Source of the DNA: Cadophora sp. MPI-SDFR-AT-0126
Lineage: Eukaryota > Ascomycota > Leotiomycetes > Helotiales > Ploettnerulaceae
Length of the DNA stretch: 64,000 nt
Direction of reading: 5' to 3'
Assembly: GCA_020747065.1 (NCBI GenBank)
Contig: JAGMVK010000024.1
Span: 310,001 to 374,000 of the forward strand
Shown here: positions 1-64,000 of the stretch, one piece after another
Layout of the letters: each line of letters starts with the position of its first letter
How positions within the stretch are numbered: position 1 is the stretch's first letter
The notes under the pieces: model-generated
Seen by the model: the letters and a program-made list of their open reading frames with translations, nothing else
Database searches by the model: none
Told to the model about the DNA's origin: nothing
Position numbers and translations under genes: made by a program

Positions 1-579
1 ATAAACTAGTATTATAGACCTATCGATTTCTAAGTAAGTAATAAAGTATACTTATTTATTAAGAACCTTAAGAGTTACTAATTAAGCTATAAGCTCGGTA
101 ATTAATAGGAAAGGCTATTCGAAATCTTATATTAAGTAGGGAACTCTTACTAGCTCTAGTTACTTATAGGATTAAATATTTATAATATATTTATTCTTAA
201 GCTATTATTCCGGGACCTAAATAATTCTTTACCTAGTTAGGAATAGCTTCGAAACCCTCCTAAGATAATTAAGGATTAAGAAGAATAGAAAGTATAAGAA
301 GTTCTTATATTATAATTATATCGTAATACCTTAAAATATTAAATTAGTTAGGTAAGCTATAATCCTGATACTATATAGTATAATGTATTTAACTTAATAA
401 GGTTACCTTATAAGTTAAGAGATTTTCACTAAGTTAATCCTTTTATTCTAGGACTACTCTAAAACCTACTTAAATAGTTAGTTATATAAGAAAATAAAGA
501 AAATAACTATAATTACTTAAAAGATAATAGACTAATTAGTAAGATAGTAAAATAAGGTTTAATTTAGACTATCTAAATA

Positions 580-1590
580 CTCTTTGATTTAAAGTACTAA
601 TATTATAATCTTATAATTATACTCTAGCTAGAATATCTTACTAGTTTTACTATAAGGAACTATTCTTATATAAGAAGTTTAATTAAAGGTATAATTACGA
701 AAAACTAACGATAAAGCTAATCTGAAATAGGGTCTATTCTCTCCCTATTTCAAGTTATTTAGAATCTCCTCTTCCTCCCTCGCGCTATTAGGGCGTTTAC
801 TACTTCGAGTTACTTAGAAATAGGCTAGTAACTCTCTCTCCTTTTTCTTCTCCTTCTTTACTCTCTTACGCTTAATACTACTATAATGAATAGTCTTAGC
901 TACCTTAGTAGTACTAATAGTAATCTCCTCTTGAATTTAGCCTAAAGCTAAAATTAGACTTTATTTATATATTAATTAAAGGTTATTTTAATCTTATTTA
1001 AGGAAAAACAAGTATATCTAGAACTATATTTCTATCTTAAATTAAGGGATTTATAAGTAAAATATATAGTAAAAGTAAAAAGATAAAAAGAAAAGAGAAT
1101 AACTTATAGCTTATTATATAGCTAGATCTGTAATAGCCTAGTAAAGAGCACGAGTTTCCTCTAATAATTCTAACTATAACTTACCCTATGTTTTAGAGGT
1201 ATTAGCGGTAGTAATACGTAATCCGGTATTAATCTCTTAAGAGGTAGAAATAATACTCTTATTATCTTTAGTAGTAATAGTAAGAGAGAGCTTATAATAT
1301 TTCTTAGCTATATAATACGGAATCTAGTACAGAAATCAGTGTTTTAGCTTATCTAAATTATAATTAGACTATATTTATAATAATTAGGATTTAGGAAAAG
1401 GAAATAGAGAGTACTTATAAGATTATACTTTTCTACTTACTTCTTATAGTATATATACTTCTTACTTTTAGTACTATTAAACTTATAAATATAATCTAGT
1501 TCTAGAGTAAGTAAGTAAATATATTAGATATAATACTTATAGTAAGCGGACTTAAGAGCGTTAATAGGGGTTAAAGTAGGCACTATTTAT
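580..1590 (-). pseudogene. RIP-destroyed antisense gene carried by the gypsy element
   Basis: This stretch between the end of pol and the LTR region is similar to 24330-25300, where a three-exon gene is readable on the minus strand, and to 61760-62790. Here RIP has removed all long frames. I can only call it by alignment with the better-preserved copy; function is unknown. Confidence 0.55.
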
Positions 1591-2060
1591 ATTAATATAC
1601 TAAATTAATTCTAAATTACTACTAAACTATAAGAAATTCAGAACTTAACTTATTCTTGAATTACTTATTTTATTTAATATAGACTATTAAAATATATTAG
1701 TAATATATATAGATTAATAAATCTCTATATATAAGGTCCACTTATAAAGCTTAAAGTTATAATTATTTAAAGAAGAAAGTCAGAATTCTGAAGATCTGCG
1801 CTATTAAGTACTATAATACGTATAATAGTAAGTAATTATAGCCTTACTAGACCTAATTTAAACGCCTTTCGAATAGCTTTATAATTAAGTTATTACCTTA
1901 CTTATTACTATTATTATTATTAACTAATACTACTAAATTAATACTTCCTCTAAAATCTCCTTACTAAAGTTATATATTTCTATTATTTTATATAATAATA
2001 ATTCTACGTGAAAATATAATTCAAAGCTTAAAAGTAAGCTCTCTTATAAAAGGGAGGTAA

Positions 2061-2282
2061 TATAATGTTAAAGTAACGGAAGTGCTAGAAATAGGGGTAC
2101 TCAGGTTTAGCCGAAATATTACTAAACGAAAGCCGGACCAGATTCGTGTATATATAGAACCGCTCCTCCTGTAAGGGCTCCTTACCTTCTTATTTCCTTC
2201 GTACTAGACCTATAATATTACTATTTGCCTACCCTCTTGCTCCTATACTTGATACTGCACTTAGTAATATTACGTCGTTACA
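2061..2282 (+). repeat. 3' LTR of the gypsy element (222 bp)
   Basis: The LTR begins TATAATGTT (ancestral TGTAACGTT) and ends CGTCGTTACA, so the ends form the inverted pair TGTAACG/CGTTACA. It has the same 222-bp length as the two LTRs of the copy at 54394-63459. It contains a TATA-like TATATATAG. The target duplication cannot be tested because the 5' end lies outside the window. Confidence 0.85.
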
Positions 2283-2363
2283 CGGACCTCGCGAGAATCA
2301 AAATAGTGAAGGTTGGTGACTAGTTGTGAGAAAAGTTCGATGTCGCTAACGGCTTTCGTATAG

Positions 2364-2831
2364 TTTGTACGACTACTCGATGATCAAGAAATAGTCTTCT
2401 GCTCTCCTGAGCCCGTTAGCATTAGAGAAATCCGAAGCACACCTGGATACGAAATCAGCACAGATGGAAACTTGGACGAGAAATGACATATTGCTTGGGC
2501 AGAAGGAGCCTTAGTGCTCTGCTTGCAATCGCCAGACTCCCTGGTTAGTAATGAGGAGGTGAACGCAATTATAGCCGGGCTACCGAAACAAAAAGATGGG
2601 TCGCTGGACCGCAAAGGCAGGTCATTTGGTTACAGCATGCGTCCAGTACATGGGTGGACACTACTGAAGCTGCTCTGCATGTTTGGATTCTGTCTAGTAA
2701 TAGGCCTCGTCGTTTTCTCTGTATGGTTGGCCCAGCGCCCTAGAGACTTGCAGGGTGCGTCTGTGGTATACTTCATAATGTTAGCGGCGCCTACTGCCGT
2801 GGTAGGTGTTGTGGATCGATACATGGTTTGA
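2364..2831 (+). pseudogene. Truncated gene fragment, C-terminal membrane-anchored piece
   Basis: One frame runs from 2364 to the stop at 2831 with a single internal TGA near 2484-2486 (a CGA-to-TGA change would be RIP-like). The C-terminal part has two hydrophobic segments, around LLCMFGFCLVIGLVVFSVWL and VVYFIMLAAPTAVVGV, separated by a short RPRDLQ loop, as in the tail of a fungal membrane protein. Nothing upstream of 2283 belongs to it because the gypsy LTR starts there, so it looks like the 3' remnant of a gene cut by the retrotransposon. I do not recognise the family. Confidence 0.4.
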
Positions 2832-2989
2832 TTACACGTCTGTACACAGCGGTAATGAAGAATGAATTAAGAATGAGTTGAATCGGTCCTCATACAAGCA
2901 GGCTATTTGCGTTGAAAATATGATTTGACACACTCGTTTTCTTTGTAAGAGTTACCAGCTACATCTTAATTCAAAATATGCTTGCCCCG

Positions 2990-5052
2990 CCAAATTTGGT
3001 GCGTATTTTGTCAAGTATGATGCTGTATTCCGTGACTGGTCCGGTTCGAATCCGCTCTGAAATAAGGTACTCCTTGACGGAGAAATGAGCGAGTCTTAGC
3101 TCTCCTCTTTCACCACGTCATTCTTCAACCGTGCTGGACGATACAGTGACAAGACTTGAACAGATTTCGAGTACGTCTCGTGGCTCACGAACTCTCGGTT
3201 CAACGTCAAACCTGGGTTCGTCCCCAAAGTCTACCGCGATTACTTGGGCGATTTCTTCGATCGTACGGGACGAGCAGAGTAAACTAACCACTGCAAGATT
3301 CTTATGGCAGCTGGGTAGTCACTTTTGTCAATGCTCATCAATATTCGATCGTATGTATCATCCAATGTTTCTGGCAGCGCTTTCAACACTTCCCGGAGCC
3401 CTTTTATACATCGGCACCGCCGCAGCGCATCTAATTGGCATACAACCCATCGAAACCTTAGAGCAGCCGTTAATATCTCACGTTATGAAAGCATAGGAGA
3501 CAATGGGAAATTCATACATGCCGTGTGCCCCTCTTAGTAGTGTCTCCTCGATTTCTTCTTGGATCTCCCGAGGCCATTTCAGCTTTCGGTCATGTTGAAG
3601 TCGTTCACGAATATGTCACTGCATATCGGCATTGACCAGCGTGCTCTGAATGCAAATTTGATCTGTTACTAGAGGTTTGAGAGCATCCTCGATGCCTCCC
3701 TCTGGTTGACTCGTGACGAGGATATGCAGGTTCTCAAACTTCCATCCAACCACCTTTTCAATCAGTCCTAGAAGCGCTTCCTGTTCCGTGCATTCGTCCA
3801 GGGCGTCGATGATGATGAAAGCCTGGCGGAAATACCCAACCATATGCTGAAGAGTCAACGCAAGTGCCTCGGGCATTGGCTGCTGCTAGCCTTCTTGACA
3901 GGGCGAGTAGATTGTATCCAGCGCTTCGGGGGTATTCTCAGACTGTATAGAGAGCTGCACGATCAGCGACCGTATAAGATTCTCATGATTTCGTTTTTTG
4001 ATATCGTTGAAATCAAAGTAGAAGTAGGTGATCGCGAGCGTTTGATCTGACTGGCAATGTATGAGAACATCTTGGATAACGGCAGAGCTGCAATCCTGAT
4101 CAGCAATATATACTCCAAAGTCTTAATCTGGAAGGACTTACCATAAAACGGTTTTCCCACATCCAGCTGTGGTGATCGATCAGCCTCTAGCACATCTAGG
4201 TAAGGGCCTTAGAGCGTATACTTACGAATTCCGCTCAGCCAGAGCAACGAGTTCGGACTGGATTTCCATTCCGCGAATTGGTCACCTCCAACAAACCAGG
4301 TACCTGTCGTAGGTTGTCGCTTTTTAGAGGCGGAGTTGTGGTTTGAGGATGGGTCTGGCGATGATAGCCATTGATGGATCTTTTACCGGCGCTCATCTGC
4401 AAGAAAGGTTCTCTGCCCGATCTGCAATTGCAACGCCATCACTCAATTTCGTCACATCATCTTTGATGGCTCGAGCAAGGCCACTGATTGCTGTGAGCAA
4501 GTATTAGGAAGCGGTACCTGTAATTGAGAGCTTACACATTATCTGTAGTCAACGCTAAATTGAATGTCGCTTTGTGTCTTCCTATAGTCGTAAGAAGTTT
4601 CTCAACTTCTTTGCTATTGAAAGGCCACTTTAACGCTCTGTACCCAAATTGCTTCATCTTATATTTTCCGTGCCCAGGCTCTAATTTTGCAGCCAATCCC
4701 GCCAAGTCTTTCTGGCATAGCTGTACTGGCCCATTAGGTTGATTGAGGAGGCCTAAAATTGACGGCCCAGCTGAGTTGACAGCATCAGCCAGATCTGCCA
4801 CGTCGGTCAACACATCCTGGAGGGACGTTACTTCGTCTCGAAGGCGTTGGATGTCCTTCCGCGCTTCCTTCACATCCAAGTAATACGTTCGACACTGTCA
4901 TAGCAAGACAGGGAAAAATGGAAAGGAGGGGGGACGTAGGAGCAGGTAGAGCTATGGACAAAATCTTAGCTAACAAGATTCCTAGACAGAAAGACCTGCC
5001 CCGCGATCTGAATCACGGCTATGACACTTGCAGCCGTACTGAGGCCGTCCAT
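2990..5052 (-). pseudogene. NACHT-type NLR (STAND) pseudogene
   Basis: Reading the minus strand gives fragments of a fungal NOD-like receptor in the right order but in shifting frames. ATG at 5052 starts an N-terminal segment (MDGLSTAASVIAVIQIAGQVF). A second exon, about 4895-4532, encodes the helical VKEARKDIQRLRDEVTSLQD domain. The linker WFVGGDQFAEWKSSPNSLLW and a P-loop AGCGKT (near 4170-4142) follow. Walker B is IIIDALDEC (about 3816-3790). A helical region with LPETLDDTYDRIL (about 3390-3340) is followed by LAHFSVKEYLISERIRTG (about 3090-3040). Frameshifts and stops interrupt it at several places, and no ankyrin or WD repeats remain. Family roles are heterokaryon incompatibility and immune-like recognition; this copy should be inactive. 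Confidence 0.8.
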
Positions 5053-5359
5053 TTTGGTGGCTGAAGGCTAGCCGCGGCGATGAAGTGTTTATTACCTGAG
5101 GTATAGCGGCTTTGCGATTACAATTTGATCTCAAGTGAAGGGCTCTTTTATAGCTAGATGTCATGTGACTTACGATACAGCGACTAGCGTCATCGGCGGT
5201 GGAAATGGGCCTTGAGGTTAAGCGAAGGCTCCAATGTGGTGATGTACGGACGTAATACTTACAACACACTATGATCTGTCCAAAATGTACGCAAGAGACA
5301 AGGGGACACCATAAAGTAGAACTAATTCAGGCTGTAAAAGAGCTTCGTTCTCGCTTTTG

Positions 5360-5965
5360 TCATTTACAGGCGGGATAGCGGTTGCAACCTCTTTATCGGA
5401 AACTGGAGGCAGGAAAATTGGAGAAGAACCTCAATACCCCTTGTTGAATACAGAGGAGACTTGAGTGAGTAGCTTTTAGGTTTATGTACAATGCTATATG
5501 CTGACATGGCTCTTACAAGTAGCAGAAGCAGTAGCATACATCCATTCGAAGACCGTTATTCACTGCGATGTGGACTGCCATAATTTTCTTGTTTAAGACA
5601 ATAGCACTCTTGCGCTGTGCGACTTTGGCGGATCCAGTATCGGTGGCAGCAAGATTCTCGAGTTTTTTAAACCGCGATATGCCAGACCACGATCGAGGCT
5701 GGGCGAGAAACCTGACGTTAAGGATGATATATTTGCGTTGGGTACGGCTTTTTACGAATTCGGCACCGGGCAAACGCTTTACAAGGGGAAATCGGACAAA
5801 GACAGCGCTGCGTTGTTTCGCAGCCACACATACCCAGATCTACAACAGCTCTCACCACCGGGGTTAGGCAAGATTTTAGACGCTGCCGGTCGGAACGCTA
5901 TGCTGTTGCAGAGCAGGTAGTGTGTGACTTAAGTAAGGTCTTACCAGATTTGCAGGCTCAGCTCT
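5360..5965 (+). pseudogene. Protein kinase C-lobe pseudogene
   Basis: The frame after an apparent intron (GTGAGT near 5464, acceptor near 5519) reads VAEAVAYIHSKTVIHCD, the catalytic-loop region. A stop (TAA) follows, then LALCDFGG (DFG motif), then an activation segment and FALGTAFYEFGTG (alpha-F region). After about 5888 the frame shifts and SERYAVAEQVVCDL, the alpha-I end, continues. The HRD-type motif is altered to HCDVDCHNF; fungal relatives commonly read HCD. Upstream, 5360-5463 can be read as a short preceding exon. The stop and shift make it a relic of a small fungal kinase-like gene. Confidence 0.6.
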
Positions 5966-6182
5966 TCGCCCGGAGCTACGACATTGGTGCCTCTCGACAA
6001 AGTTGCTACAGTATTAACAACGTCTCTCTTCTCAACCTTTGCGCTCTATATCTTTCTCTCCGCCTAGAAGGGGGTTATTGTGGGAATGTTGGCAGACTGG
6101 CCTAGACGGGGGAAATGGAACGCCATGAGTCCATCTAAATATGACTGCGGCATGGAGTGGGTTCCTAGTAGGAGCTACAGTG

Positions 6183-6459
6183 AAGTGCAGAACTGCATAT
6201 GGCAAACACGCGGTTTTGCGGCCTGTTTCTGCGGAGGAGTCTCCTTTCAACTTTGCCACCACACAGCCTCTACAGGACGATGGTCGGCTGCACACGATGG
6301 GATGGGATTCTTGATCCAGGGTAGCAGTGGCACCTTACTGGTCGGGGCGTCGAGTCGATGTGTTTGGAAGAAACGAACTGGGGCCTTCCAGCATCATCGA
6401 TCGGTTCGGGAGTGAGGCTTGGACTGTTGGATTGGGAATTGGACAGAGGGCGAACTAAG
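6183..6459 (+). pseudogene. Degenerate gene remnant, possibly beta-propeller lectin-like
   Basis: One frame gives a stretch ending in VAVAPYWSGRRVDVFGRNE followed by an aromatic EAW, interrupted by one TGA and ending at a TAA at 6459. The pattern 'rRvDvFgRne...W' resembles a blade of PLL/fucose-lectin-type beta-propellers. The flanking sequence offers no start, signal peptide or further blades. The family call is tentative. Confidence 0.25.
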
Positions 6460-7211
6460 GATTTTTTTAAGCGCTACAGAGGATGTCAGGCGCCATTGAG
6501 CGAGCCGTCGAAGGGTACGAACCGCTACTTTTACATTTCAGCATGGCATGATGGCTTCCCGACTCCCCGACACTACATTGACATGGTATGGAGATTATCT
6601 GTCACCTCTGAGAGGCTGTTGGTGCTGCGGAATAGTCTCCGATACGTGTTTGTTACTGGAGCTGGTTCTCGAGTCCGACATCGAGATGCGAAGGATGTTC
6701 CACCCCGGCGATGAAGCGCTTGAATCAAGATACGGAGAACACCATGGGTTTGGTGAGCACAAGCCACGTCAGCGCCCGTCGAAGGCGTCTTATCTTCATC
6801 ACTGGTCAAGGGAACCGCAAGAGCATCTCACGACCGTCATGGCACCCTTCTTCCACTGTAGAGCGGCAAGTGTCTTCCTTCACTGTTCATAAATCGCGTA
6901 CACCATCAGCTCCTTCTTGGGGTCACTTCAATTGATAGAAGTTAAGAATTATTTGCGAAGGAGTACTAGCAATCGGACGAACAGGAGCATTCTGCAGCAA
7001 AGGTTTCTAAAGAAGCACGGAATCAAACATTTACCAGTTATCACAACATTGAATCACTGCATTGAAAATTCAATTTAAAGAAGCCTTTGCATTTGCATCA
7101 AGATGTAGGGAAACCTAGTAGGAACTTAAAACCTGCACCAAGGCTTACAATGTCCCTCACAACAGCCTGGACAGAATCCTTATACCATATATGGATCACT
7201 TCGAGTCGTCT
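6460..7211. other. Unassigned spacer
   Basis: Short overlapping frames exist on both strands, but none has a recognisable domain, splice pattern or conserved motif. The last few hundred bases are the 3' flank of the KEP gene. Confidence 0.4.
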
Positions 7212-8006
7212 TCACGAAGTGGTGTCAACAACTTTTGATCCAAACCCTACGTCGTCAATCAATATTAGCAATCAAACCATAATATTAATTGTTCGTTTCC
7301 AAGTTTGTAAAAACAGAAATCTTACCATGCTCGGCTCTCTTGCTGGATGCATCAACCACTTTTGATCCGAACCCTATTTTTCCAACGAGTATCAGCGGTG
7401 ACTCGAAAGGATTAAATGCCACGGCGTATTATGGGTCAAGATTTTACCATGCTCAGCTCTTTTGCTGGATGGGTCCACTACTTTTGACCCAAATCCTGTT
7501 GTGGCAATAAATGTTAGTACTTGACCCATACGTTCAACTATTTCTCAATGTCTGAGTGTTTAGAATGAGATCTTACCATGCTCGGCTCTCTTGCTGGATG
7601 CGTCAACTACCTTCGATCCAAATCCTATTCCGCGAACGCACATTAGTAATCGACATGTTTACAGTACATAGAACAAGATCGTACCATGCTCGGCCCTTTT
7701 CTTGGCTATCTCAACAGGTTCAACAACTTTTGACCCAAAGCCTGTTCGCCAACAATTATCAGCAGTCAAGTAATATAATAAACTGCTCCGAAGTTTTCGC
7801 AAAAATGTATCTTACCATGCTCAGCTATTGCAGCAGGGAGAGTTAGCAAATGCTTAATCGGATGTACTGGTTCTCATCATGAAGAGGGAACACTTACCTC
7901 TTTTATCCAAGAGTAAGTCAGCGGCGCTTATCACATTGTGAGGGGCAGCAAAACTGATGGCTGCAAAAAGAAGAGCCGCTGTAGAGATCAAGGAAGAGAA
8001 CTTCAT
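7212..8006 (-). CDS. Kex2-processed repeat peptide (KEP/RiPP-type) precursor, 7 exons
   Basis: Exons (minus): 8006-7898, 7824-7816, 7741-7685, 7624-7577, 7495-7448, 7373-7326, 7246-7212. The sum is 354 nt, encoding 117 aa. All six introns are GT-AG, 60-81 nt, phase 1. Residues 1-20 form a signal peptide (MKFSSLISTAALLFAAISFA). The leader ends in LLLDKR, followed by five tandem peptides each separated by a Lys-Arg Kex2 site: AEHGFGSKVVEPVEIAKKR, AEHGFGSKVVDASSKR, AEHGFGSKVVDPSSKR, AEHGFGSKVVDASSKR, AEHGFGSKVVDTTS. Each internal repeat is one exon. The layout matches fungal KEP precursors, which give secreted signals or cyclic dikaritin-type peptides. Secretion and Kex2 cleavage are inferred from motifs; cyclisation is inferred only from the UstYa-like neighbour. 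An alpha-pheromone-like precursor is the main alternative. Confidence 0.85.
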
Positions 8007-8093
8007 GTTGATGTGGAGGTGATGTTGGTTTGTAGATTGAAGTGTCTAATTGCGTTGATTTCGATTTGTGGTTGACTTTGAGGGGATTTGAGG

Positions 8094-8099
8094 TATATA
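8094..8099 (-). promoter_or_regulatory. TATA box of the KEP precursor gene
   Basis: TATATA on the minus strand lies 88 nt upstream of the ATG at 8006. The leader between them is pyrimidine/CA-rich, as is common before well-expressed fungal genes. Confidence 0.5.
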
Positions 8100-8106
8100 A
8101 GTTATT

Positions 8107-9402
8107 ATCCAATATAGGAATTTACTCCAGCCTTTGCTTCTCTCTAATGGACGAAGTGAAGGGATCAGTTTTGCTGACATGATGCTCGTGTTCCAAACCA
8201 ATCTATTCCTTGTTTCTCATATTTCAAATTACTTGGTCAGGGGTTGCAATGATAACCAAGGTTTGTTCTGTAGATCGGCCGATCGTTTTGTGCAATCTTG
8301 CCATGATTCGGATTCAATTTGATGTCTCTCGCTGCAGATACAAGGAGAAGCTACGCCGCGTCTGCATTCCTTTGTCAGATCAAATCTGCCGAGACCAGTA
8401 AAACGCTTCAGCTCGGGACCATAAACGTAGAGTAAGGCAAAGCTTACACTGGTCTAACCCAGTTTCAACTACCGGCCCGTTTCTTCCTACTTGATGCCTG
8501 GGCATCTACCTTTGCATCCAGACGAAAGGGGTTGAATGGCCCATTTACACGTGTAAGCACAGGATTTGGGAGTCATGAACCGTGGCTAATATCTTTTGCA
8601 GATCGAAAGATCCCGGTTAATGTCAAATCTGGAAGCAAGCTGAATGCCAACGCACTGAGTTTAAAGAAGCTGTGTGGTACTTAACACAGGCGTAATGCAA
8701 CTACAGCTTGCTAAACCTTACGCTTACTTGTCAGCGTAGCACAGTGCATTCCAATTATTCTCTTAGTGGAGCTGAAGATCCGCTCCGTGAACTAAATACG
8801 AGGCTTGCAGACGCTAGGGTTAATGTTATTTTCAACCCCCAATAGGTTCGGAGTCCCTTCATAGGGCTAAGAACCTGTCGTACTTAGGGTCCACAAACTA
8901 AGGTGTATTACACGCTGATCTTAGGTGCCTTAGCGACAACTGCAGTTGGCCGGGACCGGAACCAACCACAGAGCTTGTACCGTATCTATGTACAACAGTA
9001 GACATATCCCCGCTTCGCGTGACTTAACCTCGTATGTCCCTCCCAGGCCGCCCCCCACGGTACGATTATACACATTTTTTTCAGACATTTTTTTTTCATG
9101 CGTTTCTCACTTCTCAAACTCCTTGCCCCTCCCTGCCTTTACTGACTTATCCCATATCCCCGTTCTGCAAAGTAAATAACGGCCTAGGAAGAGGAATTAA
9201 ATACTTCCTGACTCACGTTCTTATATGTTCTTTTTATCCTAGACACTTTTCCTCCCTGAGCAACATCATGAAAACATCTGAGAAAATCAGCGGTTGGAGC
9301 GAGGAACTTGACATGTCTCGCGGTTCATCTACTAGGTGAGTTATGCATCTTATATCTGCAGTTCACAGCTAAATATTTGTCTTAAGCGCTCTACAGAACA
9401 TC
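8107..9402. promoter_or_regulatory. Divergent intergenic region between KEP and UstYa-like genes
   Basis: About 1.3 kb without a convincing gene. Near 9265 an ATG opens a short frame ending at a plausible donor (GTGAGT near 9337), with an acceptor (CTACAG) just before 9395. Splicing these does not keep the UstYa-like frame, so it is more likely a 5' leader intron with a short upstream frame than an extra coding exon. Confidence 0.4.
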
Positions 9403-10035
9403 ATGCCCTCGCCCCAGAAATACCAGTTTCTCTCTGGACAAGACAATGAAGATGCCTTTCCTGAGGTGGGGCAGGCGACTCGCACGATTGTCTCTTGGTG
9501 GGCGAGACGCACAGTACTTTGCCTCGTCCTTCCAATATTCATTCTGGCTATTGTCGTAGCCTTATATAAACTTCCTTCCAAGACGACTGCAGGCAACAAG
9601 AAAGTCTGGCAAAACTGCGGAAATTCGACTTCCGAAGCACGAGAACAAGGCTGCCGATTCGATGTCATGATGCACTCCTGGGTCCCAGCACCATGCTACG
9701 ATGAGCAATTGTCGGAGGAGTACATCCAAGCCAACGGTTTCAAATTTTTCTCCGACCCAGAAGCAACAGTCGAAGTTCCCATGGAGGTTGTGCGTCGGGG
9801 AGAATTTGAAATGCTGTATACCGGTTTATCTCACCATGTCCTTCATTGTACCTATATCTGGAGACTGTTGTCACTTTCGGTGACTGAGGGGAGGCCGTTT
9901 GATAGCTTGTCGAGCAGTGAAGATCATACTGGTCACTGTTCAGCTATACTGCTTCATGGCCTTCCTTGGACCAAACCGTTTTTCGGAAACGAAAGTGTGC
10001 TCAGCCCTGATTTCTTGTCTTGTGGCTACTATTGA
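9403..10035 (+). CDS. UstYa-like (DUF3328-related) membrane protein
   Basis: The product is 210 aa in a single exon from ATG 9403. It has a short cytoplasmic N-terminus, one membrane segment at about residues 36-55 (TVLCLVLPIFILAIVVALYK) and a lumenal domain. That domain starts VWQNCGNSTSEAREQGCRFD and continues with W-x-P-x-x-C. It carries two HXXHC motifs: H145-V-L-H-C149 and H175-T-G-H-C179. Paired HXXHC motifs after a single N-terminal TM define UstYa-type proteins, which act in fungal RiPP maturation (ustiloxin, asperipin, epichloecyclin-type loci). The sequence also has the TxxARxxGCxFD block common to a large, mostly uncharacterised relative family. It is divergent from, and 1.4 kb away from, the KEP precursor, which supports a pathway link. 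Activity is inferred, not shown. Confidence 0.7.
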   Translation: MPSPQKYQFLSGQDNEDAFPEVGQATRTIVSWWARRTVLCLVLPIFILAIVVALYKLPSKTTAGNKKVWQNCGNSTSEAREQGCRFDVMMHSWVPAPCYDEQLSEEYIQANGFKFFSDPEATVEVPMEVVRRGEFEMLYTGLSHHVLHCTYIWRLLSLSVTEGRPFDSLSSSEDHTGHCSAILLHGLPWTKPFFGNESVLSPDFLSCGYY

Positions 10036-10756
10036 AGTTTTGACGGGTGATGTATGAGTAATGAGCGATAGATTGGATTGACACTAGTAGCTAAGTATGA
10101 ATACAAAATTCTCGGAGCTCGACTTACCTCTCTAAGCCCATTATTTATATATCGGTAACCTTGTAAAAATAATTAGAAAAGTGGGCCATCAATATGGGGC
10201 ACTATTATCAACAGCCAAATCATTCGATTAACCCTCTAGAATCGAAATAACTATATGTTGTTTCTAACGATCCTAAACTCTCAGAGACTAAGATTTATAA
10301 TCCCCTTCAGGGGCGAGAGGCTGTTTCGCTTGCGACCAAATGTTGCCTGATATTACACACTACATTGTTGAATATGCAACGGAGGTTGTATCCCCTCCTA
10401 TCAAGCTAAGCCGGAGGGGGACGGGCTCTTACACGTCCATGCGGCACTAATATCGCCGAGTATGCTTGAGCAAATGCTATAGATGATAAAATCAGAAAGA
10501 GAACCTCGCAAGTGGACCAGGGTTTCGTACGAAAGTTTTGGCGGACGAGAGGCGAAGCCATGCCCGGCTCGAAAGTTGTCTAGCATCACCCGCCCTACTG
10601 ACAGTATCCGCAGCTCCCCTCAGAATCTATTCAACGCTCTGCTGGAGCCTCAAATCTGGCTGTTATTGGTTCTATAATGTTGGAGGTTCTCGGCGATTCT
10701 GTGCTGATGTTCGGGCTTCCGAAGCTTCTGCGTTGTTCGGAGCTTCCGGACCGTAA
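10036..10756. other. Unassigned spacer
   Basis: Short frames on both strands around 10400-10760 have no recognisable motif. AT content is moderate and there is no sign of a repeat within the window. Confidence 0.4.
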
Positions 10757-11422
10757 TTACGGAGCTTCTTGGCCGTTGGGGTAAGCGCTCAGCTCAGCTG
10801 CACGTTTGGTGCCAGCGCGAATCAGATCCAGGTCCTGGGTATCCTTGTGAATGAAGAGGTAATTCAACGTCGGATGTTCCCCCGTTACAGAATCTGCAAA
10901 TAGTCGCTTGAGAAAGTCAGAAGATCCCCTGATTCCATCTGCCTCCCAGACATTTTTATTTACAGCGACTATCGCTTCCCTATAGTCAATTGATGTTGGT
11001 CCCTGGGGTTCACCTTCTACTTCTGACACGGTAAACCAGCTGGACAATGGATCGTAGAATCCAGAACTCCCAATAAACAAGCTCACTGGGAGTTTCAAGT
11101 ATTCCTTGCATACAAAAAAGCTCGAATCGGAAATTTCCGTCTCCATCTCCCACAAAGCTCTCTTCACGAAGCTCTGAATGCAAAGGCTGTAAAAGACAGA
11201 AAGCCACCAGGTAGCTTTGTTCCGCATATTCTCTTTCTGGAAGAAAACTCGAGATAGCTCTGTTAGATAGAGGGATATGTTCTCTTTTGCTTGGGCGATA
11301 CAGGTGATGGTGCAGAAGGAAGAGTTGCACTGATCATGAGGTAGGCTCAGTGGCAAGTTGGAAGCCTGAACACGCATGACTTCAAGACAATTGCGCAAAC
11401 ATATCAGCGACTGCGCTATCAA
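10757..11422 (-). CDS. Partial probable fungal transcription factor, C-terminal region
   Basis: The 221-codon frame is helical. KATWWLSVFYSLCIQSFVKRAL resembles the hydrophobic helix seen in the C-terminal region of many fungal Zn2Cys6 regulators. A likely intron lies just upstream (GCTAATG branch-like motif and acceptor GATTAG near 11432), after which an exon ending AAAYQAKYHE is possible. I could not find a Zn2Cys6 cluster or a confident start upstream to about 12300, so the gene is either broken or its first exons are too short to read by eye. If intact it is positioned to regulate the KEP/UstYa-like pair. Alternative: an unrelated hypothetical protein. Confidence 0.4.
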   Translation of the reverse strand: MIAQSLICLRNCLEVMRVQASNLPLSLPHDQCNSSFCTITCIAQAKENISLYLTELSRVFFQKENMRNKATWWLSVFYSLCIQSFVKRALWEMETEISDSSFFVCKEYLKLPVSLFIGSSGFYDPLSSWFTVSEVEGEPQGPTSIDYREAIVAVNKNVWEADGIRGSSDFLKRLFADSVTGEHPTLNYLFIHKDTQDLDLIRAGTKRAAELSAYPNGQEAP

Positions 11423-12633
11423 TTGATCCTAATCGCACTCATTAGCATTTTTTGTATTTATAGCTCATGTGGAGTCAAGTACTTCGTGGTATTTTGCTTG
11501 ATATGCTGCTGCTCGAGGAAGTAATTTTGAAAGACTCTCGAGTACCGGAGAATACTGAATACGACAGAGGGCAGTTGATAGGTTCCCAGGCGATGGCTAG
11601 TACACATTCATTCAACGGAACGCACCAAGGTGAGCGTTGCAATCCAAGATTTGAAAACTTTGAGCCCGGAAAGCAAGTTCGGAAAAGGTGCTGAACATGT
11701 GGATTTTCATGGAATGGTTCGTCGTCAGTTGATCGTCCCAGCTGGTCCAGAGCGTCCTGTCGTTTGTTTATATTTTCTTGTCCTTGCCGATTGACAGAAT
11801 CCACATCACTTCTCAAAGCCGGTGGAGGAACCATACCAGGTGTGGTGAACGAATTTTGCATGACAAACGAGCATACCATTTGTGGGAAGAGTTCAACCAG
11901 CGGTTACGGCAAGGCTGTCTGTGCGCCACGCCCGAAACTTTGTCGATGTCAACCGTCATTCTGACGCCTTTTGACATTATTCCAATTCCAATATTCTAAT
12001 CTACCCAAATCAATCCACCTCCCCGGCCATATCAACTCACGAAGGAGAAAAATTCCACTCCCTCGATCAGCAGCCAGTTGCCGATTTCAAGACAATCCAG
12101 TATACTTCAAGACAGCATTTTCCAATACGCTCTCGAATTGTCATTACCTACCTAGTCACGGTCTGATTGAATGGGCGTCGTTCAGAGCAATTCACACCCT
12201 CGGTGAACGGAACCCCAGAATAGCACTAGAGCTAGGTAAAGCGCGGCACGACAATATTAACTTGTAACGCATTCCATCTGTCGATGTAGTACCCCGGCTC
12301 AGGGCCTTAAGTAGGAGCAGCGAGAGACTCGGGTAGCTGTTGAATCACCCAGGAGGCAACTTAGTAAGGAGGCGCTAATGGAAGAAGCGGGAGGGGTAGA
12401 GATACAGCAGCAGGGAGAGCTTGCAGGTAGCCAGCCGTAGGTGATCAGCAGAACTAGGCAGAGGTAGACGACACGGACGATCCTATCCCCTTAACTGCCA
12501 GAAGCGCATCTGGCACACTTTTTTCAGGGGTTGCCCAGCATTACGGGGCCTGTGCGTTACAGGGCTAGGTAAATATACATATCAACAATTCCACTTTCCC
12601 ACTTATTTTATTACTAGAATACTTTACTTTTAA

Positions 12634-12879
12634 TGCACAACTATACCTGAATACGTAAAGACAGATCCGACCGATGCAGGGACTTTTCGTCTGGATGCAG
12701 AGCCTTTAAAACGTATTGGAGCTACTTTCCACCCTATGGAATTAGACGACTTTGATTTTAAGGTCCATTTGCCTACAAACTGCTCTCCTGATGATCCTAT
12801 TACCCTATTCACTCAGTACTACAATATAGACATGATTGATAAGCTTCTTTTAGGATTCCGATTCATCAACACGAGCTGA
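12634..12879 (+). pseudogene. PiggyBac-like transposase N-terminal fragment
   Basis: The frame encodes LKRIGATFHPMELDDFDF followed by SPDDPITLFTQYY, which matches the pattern just before the DDE domain of fungal PiggyBac-like transposases (DDPxxLFxxYY). It ends at TGA 12877-12879, and no downstream catalytic domain can be read. The call rests on this one motif. Confidence 0.45.
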
Positions 12880-13300
12880 TTAGAATGATAACACGAGCAA
12901 ATTATAAGGCACGTTAGGGAAGAAGGTATCAAGACCTGCCTCGGCTAAAGAAGAGAGTAGCTCTTAGTGAAGTTGTACCAAATAGCCAATCAGGGAAGAG
13001 AGTTGTTTCTTAATACGAGTGCAAATAATATGCAGTTCATCTTTGTAAAAAAAAAAAAAAAAACTATTACTTTGTGTTGTATCAAAGTAATTAGGTGTAG
13101 AATACACTGAATTTTGATATTTACCTGTAATTTTGGTGTTCTTCGCTAAATTTAGGGTCTCCGATGAACGATGAGTCACGCGCGCAGCTATAACACGATA
13201 CCATTTTAACATGTAAAGCTAAAATTTTATAGGTTACGAAAGCCTAATGATAGGAGAGATAACGATACTCGTTATCACTTGAATACTTATTGGACAAATT
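12880..13300. other. Spacer with a poly(A) run
   Basis: A run of A residues near 13047-13064 and scattered short frames are present. The sequence then grades into a strongly AT-rich tract. No gene is visible. Confidence 0.4.
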
Positions 13301-15187
13301 TTTGCATCTATTCTCTGCCTCTCTCTTTGCCCCCCTCTTTGCCCCTCTCTTTGCCTCTGTCTCTTATATAAGATATAATATTAATATAGTAGTTATAATA
13401 AGATAAAGAATAAGTGCTATATTTAATAGAGAAGGAAGTGGATAAAAGAGGGAAAGAGATTAAGTAATTAATATATAAGACTAAGTAAGGTAGGATTATA
13501 GGATAAGTATATTTATATTTATTATTAGTAGAGTTCTTATCTTCGGTTATTTTACTAATATAATAGAGGCAATAATTTTTTATAGTTAGTCTTAAACTCT
13601 ATAATTTATCTATAGCCAATAGTAGCTTCTTTTTTCTATGAATTCTTACTTTCTAAACGATCCCTTTATTTAATAAAGTATTTAATTTTTTCTTTCTATA
13701 CTTGCTTTTTAAGTAATTATATACTTAAATAGTTTCCTTTATAGATTGTTTTAAATCCTTTAATAATCTCTAAGCTTATATTCTTTTGTTTTTATTATAT
13801 ACTACCTTTATACGGAAATCCTTTTTACTTTATAAAGTACTAAGTTATTTTACCTTATTTTTACTTAGTAAGTAATACTTTAGTTTTCTATATCCTTCTC
13901 TTAGTATTAATTATAACTAATTAGCTATTATAAGAAGACTATATTACTAAGCTTTTATTATATCCTAGTATAATTATTAGTTTACTTTTGTAAGTATTCT
14001 TAGCTATGTTAGTAATTACTAGTAAAGTTAATATAAAAAAAGAAAGAGTATCTTAAAGCTTAGAATCAACTAATTCTACTAGAATACTAAACAAATATAA
14101 TAGAGAAGTATTTAAGTCGAATAAAATTTAGTTCTTCTAAGACTTAATAAGAGAACATATAGTATTTATAATTACATTAAAGTTCTAAGGTTTAGAATTA
14201 CTAAGAAAGTTGATAATAGTAGCTTGTAATAGAATTATCTAAAGAAAATAGCAATTTTTTTAGTTTAAGAAGCTACTTTAAGAATATTATTAGATAGAGA
14301 TAAGAGTAAAGTATTTATACTATAATAGTTCTTATAATTATTCTAGATACTACTAATTAGAGTACTATAATATAATAAGAAGTCGCTAGATACTACTACT
14401 ATTTCAATACTATTTATAGAATATAGATTAAAATCTATTACTAAGATATTTATAAACGTATAGCTAAGAGAATCTTTAGAATAATCTTTAGGAACTGATT
14501 TTTAATTATCTAGTACTTTCTAGTTCTTATCTTCTAGCTTTTTTTAAAGTTAAGACTATTTTTTAGTAGTACTTAATATTTCGACTTATTTATTATTACT
14601 CTTTTCTTACTAATATTAGTGCTTCTTCTATATATCTGGTTTATAAGTACTATATATATCTTCGAGATAGTTCTATATATTTGAATTCGATTAAAGTACT
14701 ATAATATATAATAAATATAGGTATAGAATAGAGTTCTTAGTATTTAAACTCTTAATATACTCTAAGATATAATTAAAAATATATCTTTACTAGCTTATTT
14801 AATTACAGAATTATCTTATTTGTATAATTACTAATAGTTATCTCTTTCTTAAATACCAACTATAATATTTAGCGCAAGTAATAGTGTATAAAAAAATAAT
14901 TAGTTTATACTAAAAAAAGTATGTTAAGATTATTAATATAATCTTAATAGTAGGCTTTTCAATATATCTTACTAATTATTTATTTACTATACTAAAAATA
15001 AAATTCGGCGAAGCTAGATTACTTCTTATAATAGTCTTTAGAATACTAGTATATATATTTCCACTTCTCTTATATAATAATACTAACGTATTTTATTAGT
15101 AAAAATAGTACAAATAAGAGAGAACTATCTTTACTCTTTTATATTCTAGTTGTAAGTTAGTATAGAATAATAACTTCTTATAAGTTA
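13300..15187. other. AT-rich RIP-degraded DNA
   Basis: Dense in TA dinucleotides with stops in all frames, as in the recognisable RIP-degraded elements nearby. It is presumably old transposon sequence, but I cannot assign a family. Confidence 0.6.
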
Positions 15188-15417
15188 TATTACGAATCGT
15201 AATAATAATTAAGTTATATATAATATAGTATATATTATATCCTGTGAATTATAGAAGGAACTATAGAGTAAGGCCTTAGGCTTAATTAGGACTAGTCCTA
15301 TTAAGCGCTTATATTTATTTAGATATTAAGTAATATTCTACTTCTTCTTTCTTTTCTTTCTTACTTTAGAATTCTTAAAAATATAATATTATTCTAACTA
15401 ATTCTACTATATTAATA
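15188..15417 (+). repeat. LTR-like repeat, left arm of an inverted pair
   Basis: It starts TATTACGAATC and ends TATTAATA. The reverse complement of 15881-16112 aligns along the full ~230 bp with mostly C/T and G/A differences. The better copy starts TGTTACGAAC, so the ancestral ends were probably TGTTA...TAACA, typical of an LTR. Confidence 0.65.
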
Positions 15418-15663
15418 AGAGCTTTATAATATAATTCTAAACTTAACTTAATCCCTATAACTTATAAAAGTAACTAAGATATCTATAATAATAATATAAT
15501 TAATAAGAACTAACCTCTTTTTCCTTAAAAGAAGGAAATTCTTATCTATCTTTTTATAAATAACTTAATAGAAGCTAGTCTTTCTAACCTCTTCGTAGCT
15601 AATCGCGCCTTACGTCGCTTAGATACCTATAATCCTTAAATAGAGACTTAAGACTAAGACAGA

Positions 15664-15788
<125 letters not shown>

Positions 15789-15880
15789 GTATTAGGATAT
15801 ATCTCTTACTATTAATAATACTATAAGAAGAATTACTTCTTATATCTTAGCTATCTTATAGCTTTACTCTTTATCACGAA

Positions 15881-16112
15881 GTTATTAACGCAGTGAGGTT
15901 AGCTAGAATAATATCGTATATTCAAGAATTCTAAATTAAGAAAGGAAAGAAAGAAGAAGTAAGATATTACTTAATATCTAAGTAGATATAAGTACTTAAT
16001 AGAGGTAGTCCCGATCGAGCTTAAGGCCTCGCTCCGCGGTTCCTCCGATGATTCACGAGATACGACATATATCATGTGATATACGACTCAATCATCGTTA
16101 TAGTTCGTAACA
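15881..16112 (-). repeat. LTR-like repeat, right arm of an inverted pair
   Basis: On the minus strand it reads TGTTACGAACTATAACG... to ...CTGCGTTAATA, 232 bp. It is the less decayed partner of 15188-15417 and retains a GC-rich core (CCGCGGAGCGAGG). Confidence 0.65.
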
Positions 16113-17050
16113 CTCTTAAGAAGAATTATAGCTCTTAATTAAGTAAGCTATATATAAGCTTATAGATAAAGAGAAGTATAAGAAGGTAATTAAAAAAGAA
16201 AAGAAGATAGCTAGATTAATTCTCTAATTCTTTTTAGTAATTCCTTTAATTAAATAGCTAGAATAATTAGAAAACTTTAAGCCTTAAATCTATTTTTTAA
16301 AGGATACAACTTATTATATTACTACTATACTAGACACTCTTATAATATACTTACTTAAGTAAGAAGTCTATTCCTCTACTTATAACTTAGTTAATCTCTT
16401 CTCTTAAACCTTAGTATTATTATACTTAGAAGCTTATTACTAAGGCTCTTATAGCTTAAAAATAATTAGTCTCCCGGACTTACCTTAATTTAATAATAGT
16501 ACTTCTCTTATATTTAAGTAGTAGAGATATACTATAAAAGATAAGCTATTCTCTAACTATAATTACTTCTTATTTAAAGAAGTAAAAATAATATATATCT
16601 TTAATTATACTAAAGAAAAAGCTACTTATTACTCAGATCTTATATATTATAATAGAATACTATATAATTTATTAATAGCCAATAAACTTATTACTTATTT
16701 AGTTAATATCTATAGTAATCTTAATAAAATATAAGACACTTATTATATCTTTTGAATCCTTTATATAAGATAAAGATATTTACTTAGTTTCGAATAAAGT
16801 TCTTATACCTTATAAATACTAGTTAAATCTTAAAGTATAAGTAAATAGAGAAACTCTTTAAGAAGATCTTACTTAATTTAGCTTATTAAATTATCTTAAC
16901 TTAATACACTTACTTAAACTTCTTAATCCTCTACTATATATTAATTTATATTAATAATAATAATTATAATCTCTACTAGATAATAAACTACTATTAATTA
17001 ATCTCTAGAATAGCTAAGGCGCTTATAAAATATATAACTTTCTTAATAAA
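16113..17050. other. AT-rich RIP-degraded DNA
   Basis: Stops are frequent in every frame and there are no recognisable domains. Possibly the remains of a retrotransposon body. Confidence 0.5.
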
Positions 17051-17059
17051 ATAGTACCA

Positions 17060-18321
17060 CCAGGGGGTGCAGCCATTCGTGATACGGCTGAATAAGCAAA
17101 GGAACGCGAAAACGCGTTTATTCCTCCTATAATAACAATAACTCTACAACTAATTATGGCGCCTTCCACACGCTTTATAAAGCGCCCTTCAACTCTAGAG
17201 TATTAATCTTATATTAGCGAATATAATACAATTAAAAAGACTCGGTTTTTTAATGCGTATAATTAAGAATATCCCAGTAAATTAATTCCTGTCCTCGCTC
17301 TGGAATCTAGTACCTCTGAACTTACTGCAAAGCGCTAGCTCGCTGATAGGAGGAAAAACAAGCTCGCTGTATATTATTATACTTATAAAAGATCGAAGAT
17401 ACTTAGAAAATAATCGCGAGTCTTAAAAGAGCAATGTGAACGCCTTATGTCGCCTTTAAATCCTATCCGCGATCAGTACCTTAAGGCTTAAATTAATCAC
17501 TTTAATATCGAAGTAAAACTACGTTAATTAAAGAAGATACTTAAGGTATATATAAAGAATAGTCGGCGCTTCAAACAAGCGTATGTAAAGAAGGAGATTT
17601 CCCCAGCGAATAAGGTAAAACGCATTGCGTACAGTAAAGAATACTAGGGAAAATCAATTAATAAATAGTGGTAATATATCTTCTTCATAGATGAGTTTCA
17701 CGTCGATCCTTCGTCTTAAGGCGCCGGCTATATTCTACGAGAAGAGGAAACTTAAGAGAACCCTGAAAACATATAGGAAAAGCTAAAAAAAGAGGGGAAT
17801 TATTTATATACCACCGGCTGAGTTAATTAGCACGCAAAGTGTGAAAAGCTCGAGTTCTACTACGACGAAGACGACAGGTTATTCCACTGAAACATCCATA
17901 AAAGCCTCGTTATCGAAAGACTGAATCTGAAGACTCGTAGGAGGCTCGTTTGAAGGAGTAGGAGGCTCTTCTTCCGCATAAAGTTAAGGTTAAACTAAAG
18001 GGAAATACTATAACGTAGAAGTACTACATTAAGAGGCTTTTACCTATCTACGCTACGGTAATTTAAGAGGCACGATTATAGGATAATCGCCTATGGATCC
18101 TTTAAGAAGATAACGATTATTTCTACGGCTACCGAATCCCTAAGAATATAAGTATAACTCTTGCAAAAACCTATTAAGACTCTAATTAGATCGATATTCT
18201 TATTTATCCTTCATAATCTTTGAATTTAAACCTAATCGAAGCTTATTAGAATATCATAAAGCCTTGTTTACAGCACAGGGTATAGCATGACTTAAAAGAG
18301 CTTAAAATAGCGATTCAAAAG
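17060..18321 (+). pseudogene. RIP-degraded Tc1/mariner-like transposase, cut by the copia LTR
   Basis: From ATG 17156 (MAPSTRFIKRP...) one frame with many TAA/TAG codons at expected Gln/Trp positions carries the DDE landmarks in order. The first is FIDEFHVDP (first Asp, about 17690). The second is WIL*EDND (second Asp, about 18100). The third is a degraded PSQSxxLNxIEAxWNIIK block (about 18210-18260). The frame is interrupted at 18322 by a copia LTR. A GC-richer left end (ACCACCAGGGGGTGCAGCC, about 17057) may be its terminus, but I could not find a matching right terminus. Confidence 0.75.
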
Positions 18322-18538
18322 TGTTGGTCCGCAGGCCTATCCAAAGCATGTCTTAGCTAGAATAGGGGGTAGGACCACTTACGGGGGTGATTCGGTGGCG
18401 TTTCGGGAGGCAGTATATAGTCTAGTACCTCTCACTCCCTCTTAGAAGAAACACAGATTTTCCACACTATTAAGCTTGATATGCATATATATGATATTTA
18501 CGTTTGATTCTTGGCTTATATTCGGTATTGAACTAATA
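18322..18538 (+). repeat. 5' LTR of the copia element
   Basis: 217 bp, TGTTGGTCCGCAGGCC... to ...GGTATTGAACTAATA. It differs from 25779-25995 at only a few sites, mostly C/T. Confidence 0.85.
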
Positions 18539-18836
18539 CTAATCAGTGGTCAATGCGAACCACAGACAGATAGGTCACGGTAGGATAAGCAGCGACTCAA
18601 CGTTGAGTACTTAGCTGTACTTTTCGGGCTATCTTTGAACCTGAATCAACGATTGACGATTTAGTGGGAGGGGACTAGTATTACGTTTAGACTGCAAATC
18701 TCGTACAGTAATACGTATAATAATAGCGACGATTCCTCTTTGATAATCGTTAAGTTAATTGCTTAACTTCAGCTAAGGAGATTCTAAGTAAAAATCAAGT
18801 ATTAGTTCCGGGATACTACTGAATTAGGTACAAATT

Positions 18837-21800
18837 ATGGCTGAAGAAACACCAGTTACTTCGAATCAGGGTAAGAGAGAGGAAGAGATAGCTATAGGAG
18901 CAGAGGCGGAAGCGGTGGCGATGTAGTCAGGACCGCGACTAATGGAAACGCTACTAGATAATGCTACAAAGCTCTCGTAGGAGTTTTAAAAGAACTTCTG
19001 CGATAGCTATTTTAAGGGCGAATTCCTATTCCTGGACTTTTAGGAATATTTCGGAAATTAGTCTTTAGGCTACTTCGCTCGCATTAAGAAGGTGGAACGA
19101 ATGCACTTACGTGATACGTTACGAGTAAACGGCGTGTTCGTACGGAAGGATAAGACACTAATTACGGTTGCACTCGCTTAGATAGCTCGAGCCAAAACTA
19201 ACTTTTGGCCGGAAGAATAGCTGGAGTTGCAGATTCGGAACGCTCCCGATATAGTACCGGACTATATTCAGAACCCTCGCTAAGTGATAGCTTCGACTAT
19301 CTAAACACTTCATTAAGGAATGCTATTACTATCTCGATGCAACGGGTTAACTATAGTGATCGATTCTGCTAAATCGACTCCTTTAGATGAGGAAGAGGGA
19401 TTGCGCTAATATATTCTGTTAAGGAGCAATTTCCTAAGAGCTGAGGTGTTTTAGATCTTAGACTATTTTATGACCCTTACTTATATAAGGACTATTATTT
19501 TAGACGACGATCTGTACGCTACGATACTACTAGTTTGTATAAAGAGAGAGTTCTTATTTACCCTTGGGAGAGAATTCCTGAATACGGCGCTAAGGTGGAG
19601 ATCGAACGAGAATCTATTGCCAAACCCTGTACTAATTCTAGAAGTATACCCACGGGATGGATCTTTACTCTTATTTACAGTACTAAGAATAATCGGACTA
19701 TATACGGAACAGATACGGCCGCCTTAGTATGTCATGGAAACACTGACGTAGGATTAATCGAAATCGCTAGTGAACCTTAGTAAGATGTACACTAAAGAGC
19801 TTTAGTATAATAAGTCTAAAGACTACTTGGACGAGAAACTATATATCTTTGCTGACTTCTGCTAGAAAGTAGGTATTGATTATGATATTTAGCACCGGGT
19901 ATTTCCGACGATGCTCTAGGACGGAGTATTTACGTACTATTACTAGTACCTTTAGAATAAAGGGTATAACTTTGACGAACTTATTAAAGTAATATATACT
20001 AATTTCGAGACGGAAGAGAGAGCTAATTAATTCCTTAACTGATGGTTTAGCTTGACTTTCTTGTTATTTTAAGCTGAACCTTACTAGAAGGGTAGGCTAA
20101 TTCTGGTCTAGTTGGAGAACTTTGCTAGAGAGCTGTAGAGCATTTAACTTGGTCTTAAAGACGATAATATGCGGAACGATAAAACTTTGCGCGATAAACT
20201 TGTGTAGGGAGTTTCAGGTAACTTACTCTTTAAGATGGCACTGTTTCGAGCACTACTAACTTTCCTTATATTAATGGATAGTCTTCACACGGCTCTGAGC
20301 GTGGAAACGGCTCATGAGCCGGGATCACGAGTCGGTAAATACACCGATTTAGGGCCGAGTTGACACTATGCCTACGTTGCGGATAGGACGGCCCACTACT
20401 CGGACTGAAGGATGAAGTTTTTCGCAGGTAATAAACGCGGAACTATATTCAAGCCTAAGCCAGGTTATATAGGGTGTATTGTTTGTAAGAAGATGGATTG
20501 CTATAGTAGCCGCTATTCTAATGAGAAGTAGGTAGCCTCTAAAGCGCGATACTTTGCTGTATGAAAAGCTGAAGGTGTGAAACTTATAGAGGTATTATTT
20601 CAAGTTTACTTGGTATATGTAGAGGGAGTTGGATTGGGTTTGGGGGATATTTAGGGTTAGTTAGGAAGAGATGACTTAGATGATTTTGATAACTAAGATA
20701 CTTCTTCTGGGATCGATGAAACCTTTATAGATTCGGATAGCAGATGCAGCGATGGATCGGCTAACTTTATAACTGTGTTTAGTGCTAGTGAGGTAATGTA
20801 TGATGCGCGGGAAGTGATGGAATAATTTGAAGAGAAGAAGGCTACTTATATCCTGGAAAGCTGGATTTAGAAACCTCCAGAAAATAAGGCTTATACGACT
20901 TAATGGACGGACCGTTTCTTCTAAGGTCTTCTTATTGATATAGGCGCTTCTAATAAAAACGTTGGAGGTTTTAATTAATTACGTGCGTTGTAACGGATTC
21001 GAAATGTTAAATACGATACTAGCGAGTTGGGTAAGAGTTGGATTAAATTCGGAGCAGGTTCACGACCTTTCCTTGGAATCGCTATAGTGGATACTTTAGT
21101 TGGAATTTTGGATTTTTATATTGTGGATATAGACGTGCTATTCCTGCTATGCTTGTAATAAATGGATAAGATAGGGGTATACTACGATAATATACAGAAT
21201 GTGTTGGTTTAAGGTGATAAGAAGTACTTGATTGTACGGAAGGATGATTATCTATAGTTGCTCTTGGACTAAAATCATCAACTTGTCGATTCTTCGAATA
21301 GTACCATTAACGAGTGCTACTTGACGGAGACAGAGATTCGCCGGCTATATAGGAGATTCGGCTATTTATCGGTATAACGGTTGTAATACCTGTTAGATTA
21401 AGTAGGCTATGATTCTGATTCCGAGATCATGTTACGAGTTAAAGAGATGTGTGAGTATTACTAGAAACACGTAGACGCTCTATATTGCTTTTGCTTTAAA
21501 TTGCAAGACGATATTGACTTTAATTATATAGTCTATGTTGATATAGTATAATTTGGGAACTGATATGCACTTCATATGGTCGACGAGGCCATAGGGTTTG
21601 GAGCTGCGAAACTGCTCCGAAGGCGCCCCGGATTAGCTATGACTTAAGCTACCTTTAATGCTTTTAAGTTAGTATGGATGGATATATATATTGGGCCCCT
21701 AGACTTCGTTGTCTACGACTATGGAACTAACTTTAACTTTGAGGAGTTTCGGGGAGCACTTAGAGCAGTAGGAAGTATACTAAAGCTTGTGCCTGTGGAG

Positions 21801-24200
21801 GTATACTACTTAGTTAGTAAAGTAGAACGGTATTATCGTCTACTTAGGCGTGCTTATGAAATCGTTATAGTAGAGTATCCCGATTTAAGCGACAAGGATC
21901 GATTACAAATGGCTGTTAAAGCTGTTAACGATATAGCTGGACCGAATGGCTTGATTCCTATACTGCTTGTTTTTGGAGCTTACCCTAGAATGATAGAAAT
22001 GGATCCTCTAAACTCGTCTATTTAGTAACGTGCGGAAACTATTAAAAAGGCTATGAAAGAAGTACGTAAGGTGTATGCTAAACGCTAAGCTAATAATGCG
22101 CTGGTAACTTGTAATGGCCCTGGTATAACATATATTTATAATCTCTGGCTTTAAGATTAAGTTTTAGTATGGCGAGAAAAGAAAGGCTGGAGAGGACTAT
22201 ATATTTTCTTGGGAATAGAAGGCGAGGTATGTAGGATCGATATAGATAATGGTAGAGTACGTATATTCCGATTAATATCTGTGCGCTTATTTAAAATAGA
22301 TATATCTGGCGTTGAATAAAAGAAAGAAAAAGTGCTAGATGTGACTTATGAGCCTGGCTTACTAGTCCGAAAAGCCTACGAAATAGTACTGAAACTCCTC
22401 TGAATCACGGTTGAGATCCTATTTATAAAACTAATCCCGGGACTACTAATAATTGATAACGATTACGATGCTAATGTGTTTTTGATTGAGAAGGAAACAA
22501 GGGATCGAGGGCTATCGATTAAGCTACGCGTAGAGGGTAAGATTACTACACCTGGCCCACTATTCTAGTAGTTCTGTCGAGTTAAGTATGAGGCTCTTAT
22601 TAAGAGAGGCGTTTTTATGCTGATTTCCAGAAATAACCTTAGAGTAAGAGGCTACCGTATCTTCAAATTAAGAATAGTGGATGAAGTAAAAGGTAAGGAA
22701 TTATTAATATTATATAAGAAATTGAGGCTTGTTATCTAATGCTTTAATAATAAAGGTAAGAAAGAGATATTAACTTAATCTCTAACTATTTAATAGGTAA
22801 GTTAGTGATTAATTATATTACTAGCTGCTACTATGAGATATCTGAATTAGATCTGAAAGAGATCCGATATGTATCTAGTAATTTGGGATATTACCTAGGC
22901 CTATATTTAGTCGATAATAAAACTTCTTAGGAATATCTTTGCGTGGCTACTTGAAGAGATTGCAAATGAGTTCCCTTTTAATACGATATTTATGGTAATG
23001 CTTTTTCTTTATGGTATATTAGAATCCGGAAATTACTAGTTTAATACTTACTATAAATATTATATGGAAAAACTTTAAATGGAAATATTAATGTACGACC
23101 CTTACTTACTAATTAGTACTAAAGATAGTTACGATTTTAGGATTGTTGGAATGTAAACAGATAATACGTTAATCCTTGGAGATAATGAATTCTTAGTACG
23201 AGAGTAGGAAGGGATTACGAAAGCTAATTTCTTGATAAAACTGATTTAGGTCTTAAACCTCTCCGAATCTATTACATTTAACGGATATACTATTACTTTG
23301 GCTGGGAATAATATCTATATATCGCAGAAAGGTTAAGGAACGAGACTAGAGTTAATTGATATGACGGCGCTAGATTATAAGAAGGTATATGTGGAACAAC
23401 GAGCTCGCGGCGCGTATATTGCAACGATCTGTTAACCTGAAGCTACCTTTGATTTGTCGGTGGTAGCGTAATATCAGGATCTAATAGTAGAAGATGCGAA
23501 GGCCCTGAACTAATGTCTTTAATGGTAAATGGATAATACGGAGAGAGGTTTACGGTATATACTAGTGGACTTATACTCTGCTAGACTTTACGTCTTTATT
23601 GATGAATTATTTACTAATAATAAGGATCTGAGCTTATAGATCGGGTTTTTGGTAATAATTAGATTAGAAACGGAGGGGGATTCGGAATTTACCCTCTCTG
23701 GTAATATTATTTATGTAAGCTCTATAAAGTGTAAGAGAGTAACGCGTGCTGTACTTGCTTTGGAGCTGTATGCTATAGTAGTAGGAATCGATATGTTAAT
23801 TGCTTTAGGAACTATTGTTAATATGGTAACGGATAAGCTTGGACTCTCACGGCTTCTGACTGTGGTGTGTATAGATTCCTTATCTCTTTACGAGTGTATT
23901 ATTAAACTTGGTACTATAAAGGAGAAGTGTTTAATGATTGATATTATGGTAATTCGGTAGTTATATAAGCGCAGGGAGCTAACGGAGATTCGGTAGATTA
24001 ATGGCACTAGTAATCCTGCTGATGCTATGATAAAGATAGCACTAAATAAAGCTTTCTAAGAGCTAATTGATACTAATACCTTGACTGTGAAGATAGAAGG
24101 TTGGGTTCAGAGGCTACTTGATGTTGATTTGGAGGCTTGTTTGACTTATGATCGAGACTTATGAGTCGATAGGGTCGATTCGGGGGAGTAACGGAGGAGT
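18837..24200 (+). pseudogene. Copia gag-pol polyprotein relic
   Basis: ATG at 18837 begins gag (MAEETPVTSNQGKREEE). A degraded zinc knuckle (CIVCKKMDCYS) lies near 20480. The protease-like LIDIGASN is near 20940, with Asp in the D-x-G/S position. The integrase core includes the open segment 21678-22025 (DIYIGPLDFVVYDYGTNFN). An RVT_2 start (RGYRIFKLRIVDEVKGKE) is near 22640. RNase H (CKRVTRAVLALELYA and MIDIMVIR) lies at 23649-23960. Stops sit mainly at Gln, Trp and Arg positions, so RIP explains the loss. No activity is expected. Confidence 0.8.
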
Positions 24201-24482
24201 TTCGGATAAGGAGCAGTTTTTCCTTTGTTATGATTTCCTTATAATTCTTATTAATCACTTGCAAGTATTTTTATTTTTGTTTAAGATACGGAGGAGAGAA
24301 TAAGTTTGATTTGTATTTAATTACTCTCTGATTTAAAGTACTAACGGGCGGCCTTGCGACGATACTCTAATAGGGACTAAATGCTGGTTTTACTACAGGG
24401 GGCTACTCCTATACACTGGTATGAAGAAAGTGCTGCTATGAAGAACTAGCTACGAAGCCTTTTTGAAATAGGGCTTATTCCC

Positions 24483-25296
24483 CTAATTGTAGGCGGCTCC
24501 TAAATTAACTGGCTTAGCGCTAGTTTCCTTTACCTCCGCGCTACTTGGGCGTCTTCTATCCTGAGTTCTCTTTGCCCGAGGGGCCGGGCTAGTTCTCTTA
24601 TTATCTCTATCTCTATCTCTATCCTGTCCCGTAGGACGCTTACGCTTGTCACTACTACGACGAGTAATAACCGCAGTTATGGCCTCCTCTACCTGCTTCT
24701 TTATGCGGGAGAGGATCTGCTCGCAGTCCTATGAAAGGTTAGCTGGACGTGAACTGGAGTATATACGGTAGGGATTCGGAACGAAAAGAAAAGGGGATTA
24801 CCTACGAATTGACTTTGGGCGAGATCCGCTATCCTAGTACGGAGAGCACGAGTCTCCTCTAACAACGCTAAACTCAACTCGTCGCGAGTTTTTGGCAACT
24901 CGGCGACTGTAACACGGAGCTCTGTATCGAGAGCAGCAGCAGTAGTAGAGATGTTATCGGTCTCCTTAAGAGTCCGGGTAAGCAGGAGATCTTGGTACTC
25001 GGCTTCCAAGTACTAGGGCAGCTATATACGGGTTAGTTACGGACTATATTCGGGGATCCAAGATTCTAAATAATGAAAAGAAAGGGGGAAACAAGGGGAG
25101 TACCTACGGGAGTGCAGATTTCGCTCTGGTCGGTATAGTACGAGCATTTCTTGCTCTTCCGGTTCTTGAAGGCGTAGACGTGATCGGGTTTCTTGATTAT
25201 AGCTCGGACGCAGCGAACGCAGTCCTTCCGGTGGGTAGAGGCGAGAGCTCCGAATGGTGTGGGTGCAGGCACTGTTTGTGTTAGTATTTGTTTCAC
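24483..25296 (-). CDS. Antisense gene in the copia element: Cys-rich/coiled-coil basic protein, one nonsense codon
   Basis: Three exons read on the minus strand: 25296-25108, 25021-24806, 24728-24483. GT-AG introns have donors GTAGGTAC and GTAGGTAA and acceptors ATATAG and TTCATAG. The sum is 651 nt, 216 aa. The only defect is a TAG at the third codon of exon 2 (CAG to TAG fits RIP). Exon 1 has a Cys pair and later Cys residues (KDCVRCVRAII, SKKC, EIC; Tyr at probable lost Cys sites). Exon 2 predicts a coiled coil (TRDELSLALLEETRALRTRI). Exon 3 has DCEQILSRIKKQVEEAITAV and a basic, RD-repeat tail with KRKRP, a possible nuclear signal. RIP-destroyed homologues lie antisense in both gypsy copies. 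I do not recognise the function. It is far better preserved than the sense pol around it. Confidence 0.55.
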
Positions 25297-25778
25297 TACT
25301 GAACTACCTACGATTCTTTTGTTTTGTATATATACTTTTGCTTATTTGATTTGGTACGGGCTATAGCAAAATATTAGCGAATATCTCTGGAGATCGATAA
25401 TTCTGTGTACGTACGGAGAGTTTTTTGATGTTTACTTAAAGAAAGAAAGCTTTAGAATAGAGGGAGATCTGGTTTTTGTAATAGTATAGCTAGCGGTGGT
25501 CTTGCTTAGCGTTTGTTTACTTGCTATTGTCTTCTGACGGGCCGTATTAACTACTTCCGTGGGAGGTTTTTCAGGCTAGAATCGGAGGTCTTTCGGACTA
25601 TAGTACTTCCGTAGCTCTGTACCTGGTACGCTTATTCTATTTTTCTTTGCGAATATAGTTATTCTGTACAGCTTATTTTCTTTACTATTAGGTTGGAGGT
25701 TCGATTCTGTATTGGAGATTTGCTTCTGTATTATGAAGATTCGCTTGGAAGTGTCCTTCCAAAAAGAAGAGTTATTAG

Positions 25779-25995
25779 TGTTGATCCGCAGGCCTATCTA
25801 AAGCATGTCTTAGCTAGAATAGGGGGTAGGACCACTTACGGGGGTGATTCGGTGGCGTTTCGGGAGGCAGTATATAGTCTAGTACCTCCCACCCCCTCTT
25901 AGAAGAAACACAGATTTTCCACACTATTAAGCTTGATATGCATATACATGATATTTACGTTTGATTCTTGGCTTATATTCGGTATTGAACCGACA
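25779..25995 (+). repeat. 3' LTR of the copia element
   Basis: 217 bp, TGTTGATCCGCAGGCC... to ...GGTATTGAACCGACA, preceded by a purine tract. It pairs with 18322-18538. Confidence 0.85.
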
Positions 25996-26302
25996 CAAAT
26001 ATATATATAAATAAAAAATAAAGTAAATAGCTTTTAATTTATTATAATTATTTTCTAAAATAATAAATATGCATTAAAAGTATTATTTATTACTATAGTT
26101 AATAATAATTAAAATTAATTACTTTATAAAATATAAGCCCTTTTAATTCTATTTATAGTTTGCTTTATAAAGTATAATTTTCCTGCGAAGCCTACTTATT
26201 TTATTTTGTTTTAATTAACTATATCTCTCATTCTAAACTTAATTTATTTCAATTTAATTTAGTTAAAAGTTATTTGAATGTCTCAAATATTTCTTGCAAC
26301 GC
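25996..26302. other. AT-rich spacer
   Basis: Very AT-rich, no frame and no recognised element. The expected right half of the Tc1-like relic is not recognisable here. Confidence 0.5.
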
Positions 26303-26592
26303 TAATTTAAGTGCTTTTGTATCCTTTACTAATTATTTAATTAGTATATATTATGGAATTTAGGTATTTTCAGGAACCCTTTTTAGATATCTTAAGGGTA
26401 TCCGGGAGTATTAGTCCATTGCTGGCTAGTCCGGGCTGTAGATTACCTATTCTAGTTTCCGGCTTCGGCCCCTCTTCATCCTACCCAGTTGTTCCGTCGC
26501 GGGATGAGTGGGAACATATAATTCTGAATTTTGTATCAGGACGGCAATTGACTTTAGGCAATTCTTCACTGTAACATGTGATAAGGGTCAAA
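26303..26592 (+). repeat. Dispersed ~290-bp repeat, copy 1 (left edge of the CAZyme block)
   Basis: It aligns with 51185-51468 in the same orientation, from ATTTAAGTGCTT to CATGTGATA(A)GGGTCAAA, with scattered substitutions and small indels. It has no coding potential, no obvious terminal inverted repeats and no target duplication that I can see. It could be a solo LTR or a non-autonomous element. Confidence 0.7.
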
Positions 26593-26994
26593 GCTGAAAA
26601 ATGAGACGTGAGGAAGAGAACAAACGGTCAGGAGTCGGCCATCCCGGGCGTCAGTCGACAGGCGGCCGTGTTCCTAGAGGACTTTCGCGGCTAGGTGACA
26701 TGCCAGTCTGTACTTCTGAGAAAGAAATTCTTCCACACTGTAGAAGAAGTTTTGTACCAATCAGTCCCCAGACCCAGCCGGCAAGTGGGGCATGAGAGCA
26801 CCCCAAAGTTGGAGGAGCCGGTAGCAAGTTGCGAGGCCTCGGAGCTGATCATTGTGCAAACCTCCACGCGTGCTGTTACTGAGATTCGGGAAGTAGACAA
26901 GGAGGTAAGTTGCTGCATTTGCTCCCTCCTCCCCTTGCCAGGGTTGCGTGCCCACACTTGGGCATGTGATTGACGATATTGTCCGCCTATGGTG

Positions 26995-27003
26995 TATATA
27001 AAA
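26995..27003 (+). promoter_or_regulatory. TATA box of the tannase/feruloyl esterase gene
   Basis: TATATAAAA lies 82 nt upstream of the ATG at 27077. Confidence 0.5.
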
Positions 27004-27076
27004 GAAGACATAAATCCGGCGAGGTGCTACTCTTAACCTCTTGAACTGATCAGCTAGTTCTTTTGGAATCGAAAAC

Positions 27077-28693
27077 ATGGCTACCCTCTCGAAGATGTTC
27101 TTTACTGCCCTCATCTCTCTCAACGTTGCGATCGCATCGGCGTCGCTTCAGATACGCACTGGGGACCTTGTCTGCGCTTCTCTTCCTGCTCCCAAAGTCC
27201 CCGGAGCCAAGGTTCTCTCTATCACAGCTGTTCCTAGGTACAAGGTCCCGCCTAATCCGTTATATGCGCTGTACGACCCGAGTGTAGCCAATCTCACTGT
27301 CGATGTTTGCGACATCCAGGTCACGCTCACCCATCCGGGCGTTAGCGATAAGGTTGGCGTAACTGTCTGGCTGCCCCTCAAGGGATGGAATGGCCGCTAT
27401 CAAGGAGCCGGAGGAGGCGGTTGGACCGCTGGCGCGAATGCTGACATTTCCCTTTTCCGACCTGCCGTCGAGGGCTGGGCAGCTGGGTTTACCGATGGTG
27501 GTAACATCTCAGACGCGAACGGGACTGTTACACCAAACATACTCTCAGGTCCAGGACAAGTCAACTTAGCTTCACTGACCAATTTCGCGGCCCGCGGCTT
27601 GCACTATGTGGCTGTCGTCGGGAAAGCTGTTGCTGCCAGCTACTACGGTCAAGCACCAAAGTACTCATATTGGAATGGATGCTCTACTGGTGGCAGACAG
27701 GGATACATGCTAGCCCAGAAGTATCCTAACGACTTTAACGGTATCATGGCAAACGCTCCAGCCCTCTACTGGCCGTCTTTCATGCTAGCACTCAATTGGG
27801 CGCAGTTCCTCATGAATTCATTGCAGACTTACCCCTCTGCCTGCGAATTTGAGTCTTTTCAGAATGCCAGCATCAAAGCTTGTGATGGCTTGGATGGGGT
27901 CAAAGATGGAATAATCAGCGATGCCAGCAACTGCAATTTTGATCCCTACAAACTCATTGGCCAGGTTATCCGATGTGGTCAAAAGACTATAAAGATCAGT
28001 CCCCAGACGGCAGAGATTGTGCAAAAAATCAGGGAAGGCCCACGATCACCATTAGGACAATTATGGGATGGCTTCGATTTTGGGATAAATTATCAGGGCA
28101 TCGCACATGTTGCAACTCTACCGGACGGCAGCACCGGCCCTTCCCCCTTGGGTCCCCCGAATGATTGGGTGAAATGGTTTATCAAGAAAGATCCCAGGTT
28201 CGACTTCACCACTGTAAGGACCTTGGAGCAGATTACAGATCTTTTCGCCACCACTGATCCCGTCTACGGCGGCATTATCGGGACTGACAATCCGGACCTA
28301 ACAGCTTTCCGCGATGTTGGTGGCAAGCTTCTGACGTGGCATGGTGTCGCCGACGAGCTTATCATGGTCAATAACACCCTCCGCTATCGCAGGGCGGTGG
28401 AGAGTGTTGTTGGGGGCGGACCAGAAGTAAACAAATTCTACCGCCTGTTCTTGGCTCCCGGAGTTGCGCACTGCTCTGGAGGGTACGGCCCCGTACCATT
28501 CAGACCGCTCGATTCCCTTGTTGATTGGGTTGAGCGAGACAAAGCTCCTGAGACACTCTTCGCCAACTTCACCAATACCGCTAAAAAGTCTGTTTCAAAA
28601 CAATTATGCCTGTGGCCAAAGGTATCTCTGTATGATGGCATAGGCGATCCGAACCGTGCTACGAGTTACACTTGTGCCGAGTACTATCTCTAG
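27077..28693 (+). CDS. Tannase/feruloyl esterase family secreted esterase
   Basis: 538 aa, no intron. A signal peptide covers about residues 1-22 (ALISLNVAIASAS). The catalytic serine is in GCSTGG (Ser203), the Asp is in HGVADELI (Asp426) and the His is in APGVAHCSGG (His465). Cys202 and Cys466 flank Ser and His, giving the CS-D-HC arrangement typical of fungal tannases and feruloyl esterases of this family. GWNGRYQGAGGGGW and WPSF-type motifs also fit. Length and Cys-rich pattern are normal and the gene looks intact. It would cleave ester-linked phenolics (galloyl or feruloyl/coumaroyl) outside the cell. Sequence alone does not separate tannase from feruloyl esterase. Confidence 0.9.
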   Translation: MATLSKMFFTALISLNVAIASASLQIRTGDLVCASLPAPKVPGAKVLSITAVPRYKVPPNPLYALYDPSVANLTVDVCDIQVTLTHPGVSDKVGVTVWLPLKGWNGRYQGAGGGGWTAGANADISLFRPAVEGWAAGFTDGGNISDANGTVTPNILSGPGQVNLASLTNFAARGLHYVAVVGKAVAASYYGQAPKYSYWNGCSTGGRQGYMLAQKYPNDFNGIMANAPALYWPSFMLALNWAQFLMNSLQTYPSACEFESFQNASIKACDGLDGVKDGIISDASNCNFDPYKLIGQVIRCGQKTIKISPQTAEIVQKIREGPRSPLGQLWDGFDFGINYQGIAHVATLPDGSTGPSPLGPPNDWVKWFIKKDPRFDFTTVRTLEQITDLFATTDPVYGGIIGTDNPDLTAFRDVGGKLLTWHGVADELIMVNNTLRYRRAVESVVGGGPEVNKFYRLFLAPGVAHCSGGYGPVPFRPLDSLVDWVERDKAPETLFANFTNTAKKSVSKQLCLWPKVSLYDGIGDPNRATSYTCAEYYL

Positions 28694-30378
28694 TAATATC
28701 CTAGTCTGGGCACAGTCATGTACATGCAAGTTCAGCCTTGCATTTTTATTCGACCAGCCACTTCAGAGATGGGGTATTTAGTAGGAAAACGTGGCCTAGT
28801 CATAGTATTCGCTGACCTAACACGAGATCTAATGCAAGTTTGTTTCCTGTACCAAAAGCCTGCTAGGTACCACTGCTTCAGACTATTGACCAGTGTGGGT
28901 AATAGTAACTGGTAAAGTAGAGTTACTTGCAGTAATTTTGACGCTAGTACTACTACTGCAGTACGGCTGTAGAGTGAACTTTCATCCCATAGTTACTGCG
29001 GCAATCAGCCCATTACTGACAGTAGAACCAGTAATTGCGACCAGTAGCAGAGCCTCATTTACGTGAGATAAAGTCACTGTGCAAAGGCTTAATTGAGACT
29101 ATTCCTTGCATCATATTTATGAGAAAACTTATCAATAACCCGCTAGAATTGTTATTACTTCCGGATAATTGCCTAGGATTAAGCCATATGAAAGTGGTGC
29201 ACCCTGTAGGCAACAGGGACTACAAACAGGTAGTATATAGGCAATACGATCTATTGTTAAATGCTGCCTACAGACCAATCATTTATATAAGATACTCCTC
29301 GCCATTTCTATATAGTTGATGGGTTAAGTTATAATTTATCAACCTATCATCCACATATTATATTCTTAATAAACATGACCTTGTCACTACCCTCTTCGTC
29401 GACTGGCGAGGCCTCTGCCGAATACAAACGCCGAAGAATATATACAGAACGTGATACGGAGCAGACTTCCTATCGGCCCTAGCACTAAGCTGGAAGATCA
29501 CCGTCATATTGCCCACTTAATACGAGACCTAATAGATAGCAAGCGGGGTAAGAGAGAAGAAGGGGCGCAATTGGAAGCAAACAATCGTAGCAAATATCGT
29601 ACTTATGATCTAAGAATCCAAGTAGTAAATCAAGCGATAGAGAGATGGGATCGCAAGAGAACCAAAAAGCAAAGAGATAAGCGGGCCAGGTAGAGACAGA
29701 TGCCAATACGGTAGAGCATCATAAAGAAGCAAGTAAAAATACGAACACCAAACCCTCGATCAATATAGACAAGTACGACCACCATAAACAATAAGAACCG
29801 CGAAAGAAATCAGAACCTGCAAGACGAGCAAAATAGCTCGGGCATTGGACATAGAGAATAGGTAAAGGCGTACGAACTGGCCGAAGTAGATACTAAGTTT
29901 TACAGGAAAAGCCAGCCAGCAAGGGAAACACAGCGGACGATGGTCAACTGATAGCAGATGAGGAAGAGGAAGGGGAACAGGAGAGAAAAAAAGGGGGGAA
30001 AGAAAGAGGCGGAACATAGCCACCCGAACCAACCACGAAGCGCGAAGATGACCCAGCCAACCGCCGAGATAAGGTCATGAAAGCATAAGGAGTAAAAGGA
30101 GTTATGAATGTCAGATCCGAGTGACCACGCAGGCACAGGATCACCCAGATCGCCTTGCATCGCAACACGCACTCGCTATTGTGTACGGGGCGAGGCGCCT
30201 CTCAAAAAATGCTAAGCTGTGCTAAGAGAATAAATCATTGCGATTGTGAAGCTACAAACCTGTCCTTAATCTAAGTTTATAGAGTAGACTAACGTGTAGA
30301 TGCATCTGATATTCAGGCTCAGGACCAAGTCATTCTCAAATACGAATCACTTTGACATTATCTCACACTCCTTACTGC
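28694..30378. other. Intergenic region, no supported gene
   Basis: About 1.7 kb. It includes 28,880-29,050 with several TACTG/CAGTA-type words in both orientations. Short frames around 29451-29693 and 29760-30172 are low-complexity, basic or hydrophobic and lack motifs. I see no gene. Confidence 0.5.
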
Positions 30379-32667
30379 TTACAGATGAGCCTTAACGTCA
30401 CTGTACTTGCATAGCAGACTGCAAGGATCTCCAGCATATTGTCCAATCTCAAATGTGATACTTTCCGCGTTCGTGGCAAACTTGCCATTGATCCATCGAC
30501 GGAAAGGCTCCAGTGAAACCTGAACTTGGATCCACCTTTCCCTGCCCGCCTCAACCTCTTCGGCCTTGAATCCTGCAAGAAGACGGTTTGGAAAGTCGTG
30601 CGGGCCAGGGCCTAGGTCGGGGACGCCGTAAATTTGTACAACGCACCAGCCGGATATACTGCCCGTGTTCTTCACAGCAACTGTGACCGTGATGTCCGAA
30701 ATTTTGTCTTGCTGTACTTTGTTGAGCTTTGCCCCCTCGAGCTCGAACCTAGTGTACGATAGTCCGTATCCTAGTGGATATGAAGCTTGAACCCCCATCT
30801 TGTCAAGCATCCTCTGTCCGAACCACTTATCATACGTCACCTCATTAACGTCTGCATCGAAAGGCGGTAGATGTGCTTCTGTCCGTGGCATGCTCCAGGG
30901 AAGACGCCCACTCGGGTTCGCATTGCCGACCAGTATGTCAGCCAAAGCCCGTCCGTTCTCACAACCGTTGTACCAGCTGACAAGAATTGACGGGGTGAGG
31001 TGATGCCACTCCTCAATGATGATGGCCCCGGCGGTGACCATTGAGACCACTGTCCGAGGGTTTGCTGCTGTGACTGCCCGGATGAGCCGCACGTCTTCTG
31101 GCCTGAGGCGCACACTCGTGCGGTCTCCTCCTGTCGGGCGACTCGCCAAGTCATCCTCAGGTCGACGCGCTGTCCCAGGATTTGGCCTGTTCTCAGCAGC
31201 AGCAGCTTTCGCCCTGCCAGCCTGGACTATCTTTGCTTCTGGCGAGTCGTCTGTTTTTGGGAGCAAGGCCAAGGCTTCGGCGTCGAACTCAAGCGACGGC
31301 TTGAGGAATTCACCTTCGTCATTCCCGTCATAACCAACAATGACGATTGCCACTTCAGAATTCTTGGCGATGGTGACAGCATCTTGTTCATTGTCTGATG
31401 CTGAGAGGCGAATAGAGGCACCAGGAAGCTGCTCTTTGATTCCCTGGTAGGGAGGTATGATCTCGGGACAATGGACCCAAGACGATGCTCGATCGCCAGT
31501 CAAAGCCGAATTTGCGTGTCGCCCGATGACCGCGCAGCTCTTCAAGTCAGAAGAGAGCGGCAGCAGAGGCTTGCCATCGATTTGACCGTTCTTGAGCAAA
31601 ACGATCGCCCTGGTTGCTGTCATTTTAGCCAGCCCTCGGTGCTCCTTGCTACAGACAACATCTTTTGTGGGTTCCACGGTTGAGCGAGTAGCATAGAATT
31701 TGAGTTGGTTGCGGATTATACGCATGCCGATCCTGTCGATATCGGACCAGCTGATCTCTCCTGACACCAGGGCCGGCTCTAGGGATGCGTGTCGACGATT
31801 TCGGAATGGGGCTTCAATGTCGAGGTCTGCCTTGACCGACTTGACACCATCTCGGAGACCAAAGAGCCAGTCTGTAATTATGATGCCGTCGTAGTGCCAC
31901 TTCTTCCGAAGGATGTCGAGAATCAATGCCTGCGATTCGCCCGCCCACTCTCCGTTGACGGAGTTGTACGCGGTCATGACGGAGAAGGCACCGGCCTCGA
32001 CACATCGCTTGAAATGAGGTAAGAACACCTCATGAAGGGCAGCATCGTCAATGCTAACATTAACACGAAATCTGGCCGTCTCCATCGAGTTCAGCGCGAA
32101 GTGCTTCACACAAGCCATGACGTTCTTCTGAAGGCCGTGGACGTGAGCCACTCCGAACTGGCCCAGGAGCAAAGGATCCTCGCTGTACGTTTCCTGAACT
32201 CGGCCCCAGGCTGGATGTCGGGGCAGGTTGATGCAGACGCTGCCAACTGTGTTGGCGCCGTAGGCTCGGGCCTCACGACCAATAGCGAGGGCGACCTTTT
32301 CTTCTAACGCCGGATCCCAGGTTGCACCACGGGCCATGCTACATGGGAACACGGTGCCTTGGTGGATATTCACACCGCGAGGACCATCGCAGTACTGTAC
32401 GCCAGGGATTCCTAGACGCTTGATCTCGCTATGGCTGTACGGGTTTTTAGTGTAAACCCCCGCGAAGAGGCCAGAAAAGCCTTCCCAGAAGGACGGATTT
32501 CCCTGCAGCAGTGAAAGCTTCTCCTGCTCACTGAGTTGATCTAGCAAGGCTTTGGCGGCCTTATGAACTGACTCTCCGGCCTGCACCCGAAAGACCGCCG
32601 CCTGAAAGTCGAGATACTGATTCATGATGCTTTGAGAAGCGGTAGATGAGAATGACGGCGATTCCAA
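30379..32667 (-). CDS. GH3 beta-glucosidase, intracellular type
   Basis: 762 aa, intronless, without a signal peptide. The GH3 N-domain has GIPGVQYCDGPRGVN, REARAYGANT, the KHFALNS substrate-binding block (about 188-194) and the nucleophile Asp266 in IIITDWLFG. The GH3 C-domain has RAIVLLKN and CAVIGRHA, then an Ala/Pro-rich insertion around AGRAKAAAAENRPNPG, followed by TGGDR and SILVSWYNGCENGRALADIL. A fibronectin-III-like C-terminal domain (YPLGYGLSYTRFELEG) follows. It would hydrolyse terminal beta-glucosides or related glycosides in the cytosol, which fits the transporter gene next to it. It may start at Met1 or Met15. Substrate within GH3 (glucose versus xylose) cannot be fixed from sequence. 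Confidence 0.9.
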   Translation of the reverse strand: MESPSFSSTASQSIMNQYLDFQAAVFRVQAGESVHKAAKALLDQLSEQEKLSLLQGNPSFWEGFSGLFAGVYTKNPYSHSEIKRLGIPGVQYCDGPRGVNIHQGTVFPCSMARGATWDPALEEKVALAIGREARAYGANTVGSVCINLPRHPAWGRVQETYSEDPLLLGQFGVAHVHGLQKNVMACVKHFALNSMETARFRVNVSIDDAALHEVFLPHFKRCVEAGAFSVMTAYNSVNGEWAGESQALILDILRKKWHYDGIIITDWLFGLRDGVKSVKADLDIEAPFRNRRHASLEPALVSGEISWSDIDRIGMRIIRNQLKFYATRSTVEPTKDVVCSKEHRGLAKMTATRAIVLLKNGQIDGKPLLPLSSDLKSCAVIGRHANSALTGDRASSWVHCPEIIPPYQGIKEQLPGASIRLSASDNEQDAVTIAKNSEVAIVIVGYDGNDEGEFLKPSLEFDAEALALLPKTDDSPEAKIVQAGRAKAAAAENRPNPGTARRPEDDLASRPTGGDRTSVRLRPEDVRLIRAVTAANPRTVVSMVTAGAIIIEEWHHLTPSILVSWYNGCENGRALADILVGNANPSGRLPWSMPRTEAHLPPFDADVNEVTYDKWFGQRMLDKMGVQASYPLGYGLSYTRFELEGAKLNKVQQDKISDITVTVAVKNTGSISGWCVVQIYGVPDLGPGPHDFPNRLLAGFKAEEVEAGRERWIQVQVSLEPFRRWINGKFATNAESITFEIGQYAGDPCSLLCKYSDVKAHL

Positions 32668-33586
32668 ATGAAATTACAGAGGCAGGAAATTCGACAATTC
32701 ATGTGCGTCTGGGAACTGGGTGCACTGGGAGATGTACACGAATGATTGATGGGAATGAGAAGACTGGAGAAAGCGGAACAGCGTTGAAATGGCACAGGAT
32801 CAAAGACAAGCCCCTAGCAGTCTGATCGCTGGAGACGATCGTTCTCAATCTCCAATATATTGCTGCCTCCACGGTGAGTGATCGGTCAGACCCAGCTGTG
32901 TCCTATCTCACAACCCTCGGTGCCGTGGCTCGGCCTGGCAGCGCTGCCCCAGCTGCAAGTCTACCAACAAATCAGCTATCTTACCGGATATGGGCCCATA
33001 ATCTCGAGGTCTCCGGAACAGCCGGACAACCGAGGCTCCTTGGAAGTTTTGTACATTCAGCCTCTTACGTGGATGGCTCAAGCACCTCAAGGAGCTATGA
33101 TCGGCTACGAAATAAGGGAATTTGCTCACGCTCGCACAATTCAGCTTCGCCTTATACAATAACTTGAATGGTCGCTATGGAGGCGATAGTAAGCCACACA
33201 CCTCAATAAGATCCACGAGAACAGCCCAACGTCCATAGTTTTTCCTTCTCTTGTATGCTTTCTTACATTCTTCTCATTTCTTCATAGTTGGAGCAATGAA
33301 TCGGTCCCATTTTAAAAGGCTTCTGAAAATGATATTACTCTGTAAAGAGCCAAAACTCGAGTAAATACATGTTGTTTCGTTATGTTGAGAAAACGGGTTA
33401 CGGGCTTAAATACGCGGGAGATAGGTGTCATGTCCAATCGTGGCGGTTAGGGCCCCGAAAAGCAATCTAGTTGACATTGTGCATCCTTATGAACTTATCC
33501 AACAACTCCCGTTGATCCATCACTGACGACAGCCTTCAAACAGTTTGTAGAACCCAATAGCGGGGTACATAAAGCACGCCAATCAC
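32668..33586. promoter_or_regulatory. Intergenic region between the GH3 and MFS genes
   Basis: It holds the promoter of the GH3 gene (minus) and the 3' flank of the MFS gene (minus). Short frames at 32874-33167 overlap on both strands without motifs. I see no additional gene. Confidence 0.4.
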
Positions 33587-35422
33587 TTAATAAGTGTATC
33601 GGAAGGCTGCCCTCGCCTCACCAGAAACCTGGGATTGAAATCAGTAAGCTTAGCTCTAGCCAAGATGGCATTAAAACCACATACCTCGGAGTCTTCTTCG
33701 TCCTCAAGAATAATCCCGTCTCGATCAGCCTGCTTATTCGTAACGTAGAAGTGAATGCTCAACATGATAACCAGACAAATGCTTCCGAGGGAACAGGCAA
33801 TGCACACCCACAATCCCGGTCGAAACAGAGGAGCATCCTTGGGGCTGATTTAAGAAGTCAATCAACGGAACAGCGTATGAGGAGTTCGAAGTGTGCTTAC
33901 CGGAATACGAGACTGCCTGCAATACCGCCAACACCGCCAAGCCCCACAAGGACTGCGCTGGCTGAGGCACGCTTCCACTGGCCGCGGATGTTGTTGGCCT
34001 GGTAGGCCATGATAAGAGGGATGTTGGAGTTGATTCCCGCCGATGCGAGGAACATACCGAAGAAGCGGACCCCAGTAACAGTGACAAACCCAATGAGCGA
34101 CAGGCCGGTGATCGCAATCGTCATATTCATGATGATAAGAGGGCCGCGAATCTTCCACCTATCACCGACCCAGCCAACACCGAACATGACGACGGCGCCG
34201 AACAACAAGGGAGTGACGGAGATGAGCTGAGTCGCGGTTCGGTCGAAGCCCATGCCCATAGTCAAGATAATGGGCGTGAAGAAAGACATGCCATACCCTT
34301 GAGTGGACGTACAGAAGAATAGTAGCCCAAATGCCCATACTTTGAAGTCCAGAGCATGGCCAGCGAACTTCTTGATCGAGAATTTTGTCGGGTTTGCATC
34401 GCCACGATCAGCGTCGACGCGAGCTACGATCCAGGCTCGCTCCTCGGTAGTGAGAAACTTCCAATTGTTTCGACTAGAGTCGGGAAAGTCGACGAGAAGC
34501 CAGTAGCCTGCCATTGCAATGATGCAGGTGAGAATACCCTCGATGATGAAGAGCCAGCGCCAGCCTCCCATACCGGCGATACCCTGCATATGAACGAGCT
34601 AGTTGAGACGCGGTCAGTTGAATTCCTTGGACTCAAATGTGGTTTTGGAACTCAGTCATACACCGTAAGCCATGATGCCCGCCAGAGCGCCAGTGACGGC
34701 TCCAAAGGCGTAAAAAAGAGCATATCGCTTCCCCATCTCGTCTAGTTTCGTTTCAATCAGCTATTAAAATGCGGCTTGGCAGCTAAGCTGGAGAAGAGCC
34801 AACTTACAACGTGTGAACCATGTGCTCAGAAGGTAGATACAACTCGGGAAAAAGCCTGCTTCAAGCATGCCAAGAATGATTCGGAGGGCGGCCAACTGTT
34901 CCCATTTCCGGGTGAAGCCCATCCCGATCATCACTGCGCCCCAGAGCAAGGTGATACAAGCCAGGTGGATGCGAGGACCAATCTTGCGAACAATAACGGT
35001 CGAAGGCGGTTGAAAGACGATGTACGTAGTGAAAAATACGAGCGTGATGATGGACTTGTGTATCATGTTAGAGTCAAGCATTGCCAGTGAGATGCCCTCC
35101 ACAGGACTCCACCTACATATCTGTTCCCAATCAAGTGCAAGTCCTCCAACATGCCGGCGATACTGGCGGCCGCGACATTGGTTCGGTCGATGAGTGACAC
35201 GCAGTACGTCAAACCCACGATGGGAATCAGTCGCCAGTCGACGCGGCGCTTGATGCGCATCTGCTCCTCTTCAGAAAAGCCCATGGAGAGGCCCAAGTCG
35301 ACCTCGGACTTGAACCTGGTCTCGTCATGGTGTACGGCGACACCGTCCTTGTGGGACTCGCTAATGTTGTTGCCGGCAGACTGGGCACGCTGCTGAGAAG
35401 TGTCCATGGAGTTCTTTTCCAT
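33587..35422 (-). CDS. MFS transporter, anion:cation symporter (allantoate/nicotinate permease-like)
   Basis: Exons (minus): 35422-35117, 35054-34808, 34741-34662, 34598-33901, 33844-33685, 33628-33587. The sum is 1533 nt, 510 aa. The soluble N-terminus is followed by RRVDWRLIPIVGLTYCVSLIDRTNV, the usual TM1 of this family (at most 20 shown here: VDWRLIPIVGLTYCVSLIDR). ALRIILGMLEAGFFPSCIYL, GMGGWRWLFIIEG and a second 6-TM half (FGVGWVGDRWKIRG loop) follow. The C-terminus ends AAFRYTY, as is common in the family. Five canonical introns join cleanly, so it looks functional. Family members import small organic anions, vitamins or sugars and their acids. The divergent GH43 and nearby glycosidases suggest uptake of a hydrolysis product. 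Confidence 0.85.
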
Positions 35423-35998
35423 TGCGATGGTAATGATGGGTTGACACGATCTGTCTTTGGGAGCTGGGCTCTGCAAAATCAAGAGGCAAGCACTGTAGGA
35501 TGAAGACTGGGCACGGATATTCAAAGCTTAATGCGAATGCCCCTCGCCCAGAGTGTTCGGGGCGATCGACATCGCAGCGATCTAAATAGACGACTGAAAG
35601 ACAAAGCGCTGTCACAACGGCAGACCTAGAAAGCGAGGGGAGGTGTTGCTTCGGCGCGGCACAGCGCGTATCCTGGGCCTCGATTGACCCGAACCGGGTA
35701 CGTACGTACGGGACGTGGCCAGCGCTAACGGCCCGGCCTGGTGATATTCCGGGCCATCCATGCAATTAGCCAAACCGGTCGGACTGTTCTTGCTGAAGGA
35801 GTTGAGACCTGCTGCCATGCGATCGTTGCTATTGAACCATCATCCTGAGGGGCGTTGAGGCCTTTTGAAGAGAGGAGAAGAGGGGAAGAGGGCCACAGGA
35901 ATGGGAATCATTGCTTATAATGTACAATTGACTTTTTTTGCCACGCAGATGACTTTATTGCTTGCTTTGTTGACCATCGCTGCTCTTATTCCACAACC
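35423..35998. promoter_or_regulatory. Divergent promoter region between MFS and GH43 genes
   Basis: 577 bp shared by the two start codons. It holds one GGCTAA word on the minus strand (35766-35771), the core of the XlnR/Xyr1 xylanase-regulator site. A single 6-mer is weak evidence. Confidence 0.3.
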
Positions 35999-37706
35999 AT
36001 GGATTTCACTAACCCTATTATCCCCGGCTTTGCACCAGATCCGTCAGTAATCTACATTGACGACATCTTCTACCTCGTCAACTCCTCGTTTCACCTCTTC
36101 CCCGGAATACCAATCTATGCCTCGCGCAATTTACAAGACTGGAGTATCATTGGCAAGTGAACAGGCAATGAGGGATGCGGGGTCGCGAATATCAACGAGG
36201 TATATAGAGTCGCAAGCTGATCGCTCAAGTTTAGGCCACGCCATCAATCGTCCAGAGCAGCTCACCCTCCACAATGGGTCCACCGCTTCCGTGCCCCTTC
36301 ACACCGGCGGCAACATGATTGCCTCGGGTGGTCTTTTTGCCCCTACAATCCGCCACCATCGAGGCACTTTCTACATCGTCTGCACAAACGCGTCCTTTGT
36401 ACCTGCCTTAAAAGTGCATAACTTCTTGATCTCAACCACAGATATATGGGCCAGCAGTTGGAGCGATCCCATACCAATCCCCTACCCTGGGATTGACCCC
36501 AGCCTGTTCTTTGATGAAGATCGAGCATACATCCAAGGTAGCTTCTCCATCAGCCGGGAGACACAACCATCATGCACTATCAAACAGTTTCGAATCGATA
36601 TTCGGACAGGGGAGCAGTTGACAGAGGCCCGAGAGATATGGAAAGGTCATTCTTGCATCGATACCGAGGGGCCTCATATGTATAAGGTCGGCAAATGGTA
36701 CTATTTGCTGGTAGCCGAGGGGGGGACCTTTGAAAATCACATGTTGAGCATTGCCAGATCCCGTGACATATGGGGCCCATACGAAAGCTTTGAAGGTAAT
36801 CCCATCTTGACAGCCGATGGCAAGCCGAGCGAGTACATACAAAACGCGGGTCACGGAGAGCTTTTGAAGGATGGGGCGGGCCAATGGTGGGCTGTGGTTC
36901 TCGCCGTTCGCAACGAGACAACCTGTCAACCAATGGGGAGAGAAACCTTTCTGACTCCTGTTGACTGGCCAAAGGACGGTTGGCCTCAGATCCGTCATCC
37001 CCAAGCCCATTTTGCCGCTCCATCACCACTTTTGGAGTCTAACGATGACTTGAAGGGGGCCTATGACGAAAGACTCCAACAACTAAGTCCAAGGATGGAG
37101 GACGTGTATATCCGAGACCCCGACCCATCATGCTACCAAATGCCTAGGTTTGACAACCCACACTCATTTATCCTTTCCCCCAGCCTGGGCGATTTATTGC
37201 GGCCGGTTGGAACGTCGACCTTCATTGGTAGGCGCCAGAGGTCGTTGAAGGCAGTGACCTTTGCAGATATCAACCTCACGACCCTCCTCGGGGATCATTC
37301 CTACAACGTAACAGCTGGTCTCGCCGTTTACAAAGACCATCTTCGACATATCAAGTTATTCTTCGATACCAAGACCAGGTCGGTGGTTTTCCACGGAGTA
37401 AATAACTCTACCGGACTTGACCAAGCATCTCCCAAGTCTTTCCACATTGATGAAAAGACGGAGTTGATTCACTTGAAGATCGTTTCGTCGCCGACAGAGT
37501 ACTGTGGCTATGCTGCTATAAAGACGGATCAAGAACGGGGAGAATGGACTAGCTTGGGAAGCTGGCAGACTCGGGACTTTGCGGCAAGGGAGATGACAGG
37601 GCCTATTTTTGGCATTTTTGCACATGCCGCCAGTGAGGAGGATCAAAAGGTTGAGGTCGTGTTTCCAGTCTTTACAGTTCAACATTGTCAGATAGAGTCT
37701 AAATGA
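35999..37706 (+). CDS. GH43 glycosidase (beta-xylosidase/alpha-L-arabinofuranosidase type)
   Basis: Two exons, 35999-36152 and 36235-37706 (1626 nt, 541 aa), separated by an 82-nt intron with a non-canonical GC donor (GCAAGT) and TTTAG acceptor. Only this splice joins MDFTNPIIPGFAPDPSVIY to HAINRPEQL. Catalytic landmarks of the five-blade propeller are present: general base Asp in PGFAPDPS, the pKa-modulating Asp in PGIDPSLFFDED, and the acid Glu in DTEGPHMYK. TGGNMIASGGLFAPTIRHH is the usual second block. A C-terminal beta-sandwich domain (LTTLLGDHSYNVTAGLAVY onward) follows, as in GH43 xylosidases. No signal peptide, so probably intracellular. It is divergently paired with the MFS gene. Confidence 0.85.
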
Positions 37707-38358
37707 TGCTTGGGCTAAAGTGTCTTGCGAAAATTATTATTCCAATATAATGTTTTTGTTGCACTCTGCTGAGGCTTTTTACGATTTCAAGGCTCACTTT
37801 AAGGTTCATTGCCAGCCTTGACGCTTAATTTTGTCTGCTCTCCATACTCGCATCTTCGATAACCAGGCCCATAACTACAACAAGTCGACTTGGAAATCAA
37901 AAGGCTAATGCGAAGTTACCTTGTCCAATCTCAAACTAGGCTTTAATAAACAATACATCCTACCTGTATCAGTACATCACCATAGGCATATGTGACGTAT
38001 ATTAGCCGCGGCGATCTCACATTCGTAAGTAGCAGATATGAGGACTTTAGAATAAGATATCATCCCAGATTAAATGGCTGCTTAATCTAAGGACAGGTAA
38101 TTTCTACCTTCCTAGTGTCTCCTATGCAATGCGAGTAACGAGACACTGTTACATCTGTCACAGCCTCGATCACTCTTATTGCGTTTGAGTATACGCTCTA
38201 TGTAATCGTTTATTAATGCAACCTAAATTATTAGTAAGTGGTGAGAGTACTTATACTCCTCATCTCTAGGCGGCGTCGTAAATGCCTCTTGGGTAGTAAA
38301 CCAACCCAACCAGTTCTAGCTAGACCAACCCCTTGTGCGAATCAAAACGTGCCAGCCT
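37707..38358. other. Spacer, no gene seen
   Basis: 3' flanks of GH43 (plus) and the GH3 pseudogene (minus), moderately AT-rich, with no frame of note. Confidence 0.5.
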
Positions 38359-40632
38359 TTAAATCTCCAGGATACCTTTAAAAGGCAGCTTGCGGCTACT
38401 AGAGTCAACAAGTATGCTATAGTTGCCTCCTTGTAACCGCCACTTCTGTGCATTGGTATCCCAGACGCTCAAGTCCTTCCTTGTCAAGTTGAAGGTAACC
38501 CTGACGGTCTTCCCAGCCGAGATAGAGAGTTTTTCAAAGCCTCGAAGCTGCTTGGCCGGCGCCTCGGGAATACCCACGTACAACTGCGCTGCCTCGGCGC
38601 CACCAATGTCGCCAGTGTTGGTGGCCTCAGCCATGACATTGCGATGGTATCCCAGAGACCCGCCTGTCCACCTTCAACAATTGGGCTATTGCTGTATCTC
38701 GCTGTCACGGGGCTGACAAGCTTGATTTTCAAGTTTTTATAGCCAAATTGTGTGTAACTGAGGCCAAACCCGAACTCGAAATGAGGCTCTACGCCCTCAC
38801 GGTCAAAGTGTCGGTAATCAACGTAGACGTCCTCGGAGAAGTTGCCCTGAGGGAATTCCTTGAAGCGACCTTCTGGGAAAGAGAGCAATAGAAGCGCTCC
38901 ATAATCTGTTTCATTCTTGGCCACGGTATAAGGGAGCTTGCCCGAGAAATTGACTTGCCCATAGAGAAGAGACACCAAAGCCTTACCGGAGTCTTGCTCT
39001 GGAAGATGGGTGAAGATCACAGCCGTAACATTGGGGTGATGAATCTATTGGTCCACAAGGCGAACACCAGCGTTGTGAAGAACGACAATCGTGTTAAAGC
39101 ATTTCTTGGCGACGTTCAGGATCAAAGCGTCGGTATAGTCGTCTCTGACGCTGGGTCGATCGAATGCTTCCGCCGCGTAGGCATTGCCCAAAACGATGCA
39201 TGCGTCACTAACCCCCACGACCTCAGGGTTAGAGGAATGAAAGTCCCAGAACAACTGCGTGCCATCCTTGTCGGCTTGAGTCACCAAAGCATGGAACGGG
39301 GAGAAAAAAGTCGACAACGACGTTGCACCAGAGCCGCTGCCAGTCACAATGGTGCCATTGTAGCCTATTGGCGGGACGCTGCCGTAGATACCTTGGGTGG
39401 ACATGAGTTCAAGCATGGTCAAAGTACCACTGGGGTTGATGGACTGGAACCCAGCATTCCAAGCTGAGGGTCCCGGGTTTCCCACCATGTTGATATCGGG
39501 GGATTTGGCAGAATAGCCTAGAATGGACAGCAGCTTGGGTTTCCGGAGAGGGAGAGCATTGTTGGAGTTCTTGACCAGGACGTGGCCTTCGACAGCCGAC
39601 TGCAACAGGATGGGCTTGTCCGTTGTTTTCGGGCTTCGACAATCTTGTGTGGCTGGGCAAGATTGAGTGGCAGGCCATTACCTGGTTCCGGGAAGTCTTT
39701 GTTCTGGTTCATCTTGTACCAAGGCGCAAGAATTCTAGAAATGCTTAGTATCCTGGTCCTTTAATAGTCATAGAGACATTACCTAACCGCCATGTCATCG
39801 AGCCTCATCTCCGGGACAGAGCCGTTCTTGACAGCCTCGACGAGGTTCGGACCCCAGAACTTGCCCCCGTCAGGCATTGCCATATCCAAGCCAGCGAGGG
39901 CAGACCCAACTCCGGAGTGCAGAGCATTCAAGTCTGTGACAACAAATCCCTTTGAAGTGGTGAGTTGGCGAAAACAATAATATAGAGTTGAACAAGGAGG
40001 CTGATGAAGAGGGGAAACAGAATAAGGAGATGGCTCACCAGGAAACCGAGCTCAGTCTTCAAGAGACCGTTGATCGCCTTGCTGTTTTGACAACTAAAAG
40101 AGTTATTAATGCTCTGGTAGGAACACATAATGTTGCCAGTGCCAGCGAGTACTGCATTCTGGAAAGGCCTGCAATCACAATTAGCTTGTGCAGGTGTGGA
40201 TGAGAAAAGGTTGGCAGTCATGGCCAAAGATACAACTCATGCATCGTCTTGTCATCAATGTTTGACGACACCGCGACCGTACTAGAGATGAGCTGCGGTC
40301 TGTTTCTTGCTCGTTGCCGATGAAATGCTGACACTCTGTCAGATAGAGTCCATGTATAATTTCATGGTAAGAACGGGCATACCTTGACGCTGGGAATCAC
40401 TCCAGCCTCCTGCGTCCCAACAACGGTTTCGTAGACAAGGGCGCCACTGAGGTAAGGTTCAATAGAATAGCCTGTGCCAAAAGGGTCAGATGTCATGTAT
40501 CTTATCCAATAAAGACATGGACACTTTACACTCCCAGCTCCTGCCTCCTGTTACCACTCGACCTAGCCGGCCAATTGTAGGCCCAAGCATTATGTTGGCT
40601 CCCTTTCTCTTGAGCTCGCTACCTTGGGCCAT
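38359..40632 (-). pseudogene. GH3 beta-glucosidase pseudogene, 5'-truncated
   Basis: Minus-strand exons follow the same plan as the intact GH3 at 47821-50616: [58 protein letters not shown], then [20 protein letters not shown]. Defects: the signal peptide and roughly the first 130 residues are missing. There is a one-base frameshift near 39640 (between HKIVEAR and LLQSAVEG). A TAG lies at 39045-39047 (after AGVRLVDQ), and a second one-base frameshift is near 38640 (between LWDTIA and MAEATNTGD). The nucleophile Asp remains, but the following Trp is Leu (VTDL rather than VSDW). C-terminal Fn3-like domain is readable. It is a decayed duplicate of the neighbour. Confidence 0.8.
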
Positions 40633-41747
40633 GGATTATTTATAAGCCAGTTGTTTATTCCATCTGGGTTCTAGTTAGAGAACCATTGGTTGCCAGCCAG
40701 ATACTATGTGTTAGTATTATGAGGCTGATTGCTTTCTTCCTAAAGCAAGCACCACAAAACTATTTTACCTTAAACCCTTCTACAAGAATTCCACGTAATT
40801 TCTCCTCATTAGCTACTCTCCCCTTAAGTAAAGCAAGAAAAGTATATAAGGCGGAAAAGTGGAATTCCTATTGGGGGGCTGACTAGTAAGATAAGGACCC
40901 TAGTGGACCCGTCACGTGACCCACGACCGCGAATGGGAGGTTTGAAATTCAGTCTCTAATTGGTTCACATTTAATACTACGATATTATATACAGGTGAGA
41001 GGAACTGCTATTCCATGCCTTAAACCAGACCCCTGACTCAAGGAGCTGAAAATTCAACAAGACGGGGGTTAGGGGGTAACAATACCACGATTTGGGATCG
41101 AGGGGTGGATTTGCATATAAATAATAGCCTCATTTCTTTACTATATATCTGGGTCATTTTGATTGCACAAAAACGCTCGATTTTAGATCGAAATATAGAT
41201 ATCTTAGTGCCAGAATAATATATCTGTATTTTTTACGAATTGGTAGAATTAGGCCCATAAAACAACAAAACTGGTGGATCAGAGGCCAGGGAACTTGAAT
41301 TAAAGACTCTAAAATTCTTCGAATTCAAACTTCAATTTATTAGTAAAAATTCGTCGAATTCGGGTTCAAATTTCAGCCCAACACATTATGTATTGCCTAA
41401 CTGCCGTCAAGTCAACAGTTTAGCCTTGCCCTATGAATTATCCATGCGGGACCGTTCCCAATTGGACCTCTCGAAGCCCCGGTAGAGAGGCGTGAGCAGC
41501 GTCCGGTAGATAAGTTGTCCGTTGTGGAGTGTATCGGGGAGTTAGCTTCCGGTCCGGACAACGGCCTTCATGACCACATCTATAATCGCGGATCCGTTAG
41601 CGTGACCGGATTCGATCGAAGAGGATCTGATCATCCGAACTTCCGAAAGGTTCACGGCAACATTTTGGAATGAGCACAGACTTGGCTGGTTTACCGCCAT
41701 CGTAGCTTGCTTCCACGCCAAAGGGACGTTGAATCCAAGCTTCTAGC
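40633..41747. other. Intergenic region
   Basis: It contains the lost 5' part of the GH3 pseudogene and the promoter of the carboxylesterase. AT-rich around 40950-41400 with TTCGAATTC-like words. No gene is visible. Confidence 0.4.
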
Positions 41748-41754
41748 TATAAAA
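41748..41754 (+). promoter_or_regulatory. TATA box of the carboxylesterase gene
   Basis: TATAAAA lies 96 nt upstream of the ATG at 41844. Confidence 0.5.
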
Positions 41755-41843
41755 CGCGGCTGTCTTGGAGGTGAGGCCGAAACAAAGTTGGAGTACCTCC
41801 TATTTCCGCAGTCTTTCCCAGTACTTGTCCGCAAGCAAGATCC

Positions 41844-43748
41844 ATGACCTGCAATACATTCTTGTGCTGGGCCACGGCTCTATTGTGCTTGCTCTTAGCC
41901 CAGGAATCTTCAGCACTACCAGAAACCGATTATGGCCCAATCCTCGATCTTGGGTACGCAAAATATCAAGGTGTCAGATACAGCTCTTTGGGGTACGTTG
42001 AAGCTCGTTCAGACACTGAGACTCGAGGGTTGAGCCCCTAGTACCGTTTGGGTAACCTTTAAAGCCATCCCCGATACTGACAAGTGCAAGCTTCAACCTC
42101 TTCCAAGGTATACCCTACGCTGCGCCTCCTGTTGGCAATCTCCGATGGCGGGCTCCAGTACCCATCGAAAAGTACTTGAACAACCACGACAAAAACGTTG
42201 CCCGCAACGCAACGCACCCCGGTAAGATATGCGTACAAGGAGCCACCACGTGGGGCTCGAACACGACCATCAATTTACCCTCGCAGAGCGAGGACTGCCT
42301 CGTGATGGATGTGTACACCCCTCTTCTACCTCGATCAAAGAATCTTCCAATCGCGGTCAATATCCACGGCGGCGGATACATAACTGGCTATAATCTCGAC
42401 AACTCTCATCTTTCGTCTTACGCCAACGGAAGTCTAATCATTGTCAACATTCAGTATCGCCTAGGCTTCTACGGGTTTCTCGGAAGTAACGAGATTCAGA
42501 AAGATGGAACTGCTAATGCAGGCTTCCTTGATCAGCGTGCTGCCCTGGAATGGATCCAGCGCAACGCTCCAGCTTTTGGTGGTGATCCCAAAAAGGTGAC
42601 AATTTGGGGGGGGAGTGCCGGCGGCGGGTCTGTCATGGCTCAGATGATGCTTCACGGAGGAGAAGAACGCCCGCCATTTCGAGCTGCTGCTGCAGGTACG
42701 ATAGCTATTGCATTTCTTTCTTGCAAACTGGAAACGCATGCTAATGACTGCATATTCAGAGTTCCCAGGTTTCCTCCCATTCAAAGGCCCTGGAATAGTC
42801 AATGGACAATATCAGGCGCTTCTGGCCACCACCAACTGTTCCACACTCCAGTGCTTGAGGGATACCCCAGAGCCTGCACTGGATACTGCGACAAAGAATG
42901 CATACGCAATCGGATGGACCCAGGGTCGCTATGGCTATGGAGATTTCTGGGTAACCCCAACAGTCGATGGCAAGGCTATCAAAGAGTTGCCCTCAGATGC
43001 TTTCAAGAATGGCCACTTCAGTAAAGTTCCACTACTCACCGACCACAGCAGCTGGGAAGGTATGCACCCTAAGAAGCCCCCAGTGTAGTAGTCTTTCCTG
43101 ACCGATAATGCAGGAGAGGGGTTCACGAACTTAAGCATTACGACAAAGGCAGACGTGCAGCATAACTTTGAACGATTTTGGCAGATTCGTAACGAATCGT
43201 TCTTCAAGCAGCTTCTCAGTCTCTATCCGCCCAGTACTTATGACACGACATACTTCTCAAACCCTACATGGAAAGAGGTTATTGCAATATTCCCAAGTTT
43301 CGCCAAGGTAATAGGGGATCAACCCTGGGCACAAGCAGCGGGCATATGGGGCGACGTTGTTATCCGCTGCACATCTTGGGTTGTAGCTACTGGATCCAGC
43401 GGCGTAGGCATGCCAACGTGGAAGATGTTTGTGGATGCCGGTTACAAGCTCCATGGCGTTTCGGATAGCTATATCCAGGGGGCGCCGAACAGTACTGGTA
43501 ACCCTCCACTGGAGTCAGCTATGAAGGACTACTTCGTTTCATTCTTTGTCAACGCGGATCCAAATCAGCCTGTGCCTGGCGTCTTGGCACCAGCATCACA
43601 ACAACCGCATTGGCCACTTTACTCGAGCGGAGGGAGTCAAGGGGCGGTTCTGGGAGTGACGGATAAAACCTTGGATGTTATTCCTGATCCGGAGGACTCG
43701 GACAAATGTCGTTTCTATCAGAAGCATAATGCCTTGATTGGCGTTTGA
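41844..43748 (+). CDS. Secreted type-B carboxylesterase/lipase
   Basis: Exons 41844-41992, 42091-42695, 42760-43059 and 43114-43748 (1689 nt, 562 aa), all GT-AG. A signal peptide covers about residues 1-24 (WATALLCLLLAQESSA). The alpha/beta-hydrolase fold shows FQGIPYAAPPVGNLRW, EDCLVMDVYTP, the oxyanion block HGGGY (142-146) and the nucleophile elbow GGSAGG (Ser225). Here Gly replaces the Glu of the common GESAGG, a variant seen in fungal relatives. A C-terminal AGYKLHG supplies the likely catalytic His. It would hydrolyse carboxylic esters outside the cell, perhaps acyl groups on plant glycosides given its neighbours. It is convergent with the rhamnosidase gene. Confidence 0.85.
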
Positions 43749-44534
43749 GCAGACTCGACGCACATGGAAGATGTTCTGAAAGGCAATTGAGTGGTGATTG
43801 CGAGTAGAGCTTAGACGTGAAAGTATCGAAATGTACATACGATATTTATTGCAAGATGATTCAATGACTATACACTCCCCAAGTAGTCTACTTCCCTATA
43901 CCAGAATCTTGCCACGGAGAATTCACAAAGTCGTTCCATTTCGAGCCTTGCCTGCTTGATGCTTACATCACTGCCGCGCACGACCTTTGTGACACAAATG
44001 GGAAGCCTTGATTTCTCAGTTAACAGGTTGTGACTGCGGTTATCTTGTGTCCGGCGGAACAAGATCGAATTTAGCACCAAAGGCGAGGCGAGGAATGTGG
44101 AAGAGACATTCATGGCCTCTATTGCAACATCTCTGCCAAGGTTGGTCAGACTAGCACAAGGAATTTATCTAGAGGATCAGGTTAGCAGGGTCATAGCGCT
44201 TTCTAGCATCCGAACACGGGAATCATTGTCTGCCCACGGCGACGCAGACATACATACGCACCTCTCTTCGACCCCTTGATGTATGGTCGTGGGACTAGCG
44301 AGCATGGAGCCTATATTGGGAGCCAAATTATTGGGGGCTCGAAGCCAAAATGTGCGAAGATACATAAGGAGAATCGTGGTGCGATTAGTCGGTGCCTCTT
44401 TAAACGAGTGTGAGCACTTATTATGTACTGTACAATACGCTTGGTCTTGTACCACCAACAAATATATATGTATCATCCTACCACCCTCGATATACTACCT
44501 GAAATGCACGCACATACAATATCAATCACTACCG
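43749..44534. other. Convergent intergenic region
   Basis: About 0.8 kb between the stops of the carboxylesterase (plus) and rhamnosidase (minus). Short frames only, no motifs. Confidence 0.5.
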
Positions 44535-46922
44535 TCAGTGTAAACACTTGACCTCAGCCTGCCAGTTTCCCGTGGGGAGGTTGTCGACGATCAGATACCG
44601 TTCGTTCAAGGAACCCTTCTTACCTGTGTCCCACATGGGCATGTGTCTGCCCCTTTGTCCGGGGCACTGGAGTGATAGCAACGCCTTGCAATTTGGTTTC
44701 GGGATCCAAACCTCGCCAGAGGTTCCCGCAGGCGTGGAGAACGACACACTGACCTCTCCCCTAGACCCTTTCTTTGTTGAGACGCTGAATTGCCCAAGTG
44801 GTGTCTCAAACCCGGCCTCAGCCCTAGACAGGTTTGCGAGACCAGGCGCGATTCTCCAGGTCTTGCCCCCAGCCGAGAGAATTTGCAAACCTGCCGTGTA
44901 GAAGGTCAAGGCACTTGTCGGTCCTGTTGCCCAACCGTGTGCATGACTAACCCGCTGATCATACTCATAGCCTGGCCAAGTTAGAACACCATTAGCGTCA
45001 TAGCCCTCGATGAAAGTCGAATTTGTCATCCTTTGACCATCGAGCATGAAGCCCCACTGTAGCCGGATCAGCTTATGCATCGTGTCGTGGTTGCCAGCCA
45101 ACGCATGCGCCCACAATTCAACACTCCCAATAAAGGGAGCAACGTAATTCCTGATTTCGACTGAAATAGCGCCATACTTGCCCCATCTTTTAGTCAAGGC
45201 GGCGCTAATAAGCTGCTTCTTCGATGGCGTATCGGCTAGGCCAGATACAATGGCCCACACATTTCCGTCCTGAGGCATGAGAGTTGTTGTCTCATTGTCA
45301 CGGTACATCTTGGCCCCATCATCCCACAGGAGCTTGTTTGCTGCAGCCTCTATCCCAGCAGCTGTCTTTGCCCATCGGGTGGTGACCGCGTCGTCGTTCA
45401 AGGAGGAAGCGAGTTGGAGGCCAAGCTGAATTGTGTGGAAGAGAAAAGCATTGGCCTATCATCTATGTGAGCTGCTATCAAGTTTGGGAAATGACCCAGT
45501 ATTCACGGACCGCGATGTTATGACCACCTTGGCCCAATCGACCCCAGTCGTTGGTCAGCGTAACATTCATCAAGCCAGATGAATCGGTCTTGTTGATGGA
45601 GTACTCGAGTCCGAGCTTCCATTTGTTCCACAAACTCTGTACATAGGCTTTGTCGCCCTGCAGGCACATCAGAGCCAGTCCAAAGAGAGTTTCGCAGTTG
45701 TTAACATCTACGTACCGAATACATGTAATAACTGTAAAGAGCACCCAATCTATGTTCACCGCATTAGTTCATGCTCATCAGATTGTGATTGAGATAGCCG
45801 TACCCGTGCAAATGATACGTATCGGAAACAGCCGGGATTGCCTGAAGACCCACATAGGGAAGGGCGCCGTTATGTTGCTGTAGCTGGAAGACTAAGTCTA
45901 TTCCGTCCCGAATCGTAGGTAAGTCATTTGTAGAGACAAAGACGGTGGGGAGCTCGATTGTCATGTCTTGCCATACCATGAGTTTACACTGTTCGATACG
46001 TATGAGAATGGAATATGACTGGCTCTCACCTCCAGGCCAGATCAGCCTATCACGTTTTGCACCATCTACTAAAGTGCTCGAGCCATTCGATATAGTCGTA
46101 TTAGCATACCAAGCCTTGATTGGCTTAGAGGGATCAAATGAGGTCGCAGTGAAATCATTGAGCGTGTTGCCATGCTTCGGGTCTATTGTGCCTATCTACC
46201 TGTGAGGCGCAAACCGCTAAACAGTTTAGATCGACTAACAGAGTTGACAAGTGTATGCCCCAGCATACCAAATACGATTCAGAAGTTCGTCTAGAGTTCA
46301 ATTCATCAGCCGATTTGAACACGCAGATAACACGCTATAAGATTACTCGTGTTCGCCTACCATCGCAGTTAAAATAACCTGAATAGTTTTTCAGGCCATT
46401 GTCTGGCCAGTGTGGCATGGCTGTAAATTGTATCGAGACGGCGTCCAACTCCACAGTTCCCGTAGAATTATGGATAAGGCTCATATATCTGAAGCCTCCT
46501 CTCTGATTGTCTGCATGTGCCTTATAGACTCCTAGACCCGTGATAGGAAACCAGAGCGGCGCATCTAGGCCAGTGACGACGCTACCATCGGAGGATTCGC
46601 CAGAAATCCACATTGAGCTCTCCGAAAAAGTCACGCCGATGAATTGATTCTTTCCCGTCACTTGGCTCACAGTGAAGGAGACAATTCCACCGATATTCTT
46701 CCCAAAGTCGTACGTAACTGCGGAAACATCCTGAAACTTTGCTGGTTTGCTGTAGCCTCCAAGGATCGGGTTTTGGGCGCCAATCACGGATCCGTTAACA
46801 TTGTAGACAGAGACAGGGATAATAGTTCTGGAAGTTGCCGCAAGAATGTATTGATCGAATTTCGCAGCACCTGCGAATGAGCCATAAAGCAGCAATGCGG
46901 AGACAAGTACCTGGAACTTCAT
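44535..46922 (-). CDS. Secreted GH78-type alpha-L-rhamnosidase (six-hairpin)
   Basis: Seven exons (minus): 46922-46361, 46290-46240, 46191-46030, 45966-45804, 45731-45716, 45657-45511, 45455-44535. The sum is 2022 nt, 673 aa. The 16-nt fifth exon gives YYMYS before GDKAYV. A signal peptide (MKFQVLVSALLLYGSFAGAA) precedes an N-terminal beta-sandwich with VTYDFGKNIGG. The (alpha/alpha)6 barrel shows AGAYTCQLC, TIDPKHGN, WPGDMTIELPTVFVS and NDWGRLGQGGHNIA. It ends with a region typical of fungal rhamnosidases (YEYDQRVSHAHGWATGPTSA). It would remove terminal alpha-L-rhamnose from plant glycosides or rhamnogalacturonan. No disabling change was found. The exact GH family should be confirmed by HMM. 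Confidence 0.8.
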
Positions 46923-47820
46923 ATTATCTCAGTACACCGGTGATTGTCTGAGCCAGGATAGAGGTGAGACTTTTCTGGTGAAGGGGAGCCTTGACAATAA
47001 TGGACCACTAATTGTTGGAAGGCATTTGGTCAAGTACTCCAAGATCATTGACACGATCCAGCTAATTCTGTACTCCTTTGGCCGAAGTCCGCAAAAGAGT
47101 CATGGTGCTGCAGCTAGCTACACTTGGGATAGAGCCTACATCCAATGGAGAATCTTGGCCCAATGTAGCATAGTCTCACCGGCCGTGCCGATAAACTTAC
47201 AAACGGTGCCAAGCAACAACCGGCACCGGCACTCCCGGACATCCACTCCCGGACATCCACAGCCCCCTCTCGTGGGCTCCTCACATCGCTAAACTACGGC
47301 TTGTATCCATTTTCCGGTAAGAAATGTGTGCGCAGGCCCAAATCTAAAAATTGGGCCAATCGCACGCGCATTTTCGCTTTTCACCGAAACGGGCCAAAAG
47401 TCAGCGTCGTGGCACTTGCCAAAAAATATGCAGCACAAGAGATGAGGTCTGGGCAGATTACCTGCTGCACCAGTAGGTTCCCCATATAAGATAGCGTGGC
47501 CAGGGCAGAGCCTACGGATACTGCATCCGCTTGGGGGCTAAGATCGCATTTCCTCTTCTGAAGAGTTTCTGATCGCTAAAAAGCTAATTATCGCCCCCAC
47601 AAACATGGGGAGATATGCAGAGAAATCTACCACATCGGGCTTCTACGGACCCAATTTTCAACATTCCCTAGTAGCAATTACTATCATTTATAACACTCCA
47701 TTTGAACAATTGTAAACTGAAGGAAAGTCAAACTATGCAACATGTATCGTATTCCTAGGAGTCATAAATGAAAAGAAGAGCTTAAGTATATTAATGCACA
47801 AGCTCTATTGCGAGTGAAGT
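46923..47820. promoter_or_regulatory. Promoter region of the rhamnosidase and 3' flank of the GH3 gene
   Basis: It includes a tandem 14-bp repeat CACTCCCGGACATC (two copies, about 47227-47258). The genes on both sides run on the minus strand. No gene is visible. Confidence 0.4.
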
Positions 47821-50616
47821 TTACAGAGTCAACACACTGTGCAACCTTATGTCTTGTACACTGGCGCCAACAAAAAATGGGATCTCGCCCTCCATAAGCT
47901 TCCAATTCTGAGCGACAACATCCCATTCACTCAGGTCCCTTCTAGTCAGCTCGAAGGTTACCGTCTCATGTTGACCGGGTGCGAGTGCAACTTTCTGGAA
48001 GCCCCTCAGCCATTTGATGTTATCCATCCTTTCTAAATAGAACTGGACGACCTCCTGGCCTGGGACTTTCCCTGAGTTCTCCACTTGAACCGCCACTTCA
48101 ACCAGGTTGCTCCAAAGGTCGACGTGGCCACCCTGCTGGATCTGCCCAGTTGGGTACAGTCCCTTGCTTACATTAGGAGCAATATCCGTAACAACCATAT
48201 TCGAGTACTGGAACGTAGTGTATGACAGACCGAAGCCGAGTTCGTAGCGCGGGGCTATACCCTTTTTCTGAAAGGCGAGGTAATCAACGTAGACTCCTTC
48301 GGTAAAGTTGCTCTGTGGGAAGTACATGAATGGCGTGTCCGGCAGAGAAGGGGAAAGGAGGGGGCCATAGTCGGTATCCTTGTGAGCCACTGTGTATGGG
48401 AGCTTGCCACTGAAATTCTCATCGCCGTAAAGAAGAGAGACCAGAGCATGGCCGGAGGCTTGACCAGGTAGATGAGCGAAGACGATCGCGGTGACGTTGG
48501 GATGATCAGCAAACTTATCAACGAGACGAATGCCCGCGTTGTGGATAATTACTATAGTGTTGGCGCATTTATCGGCGACGTTGTTTACCAATATATTGGA
48601 GTAGTCATCGTCGATGGTGGGGCGATCAAACGCTTCACTAGCGAAAGCATTAATGAAGACTAAGCACGCTTCTGCGACTGCGACGACAACTGGGTTTTGG
48701 CTGTCAAAGTCCCAGAAGAGAGCGGTGTTGTCGACGTAGGCTCGCTGGCCCAGCGCATCGAAAGGACCAGATATATGCCCCGGTGTCACTGCTCCAGAAC
48801 CACCGCCGCTTATGATAGTCCCATACCGAGCAATAGCAGGTACCGGGCCTGTAAAGCCATGCTGAAAGAACTCCAAGACTTCCGTCGCGTTGGTGGACTC
48901 ACCCCCTACTGACCATCCCAGCGGCTGCCCATTCGGGTTGTATCTGTCTGGTACCTTGGCGTCGTATCCGAAAACTTGAAGGAGACGAGGTTTCCCGAGA
49001 GGCAATGCGTTATGGGCATTTTTAACTAATACGTGGCCTTCAACTGCCTCTGTATACAGCGTAGATTTTGCGTTGGGATCTCTTGCGTCAACGATTATGT
49101 GTGGTGCCAAGATACTGTATGGCACTCCAATTCCTGGCGTAGGAAAATCGTGGTCTTGACCAGCGTAGTACCAAGCTCCCAGAATTCTAATAGAAATTTA
49201 GCCTACAGTGTTTATTTTGTTCGTACACTTAGTACTAACCGAGTAGCCATGTCATCAAGGCGACGAGCAGCGAGGGAGCCATTATGAATACCTTCCACGA
49301 GACTGGTGTTCCAGTACGGCGAGTCTGGCATGGCCATGTCCAGCCCAGCCAAAGCACTGGCCATTCCTGACACTTATTGTGAAGCATAGTCCGTCAGTAC
49401 AGAAGAACATAGTGAATTGATGAGAGTTTCCCTACGCTGGCCACCCCAGTCCGAGACGACGAAGCCCTGAAACCCTAATTCAGTCTTCAATAAACCGTTC
49501 AACGTCTTGCTATTGGAACAAGCATTGGAGTTGTTGATCCTGTTGTAACTAGACACATATTAGGATCTGGGCGACGCAATGCCACCGCGGAAACAGAGCT
49601 CTCACCTGCACATAATGCTTCCGGCGCCTGCCTTGACAGCGTCTTGGAATGGCCTGAGGAGTGTTAGCTTCCCACATCAATTACTATGGGGGGTGGGGGG
49701 CTACGACTAACCAGAGATACAGCTCATGCATGGTCTTGTCATCCAAGTTGGACGACACAGCACTCCGATTACTCTCTTGTTCATTTGCGATATAGTGCTT
49801 GACACTGGTTATTACTCCGGCATCGTGGCCACCAAGGACGGTTTCTGAAGCCAAGACACCGCTGAGATAGGGATCTGCAGAGAACCCTTCCCAATTTCTT
49901 CCTCCTTCTGCTACCCGACCTAGAGGCCCGACGACTGATTATGAATCAGCAATAGTCACGTAGCTGCCTCCCATAACTAAGCAAAGCTCACCTGGCCCCA
50001 AGGGAACATTCACTCCTTTCGCTCGAAATTCATGGAACATGAAATTGGCTCTTTCCCTGGCTAACCGCTTATTCCAACTGGAAGTGGTCAATTTAACATC
50101 AGACACCCTAATCACCAAAGCGACAAACAACGTGAGACTCTCACCTGGCGCCAACACTGATTCCAGAAGCGTATCCATTCACGAAGTCAGTGTTTCGGAC
50201 ACCGTTTCCGGCGTCTTGCAAGCACATTCCAGGGAAGTCAAGACGCGGGATGCCGGGGATATTGCCAGCACATCCATTTACCGTTGTCACAGTCCCATAC
50301 GTGAGGTTAGCCTGGTGCAAAATGTTAATGTACTGTTATGCATTCAGTTTTCTCTTCATAAATACATACCTTTTCCTCAATGGTCAGTTGTGCGATGAAG
50401 TGTTTTGCCTTCTGATACGCTGACGCCCAGTCACCGGTTCCCTCCCCAATAGCTGCAAACACCTCAATGGTTGGTCCTTTGGCCCCACGTCTGCTTTAGA
50501 ATTGGACACTCACGAGAGGGATACACAGGTGGACTCTGTCCATAGAAGTAGGAGTCCGAAGTAATCTCCTGCCCTAGGATAAGAGTGGCCAGCGCGACAC
50601 TCAGAACGGCTCGCAT
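47821..50616 (-). CDS. Secreted GH3 beta-glucosidase
   Basis: Nine exons (minus): 50616-50514, 50452-50370, 50311-50145, 50077-49992, 49934-49712, 49653-49606, 49548-49436, 49372-49240, 49186-47821. The sum is 2322 nt, 773 aa. The signal peptide is [16 protein letters not shown]. The N-domain has [41 protein letters not shown] and the nucleophile Asp in GFVVSDWG. The C-domain has [14 protein letters not shown], and the C-terminal Fn3-like domain includes [16 protein letters not shown]. The acceptor of intron 7 (CAATAAG) was chosen because it restores [16 protein letters not shown]. No defects. It is close in plan to the broken GH3 at 38359-40632, so the pair came from a local duplication. Likely role: glucose release from beta-glucosides outside the cell. 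Confidence 0.88.
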
Positions 50617-51184
50617 TGTTTATTTCTTACAATTAAACCAACGGAGTGGAAACAGTGCCGGAGGAAAGAATAAGCGTGTAGAATAAACGTGGACATTCAA
50701 AAATATTTATCTCTCTACTCCAAGCATCCTAGGGGGGTGGGGTCAGGGGAGGGCATCACACTTCAATTGGCAACTACATGATCTTTCCTGCATGATGTGG
50801 ACAAAGGGCAATTTTGCAATTTTCCTTTCCCAACTGCCGAGCCCGAAGGCCCCGACCTGGAAAATGCTCCCCGTCGGCAAAATAAGGGACCTGATAGTGA
50901 CTGAACTCGGTTTCTACCGCTAATCGACAGCCTCGGTAAGGAGAAGAGGGGCGTGATGGACCCGGATCAGAGGAAAAAAGATCTTCACAATCGGTTAATT
51001 GGATTAAATCAGTGAAATTGAAAGAGAAATCAACAAACCCTAGCTGCTCAACTGGGGAAATCGTTGAACCAACATGCGGGTAAGCCGTAGTAAACTAGAC
51101 GGGAAAACTCCCTCCTGGTTACGGGCCACGGGGTCGGATGGAACGTGGTAGGGTACGGCTCTCCGGCTTCCGTGTCTATTTCAC
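50617..51184. promoter_or_regulatory. Promoter region of the secreted GH3 gene
   Basis: It contains a G-rich stretch around 50730-50755 (GGGGGGTGGGGTCAGGGGAG) with words matching the CreA repressor consensus SYGGRG on the plus strand. This fits carbon-catabolite control, but the motif is short and common. Confidence 0.3.
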
Positions 51185-51468
51185 ATTTAAGTGCTTATAT
51201 GTTCTCCACTTAATTATTTAAGTAGTACGTATAATGGAAATTCAGGTATTTCTAAGAACCCTGTTTGGATATCGGAACGACGTCCGGGAGCGCTAACCCA
51301 TTATTGGCATGTCCGACCCGGAGAGTACCTATTCTGGGTTCCGACCTCAGCTCCTCATCATCCTACCCGGTTAATCTGCTGCGCTGGGTGAGTGAGTTCC
51401 GAATTTTGGGATAGGACGGCAGTTGGCTTCGGGTCAATTCTTCACTTTTGACATGTGATAGGGTCAAA
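51185..51468 (+). repeat. Dispersed ~290-bp repeat, copy 2 (right edge of the CAZyme block)
   Basis: It aligns with 26303-26592 in the same orientation. This copy is more GC-rich (GACGTCCGGGAGCGC where copy 1 is more AT-rich), so copy 1 may have taken more RIP-type changes. It separates the glycosidase genes from the Zn2Cys6 gene. Confidence 0.7.
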
Positions 51469-51565
51469 TTTGATTATCCTGGTACGGCATTCTGGTTTCA
51501 GAACAGCACCAAGTAACTACTTGTGATGCGTGGTTAGGCCCTGTATGCTTCTAGCTAATCCTCAT

Positions 51566-53736
51566 TTAATCAACCCCTATGAGGCTGTTGAAGACATCCA
51601 TAAAGTTATCAGCTCCGCCATCTAACATCCGCTGTAACTGCTCCGCTTCGTCTGCGATGTCGTAAGCGGAAATGGGTAGGTACATGTCCGGTGCAAGGAA
51701 AGTGTGACTCTCCACAATGGAGATAGATTTTTCCGTTGTCTCGCCCTCCTCGGTCAGGCTCTCACTGCCTACTGAATCTTGAGCACTATGCTCGGGGGGT
51801 TGGATACCCTGATCAACTGCCTGTCGCGACCCAGAAGACAAGGCTTCGCAAACACTGTTTAGAGCCTGTCCATATACCGCGAGTCGTAGATCGTCTTTCG
51901 CACCAAAAGACAAGAGTAAGGCGGCGATACTACTGACATCGGCGAGAAGTGACTCCTTGGTTACGCCGCCTTCCTTGGGGATATCCGTGGCAGTCTTGAC
52001 ATCTCCTAGTATGGAGACACCAACGAATGCGAGCATGACGAAGGCGGTGTCACATATGTATCGTAGGCGGTCCTGAACAATGGGTGACACTGTGGAGATA
52101 AAACGCAGTATGGCTGAGCCCGCATCCAGCTTAGCCATCCGGAGCGCAGTTATATCAGAACCATAATCTGAGCCGGAAACTAGCCTGCGTAGTGCGAACC
52201 TTGTAAAAAGGTAATGAAAATGGAGCTGTCGCCCTTCGGCTACGTACATTAGCAACAACAGACTCCTAAGGTAAAAGCACTCTAGGGCCATACCTGTTTC
52301 CCCAATAAACGCTTTCCATTTCGCGAGCCACTCGCCTAGTGCATATTCGATCTTTTGAGAAGTGCGATGGGGCATTGGCGCAACGTGTTCCCACAAGAGG
52401 CATAAGTCAGCCTCGCCAACCAGGGACTTGATCTGACAGCACTTGAACTTAGCGTCCACGTAGTGTCGGGCTTTATAGACCGATTCCGACGAAGTTATAG
52501 TGCGAACACACCCATGAAGTGTGGCACAGCTAAGTAACAAAACAAAGGAGTTAGCCATCACCCCGCCCTGGATATGGTTCACTGGAGCTAGGAACACTCT
52601 CACTGGTGACTCATGGTATACAGCCATAACCACATCAGATGCCAGAACGGATCCTCCTCAGCTCTCGTCTCAAAGTTGGGGACGTGTGTTAAGACCGCAT
52701 ATCCCTCCACAATAGACTTCACCGTGAGCATATTGAGTCTCCATGGAGGCGGCTCGGCAATGCCATCTCGCGCTCCTGCTTCGGAATAGGCGTATAAGAT
52801 AGCAAGACCTAAGAGAGTCTCCTTTACTACGGTGTTTGAGCCCAGTCCAGTATCGAAAAGCACATTCTGAAGCAGTTCTCGCAAGATAGGCCCCGTTCGA
52901 GCACGCAATGGTCCCGAACCAGGGAGGTATCTTGCGATGGTGTGAATGGCAGCGAGTTTAAAGAGTGGGCTTGCAGGGAGGACTGAGAAATCGGTCTCAA
53001 AAAAAAGAGGGGTGTAGGGAGCAATCCGCTGTCCAAAAAGCGTGAACATGGCCTGTGCCTCGGCGACTGGTATGCCCGCTCTCGCGAGGCAGTCGGAAAT
53101 GGCATTGTTTTCTGGATTAACCTTCAGGCTCTTAGTTTGAGCGGAGGCATCACGCGAGTGCGTGTATGACTCCTCTAGATCCTGAACAGCAGCATATGGG
53201 GACAGAGACTTGGAGGGTGATGAGAAGCAAGGCTGCTCCTGGTGGTCGTCGTTCTGCTCTGGTTCAGGGGGCGTCAGTCGCACCCGTTTACTGGGACTGT
53301 TCTGGTTGCGCTCCCTCGTAGCCGGAGGACCGTTCACACCAGAAAACTCGGGAGCCGAAGGAGCCGTGAATGAGATAGGCGGAGGCATCGTCACGCCTGC
53401 ATTAATCGGCTTGGGCGGGGCAAAACCGAAACCATGATCACGGTTTCTTGTCAGGTTGCGCGGGGCCCCCGCTCCCTCCCCTCCAGGCGGCTCGAAGCTG
53501 CAGATAGCTCCCAACCGGCGACAACGATGGCATGGAGGGCTTGGTCCTCCTAGACACTTCATCTGTCGCGGGGGCGAAAAGTCAGCGTCTGAGTATGATG
53601 AGGGGGCTGAGGCCCTTCGCCTTGGGGGGGTGGGTCAGGTTAGGTGGGGTTCCGGATTGATTCGATTCACCTTTTGTTGACGACATCTCGTGCAAGCCTG
53701 TAGGGCCCGTTTCGCGTGCCCCTCGTGCTGCTCCAT
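51566..53736 (-). CDS. Zn2Cys6 transcription factor
   Basis: Exons (minus) 53736-53671, 53562-52604 and 52529-51566, summing to 1989 nt, 662 aa. The DNA-binding cluster is split by intron 1: ACTRCRQQK in exon 1, then MKCLGG, PPCHRCRRLGAIC in exon 2. This gives C-x2-C-x6-C-x7-C-x2-C-x6-C-like spacing. A Pro/Ser-rich linker with a basic SKRVRLTP follows. The middle region resembles the fungal-specific TF domain (DCLARAGIPVAEAQAMFTLF, PLFKLAAIHTIARYLPGSGP). The acidic C-terminus ends AEQLQRMLDGGADNFMDVF, a plausible activation segment. It lies at the border of the CAZyme block; regulation of that block is an inference from position only. Confidence 0.85.
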
Positions 53737-54393
53737 TATGAAGTGAAGTGAAGTGATACAAATGCCCTGGAACTATAAATAAGACGAAGAAGAGAAGAAA
53801 ATACTTTGTGTATAAATCTGCGGGCCACCGAGCCGCGCGCGGAGCGTTAGCGCCTCGGCCCTCACTGCCGGGGAAGCAAAACGCGGGGTCTGGGGCCGTG
53901 CTATACCAAAGACCGTTAAACGCGGCCCCTCTCGCGGAAAGTAGCACCGAGAGGCAGGCGAGAAAGACAGGGATGGGCACGCGAAGATACGTCTTGGAGA
54001 CGTGTCTATTGGGGAGGGAGAAGCTGTGCTAAACACGTCCGGGTGTCGAATCTATAATCAGCCTATTATATGCTTGCCCTGCCGAGGTTGGATGGACGGC
54101 AGTCTCAATGCCATTGGATCGATCCCCATATTCTTCACAAGGACGATTGACTTTCTGGCGACTTTTAGGGCGAGATCTTGATGAGCTGGACCGAATACAA
54201 AGTTCTTGCTAGGTTCTTCGCGGGCTCTAACAGCGTAGAACCGGAGCCGACTCTTGAGAATCCGTCGAGTAATATTACTTACAGTATGAGAAATTTCTAA
54301 TCTACTCTAACTGTCGTGTATTTACTTGGTAAACACAGGAAGGCTGGTTTGATCTTAATAATTAAGAGATAAGTGTATCACTATTACGAATAG
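53737..54393. other. GC-rich promoter region and spacer
   Basis: 5' region of the Zn2Cys6 gene. GC-rich around 53820-53950, with overlapping frames in several phases and no motif. It then turns AT-rich toward the gypsy insertion. Confidence 0.4.
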
Positions 54394-54536
54394 TGTAACG
54401 TTGAAGTGACGGAAGTACTGGAAATAGAGGTACTCAGGTTTAGCCGGAATATTACCGGACGGAAGTCGGACCAGATTCGTGTATATATAGGACCGCTTCT
54501 TCTATGAGGGCTTCTTACCTTTTTATTTTCTTTGTA

Positions 54537-55837
54537 CAATCGGTTCCGGTAGGTGTTCGCCACTTTTGGTTTAGCGCCCATTCCACTTGCAACGCATATA
54601 TTTCCACAACGAAAGCAGATATAATCAAGGCAAATATATCAAATTGAAGCTATTCTAGTACTTAGTCGATCCTCCCTTGTTTTTCAAGCATAAAGTCAAG
54701 CGCCTTGGCATAGAGGCATTCAACTTCAGAAGCGATTCCTTAGAAATTGTAGGCCAGATTTCTTCCAACGCTCTTTCCATCATGCCTTGATTTTTGATTC
54801 TATGTCTCCTCTTCCCAATTAGAATCTTGATTTGCTTCCACAAATTCTCAATCGGCGAAAGATCGGGAGATTGCGCAGGCCAGCGAAGCCTCTTAACTCC
54901 TTGCCTATCGAGCCAACTTGTCACGAGCTTTGCTTTATGCCACGAAGCGTTGTCTTCTTGTATAACTACTTCCGGGCCGTACTTTCGTCTCATTCGTCGA
55001 TAGAAAGGCATGAAATGCTTTTTTATAGTCTCCAAGTATCGAGCCGCTGTCATAGTCCCACCCTTCGGAATAATCACCAACGGGCCCATTTCGTCTCCGC
55101 AATAACAAGACCAAACACCGACAGTTGTCCTCCCTGACTTAAAGCTAGGCTTCAAGTTCTTTTCAAGGTATTCTTCGCCGGCGCCACGAGTCACGTAAAA
55201 CACCGATCCGTCGGCACCGACGTGGAAAGTAACCTCGTCGGACCAGCACACCTTATTCCAGTCTCGTTTGAGTGTTTTTTCCTCCTTACACCACACACGA
55301 CGTTGATATTTGTGCTCTTCCTTTAAGAAAGGCTTCTTCCGAGGTCGACGCTTCGATTTGCCAGCGTTTTTCAGGATTTTGCGTACGAGGTTTCGTCCAA
55401 GTTGCTTCGTCGATTTTGACGGAGTTGCGAGTGCGTGAAGAGTCGCTCTTGTGTCTTTATTTGCGTATCGTACAAGAGCACGATTATCCCGCGGAGTAGT
55501 TTTCGGTGCAGGGCCGTATCGAGGGAGGTTTTTATAGGCAGCGCGACCTCGTGCTTCGCAACGATCGATAATTGAGCGTACAGTAGAGCGGGGTAGGTCT
55601 TCAAGCTCCACAATTTGAGGAATCGAGTAGCCATCTTTCCAGCGAGTCCAAACTTCGGCTCTTCGAGTCGGAGAAGTCTCTCGACGGCTTGTTTTCGGCG
55701 CGCGACCCATGGTACAGGTTTTGGTGGAGAATAAGAATGGTTTCGTTGCGTAGGATATGTGGAGAGTGGGGTATATGCCCTGCGAGTTACTACTCCAAAA
55801 GCGGTAAAATTGGCGAACACCTACCGGAACCGATTTG
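54537..55837 (-). mobile_element. Tc1/mariner element, intact-looking
   Basis: A 1301-bp element flanked by the TA duplication (54535-54536 and 55838-55839). Terminal inverted repeats are CAATCGGTTCCGGTAGGTGT on the left, with the matching reverse complement on the right (one extra A), continuing through TCGCCA for about 26 bp. It encodes one full transposase and shows no RIP decay, in contrast to the LTR it sits in. Confidence 0.92.
54655..55710 (-). CDS. Tc1/mariner transposase
   Basis: 351 aa, one exon. An N-terminal helix-turn-helix (YSIPQIVELEDLPRSTVRSI, about residues 29-48) is followed by a second basic HTH region. The DDE domain has the three acids in order: Asp in VCWSDEVTFH, Asp in VVIQEDNASWH and Glu in SPDLSPIENLWKQIK. 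The 34-residue gap before IEN fits DD34E Tc1-type enzymes. Basic stretches KSKRRPRKKP could aid nuclear import. No stop or frameshift, so it may be active or recently arrived. Confidence 0.93.
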   Translation of the reverse strand: MGRAPKTSRRETSPTRRAEVWTRWKDGYSIPQIVELEDLPRSTVRSIIDRCEARGRAAYKNLPRYGPAPKTTPRDNRALVRYANKDTRATLHALATPSKSTKQLGRNLVRKILKNAGKSKRRPRKKPFLKEEHKYQRRVWCKEEKTLKRDWNKVCWSDEVTFHVGADGSVFYVTRGAGEEYLEKNLKPSFKSGRTTVGVWSCYCGDEMGPLVIIPKGGTMTAARYLETIKKHFMPFYRRMRRKYGPEVVIQEDNASWHKAKLVTSWLDRQGVKRLRWPAQSPDLSPIENLWKQIKILIGKRRHRIKNQGMMERALEEIWPTISKESLLKLNASMPRRLTLCLKNKGGSTKY

Positions 55838-57599
55838 TACTAGACCTATAATATTACTATTTACTTACCCTTTTGCTTTTATACTTAATACTATATTTAG
55901 TAATATTATGTTATTATATTAAATAAGAAGATTATTCTTACTAGAAATAGTTTATATAATATTTTATTACTTAGAAGATATAGTTAATTAATTCTTATTT
56001 AAATTGTTCTTAATTACTATTTTTAAAAAGTTAGGATTTTAGAGATTTTTTGAATAAATTAATAAATCAGGGTTTAGTTTTGCTTATCGTAAATTAGTAT
56101 AATTAGAGTGAAGTAGTCTTTATTAATAGAGACTTTAAATAACCCCCTTTATATAGAGGTTACTGTAAATAAATTTAAAGTATTGCAATTATTACTACTA
56201 GAATCCTTAAGTTTACGAAATTCTTTTAAATTACCTTTGTTTTTCTTTAGAATATAATCGCGTAATTCCTACCGCTTATGGAATTGCAGTATATAAAAAC
56301 TACCCTAATATTAATATCTCTTACTGAAAAATTATAAAGTATTTTCTTAATACTCTTGAAATCTCTATTTTGGGATTAACCTAAATTACGCCCAAATCTT
56401 CTTTTATTCCTATTATAAATATTACTAATACGGTAAGTTTGTCTAGCGGAATTATTAATAATACTTTTAATTTTCCAACTTTAGTCAAAAGCTTTTTTAG
56501 CCGTAGGACTTGAGGTAATAAAGGTAAAGATTGCGTAAATTAAGATAAGAGAGATTTTAGTAACCTAGATATATTAAAAGGAATTATTTAATTTATAGAG
56601 AATTGAAATTGTGCTTAAGAGGCTTTTTTAGCTTGTATTAAGCAATTACTAATTTCCGCTTAAGTTACGCTAGTAGTACTTCCCGCTAATCCTACCTTAA
56701 TTTCCCTTAGAATCTTATTACTAATTATTTAATCAATAGAAAGAAATGAATCCATAAGTTAGAGTAAATGTACCCTATTTAAGTTAGAAAATACCCCCCT
56801 TATCATATTTAGGGCAGAATTAGATACCCTTTAGGGACCTAAAGTATAATTTATAAAAAAGATTTTTTTTTTAAATAATAGAATTAATCTAATATTTAAG
56901 TAATAGAAAGCTTTAATTAAAGATTGATTAAAGGTTAATATAAGTCTTTACCTAAATGCTTAAGTATAGTAAGCTTTAGTATAAGAATTAATTATTAACC
57001 TAGCTCACTCTTATTTAAAGCTTTAATACTTATTTAAAACTGATATATTCTAGATAGCCCCAGAAATGATTTCTTTATTAAAGACTTACTTTCTTATTAG
57101 AAATAAAGTCTATAAGGCTTGTACTAAGTTCTTTAATATGAGTATGCAAGAATTAGATTACGTATATAAAACCTTTGCTTAATTTTGTGCAAGATTCTAA
57201 AATACTGTAATTTAAGGAAACGTAGCTTATATAGAATAGTTTTTCTTTATATGGCTTAAAATTATTCCCTAGCTTTATACTATTATTACGTTAATTAAAA
57301 GCTTGTAGTAAGACAATTATATAGCAATAGTAATCCATCTTATCTTAATTAATATTAATAAATAATAAAATACACAACTCAATTTATTTCTTACTAATCT
57401 TTATAAATTAGATTCTCTTAAGAGAGTAACTAAATTAGGCCCCTTTTGGAAGACTTCCGGACTACCTACTTCTTAACTAGTACTTAAATTTACTTCTTTT
57501 TCCAATACTCTTTTTTATTACTATTTAATATCGCAGACCTTTACAATTCCTATCCTATTACGTTAGGAGGGTACGTAGAAACCTTAAGGAAGTTTTAGC

Positions 57600-60500
57600 G
57601 ATTTATAAGTAAAGTATTATAAGTACGGAAAGTTTAGATATTATAAGTTAGATTATTTTAAATTAGTTAAGGTTTAGGTTTTTAATAAGGAGGAAGTTAA
57701 TAATAATATTAAAGAGATAGTGAAGAGTAAGGAAGATTAAGTATAGGAAAATAAAGAGGCCTAGGGAAAGACTTTTTTTTAAGTTTACGTAAATATGATT
57801 TATTAAAACTTAATTTAAATTTTTTAATAGGAGAAAAGTAGTTTATAGTTAATTATATACTTAGTATAAATAGATTAGGAATTACACTTTTTATATTAGT
57901 AAATACTAAAGTAAACGATTATCTTTTTATAAATTAAATCATATTTATATGTCTTTTAAGGGCGTTAAGAATAAAGATTCAGTCCCTTTTATACACGGTA
58001 CTAATTCATGGCTTTTAAAGCTCAGTTAGAAGCTACGTTACTTATTATATGCGTTTATACTTAACGATTAACAGTTAACGCGTGTATAATTATCCCTTTG
58101 TAGTTCTTAACTTAAAAAAGCAAGATATAATAATAAGTATTAAATAAATGCATTAATTTTGTCTTAAGTTATAGATAGACCAGAATTAATTTTTATAGCT
58201 ATTTAATTACTCGCCTATTAAATAATAGTCTTAGGAACTAGTCTTGCTCTTTTCATATATATAGCTCCCTCTATAATAAAACTATTAAAGTAACGTAAAC
58301 TGTAAAAATCTAGTAATCTAAAAGAATAAGATATAACGAAAATATCTTTCCTTTATAATTTAAATACTAGAAGAATATCTTCTTTAAGTTATTCTTAAAT
58401 TAATCCTAATATTATTCTTTATAAGTGAAGGACCTTTATAGGTCCAGAAATTAAAATATAAATTATTAAGAATATTACTTATATCTGTATTTATTTATAA
58501 GATTAGCGTAAACACTTTCTATTTCAATATAAAATATAAAGATATTAAGTTCTTTTAAATCAGTATTTATAAAATAGATTATATTTTATAGGAATAGTAT
58601 AAATTAAAAGATCCTGATATTACTTAATTTATATTTAAAAGGCTTCTAAAACAGTATTAATATTTAAAATTAGTATTTTTTAAAAAAGATGCAGATATTT
58701 TTTTACTTTATTAATATTATAATTATAAGATTTATTTTAAGGAGCTATTACTTAATACTTACTCTTCTCTTTACTATTAATTAATAAAGGAGTTTAAAGT
58801 AATAAAGAAGTACTTTCTAAAAAATCTAGATAAGGATTTTATTAAGTTAAACTAGAGTTTATTTGTATTACTTATACTCTTTATTAAAAAGCCCAATAAA
58901 GGCCTGCGATTTTGTATTAATTATTGCAAGTTAAATGCCCTTATACAAAAAGACACTTATTTAATCCCTTAAATTAATAAGCTCCTTACTAAAGTATTAA
59001 ATATAAAGATATTTATAAAATTGGATATTTAGGCCGCCTTCAATTGTATCCGTATAGATCCAATTTTTAAAGAGTATACTATATTTTAGACTAAATACGG
59101 ATTATATAAGTGTAAGGTACTATTATTTAGCTTTTACAATAGACCTGGTATATACCAATGTTATATGAATAATGTATTCTTTAATTACCTGAATAATTTT
59201 TATATAATTTACTTAGATAATATTCTAATTTACTCCAAATCTGTAGGAGAATACTAGGCCTATGTAAAATCTATACTAAAGTGTTTAATAGAAGTCGGAT
59301 TACAAGCTAATATTAAGCAATGCGAATTCCATATTACTTATATTAAGTACCTAAGCTATATAGTAATTACTGAAGGTATTAAGGCAGATCCGGAAAAGAT
59401 TAAATTACTGCGTAATTGAAAGTGCCCCAAGATTATAATAATCGTTAAGTTATACCTAAGTTTTTATGGTTTTTACTAATAATTTATACGTAATTTTAGG
59501 CTTATTACTAAATCTTTATTTGCGCTTACTTGACCTATAGTAGTCTAAAATTAAATAAAAGAGTATTATATTATATTTAAAAAGTTCTAAAAGTAATTAC
59601 TATTAATTCAACGGATTTACTATTTCTAATCGGAATTACTTATTAAGCTAGAAATAGATACTTTTAACAAAGTAATTACTAAAATAGTATCATAATAATA
59701 CAATAACAAATAATAGTACTTACTTGATTTCTATTTATATATACTTAATAATTACGAACTAAATTAGGAAATCCATAATAAAGAACTATACGCTATTATG
59801 AAAAGCTTTTATAAGTAATACCTAGAGTTGATATTCTTTTGGAATAGAATTAAGGTATATTTAGATTATTATTCTTTAAAGTACTTTATAATTACTAAAG
59901 TACTTATTACTAAGTAAGCTTATTAGATAAAAAATTTTTTTAATTTTAATTTCCAAATCATATATACTCCTAGTAAAGATAATTAAAGGATAAATATTTT
60001 AAGTTATTAAGAATAGGATTTAGAAGTATAAAAATAAATTTAGAAAGATAGTTAGAACTAAACTTTATTAGTATTAGGAAGGCTTAATCCCTGCATTAAT
60101 TTAGAGTTAGCGGAACGGTTTATTTCCTCTGTAATTGTAATATCTCTCTTACTATTAACTACTGCTAAGGTAAAAGCTCTTCTAAATGCTCCCCTAGACT
60201 TTTTTAATTTTATTAAAAAGCTTTATTAGAATAATTATACTACCTTTACTAATGTGTAAAAATCCTTATTTAAAGATTATTTAATTAAAGATGAATTCCT
60301 ATTCTTTAAAGATCAATTTTATATACAACGCAATACTTTTCTTTATATTAGATTAATTAAAGAAATGCACGATTAGTTGTCCATTACTTACTCTAATAGG
60401 TTAAAAATATATTAATTTTTAGTCCTAAAGTATTACTGGATTGGAATAGGTTTGGACTATAATTAGTATATAAGAAATTATTAAGTTTATTAATTCTTGT

Positions 60501-61760
60501 ACTTTAAGTATTTTAAATAGTAAGGCCTTTTTTACTTATTACTAATTTCAAATTATTTTATATAGTATTTATATATGGATTATAAGAATTTTTTAAAGGA
60601 TAAGTATAGTTATAATAGAATCCTAGTGTTTATTAATTACTTAAGAAAGGATTCTGTAATAATTCCTTATTACTAAGATATTAATGCACGCGGTATTACT
60701 AAACTTTTTATTTAGTAGATTTATTAATTTAGATATACTTTAGAATTAATTATATTAGATTAAGGGCCGTAATTTATTTTATTATTTTAAAAAGAGTTCT
60801 GCTAAATTATTAGTATTTAAGTCAAGCTTTTTATAGCATATTATAAAAAGACTAATAATTAAATAGAGATTATGAATAAGTATATTGACCAAAGATTACA
60901 GTTATTTATTAATTTTTATTAGGACAATTAAAGTAAATTAATTCCATTAATAAATCAAGCCTAAATAATTCTTCCTCATACTTTTATTAGTATAGTCCTA
61001 TACTGGTTTAAATTTGGATTAGATCTAAGGAATAATTAGGATTGGAACTCTCTTAAAGCTACTACTTCTTTGAAAAGACTCAATTACTGTAATACTAAAG
61101 CAATAGTAGAATACATGAAAGAAGCGTAGGAGTTAGTTAAATCGAATATATAAGCTACGTAAGATTATATAACAAAGGCTATAAACTAGTACTATAAACT
61201 TATTAATTTTCAAGTAAGTAATAAAGTGTACTTATTTACTAAGAACTTTAAAAGCTATTGATTAAGTTGCAAGCTTGGTAATTAATAAAAAGGGCTATTT
61301 AAAATTTTATATTAAGTAAGGAATTTTTACTAGTTCTAATTACTTGCAGGATCAAATATTTATAATGTATTTACTCCTAAGCTATTATTCCGGGATCCAA
61401 ATAATTCCTTACTTAGTTAAGAATAGTCTTAAAATTTCCTTAAGATAATTAAGAATTAAGAAGAATAGAAAGTATAAGAAGTTCTTATATTACGATTATA
61501 TTGCAATACCTTAAAGTATTAAATTAATTAGGTAGGCCACGATTTTGATATTATATAGTATAACGCGTTTAATTTAATAAGGTTACCTTACAAGTTAAGA
61601 GATTTTTACTAAGTTAATTCTTTTACTTTAGGACCACCCTGAAATCTGCCTAAATAGTTAGTCGCATAGGAAAATAGAGAAGGCGATTATAGTTATTTGG
61701 AAAATAATAGACTAATTGATAAAACAGTAAAACAAGGTTTAATTTAAATTATTTAAATAC
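57600..61760 (+). pseudogene. Gypsy pol relic (knuckle, RT, RNase H, integrase)
   Basis: Near 57615-57660 a CCHC knuckle is still visible as YYKYGKFRYYKLDY, with Cys TGT turned to TAT. RT blocks include KGLRFCINYCKLN (about 58890) and IYLDNILIYSKS (about 59205; active-site DD now DN), then ADPEKIKLLRN. RNase H and integrase pieces follow to about 61760. Many stops; a clear Ty3/gypsy order with integrase last. Confidence 0.8.
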
Positions 61761-62790
61761 CCTTTAATTCAAAGCACTAATACTGCGGTCTTGCAACTGC
61801 ACCTTAGCTAAAATATCTCACTAGTTTTACTACAGGGGGCTACTCCTATATGAAAAGTTTAGTATAAAAGTATAATTACGAAGAACTAATAACAAAGCTA
61901 ATTTAAAATAGGACCTATTCTTTCCCTATTCCAAGTTATTTAGAATTTCCTTTTTCTTCCCTGTACCACTAGGGCGTTTACTACTTTAAGTTACTTAGAA
62001 ATAAGTCAATAACTCTCTCTCCTTTTCCTTCCCCTCTACTCTCTTATACTTAATACTACTATAACAAATAATCTCAGTTATTTTAGTAGTATTAGTAATA
62101 ATCTTTTCTTGGATTTAGCTTAGGGCTAAAATTAGACCCTATTTATATATTAATTAAAGATTATTCTAATCTTATTTAAGGAAAAATAAGTATATTTAGA
62201 ATTAGATCTTTATTTTAAATAGAAATAATTATAAGTAAAACTTATAATAAAAGAAAAAGATAAAAAAAAAAGGGAGTAATCTATAGCTTATTATATAACT
62301 AGATCCGTAATAGCTTAGTAAAGAATACGGGTTTTTTTTAATAATTCCAATTGCAGCTTATCCTATATTTTAGGAATATTAATAATAGTAATACGCAATT
62401 TAGCATTAATCTTTTAAAAAGTAGAAATAATACTTTTATTATTTTTAGTAGTAATAGTAAAAAAGAGTTTATAATATTCCTTAGTTATATAGTATAGAAT
62501 TTAGTATAAAAATTAGTATTTTAGCTTATCTGAATTATAATTAGATTATATTTATAATAATTAAGATTTAGGAAAAAGAAATGGAAAATACTTACGAGAT
62601 TATACTTTTCTACTTACTTTTTATAGTACGTATACTTCTTACTTTTAGTACTATTAAACTCGCAAATATAGTTTAATTCCGTAGTAAGTAAGTAGATATA
62701 TTAAATATAATACTTATAGTAGGCGGACTTAAGGGTATTAATAGGGGTTAAAGTAAGTATTATTTATATTAATACACTAAATTAATTCCA
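61760..62790 (-). pseudogene. RIP-destroyed antisense gene of the gypsy element
   Basis: It is homologous by position and sequence to 580-1590 and to the three-exon antisense gene at 24483-25296. The shared block TTTTACTACAGGGGGCTACT occurs here and near 24390, just beyond the antisense stop. No open frame remains. Confidence 0.55.
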
Positions 62791-63237
62791 AATTATTACT
62801 AAATTACTAGGAATTCAGAATTTAATTTATTCTTAAATTACTTATTTTATTTAATATAGATTATTAAAATATATTAGTAATATATATAAATCAATAAATT
62901 TCTATATATAAGATTTACTTATAAAGCTTGAAGTTATAATTATTTAAAGAAGAAAGTCAGAATTTTAAAGATCTGTATTATTAAGTACTATAATATACAT
63001 AATAGTAAGTAATTATAGTCCTACTAGACTTAGTTTAAACATCTTTTGAACGGCTTTATAATTAAATTATTACCTTACTTATTATTATTATTATTATTAA
63101 TTAGCACTACTGAATTAATACTTTTTCCGGAATTTTTTTACTAAAGTTATATATTTTTATTATTTTATACAACGATAATTCTATATAGAAATATAATTTA
63201 GAGCTTAGGGGCAAGTTTTTTTATAGGAGGGAGGTAA

Positions 63238-63459
63238 TGTAATATTGAAGTAACGGAAGTATTAGAAATAAAAGTACTTAGATTTAGTTAGAATATTATT
63301 GAACAGAAGCTGGACTAGATTCATGTATATATAGGACTACTTCCCCTGTAAGGGTTCCTTACTTTCTTATTTTTTTTATACTAGACTTATAATATTATTA
63401 TTTACCTACCCTCTTACTCCTATACTTGATACTGCACTTAGTAATATTGCGTTGTTATA
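63238..63459 (+). repeat. 3' LTR of the gypsy element
   Basis: 222 bp, TGTAATATTGAAG... to ...GCGTTGTTATA, followed directly by the target duplication AATAG. Confidence 0.92.
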
Positions 63460-64000
63460 AATAGGTTATAATTTGTAATATAATATATATAGTCAAATAG
63501 GAGTTTCAAGCTCGTTCTTGAAATTATACTCTTTTTGATATATTAGTCGAGTAGTAAAACCTATTCCTATAACTCCGGCGTCGGCTAATCACTAGTTCGT
63601 AATATAATTTCAAGAACCCTAGTTTATACGACTCTGAGTTTTAGCTAAGAGATTAAGCGAGGGCGATACAAGCTGAAACCGATAAGGATTCTAAGTATAC
63701 GTGATTTTATTAAGCTAATTACTAACGATATATTATCATATGTCAAGGATTCTCAGCTAGTAGCGAATAAGATAATTCTACGCGGAGATACTCCGGCCGA
63801 CTTTACTAAGCTAATAGGAGTCTGTAAGCCGATTATATCGTGTAAATCTAAGCGAGGTTATAGTAACTATTATTAGCTTGCTTCGGCGACACCTCTACCT
63901 ACGGGTTTTCTTCGGGGGTGATATTACGAATAGGTTATAATTCGTAATATAATATATATAGTCGAATAGGAGTTTCGAGCTTGTTCTTGAAATTATACCC
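63460..64000 (+). mobile_element. Part of another LTR-type element that received the gypsy insertion
   Basis: 63460-63531 and 63929-64000 are near-identical ~72-bp stretches beginning AATAGGTTATAATT. The second copy is preceded by TATTACG. The left flank of the gypsy element ends TATTACGAATAG, so the uninterrupted second copy shows what the empty site looked like. Between the copies, a frame with GDTPADFTKLIG looks like the tail of a retrotransposon pol. The window ends inside the repeat, so family and LTR length cannot be fixed. Confidence 0.6.

Follow-up and report, generated by a model that had tools for sequence, protein, structure and literature searches.

Dikaritins such as ustiloxin, phomopsin, asperipin-2a and victorin derive from a secreted multi-core precursor with Kex2-type sites, encoded next to a membrane protein that bears HxxHC(x)nHxxHC. 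In ustiloxins, phomopsins and asperipin, cross-linking takes place at Tyr; in Venturia, the Cin genes are built of repeats with introns. As given in the accessible parts of PMC12435403, PMC12048977 and PMC9233826, HxxHC(x)nHxxHC is the motif of DUF3328/UstYa proteins, and CctR is a binuclear-copper DUF3328 enzyme, with two coppers reported to sit in its twin motif (PMC12435403). GigA, the epichloecyclin precursor of Epichloe, is a repeat precursor with cyclic products and is likely processed by Kex2 (PMC9233826, accessible parts). The putative dikaritin precursors of Venturia inaequalis, including Cin3, were found through neighbouring DUF3328 genes (PMC9632046, accessible parts). A KEP survey and a lichen RiPP study, to the extent that their texts are accessible, likewise flag candidates by predicted proteins and DUF3328/HxxHC genes (PMC7329392, PMC12048977).

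Here we describe a pair of divergent genes in a 64,000-nucleotide stretch of Cadophora sp. MPI-SDFR-AT-0126 (the window). We read them, with a probability of roughly 0.6, as a two-gene, dikaritin-like RiPP pathway made of a multi-core precursor and a twin-HxxHC membrane protein. Like dikaritin loci, the pair combines a secreted-type multi-core precursor carrying Kex2-type sites with an adjacent membrane protein of the HxxHC(x)nHxxHC kind. In contrast to them, the neighbour falls outside PF11807 by HMM, no tyrosinase, methyltransferase or peptidase was recognised among the ORFs scanned, the core has Phe and His and no Tyr, and an intron lies inside every core. The precursor shares with GigA the character of a likely Kex2-processed repeat precursor from a plant endophyte, whereas core and products are unrelated. 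It also resembles the secreted tandem-repeat precursors of V. inaequalis, but those are defined by DUF3328.

Exon-intron anatomy of the precursor gene

The precursor is encoded on the minus strand (8006..7212), in pieces that lie in shifting frames across 7212-8006. Joining its seven exons in silico (109, 9, 57, 48, 48, 48 and 35 nt, 5' to 3') yields a CDS of 354 nt and a product of 117 aa, composed in order of MKFSSLISTAALLFAAISFAAPHNVISAADLLLDKR, AEHGFGSKVVEPVEIAKKR, AEHGFGSKVVDASSKR, AEHGFGSKVVDPSSKR, AEHGFGSKVVDASSKR and AEHGFGSKVVDTTS. The layout announced by the original prediction, a signal peptide, a KR-ending leader and five AEHGFGSKVV peptides spaced by Lys-Arg, becomes visible on joining the exons: a signal-like N-terminus is followed by a leader ending in DKR and by five cores with Lys-Arg between them. 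By inspection, the N-terminus is hydrophobic, ends in SFA|AP and is common to P0001, the metagenome relative described below. KR terminates the leader and units 1-4, and the tails after the invariant core read DASS, DPSS, DTTS or EPVEIA.

Exon 1 (7898..8006) encodes the signal-like N-terminus MKFSSLISTAALLFAAISFA and the leader APHNVISAADLLLDKR, the latter kept in P0001. Intron 1 (7825..7897, 73 nt, with CTAAC 18 nt from its end) leads to micro-exon 2 (7816..7824), whose 9 nt (CTGAGCATG) supply the AEH of core 1. Past intron 2 (7742..7815, 74 nt, CTGAT 17 nt from the end), the 57-nt exon 3 (7685..7741) carries GFGSKVVEPVEIAKKR and the AEH of core 2. Three exons of 48 nt follow: exon 4 (7577..7624; GFGSKVVDASSKR and the AEH of core 3), exon 5 (7448..7495; GFGSKVVDPSSKR and the AEH of core 4) and exon 6 (7326..7373; GFGSKVVDASSKR and the AEH of core 5). 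They are preceded, respectively, by intron 3 (7625..7684, 60 nt, CTAAT), intron 4 (7496..7576, 81 nt, CTAAC) and intron 5 (7374..7447, 74 nt, CTGAT), while intron 6 (7247..7325, 79 nt, CTAAT) separates exon 6 from the 35-nt exon 7 (7212..7246), which encodes GFGSKVVDTTS and the stop; in introns 3-6 the branch-point motif stands 18 nt from the end.

All six predicted introns are GT-AG and phase 1, and the exon sizes (48 nt for exons 4-6, 57 nt for exon 3) are those originally given for the internal and the first repeats. The claim that every repeat boundary carries an intron stood for intron 1 only. This is the sole intron at a Lys-Arg boundary, placed just after the leader KR, where it splits an Ala codon; introns 2-6 instead split the Gly codon after AEH (His|Gly) and cut inside each core, and exon and peptide boundaries are offset by three residues. 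The locus is confirmed as a one-exon-per-copy peptide precursor gene with predicted splicing.

An internal exon whose two ends have equal phases preserves the reading frame when it is skipped or duplicated. Exons 2-6 are phase 1 at both ends, so that skipping any of them alters the cores and leaves the frame intact; loss of the 9-nt exon 2 leaves the first core without AEH. The precursor could be real and its micro-exon unused; introns 1 and 2 would then be a single intron of 156 nt, and GFGSKVVEPVEIA, without AEH, would come first among the peptides. Exons of 9 nt are uncommon and the frame survives the skip, yet these 9 nt give exactly the AEH that all four remaining cores have, both of their flanks are furnished with splice signals and a branch point, and in P0001 VEH directly follows the leader KR. 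We regard an unused micro-exon as improbable.

Synonymous divergence of the cores and probable multiplication of the repeats

A CTRAY branch point is present in every one of the six introns, its A standing 17-18 nt before the 3' end; for all six introns to have at least one CTRAY site 10-40 nt from their ends after shuffling, the chance is about 7e-6. To relate the five cores, at least 10 nucleotide substitutions must be assumed. Every one of them (10/10) falls on a third position and is synonymous, for which the probability by chance, varying with transition bias, is 8e-7 to 4e-6. A word scan for 6-aa words present three times within 2.5 kb returned nothing in the window outside 6900-8100.

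These numbers bear on the idea that the region is a decayed tandem or non-coding repeat with accidentally open exons. It would suit the setting, as the locus occupies about 10 kb (2-12 kb) with a GC content of 46-48%, flanked on the left by an AT-rich block at 1-2 kb (24% GC) and on the right by another at 12-24 kb (20-39% GC), a weak protein-kinase remnant-like stretch lies nearby (5597-5920, plus strand; 17.7 bits, below the cut-off), and no database protein was found for the precursor itself. Such decay is, however, very improbable in the face of complete splice signals in 6/6 introns, a leader kept in P0001 and core divergence that is synonymous throughout. The precursor is therefore not the decayed repeat that the original prediction had named as its counter-case (P about 1e-6), and we rejected this reading on the synonymous-only change together with the intact splice signals.

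In their interiors, introns 2-6 resemble one another more than their dinucleotide shuffles do (sum -32.5 against -68.4, SD 9.3; 0/300 shuffles reach this value), and likewise in the 14 nt before AG (54 matches against 35.7, SD 5.2; 4/2000). A similar interior excess appears when intron 1, for which no copy is expected, is added (-55.0 against -102.0, SD 11.8), and shared positional composition may account for part of the likeness. Because the excess persists with intron 1, we infer rather than demonstrate a duplication of exon-intron units: the cores probably became more numerous through copying of the exon-intron unit.

Relatives of the precursor

In a set of 5.8 billion proteins, searched among those 0.55-1.75 times the query length at E up to 10, the precursor has one partial relative, P0001 (E=2.6e-9), an 81-aa metagenome prediction from a 1,940-bp contig. 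Shared between the two are the leader (APHNILSAKDMLLGKR) and KRAEHGF. Read from this 81-aa prediction, its 'EIGF' would suit an ATAG|G acceptor, and the start of that stretch is unsuited to a G|GT donor. There is no second precursor copy in the genome, the match on contig C4 (E=0.38) not being significant, and the exon-1 read-through used as a database query found no relative. By term search, the core words are absent from the main texts of two KEP surveys (PMC7329392, PMC6339444). These searches, with P0001 as their only find, are in keeping with the original suggestion that the core may be undescribed.

Ascomycete alpha pheromones have Cys/Trp and Pro-Gly-Gln features, and their repeats follow an X-Ala/X-Pro Ste13-type spacer rule at the start of the core. 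A diverged alpha-type mating pheromone precursor would be laid out in the same way, from signal peptide through leader to repeats spaced by KR, but the core AEHGFGSKVV contains no W, C, P or Q and starts without such a spacer. We rejected this candidate on its core chemistry and rate it the least probable of all the readings weighed here. Moreover, DUF3328 neighbours are missing from almost all pheromone-type KEP genes (PMC7329392, accessible parts).

The divergent twin-HxxHC neighbour

The neighbour, P0002 (9268..10035, plus strand; 238 aa; two exons around an intron at 9336-9386), is divergent from the precursor and 100% identical to the hypothetical protein BKA64DRAFT_631966 of Cadophora sp. 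MPI-SDFR-AT-0126. The 1,261 bp between the two divergent start codons (8007..9267) are a possible common promoter. Two HxxHC motifs, at 173-177 and 203-207 (HHVLHC, HTGHC), lie 25 residues apart. A protein-database search returned eight proteins including P0002 itself; in an alignment of 10 rows (the neighbour, three close relatives and six paralogues), both motifs are invariant in 10/10, as is a Cys-Gly ... Gly-Cys ... Asp ... Trp ... Pro ... Cys block ahead of them. The spacing between the motifs is 25-30 residues in the neighbour family and 25-43 in UstYa, where 6/7 rows keep both.

The model of P0002 has a mean pLDDT of 73, with block means of at least 90 over residues 101-210, and predicts a membrane-anchored fold: a TM helix (54-84) precedes one strand and two consecutive helices, and each of these two helices has an HxxHC close to its beginning. 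The elements follow in this order also in the model, itself weak (mean pLDDT 53), of a UstYa protein encoded in the genome. As modelled, P0002 would share with CctR and the DUF3328 copper enzymes one TM helix, a lumenal helical domain and twin HxxHC on paired helices; unlike them, it belongs to a different sequence family with its own invariant Cys-Gly...Cys block, and the profile match is marginal.

PF11807 has no match in the main exon of P0002 at E up to 1, nor is one on the same contig (C17) among the matches listed from the genome scan (E up to 0.01). Against Pfam, the main exon gave nothing significant, with one DUF4400 match at E=0.23. Aligned by hhalign, the neighbour family and UstYa match weakly (probability 4.8%, E=0.0082), over a stretch that spans both motifs. 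In the PDB, the neighbour family and UstYa each have one insignificant match by sequence, and the neighbour has 0 matches by fold at E up to 0.001, so that the putative copper site draws on no solved structure. As motif and model layout match but the UstYa profile comparison is marginal, we liken P0002 to DUF3328 enzymes and do not class it as one. It likely acts like such an enzyme without being filed as one; by analogy, it may bind copper, and we propose it as a candidate RiPP-modifying copper oxidase.

Neighbour family, UstYa genes and repeat precursors in the genome

Elsewhere in the genome, 13 paralogues of the neighbour are spread over 8 places, counted from 17 rows of which two are the neighbour gene itself and three, on contig C13, were taken as one gene. 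At E up to 0.01, the genome-wide scan with PF11807 gave at least 52 matches. A PF11807 match lies within 10 kb at 3/9 neighbour-family places (C7, C8, C36), a co-location with a binomial P of 1.1e-4 to 1.7e-4 if 30-35 UstYa sites are assumed in the genome. Repeat precursors are found within about 2.5 kb at 4/9 places, window included, and none was found at the other five.

The precursors were sought as 6-aa words repeated three times in 23 stretches totalling 283 kb. Six of them were positive: the window, C8, C36 and C12:456k, which are neighbour-family places, and C6 and C34, which are UstYa places. No repeat words occurred in the other 11 of the 16 target stretches (window not counted), nor in any of six controls (two to the left of the window, plus the four stretches that came first among 40 drawn at random from 12 contigs). 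Counted by stretch and with this small control set, the difference between 5/16 targets and 0/6 controls is not significant (Fisher P=0.27).

One exon per repeat recurs in 2/5 of the other precursors, both unrelated to the window gene. The C6 precursor (L038:6543-7257, plus strand, about 310.5 kb) adjoins a PF11807 gene and has 27-aa KK-containing repeats (NHPPGKKVEAPTEQLEKKGVAEVWANW) on exons of 81, 78 and 84 nt, separated by introns of 50-54 nt in phase 2, among which one is GC-AG; in its four repeat introns the branch point lies 12-13 nt from the end. The C8 precursor (L030:5592-6030, plus strand, about 1,279.6 kb), separated from a neighbour-family gene by under 1 kb, is signal-like; its three repeats of 26 aa (SEEGIVARDPQGGQRGGKGYGGQYIR) each occupy an exon of their own, and its two introns are phase 1 and 65 nt long. 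Both thus resemble the window gene in having an exon per repeat and a constant phase beside UstYa or neighbour-family genes, while their repeats are unrelated to its own (27 aa, KK-containing, phase 2, and 26 aa, no dibasic site, phase 1). Since the repeats differ, and in one case also the phase, the one-exon-per-repeat form probably arose more than once.

In the C36, C12 and C34 precursors, the repeats lie within one exon. The C36 precursor (L031:8016-8458, minus strand, about 2,637 kb; SGEGVVVADKEKYDRR repeats) adjoins PF11807 and neighbour-family genes and presumably contains an intron, because its signal peptide and repeats are in different frames. At the C12 place (L036:1942-7124, about 451-457 kb), a tyrosinase (PF00264, E=3.8e-19), a neighbour-family gene and AEDAEAIPFYK(K)R repeats stand together in what appears to be a dikaritin-like cluster; no PF11807 is found there among the scan matches listed (E up to 0.01), and the signal-peptide exon of its precursor was not located. 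At C34 (L040:2520-2884, minus strand, about 2,908 kb), a signal-like protein with three AENLYFRGYKIIKE(R) repeats adjoins a PF11807 gene; its repeat words, like those of C8, include no dibasic site. Separately, contig C20 holds a dense UstYa cluster of eleven PF11807 match rows in about 9 kb (135.7-144.5 kb; L014-L015), where the word scan found no repeat precursor.

Surroundings of the gene pair

The right AT-rich block contains a (TAA)41 array at 15666-15788, and a DDE transposase ORF lies to the right of this block. To the left of the precursor, fragments at 3240-4900 (minus strand) resemble a NACHT (NPHP3_N)/PigL_N receptor-like protein, and a HET-domain ORF and a CorA-like ORF occur farther left (L013). 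A plant-cell-wall-degrading group occupies 27-49 kb of the window, with tannase/feruloyl esterase, GH3, GH43, carboxylesterase and rhamnosidase-like genes; among these CAZyme genes, an MFS ORF at 33.9-34.6 kb is about 24 kb to the right of the gene pair. Besides the neighbour, 29 ORFs (9 + 10 + 10, part of those in the region) were scanned with Pfam: none is a tyrosinase, methyltransferase or peptidase, genes with short exons being liable to escape such a scan, and the only transporter-type matches are the CorA-like ORF and the distant MFS.

Discussion

A precursor of the KEP type, as originally claimed, is supported by the signal-like N-terminus (by inspection), the dibasic-spaced repeats and the one match to a Kex2-type P-domain in the genome (E=4.7e-15). 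The further claim that it is RiPP-type becomes the likelier reading because the divergent neighbour carries two HxxHC motifs, the modification itself remaining conjectural. Counted against it are a neighbour with no PF11807 match, the marginal hhalign result, a core without Tyr and no tailoring ORF among the 29.

The main rival is an unmodified KEP, from which Kex2 would release linear AEHGFGSKVVDxSS as a secreted signal or surface peptide, the neighbour belonging elsewhere. Taken by itself, the precursor would qualify as a KEP; its core lacks Tyr, and besides the neighbour no clear tailoring gene is seen in the ORFs scanned. In the accessible parts of PMC7329392, moreover, DUF3328 genes adjoin only 22% of KEP genes. 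Against this stand the divergent arrangement of the neighbour, with 1.26 kb between the start codons, and the recurrence of its family at other genomic places near precursors and UstYa genes. We hold an unmodified product to be unlikely, if less so than any other alternative.

We now propose a pathway for the dikaritin-like reading. The precursor transcript would be spliced and its product secreted; Kex2 would cut after KR, giving peptides of about 14 residues, and Kex1 would then trim KR. In the Golgi lumen, the twin-HxxHC neighbour would likely oxidise the freed or still-linked cores, perhaps by a -2 Da cross-link via His3, Phe5 or Lys8 of the invariant core; a Phe-based cross-link has precedent in victorin (PMC9233826, accessible parts). 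The variable tail (DASS, DPSS, DTTS, EPVEIA) would probably act as a spacer or be trimmed off. The computed monoisotopic [M+2H]2+ values of the linear peptides are 695.8335 (AEHGFGSKVVDASS), 708.8413 (AEHGFGSKVVDPSS), 717.8466 (AEHGFGSKVVDTTS) and 834.9332 (AEHGFGSKVVEPVEIA); one cross-link (-2.0157 Da) shifts them to 694.8257, 707.8335, 716.8388 and 833.9254 in the same order.

Intron and exon terms are absent from the main texts of the KEP surveys PMC7329392 and PMC6339444. In the accessible open-licence literature, which gives no proof of absence, we found no report of an exon-per-repeat arrangement in KEP or ustiloxin-type precursors, nor a description of it in work on lichen RiPPs, Agaricomycete KEPs, Venturia, Trichoderma, Epichloe or the chemical ecology of fungal RiPPs. 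Tentatively, and as a reading that we favour less than its opposite, the locus may belong to a hidden fungal RiPP branch in which twin-HxxHC copper oxidases beyond the DUF3328 model are paired with precursors that have one core per symmetric micro-exon.

Mining by the DUF3328 model would miss this locus, as its likely enzyme is unmatched by PF11807, the exons of its precursor are mostly 9-57 nt long and no database protein was found for the precursor. Many fungal clusters may go uncounted should the neighbour family prove to be a second group of RiPP oxidases. The exon-per-repeat form in three unrelated precursors of one genome makes both the way in which repeats multiply and a possible splice-tuned core number directly testable; the cell may make use of exon skipping or duplication in these precursors. 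Should the hidden branch be real, gene callers would miss such precursors and RiPP-mining rules such enzymes, and duplication and splicing would vary the number and the mix of cores with the frame kept.
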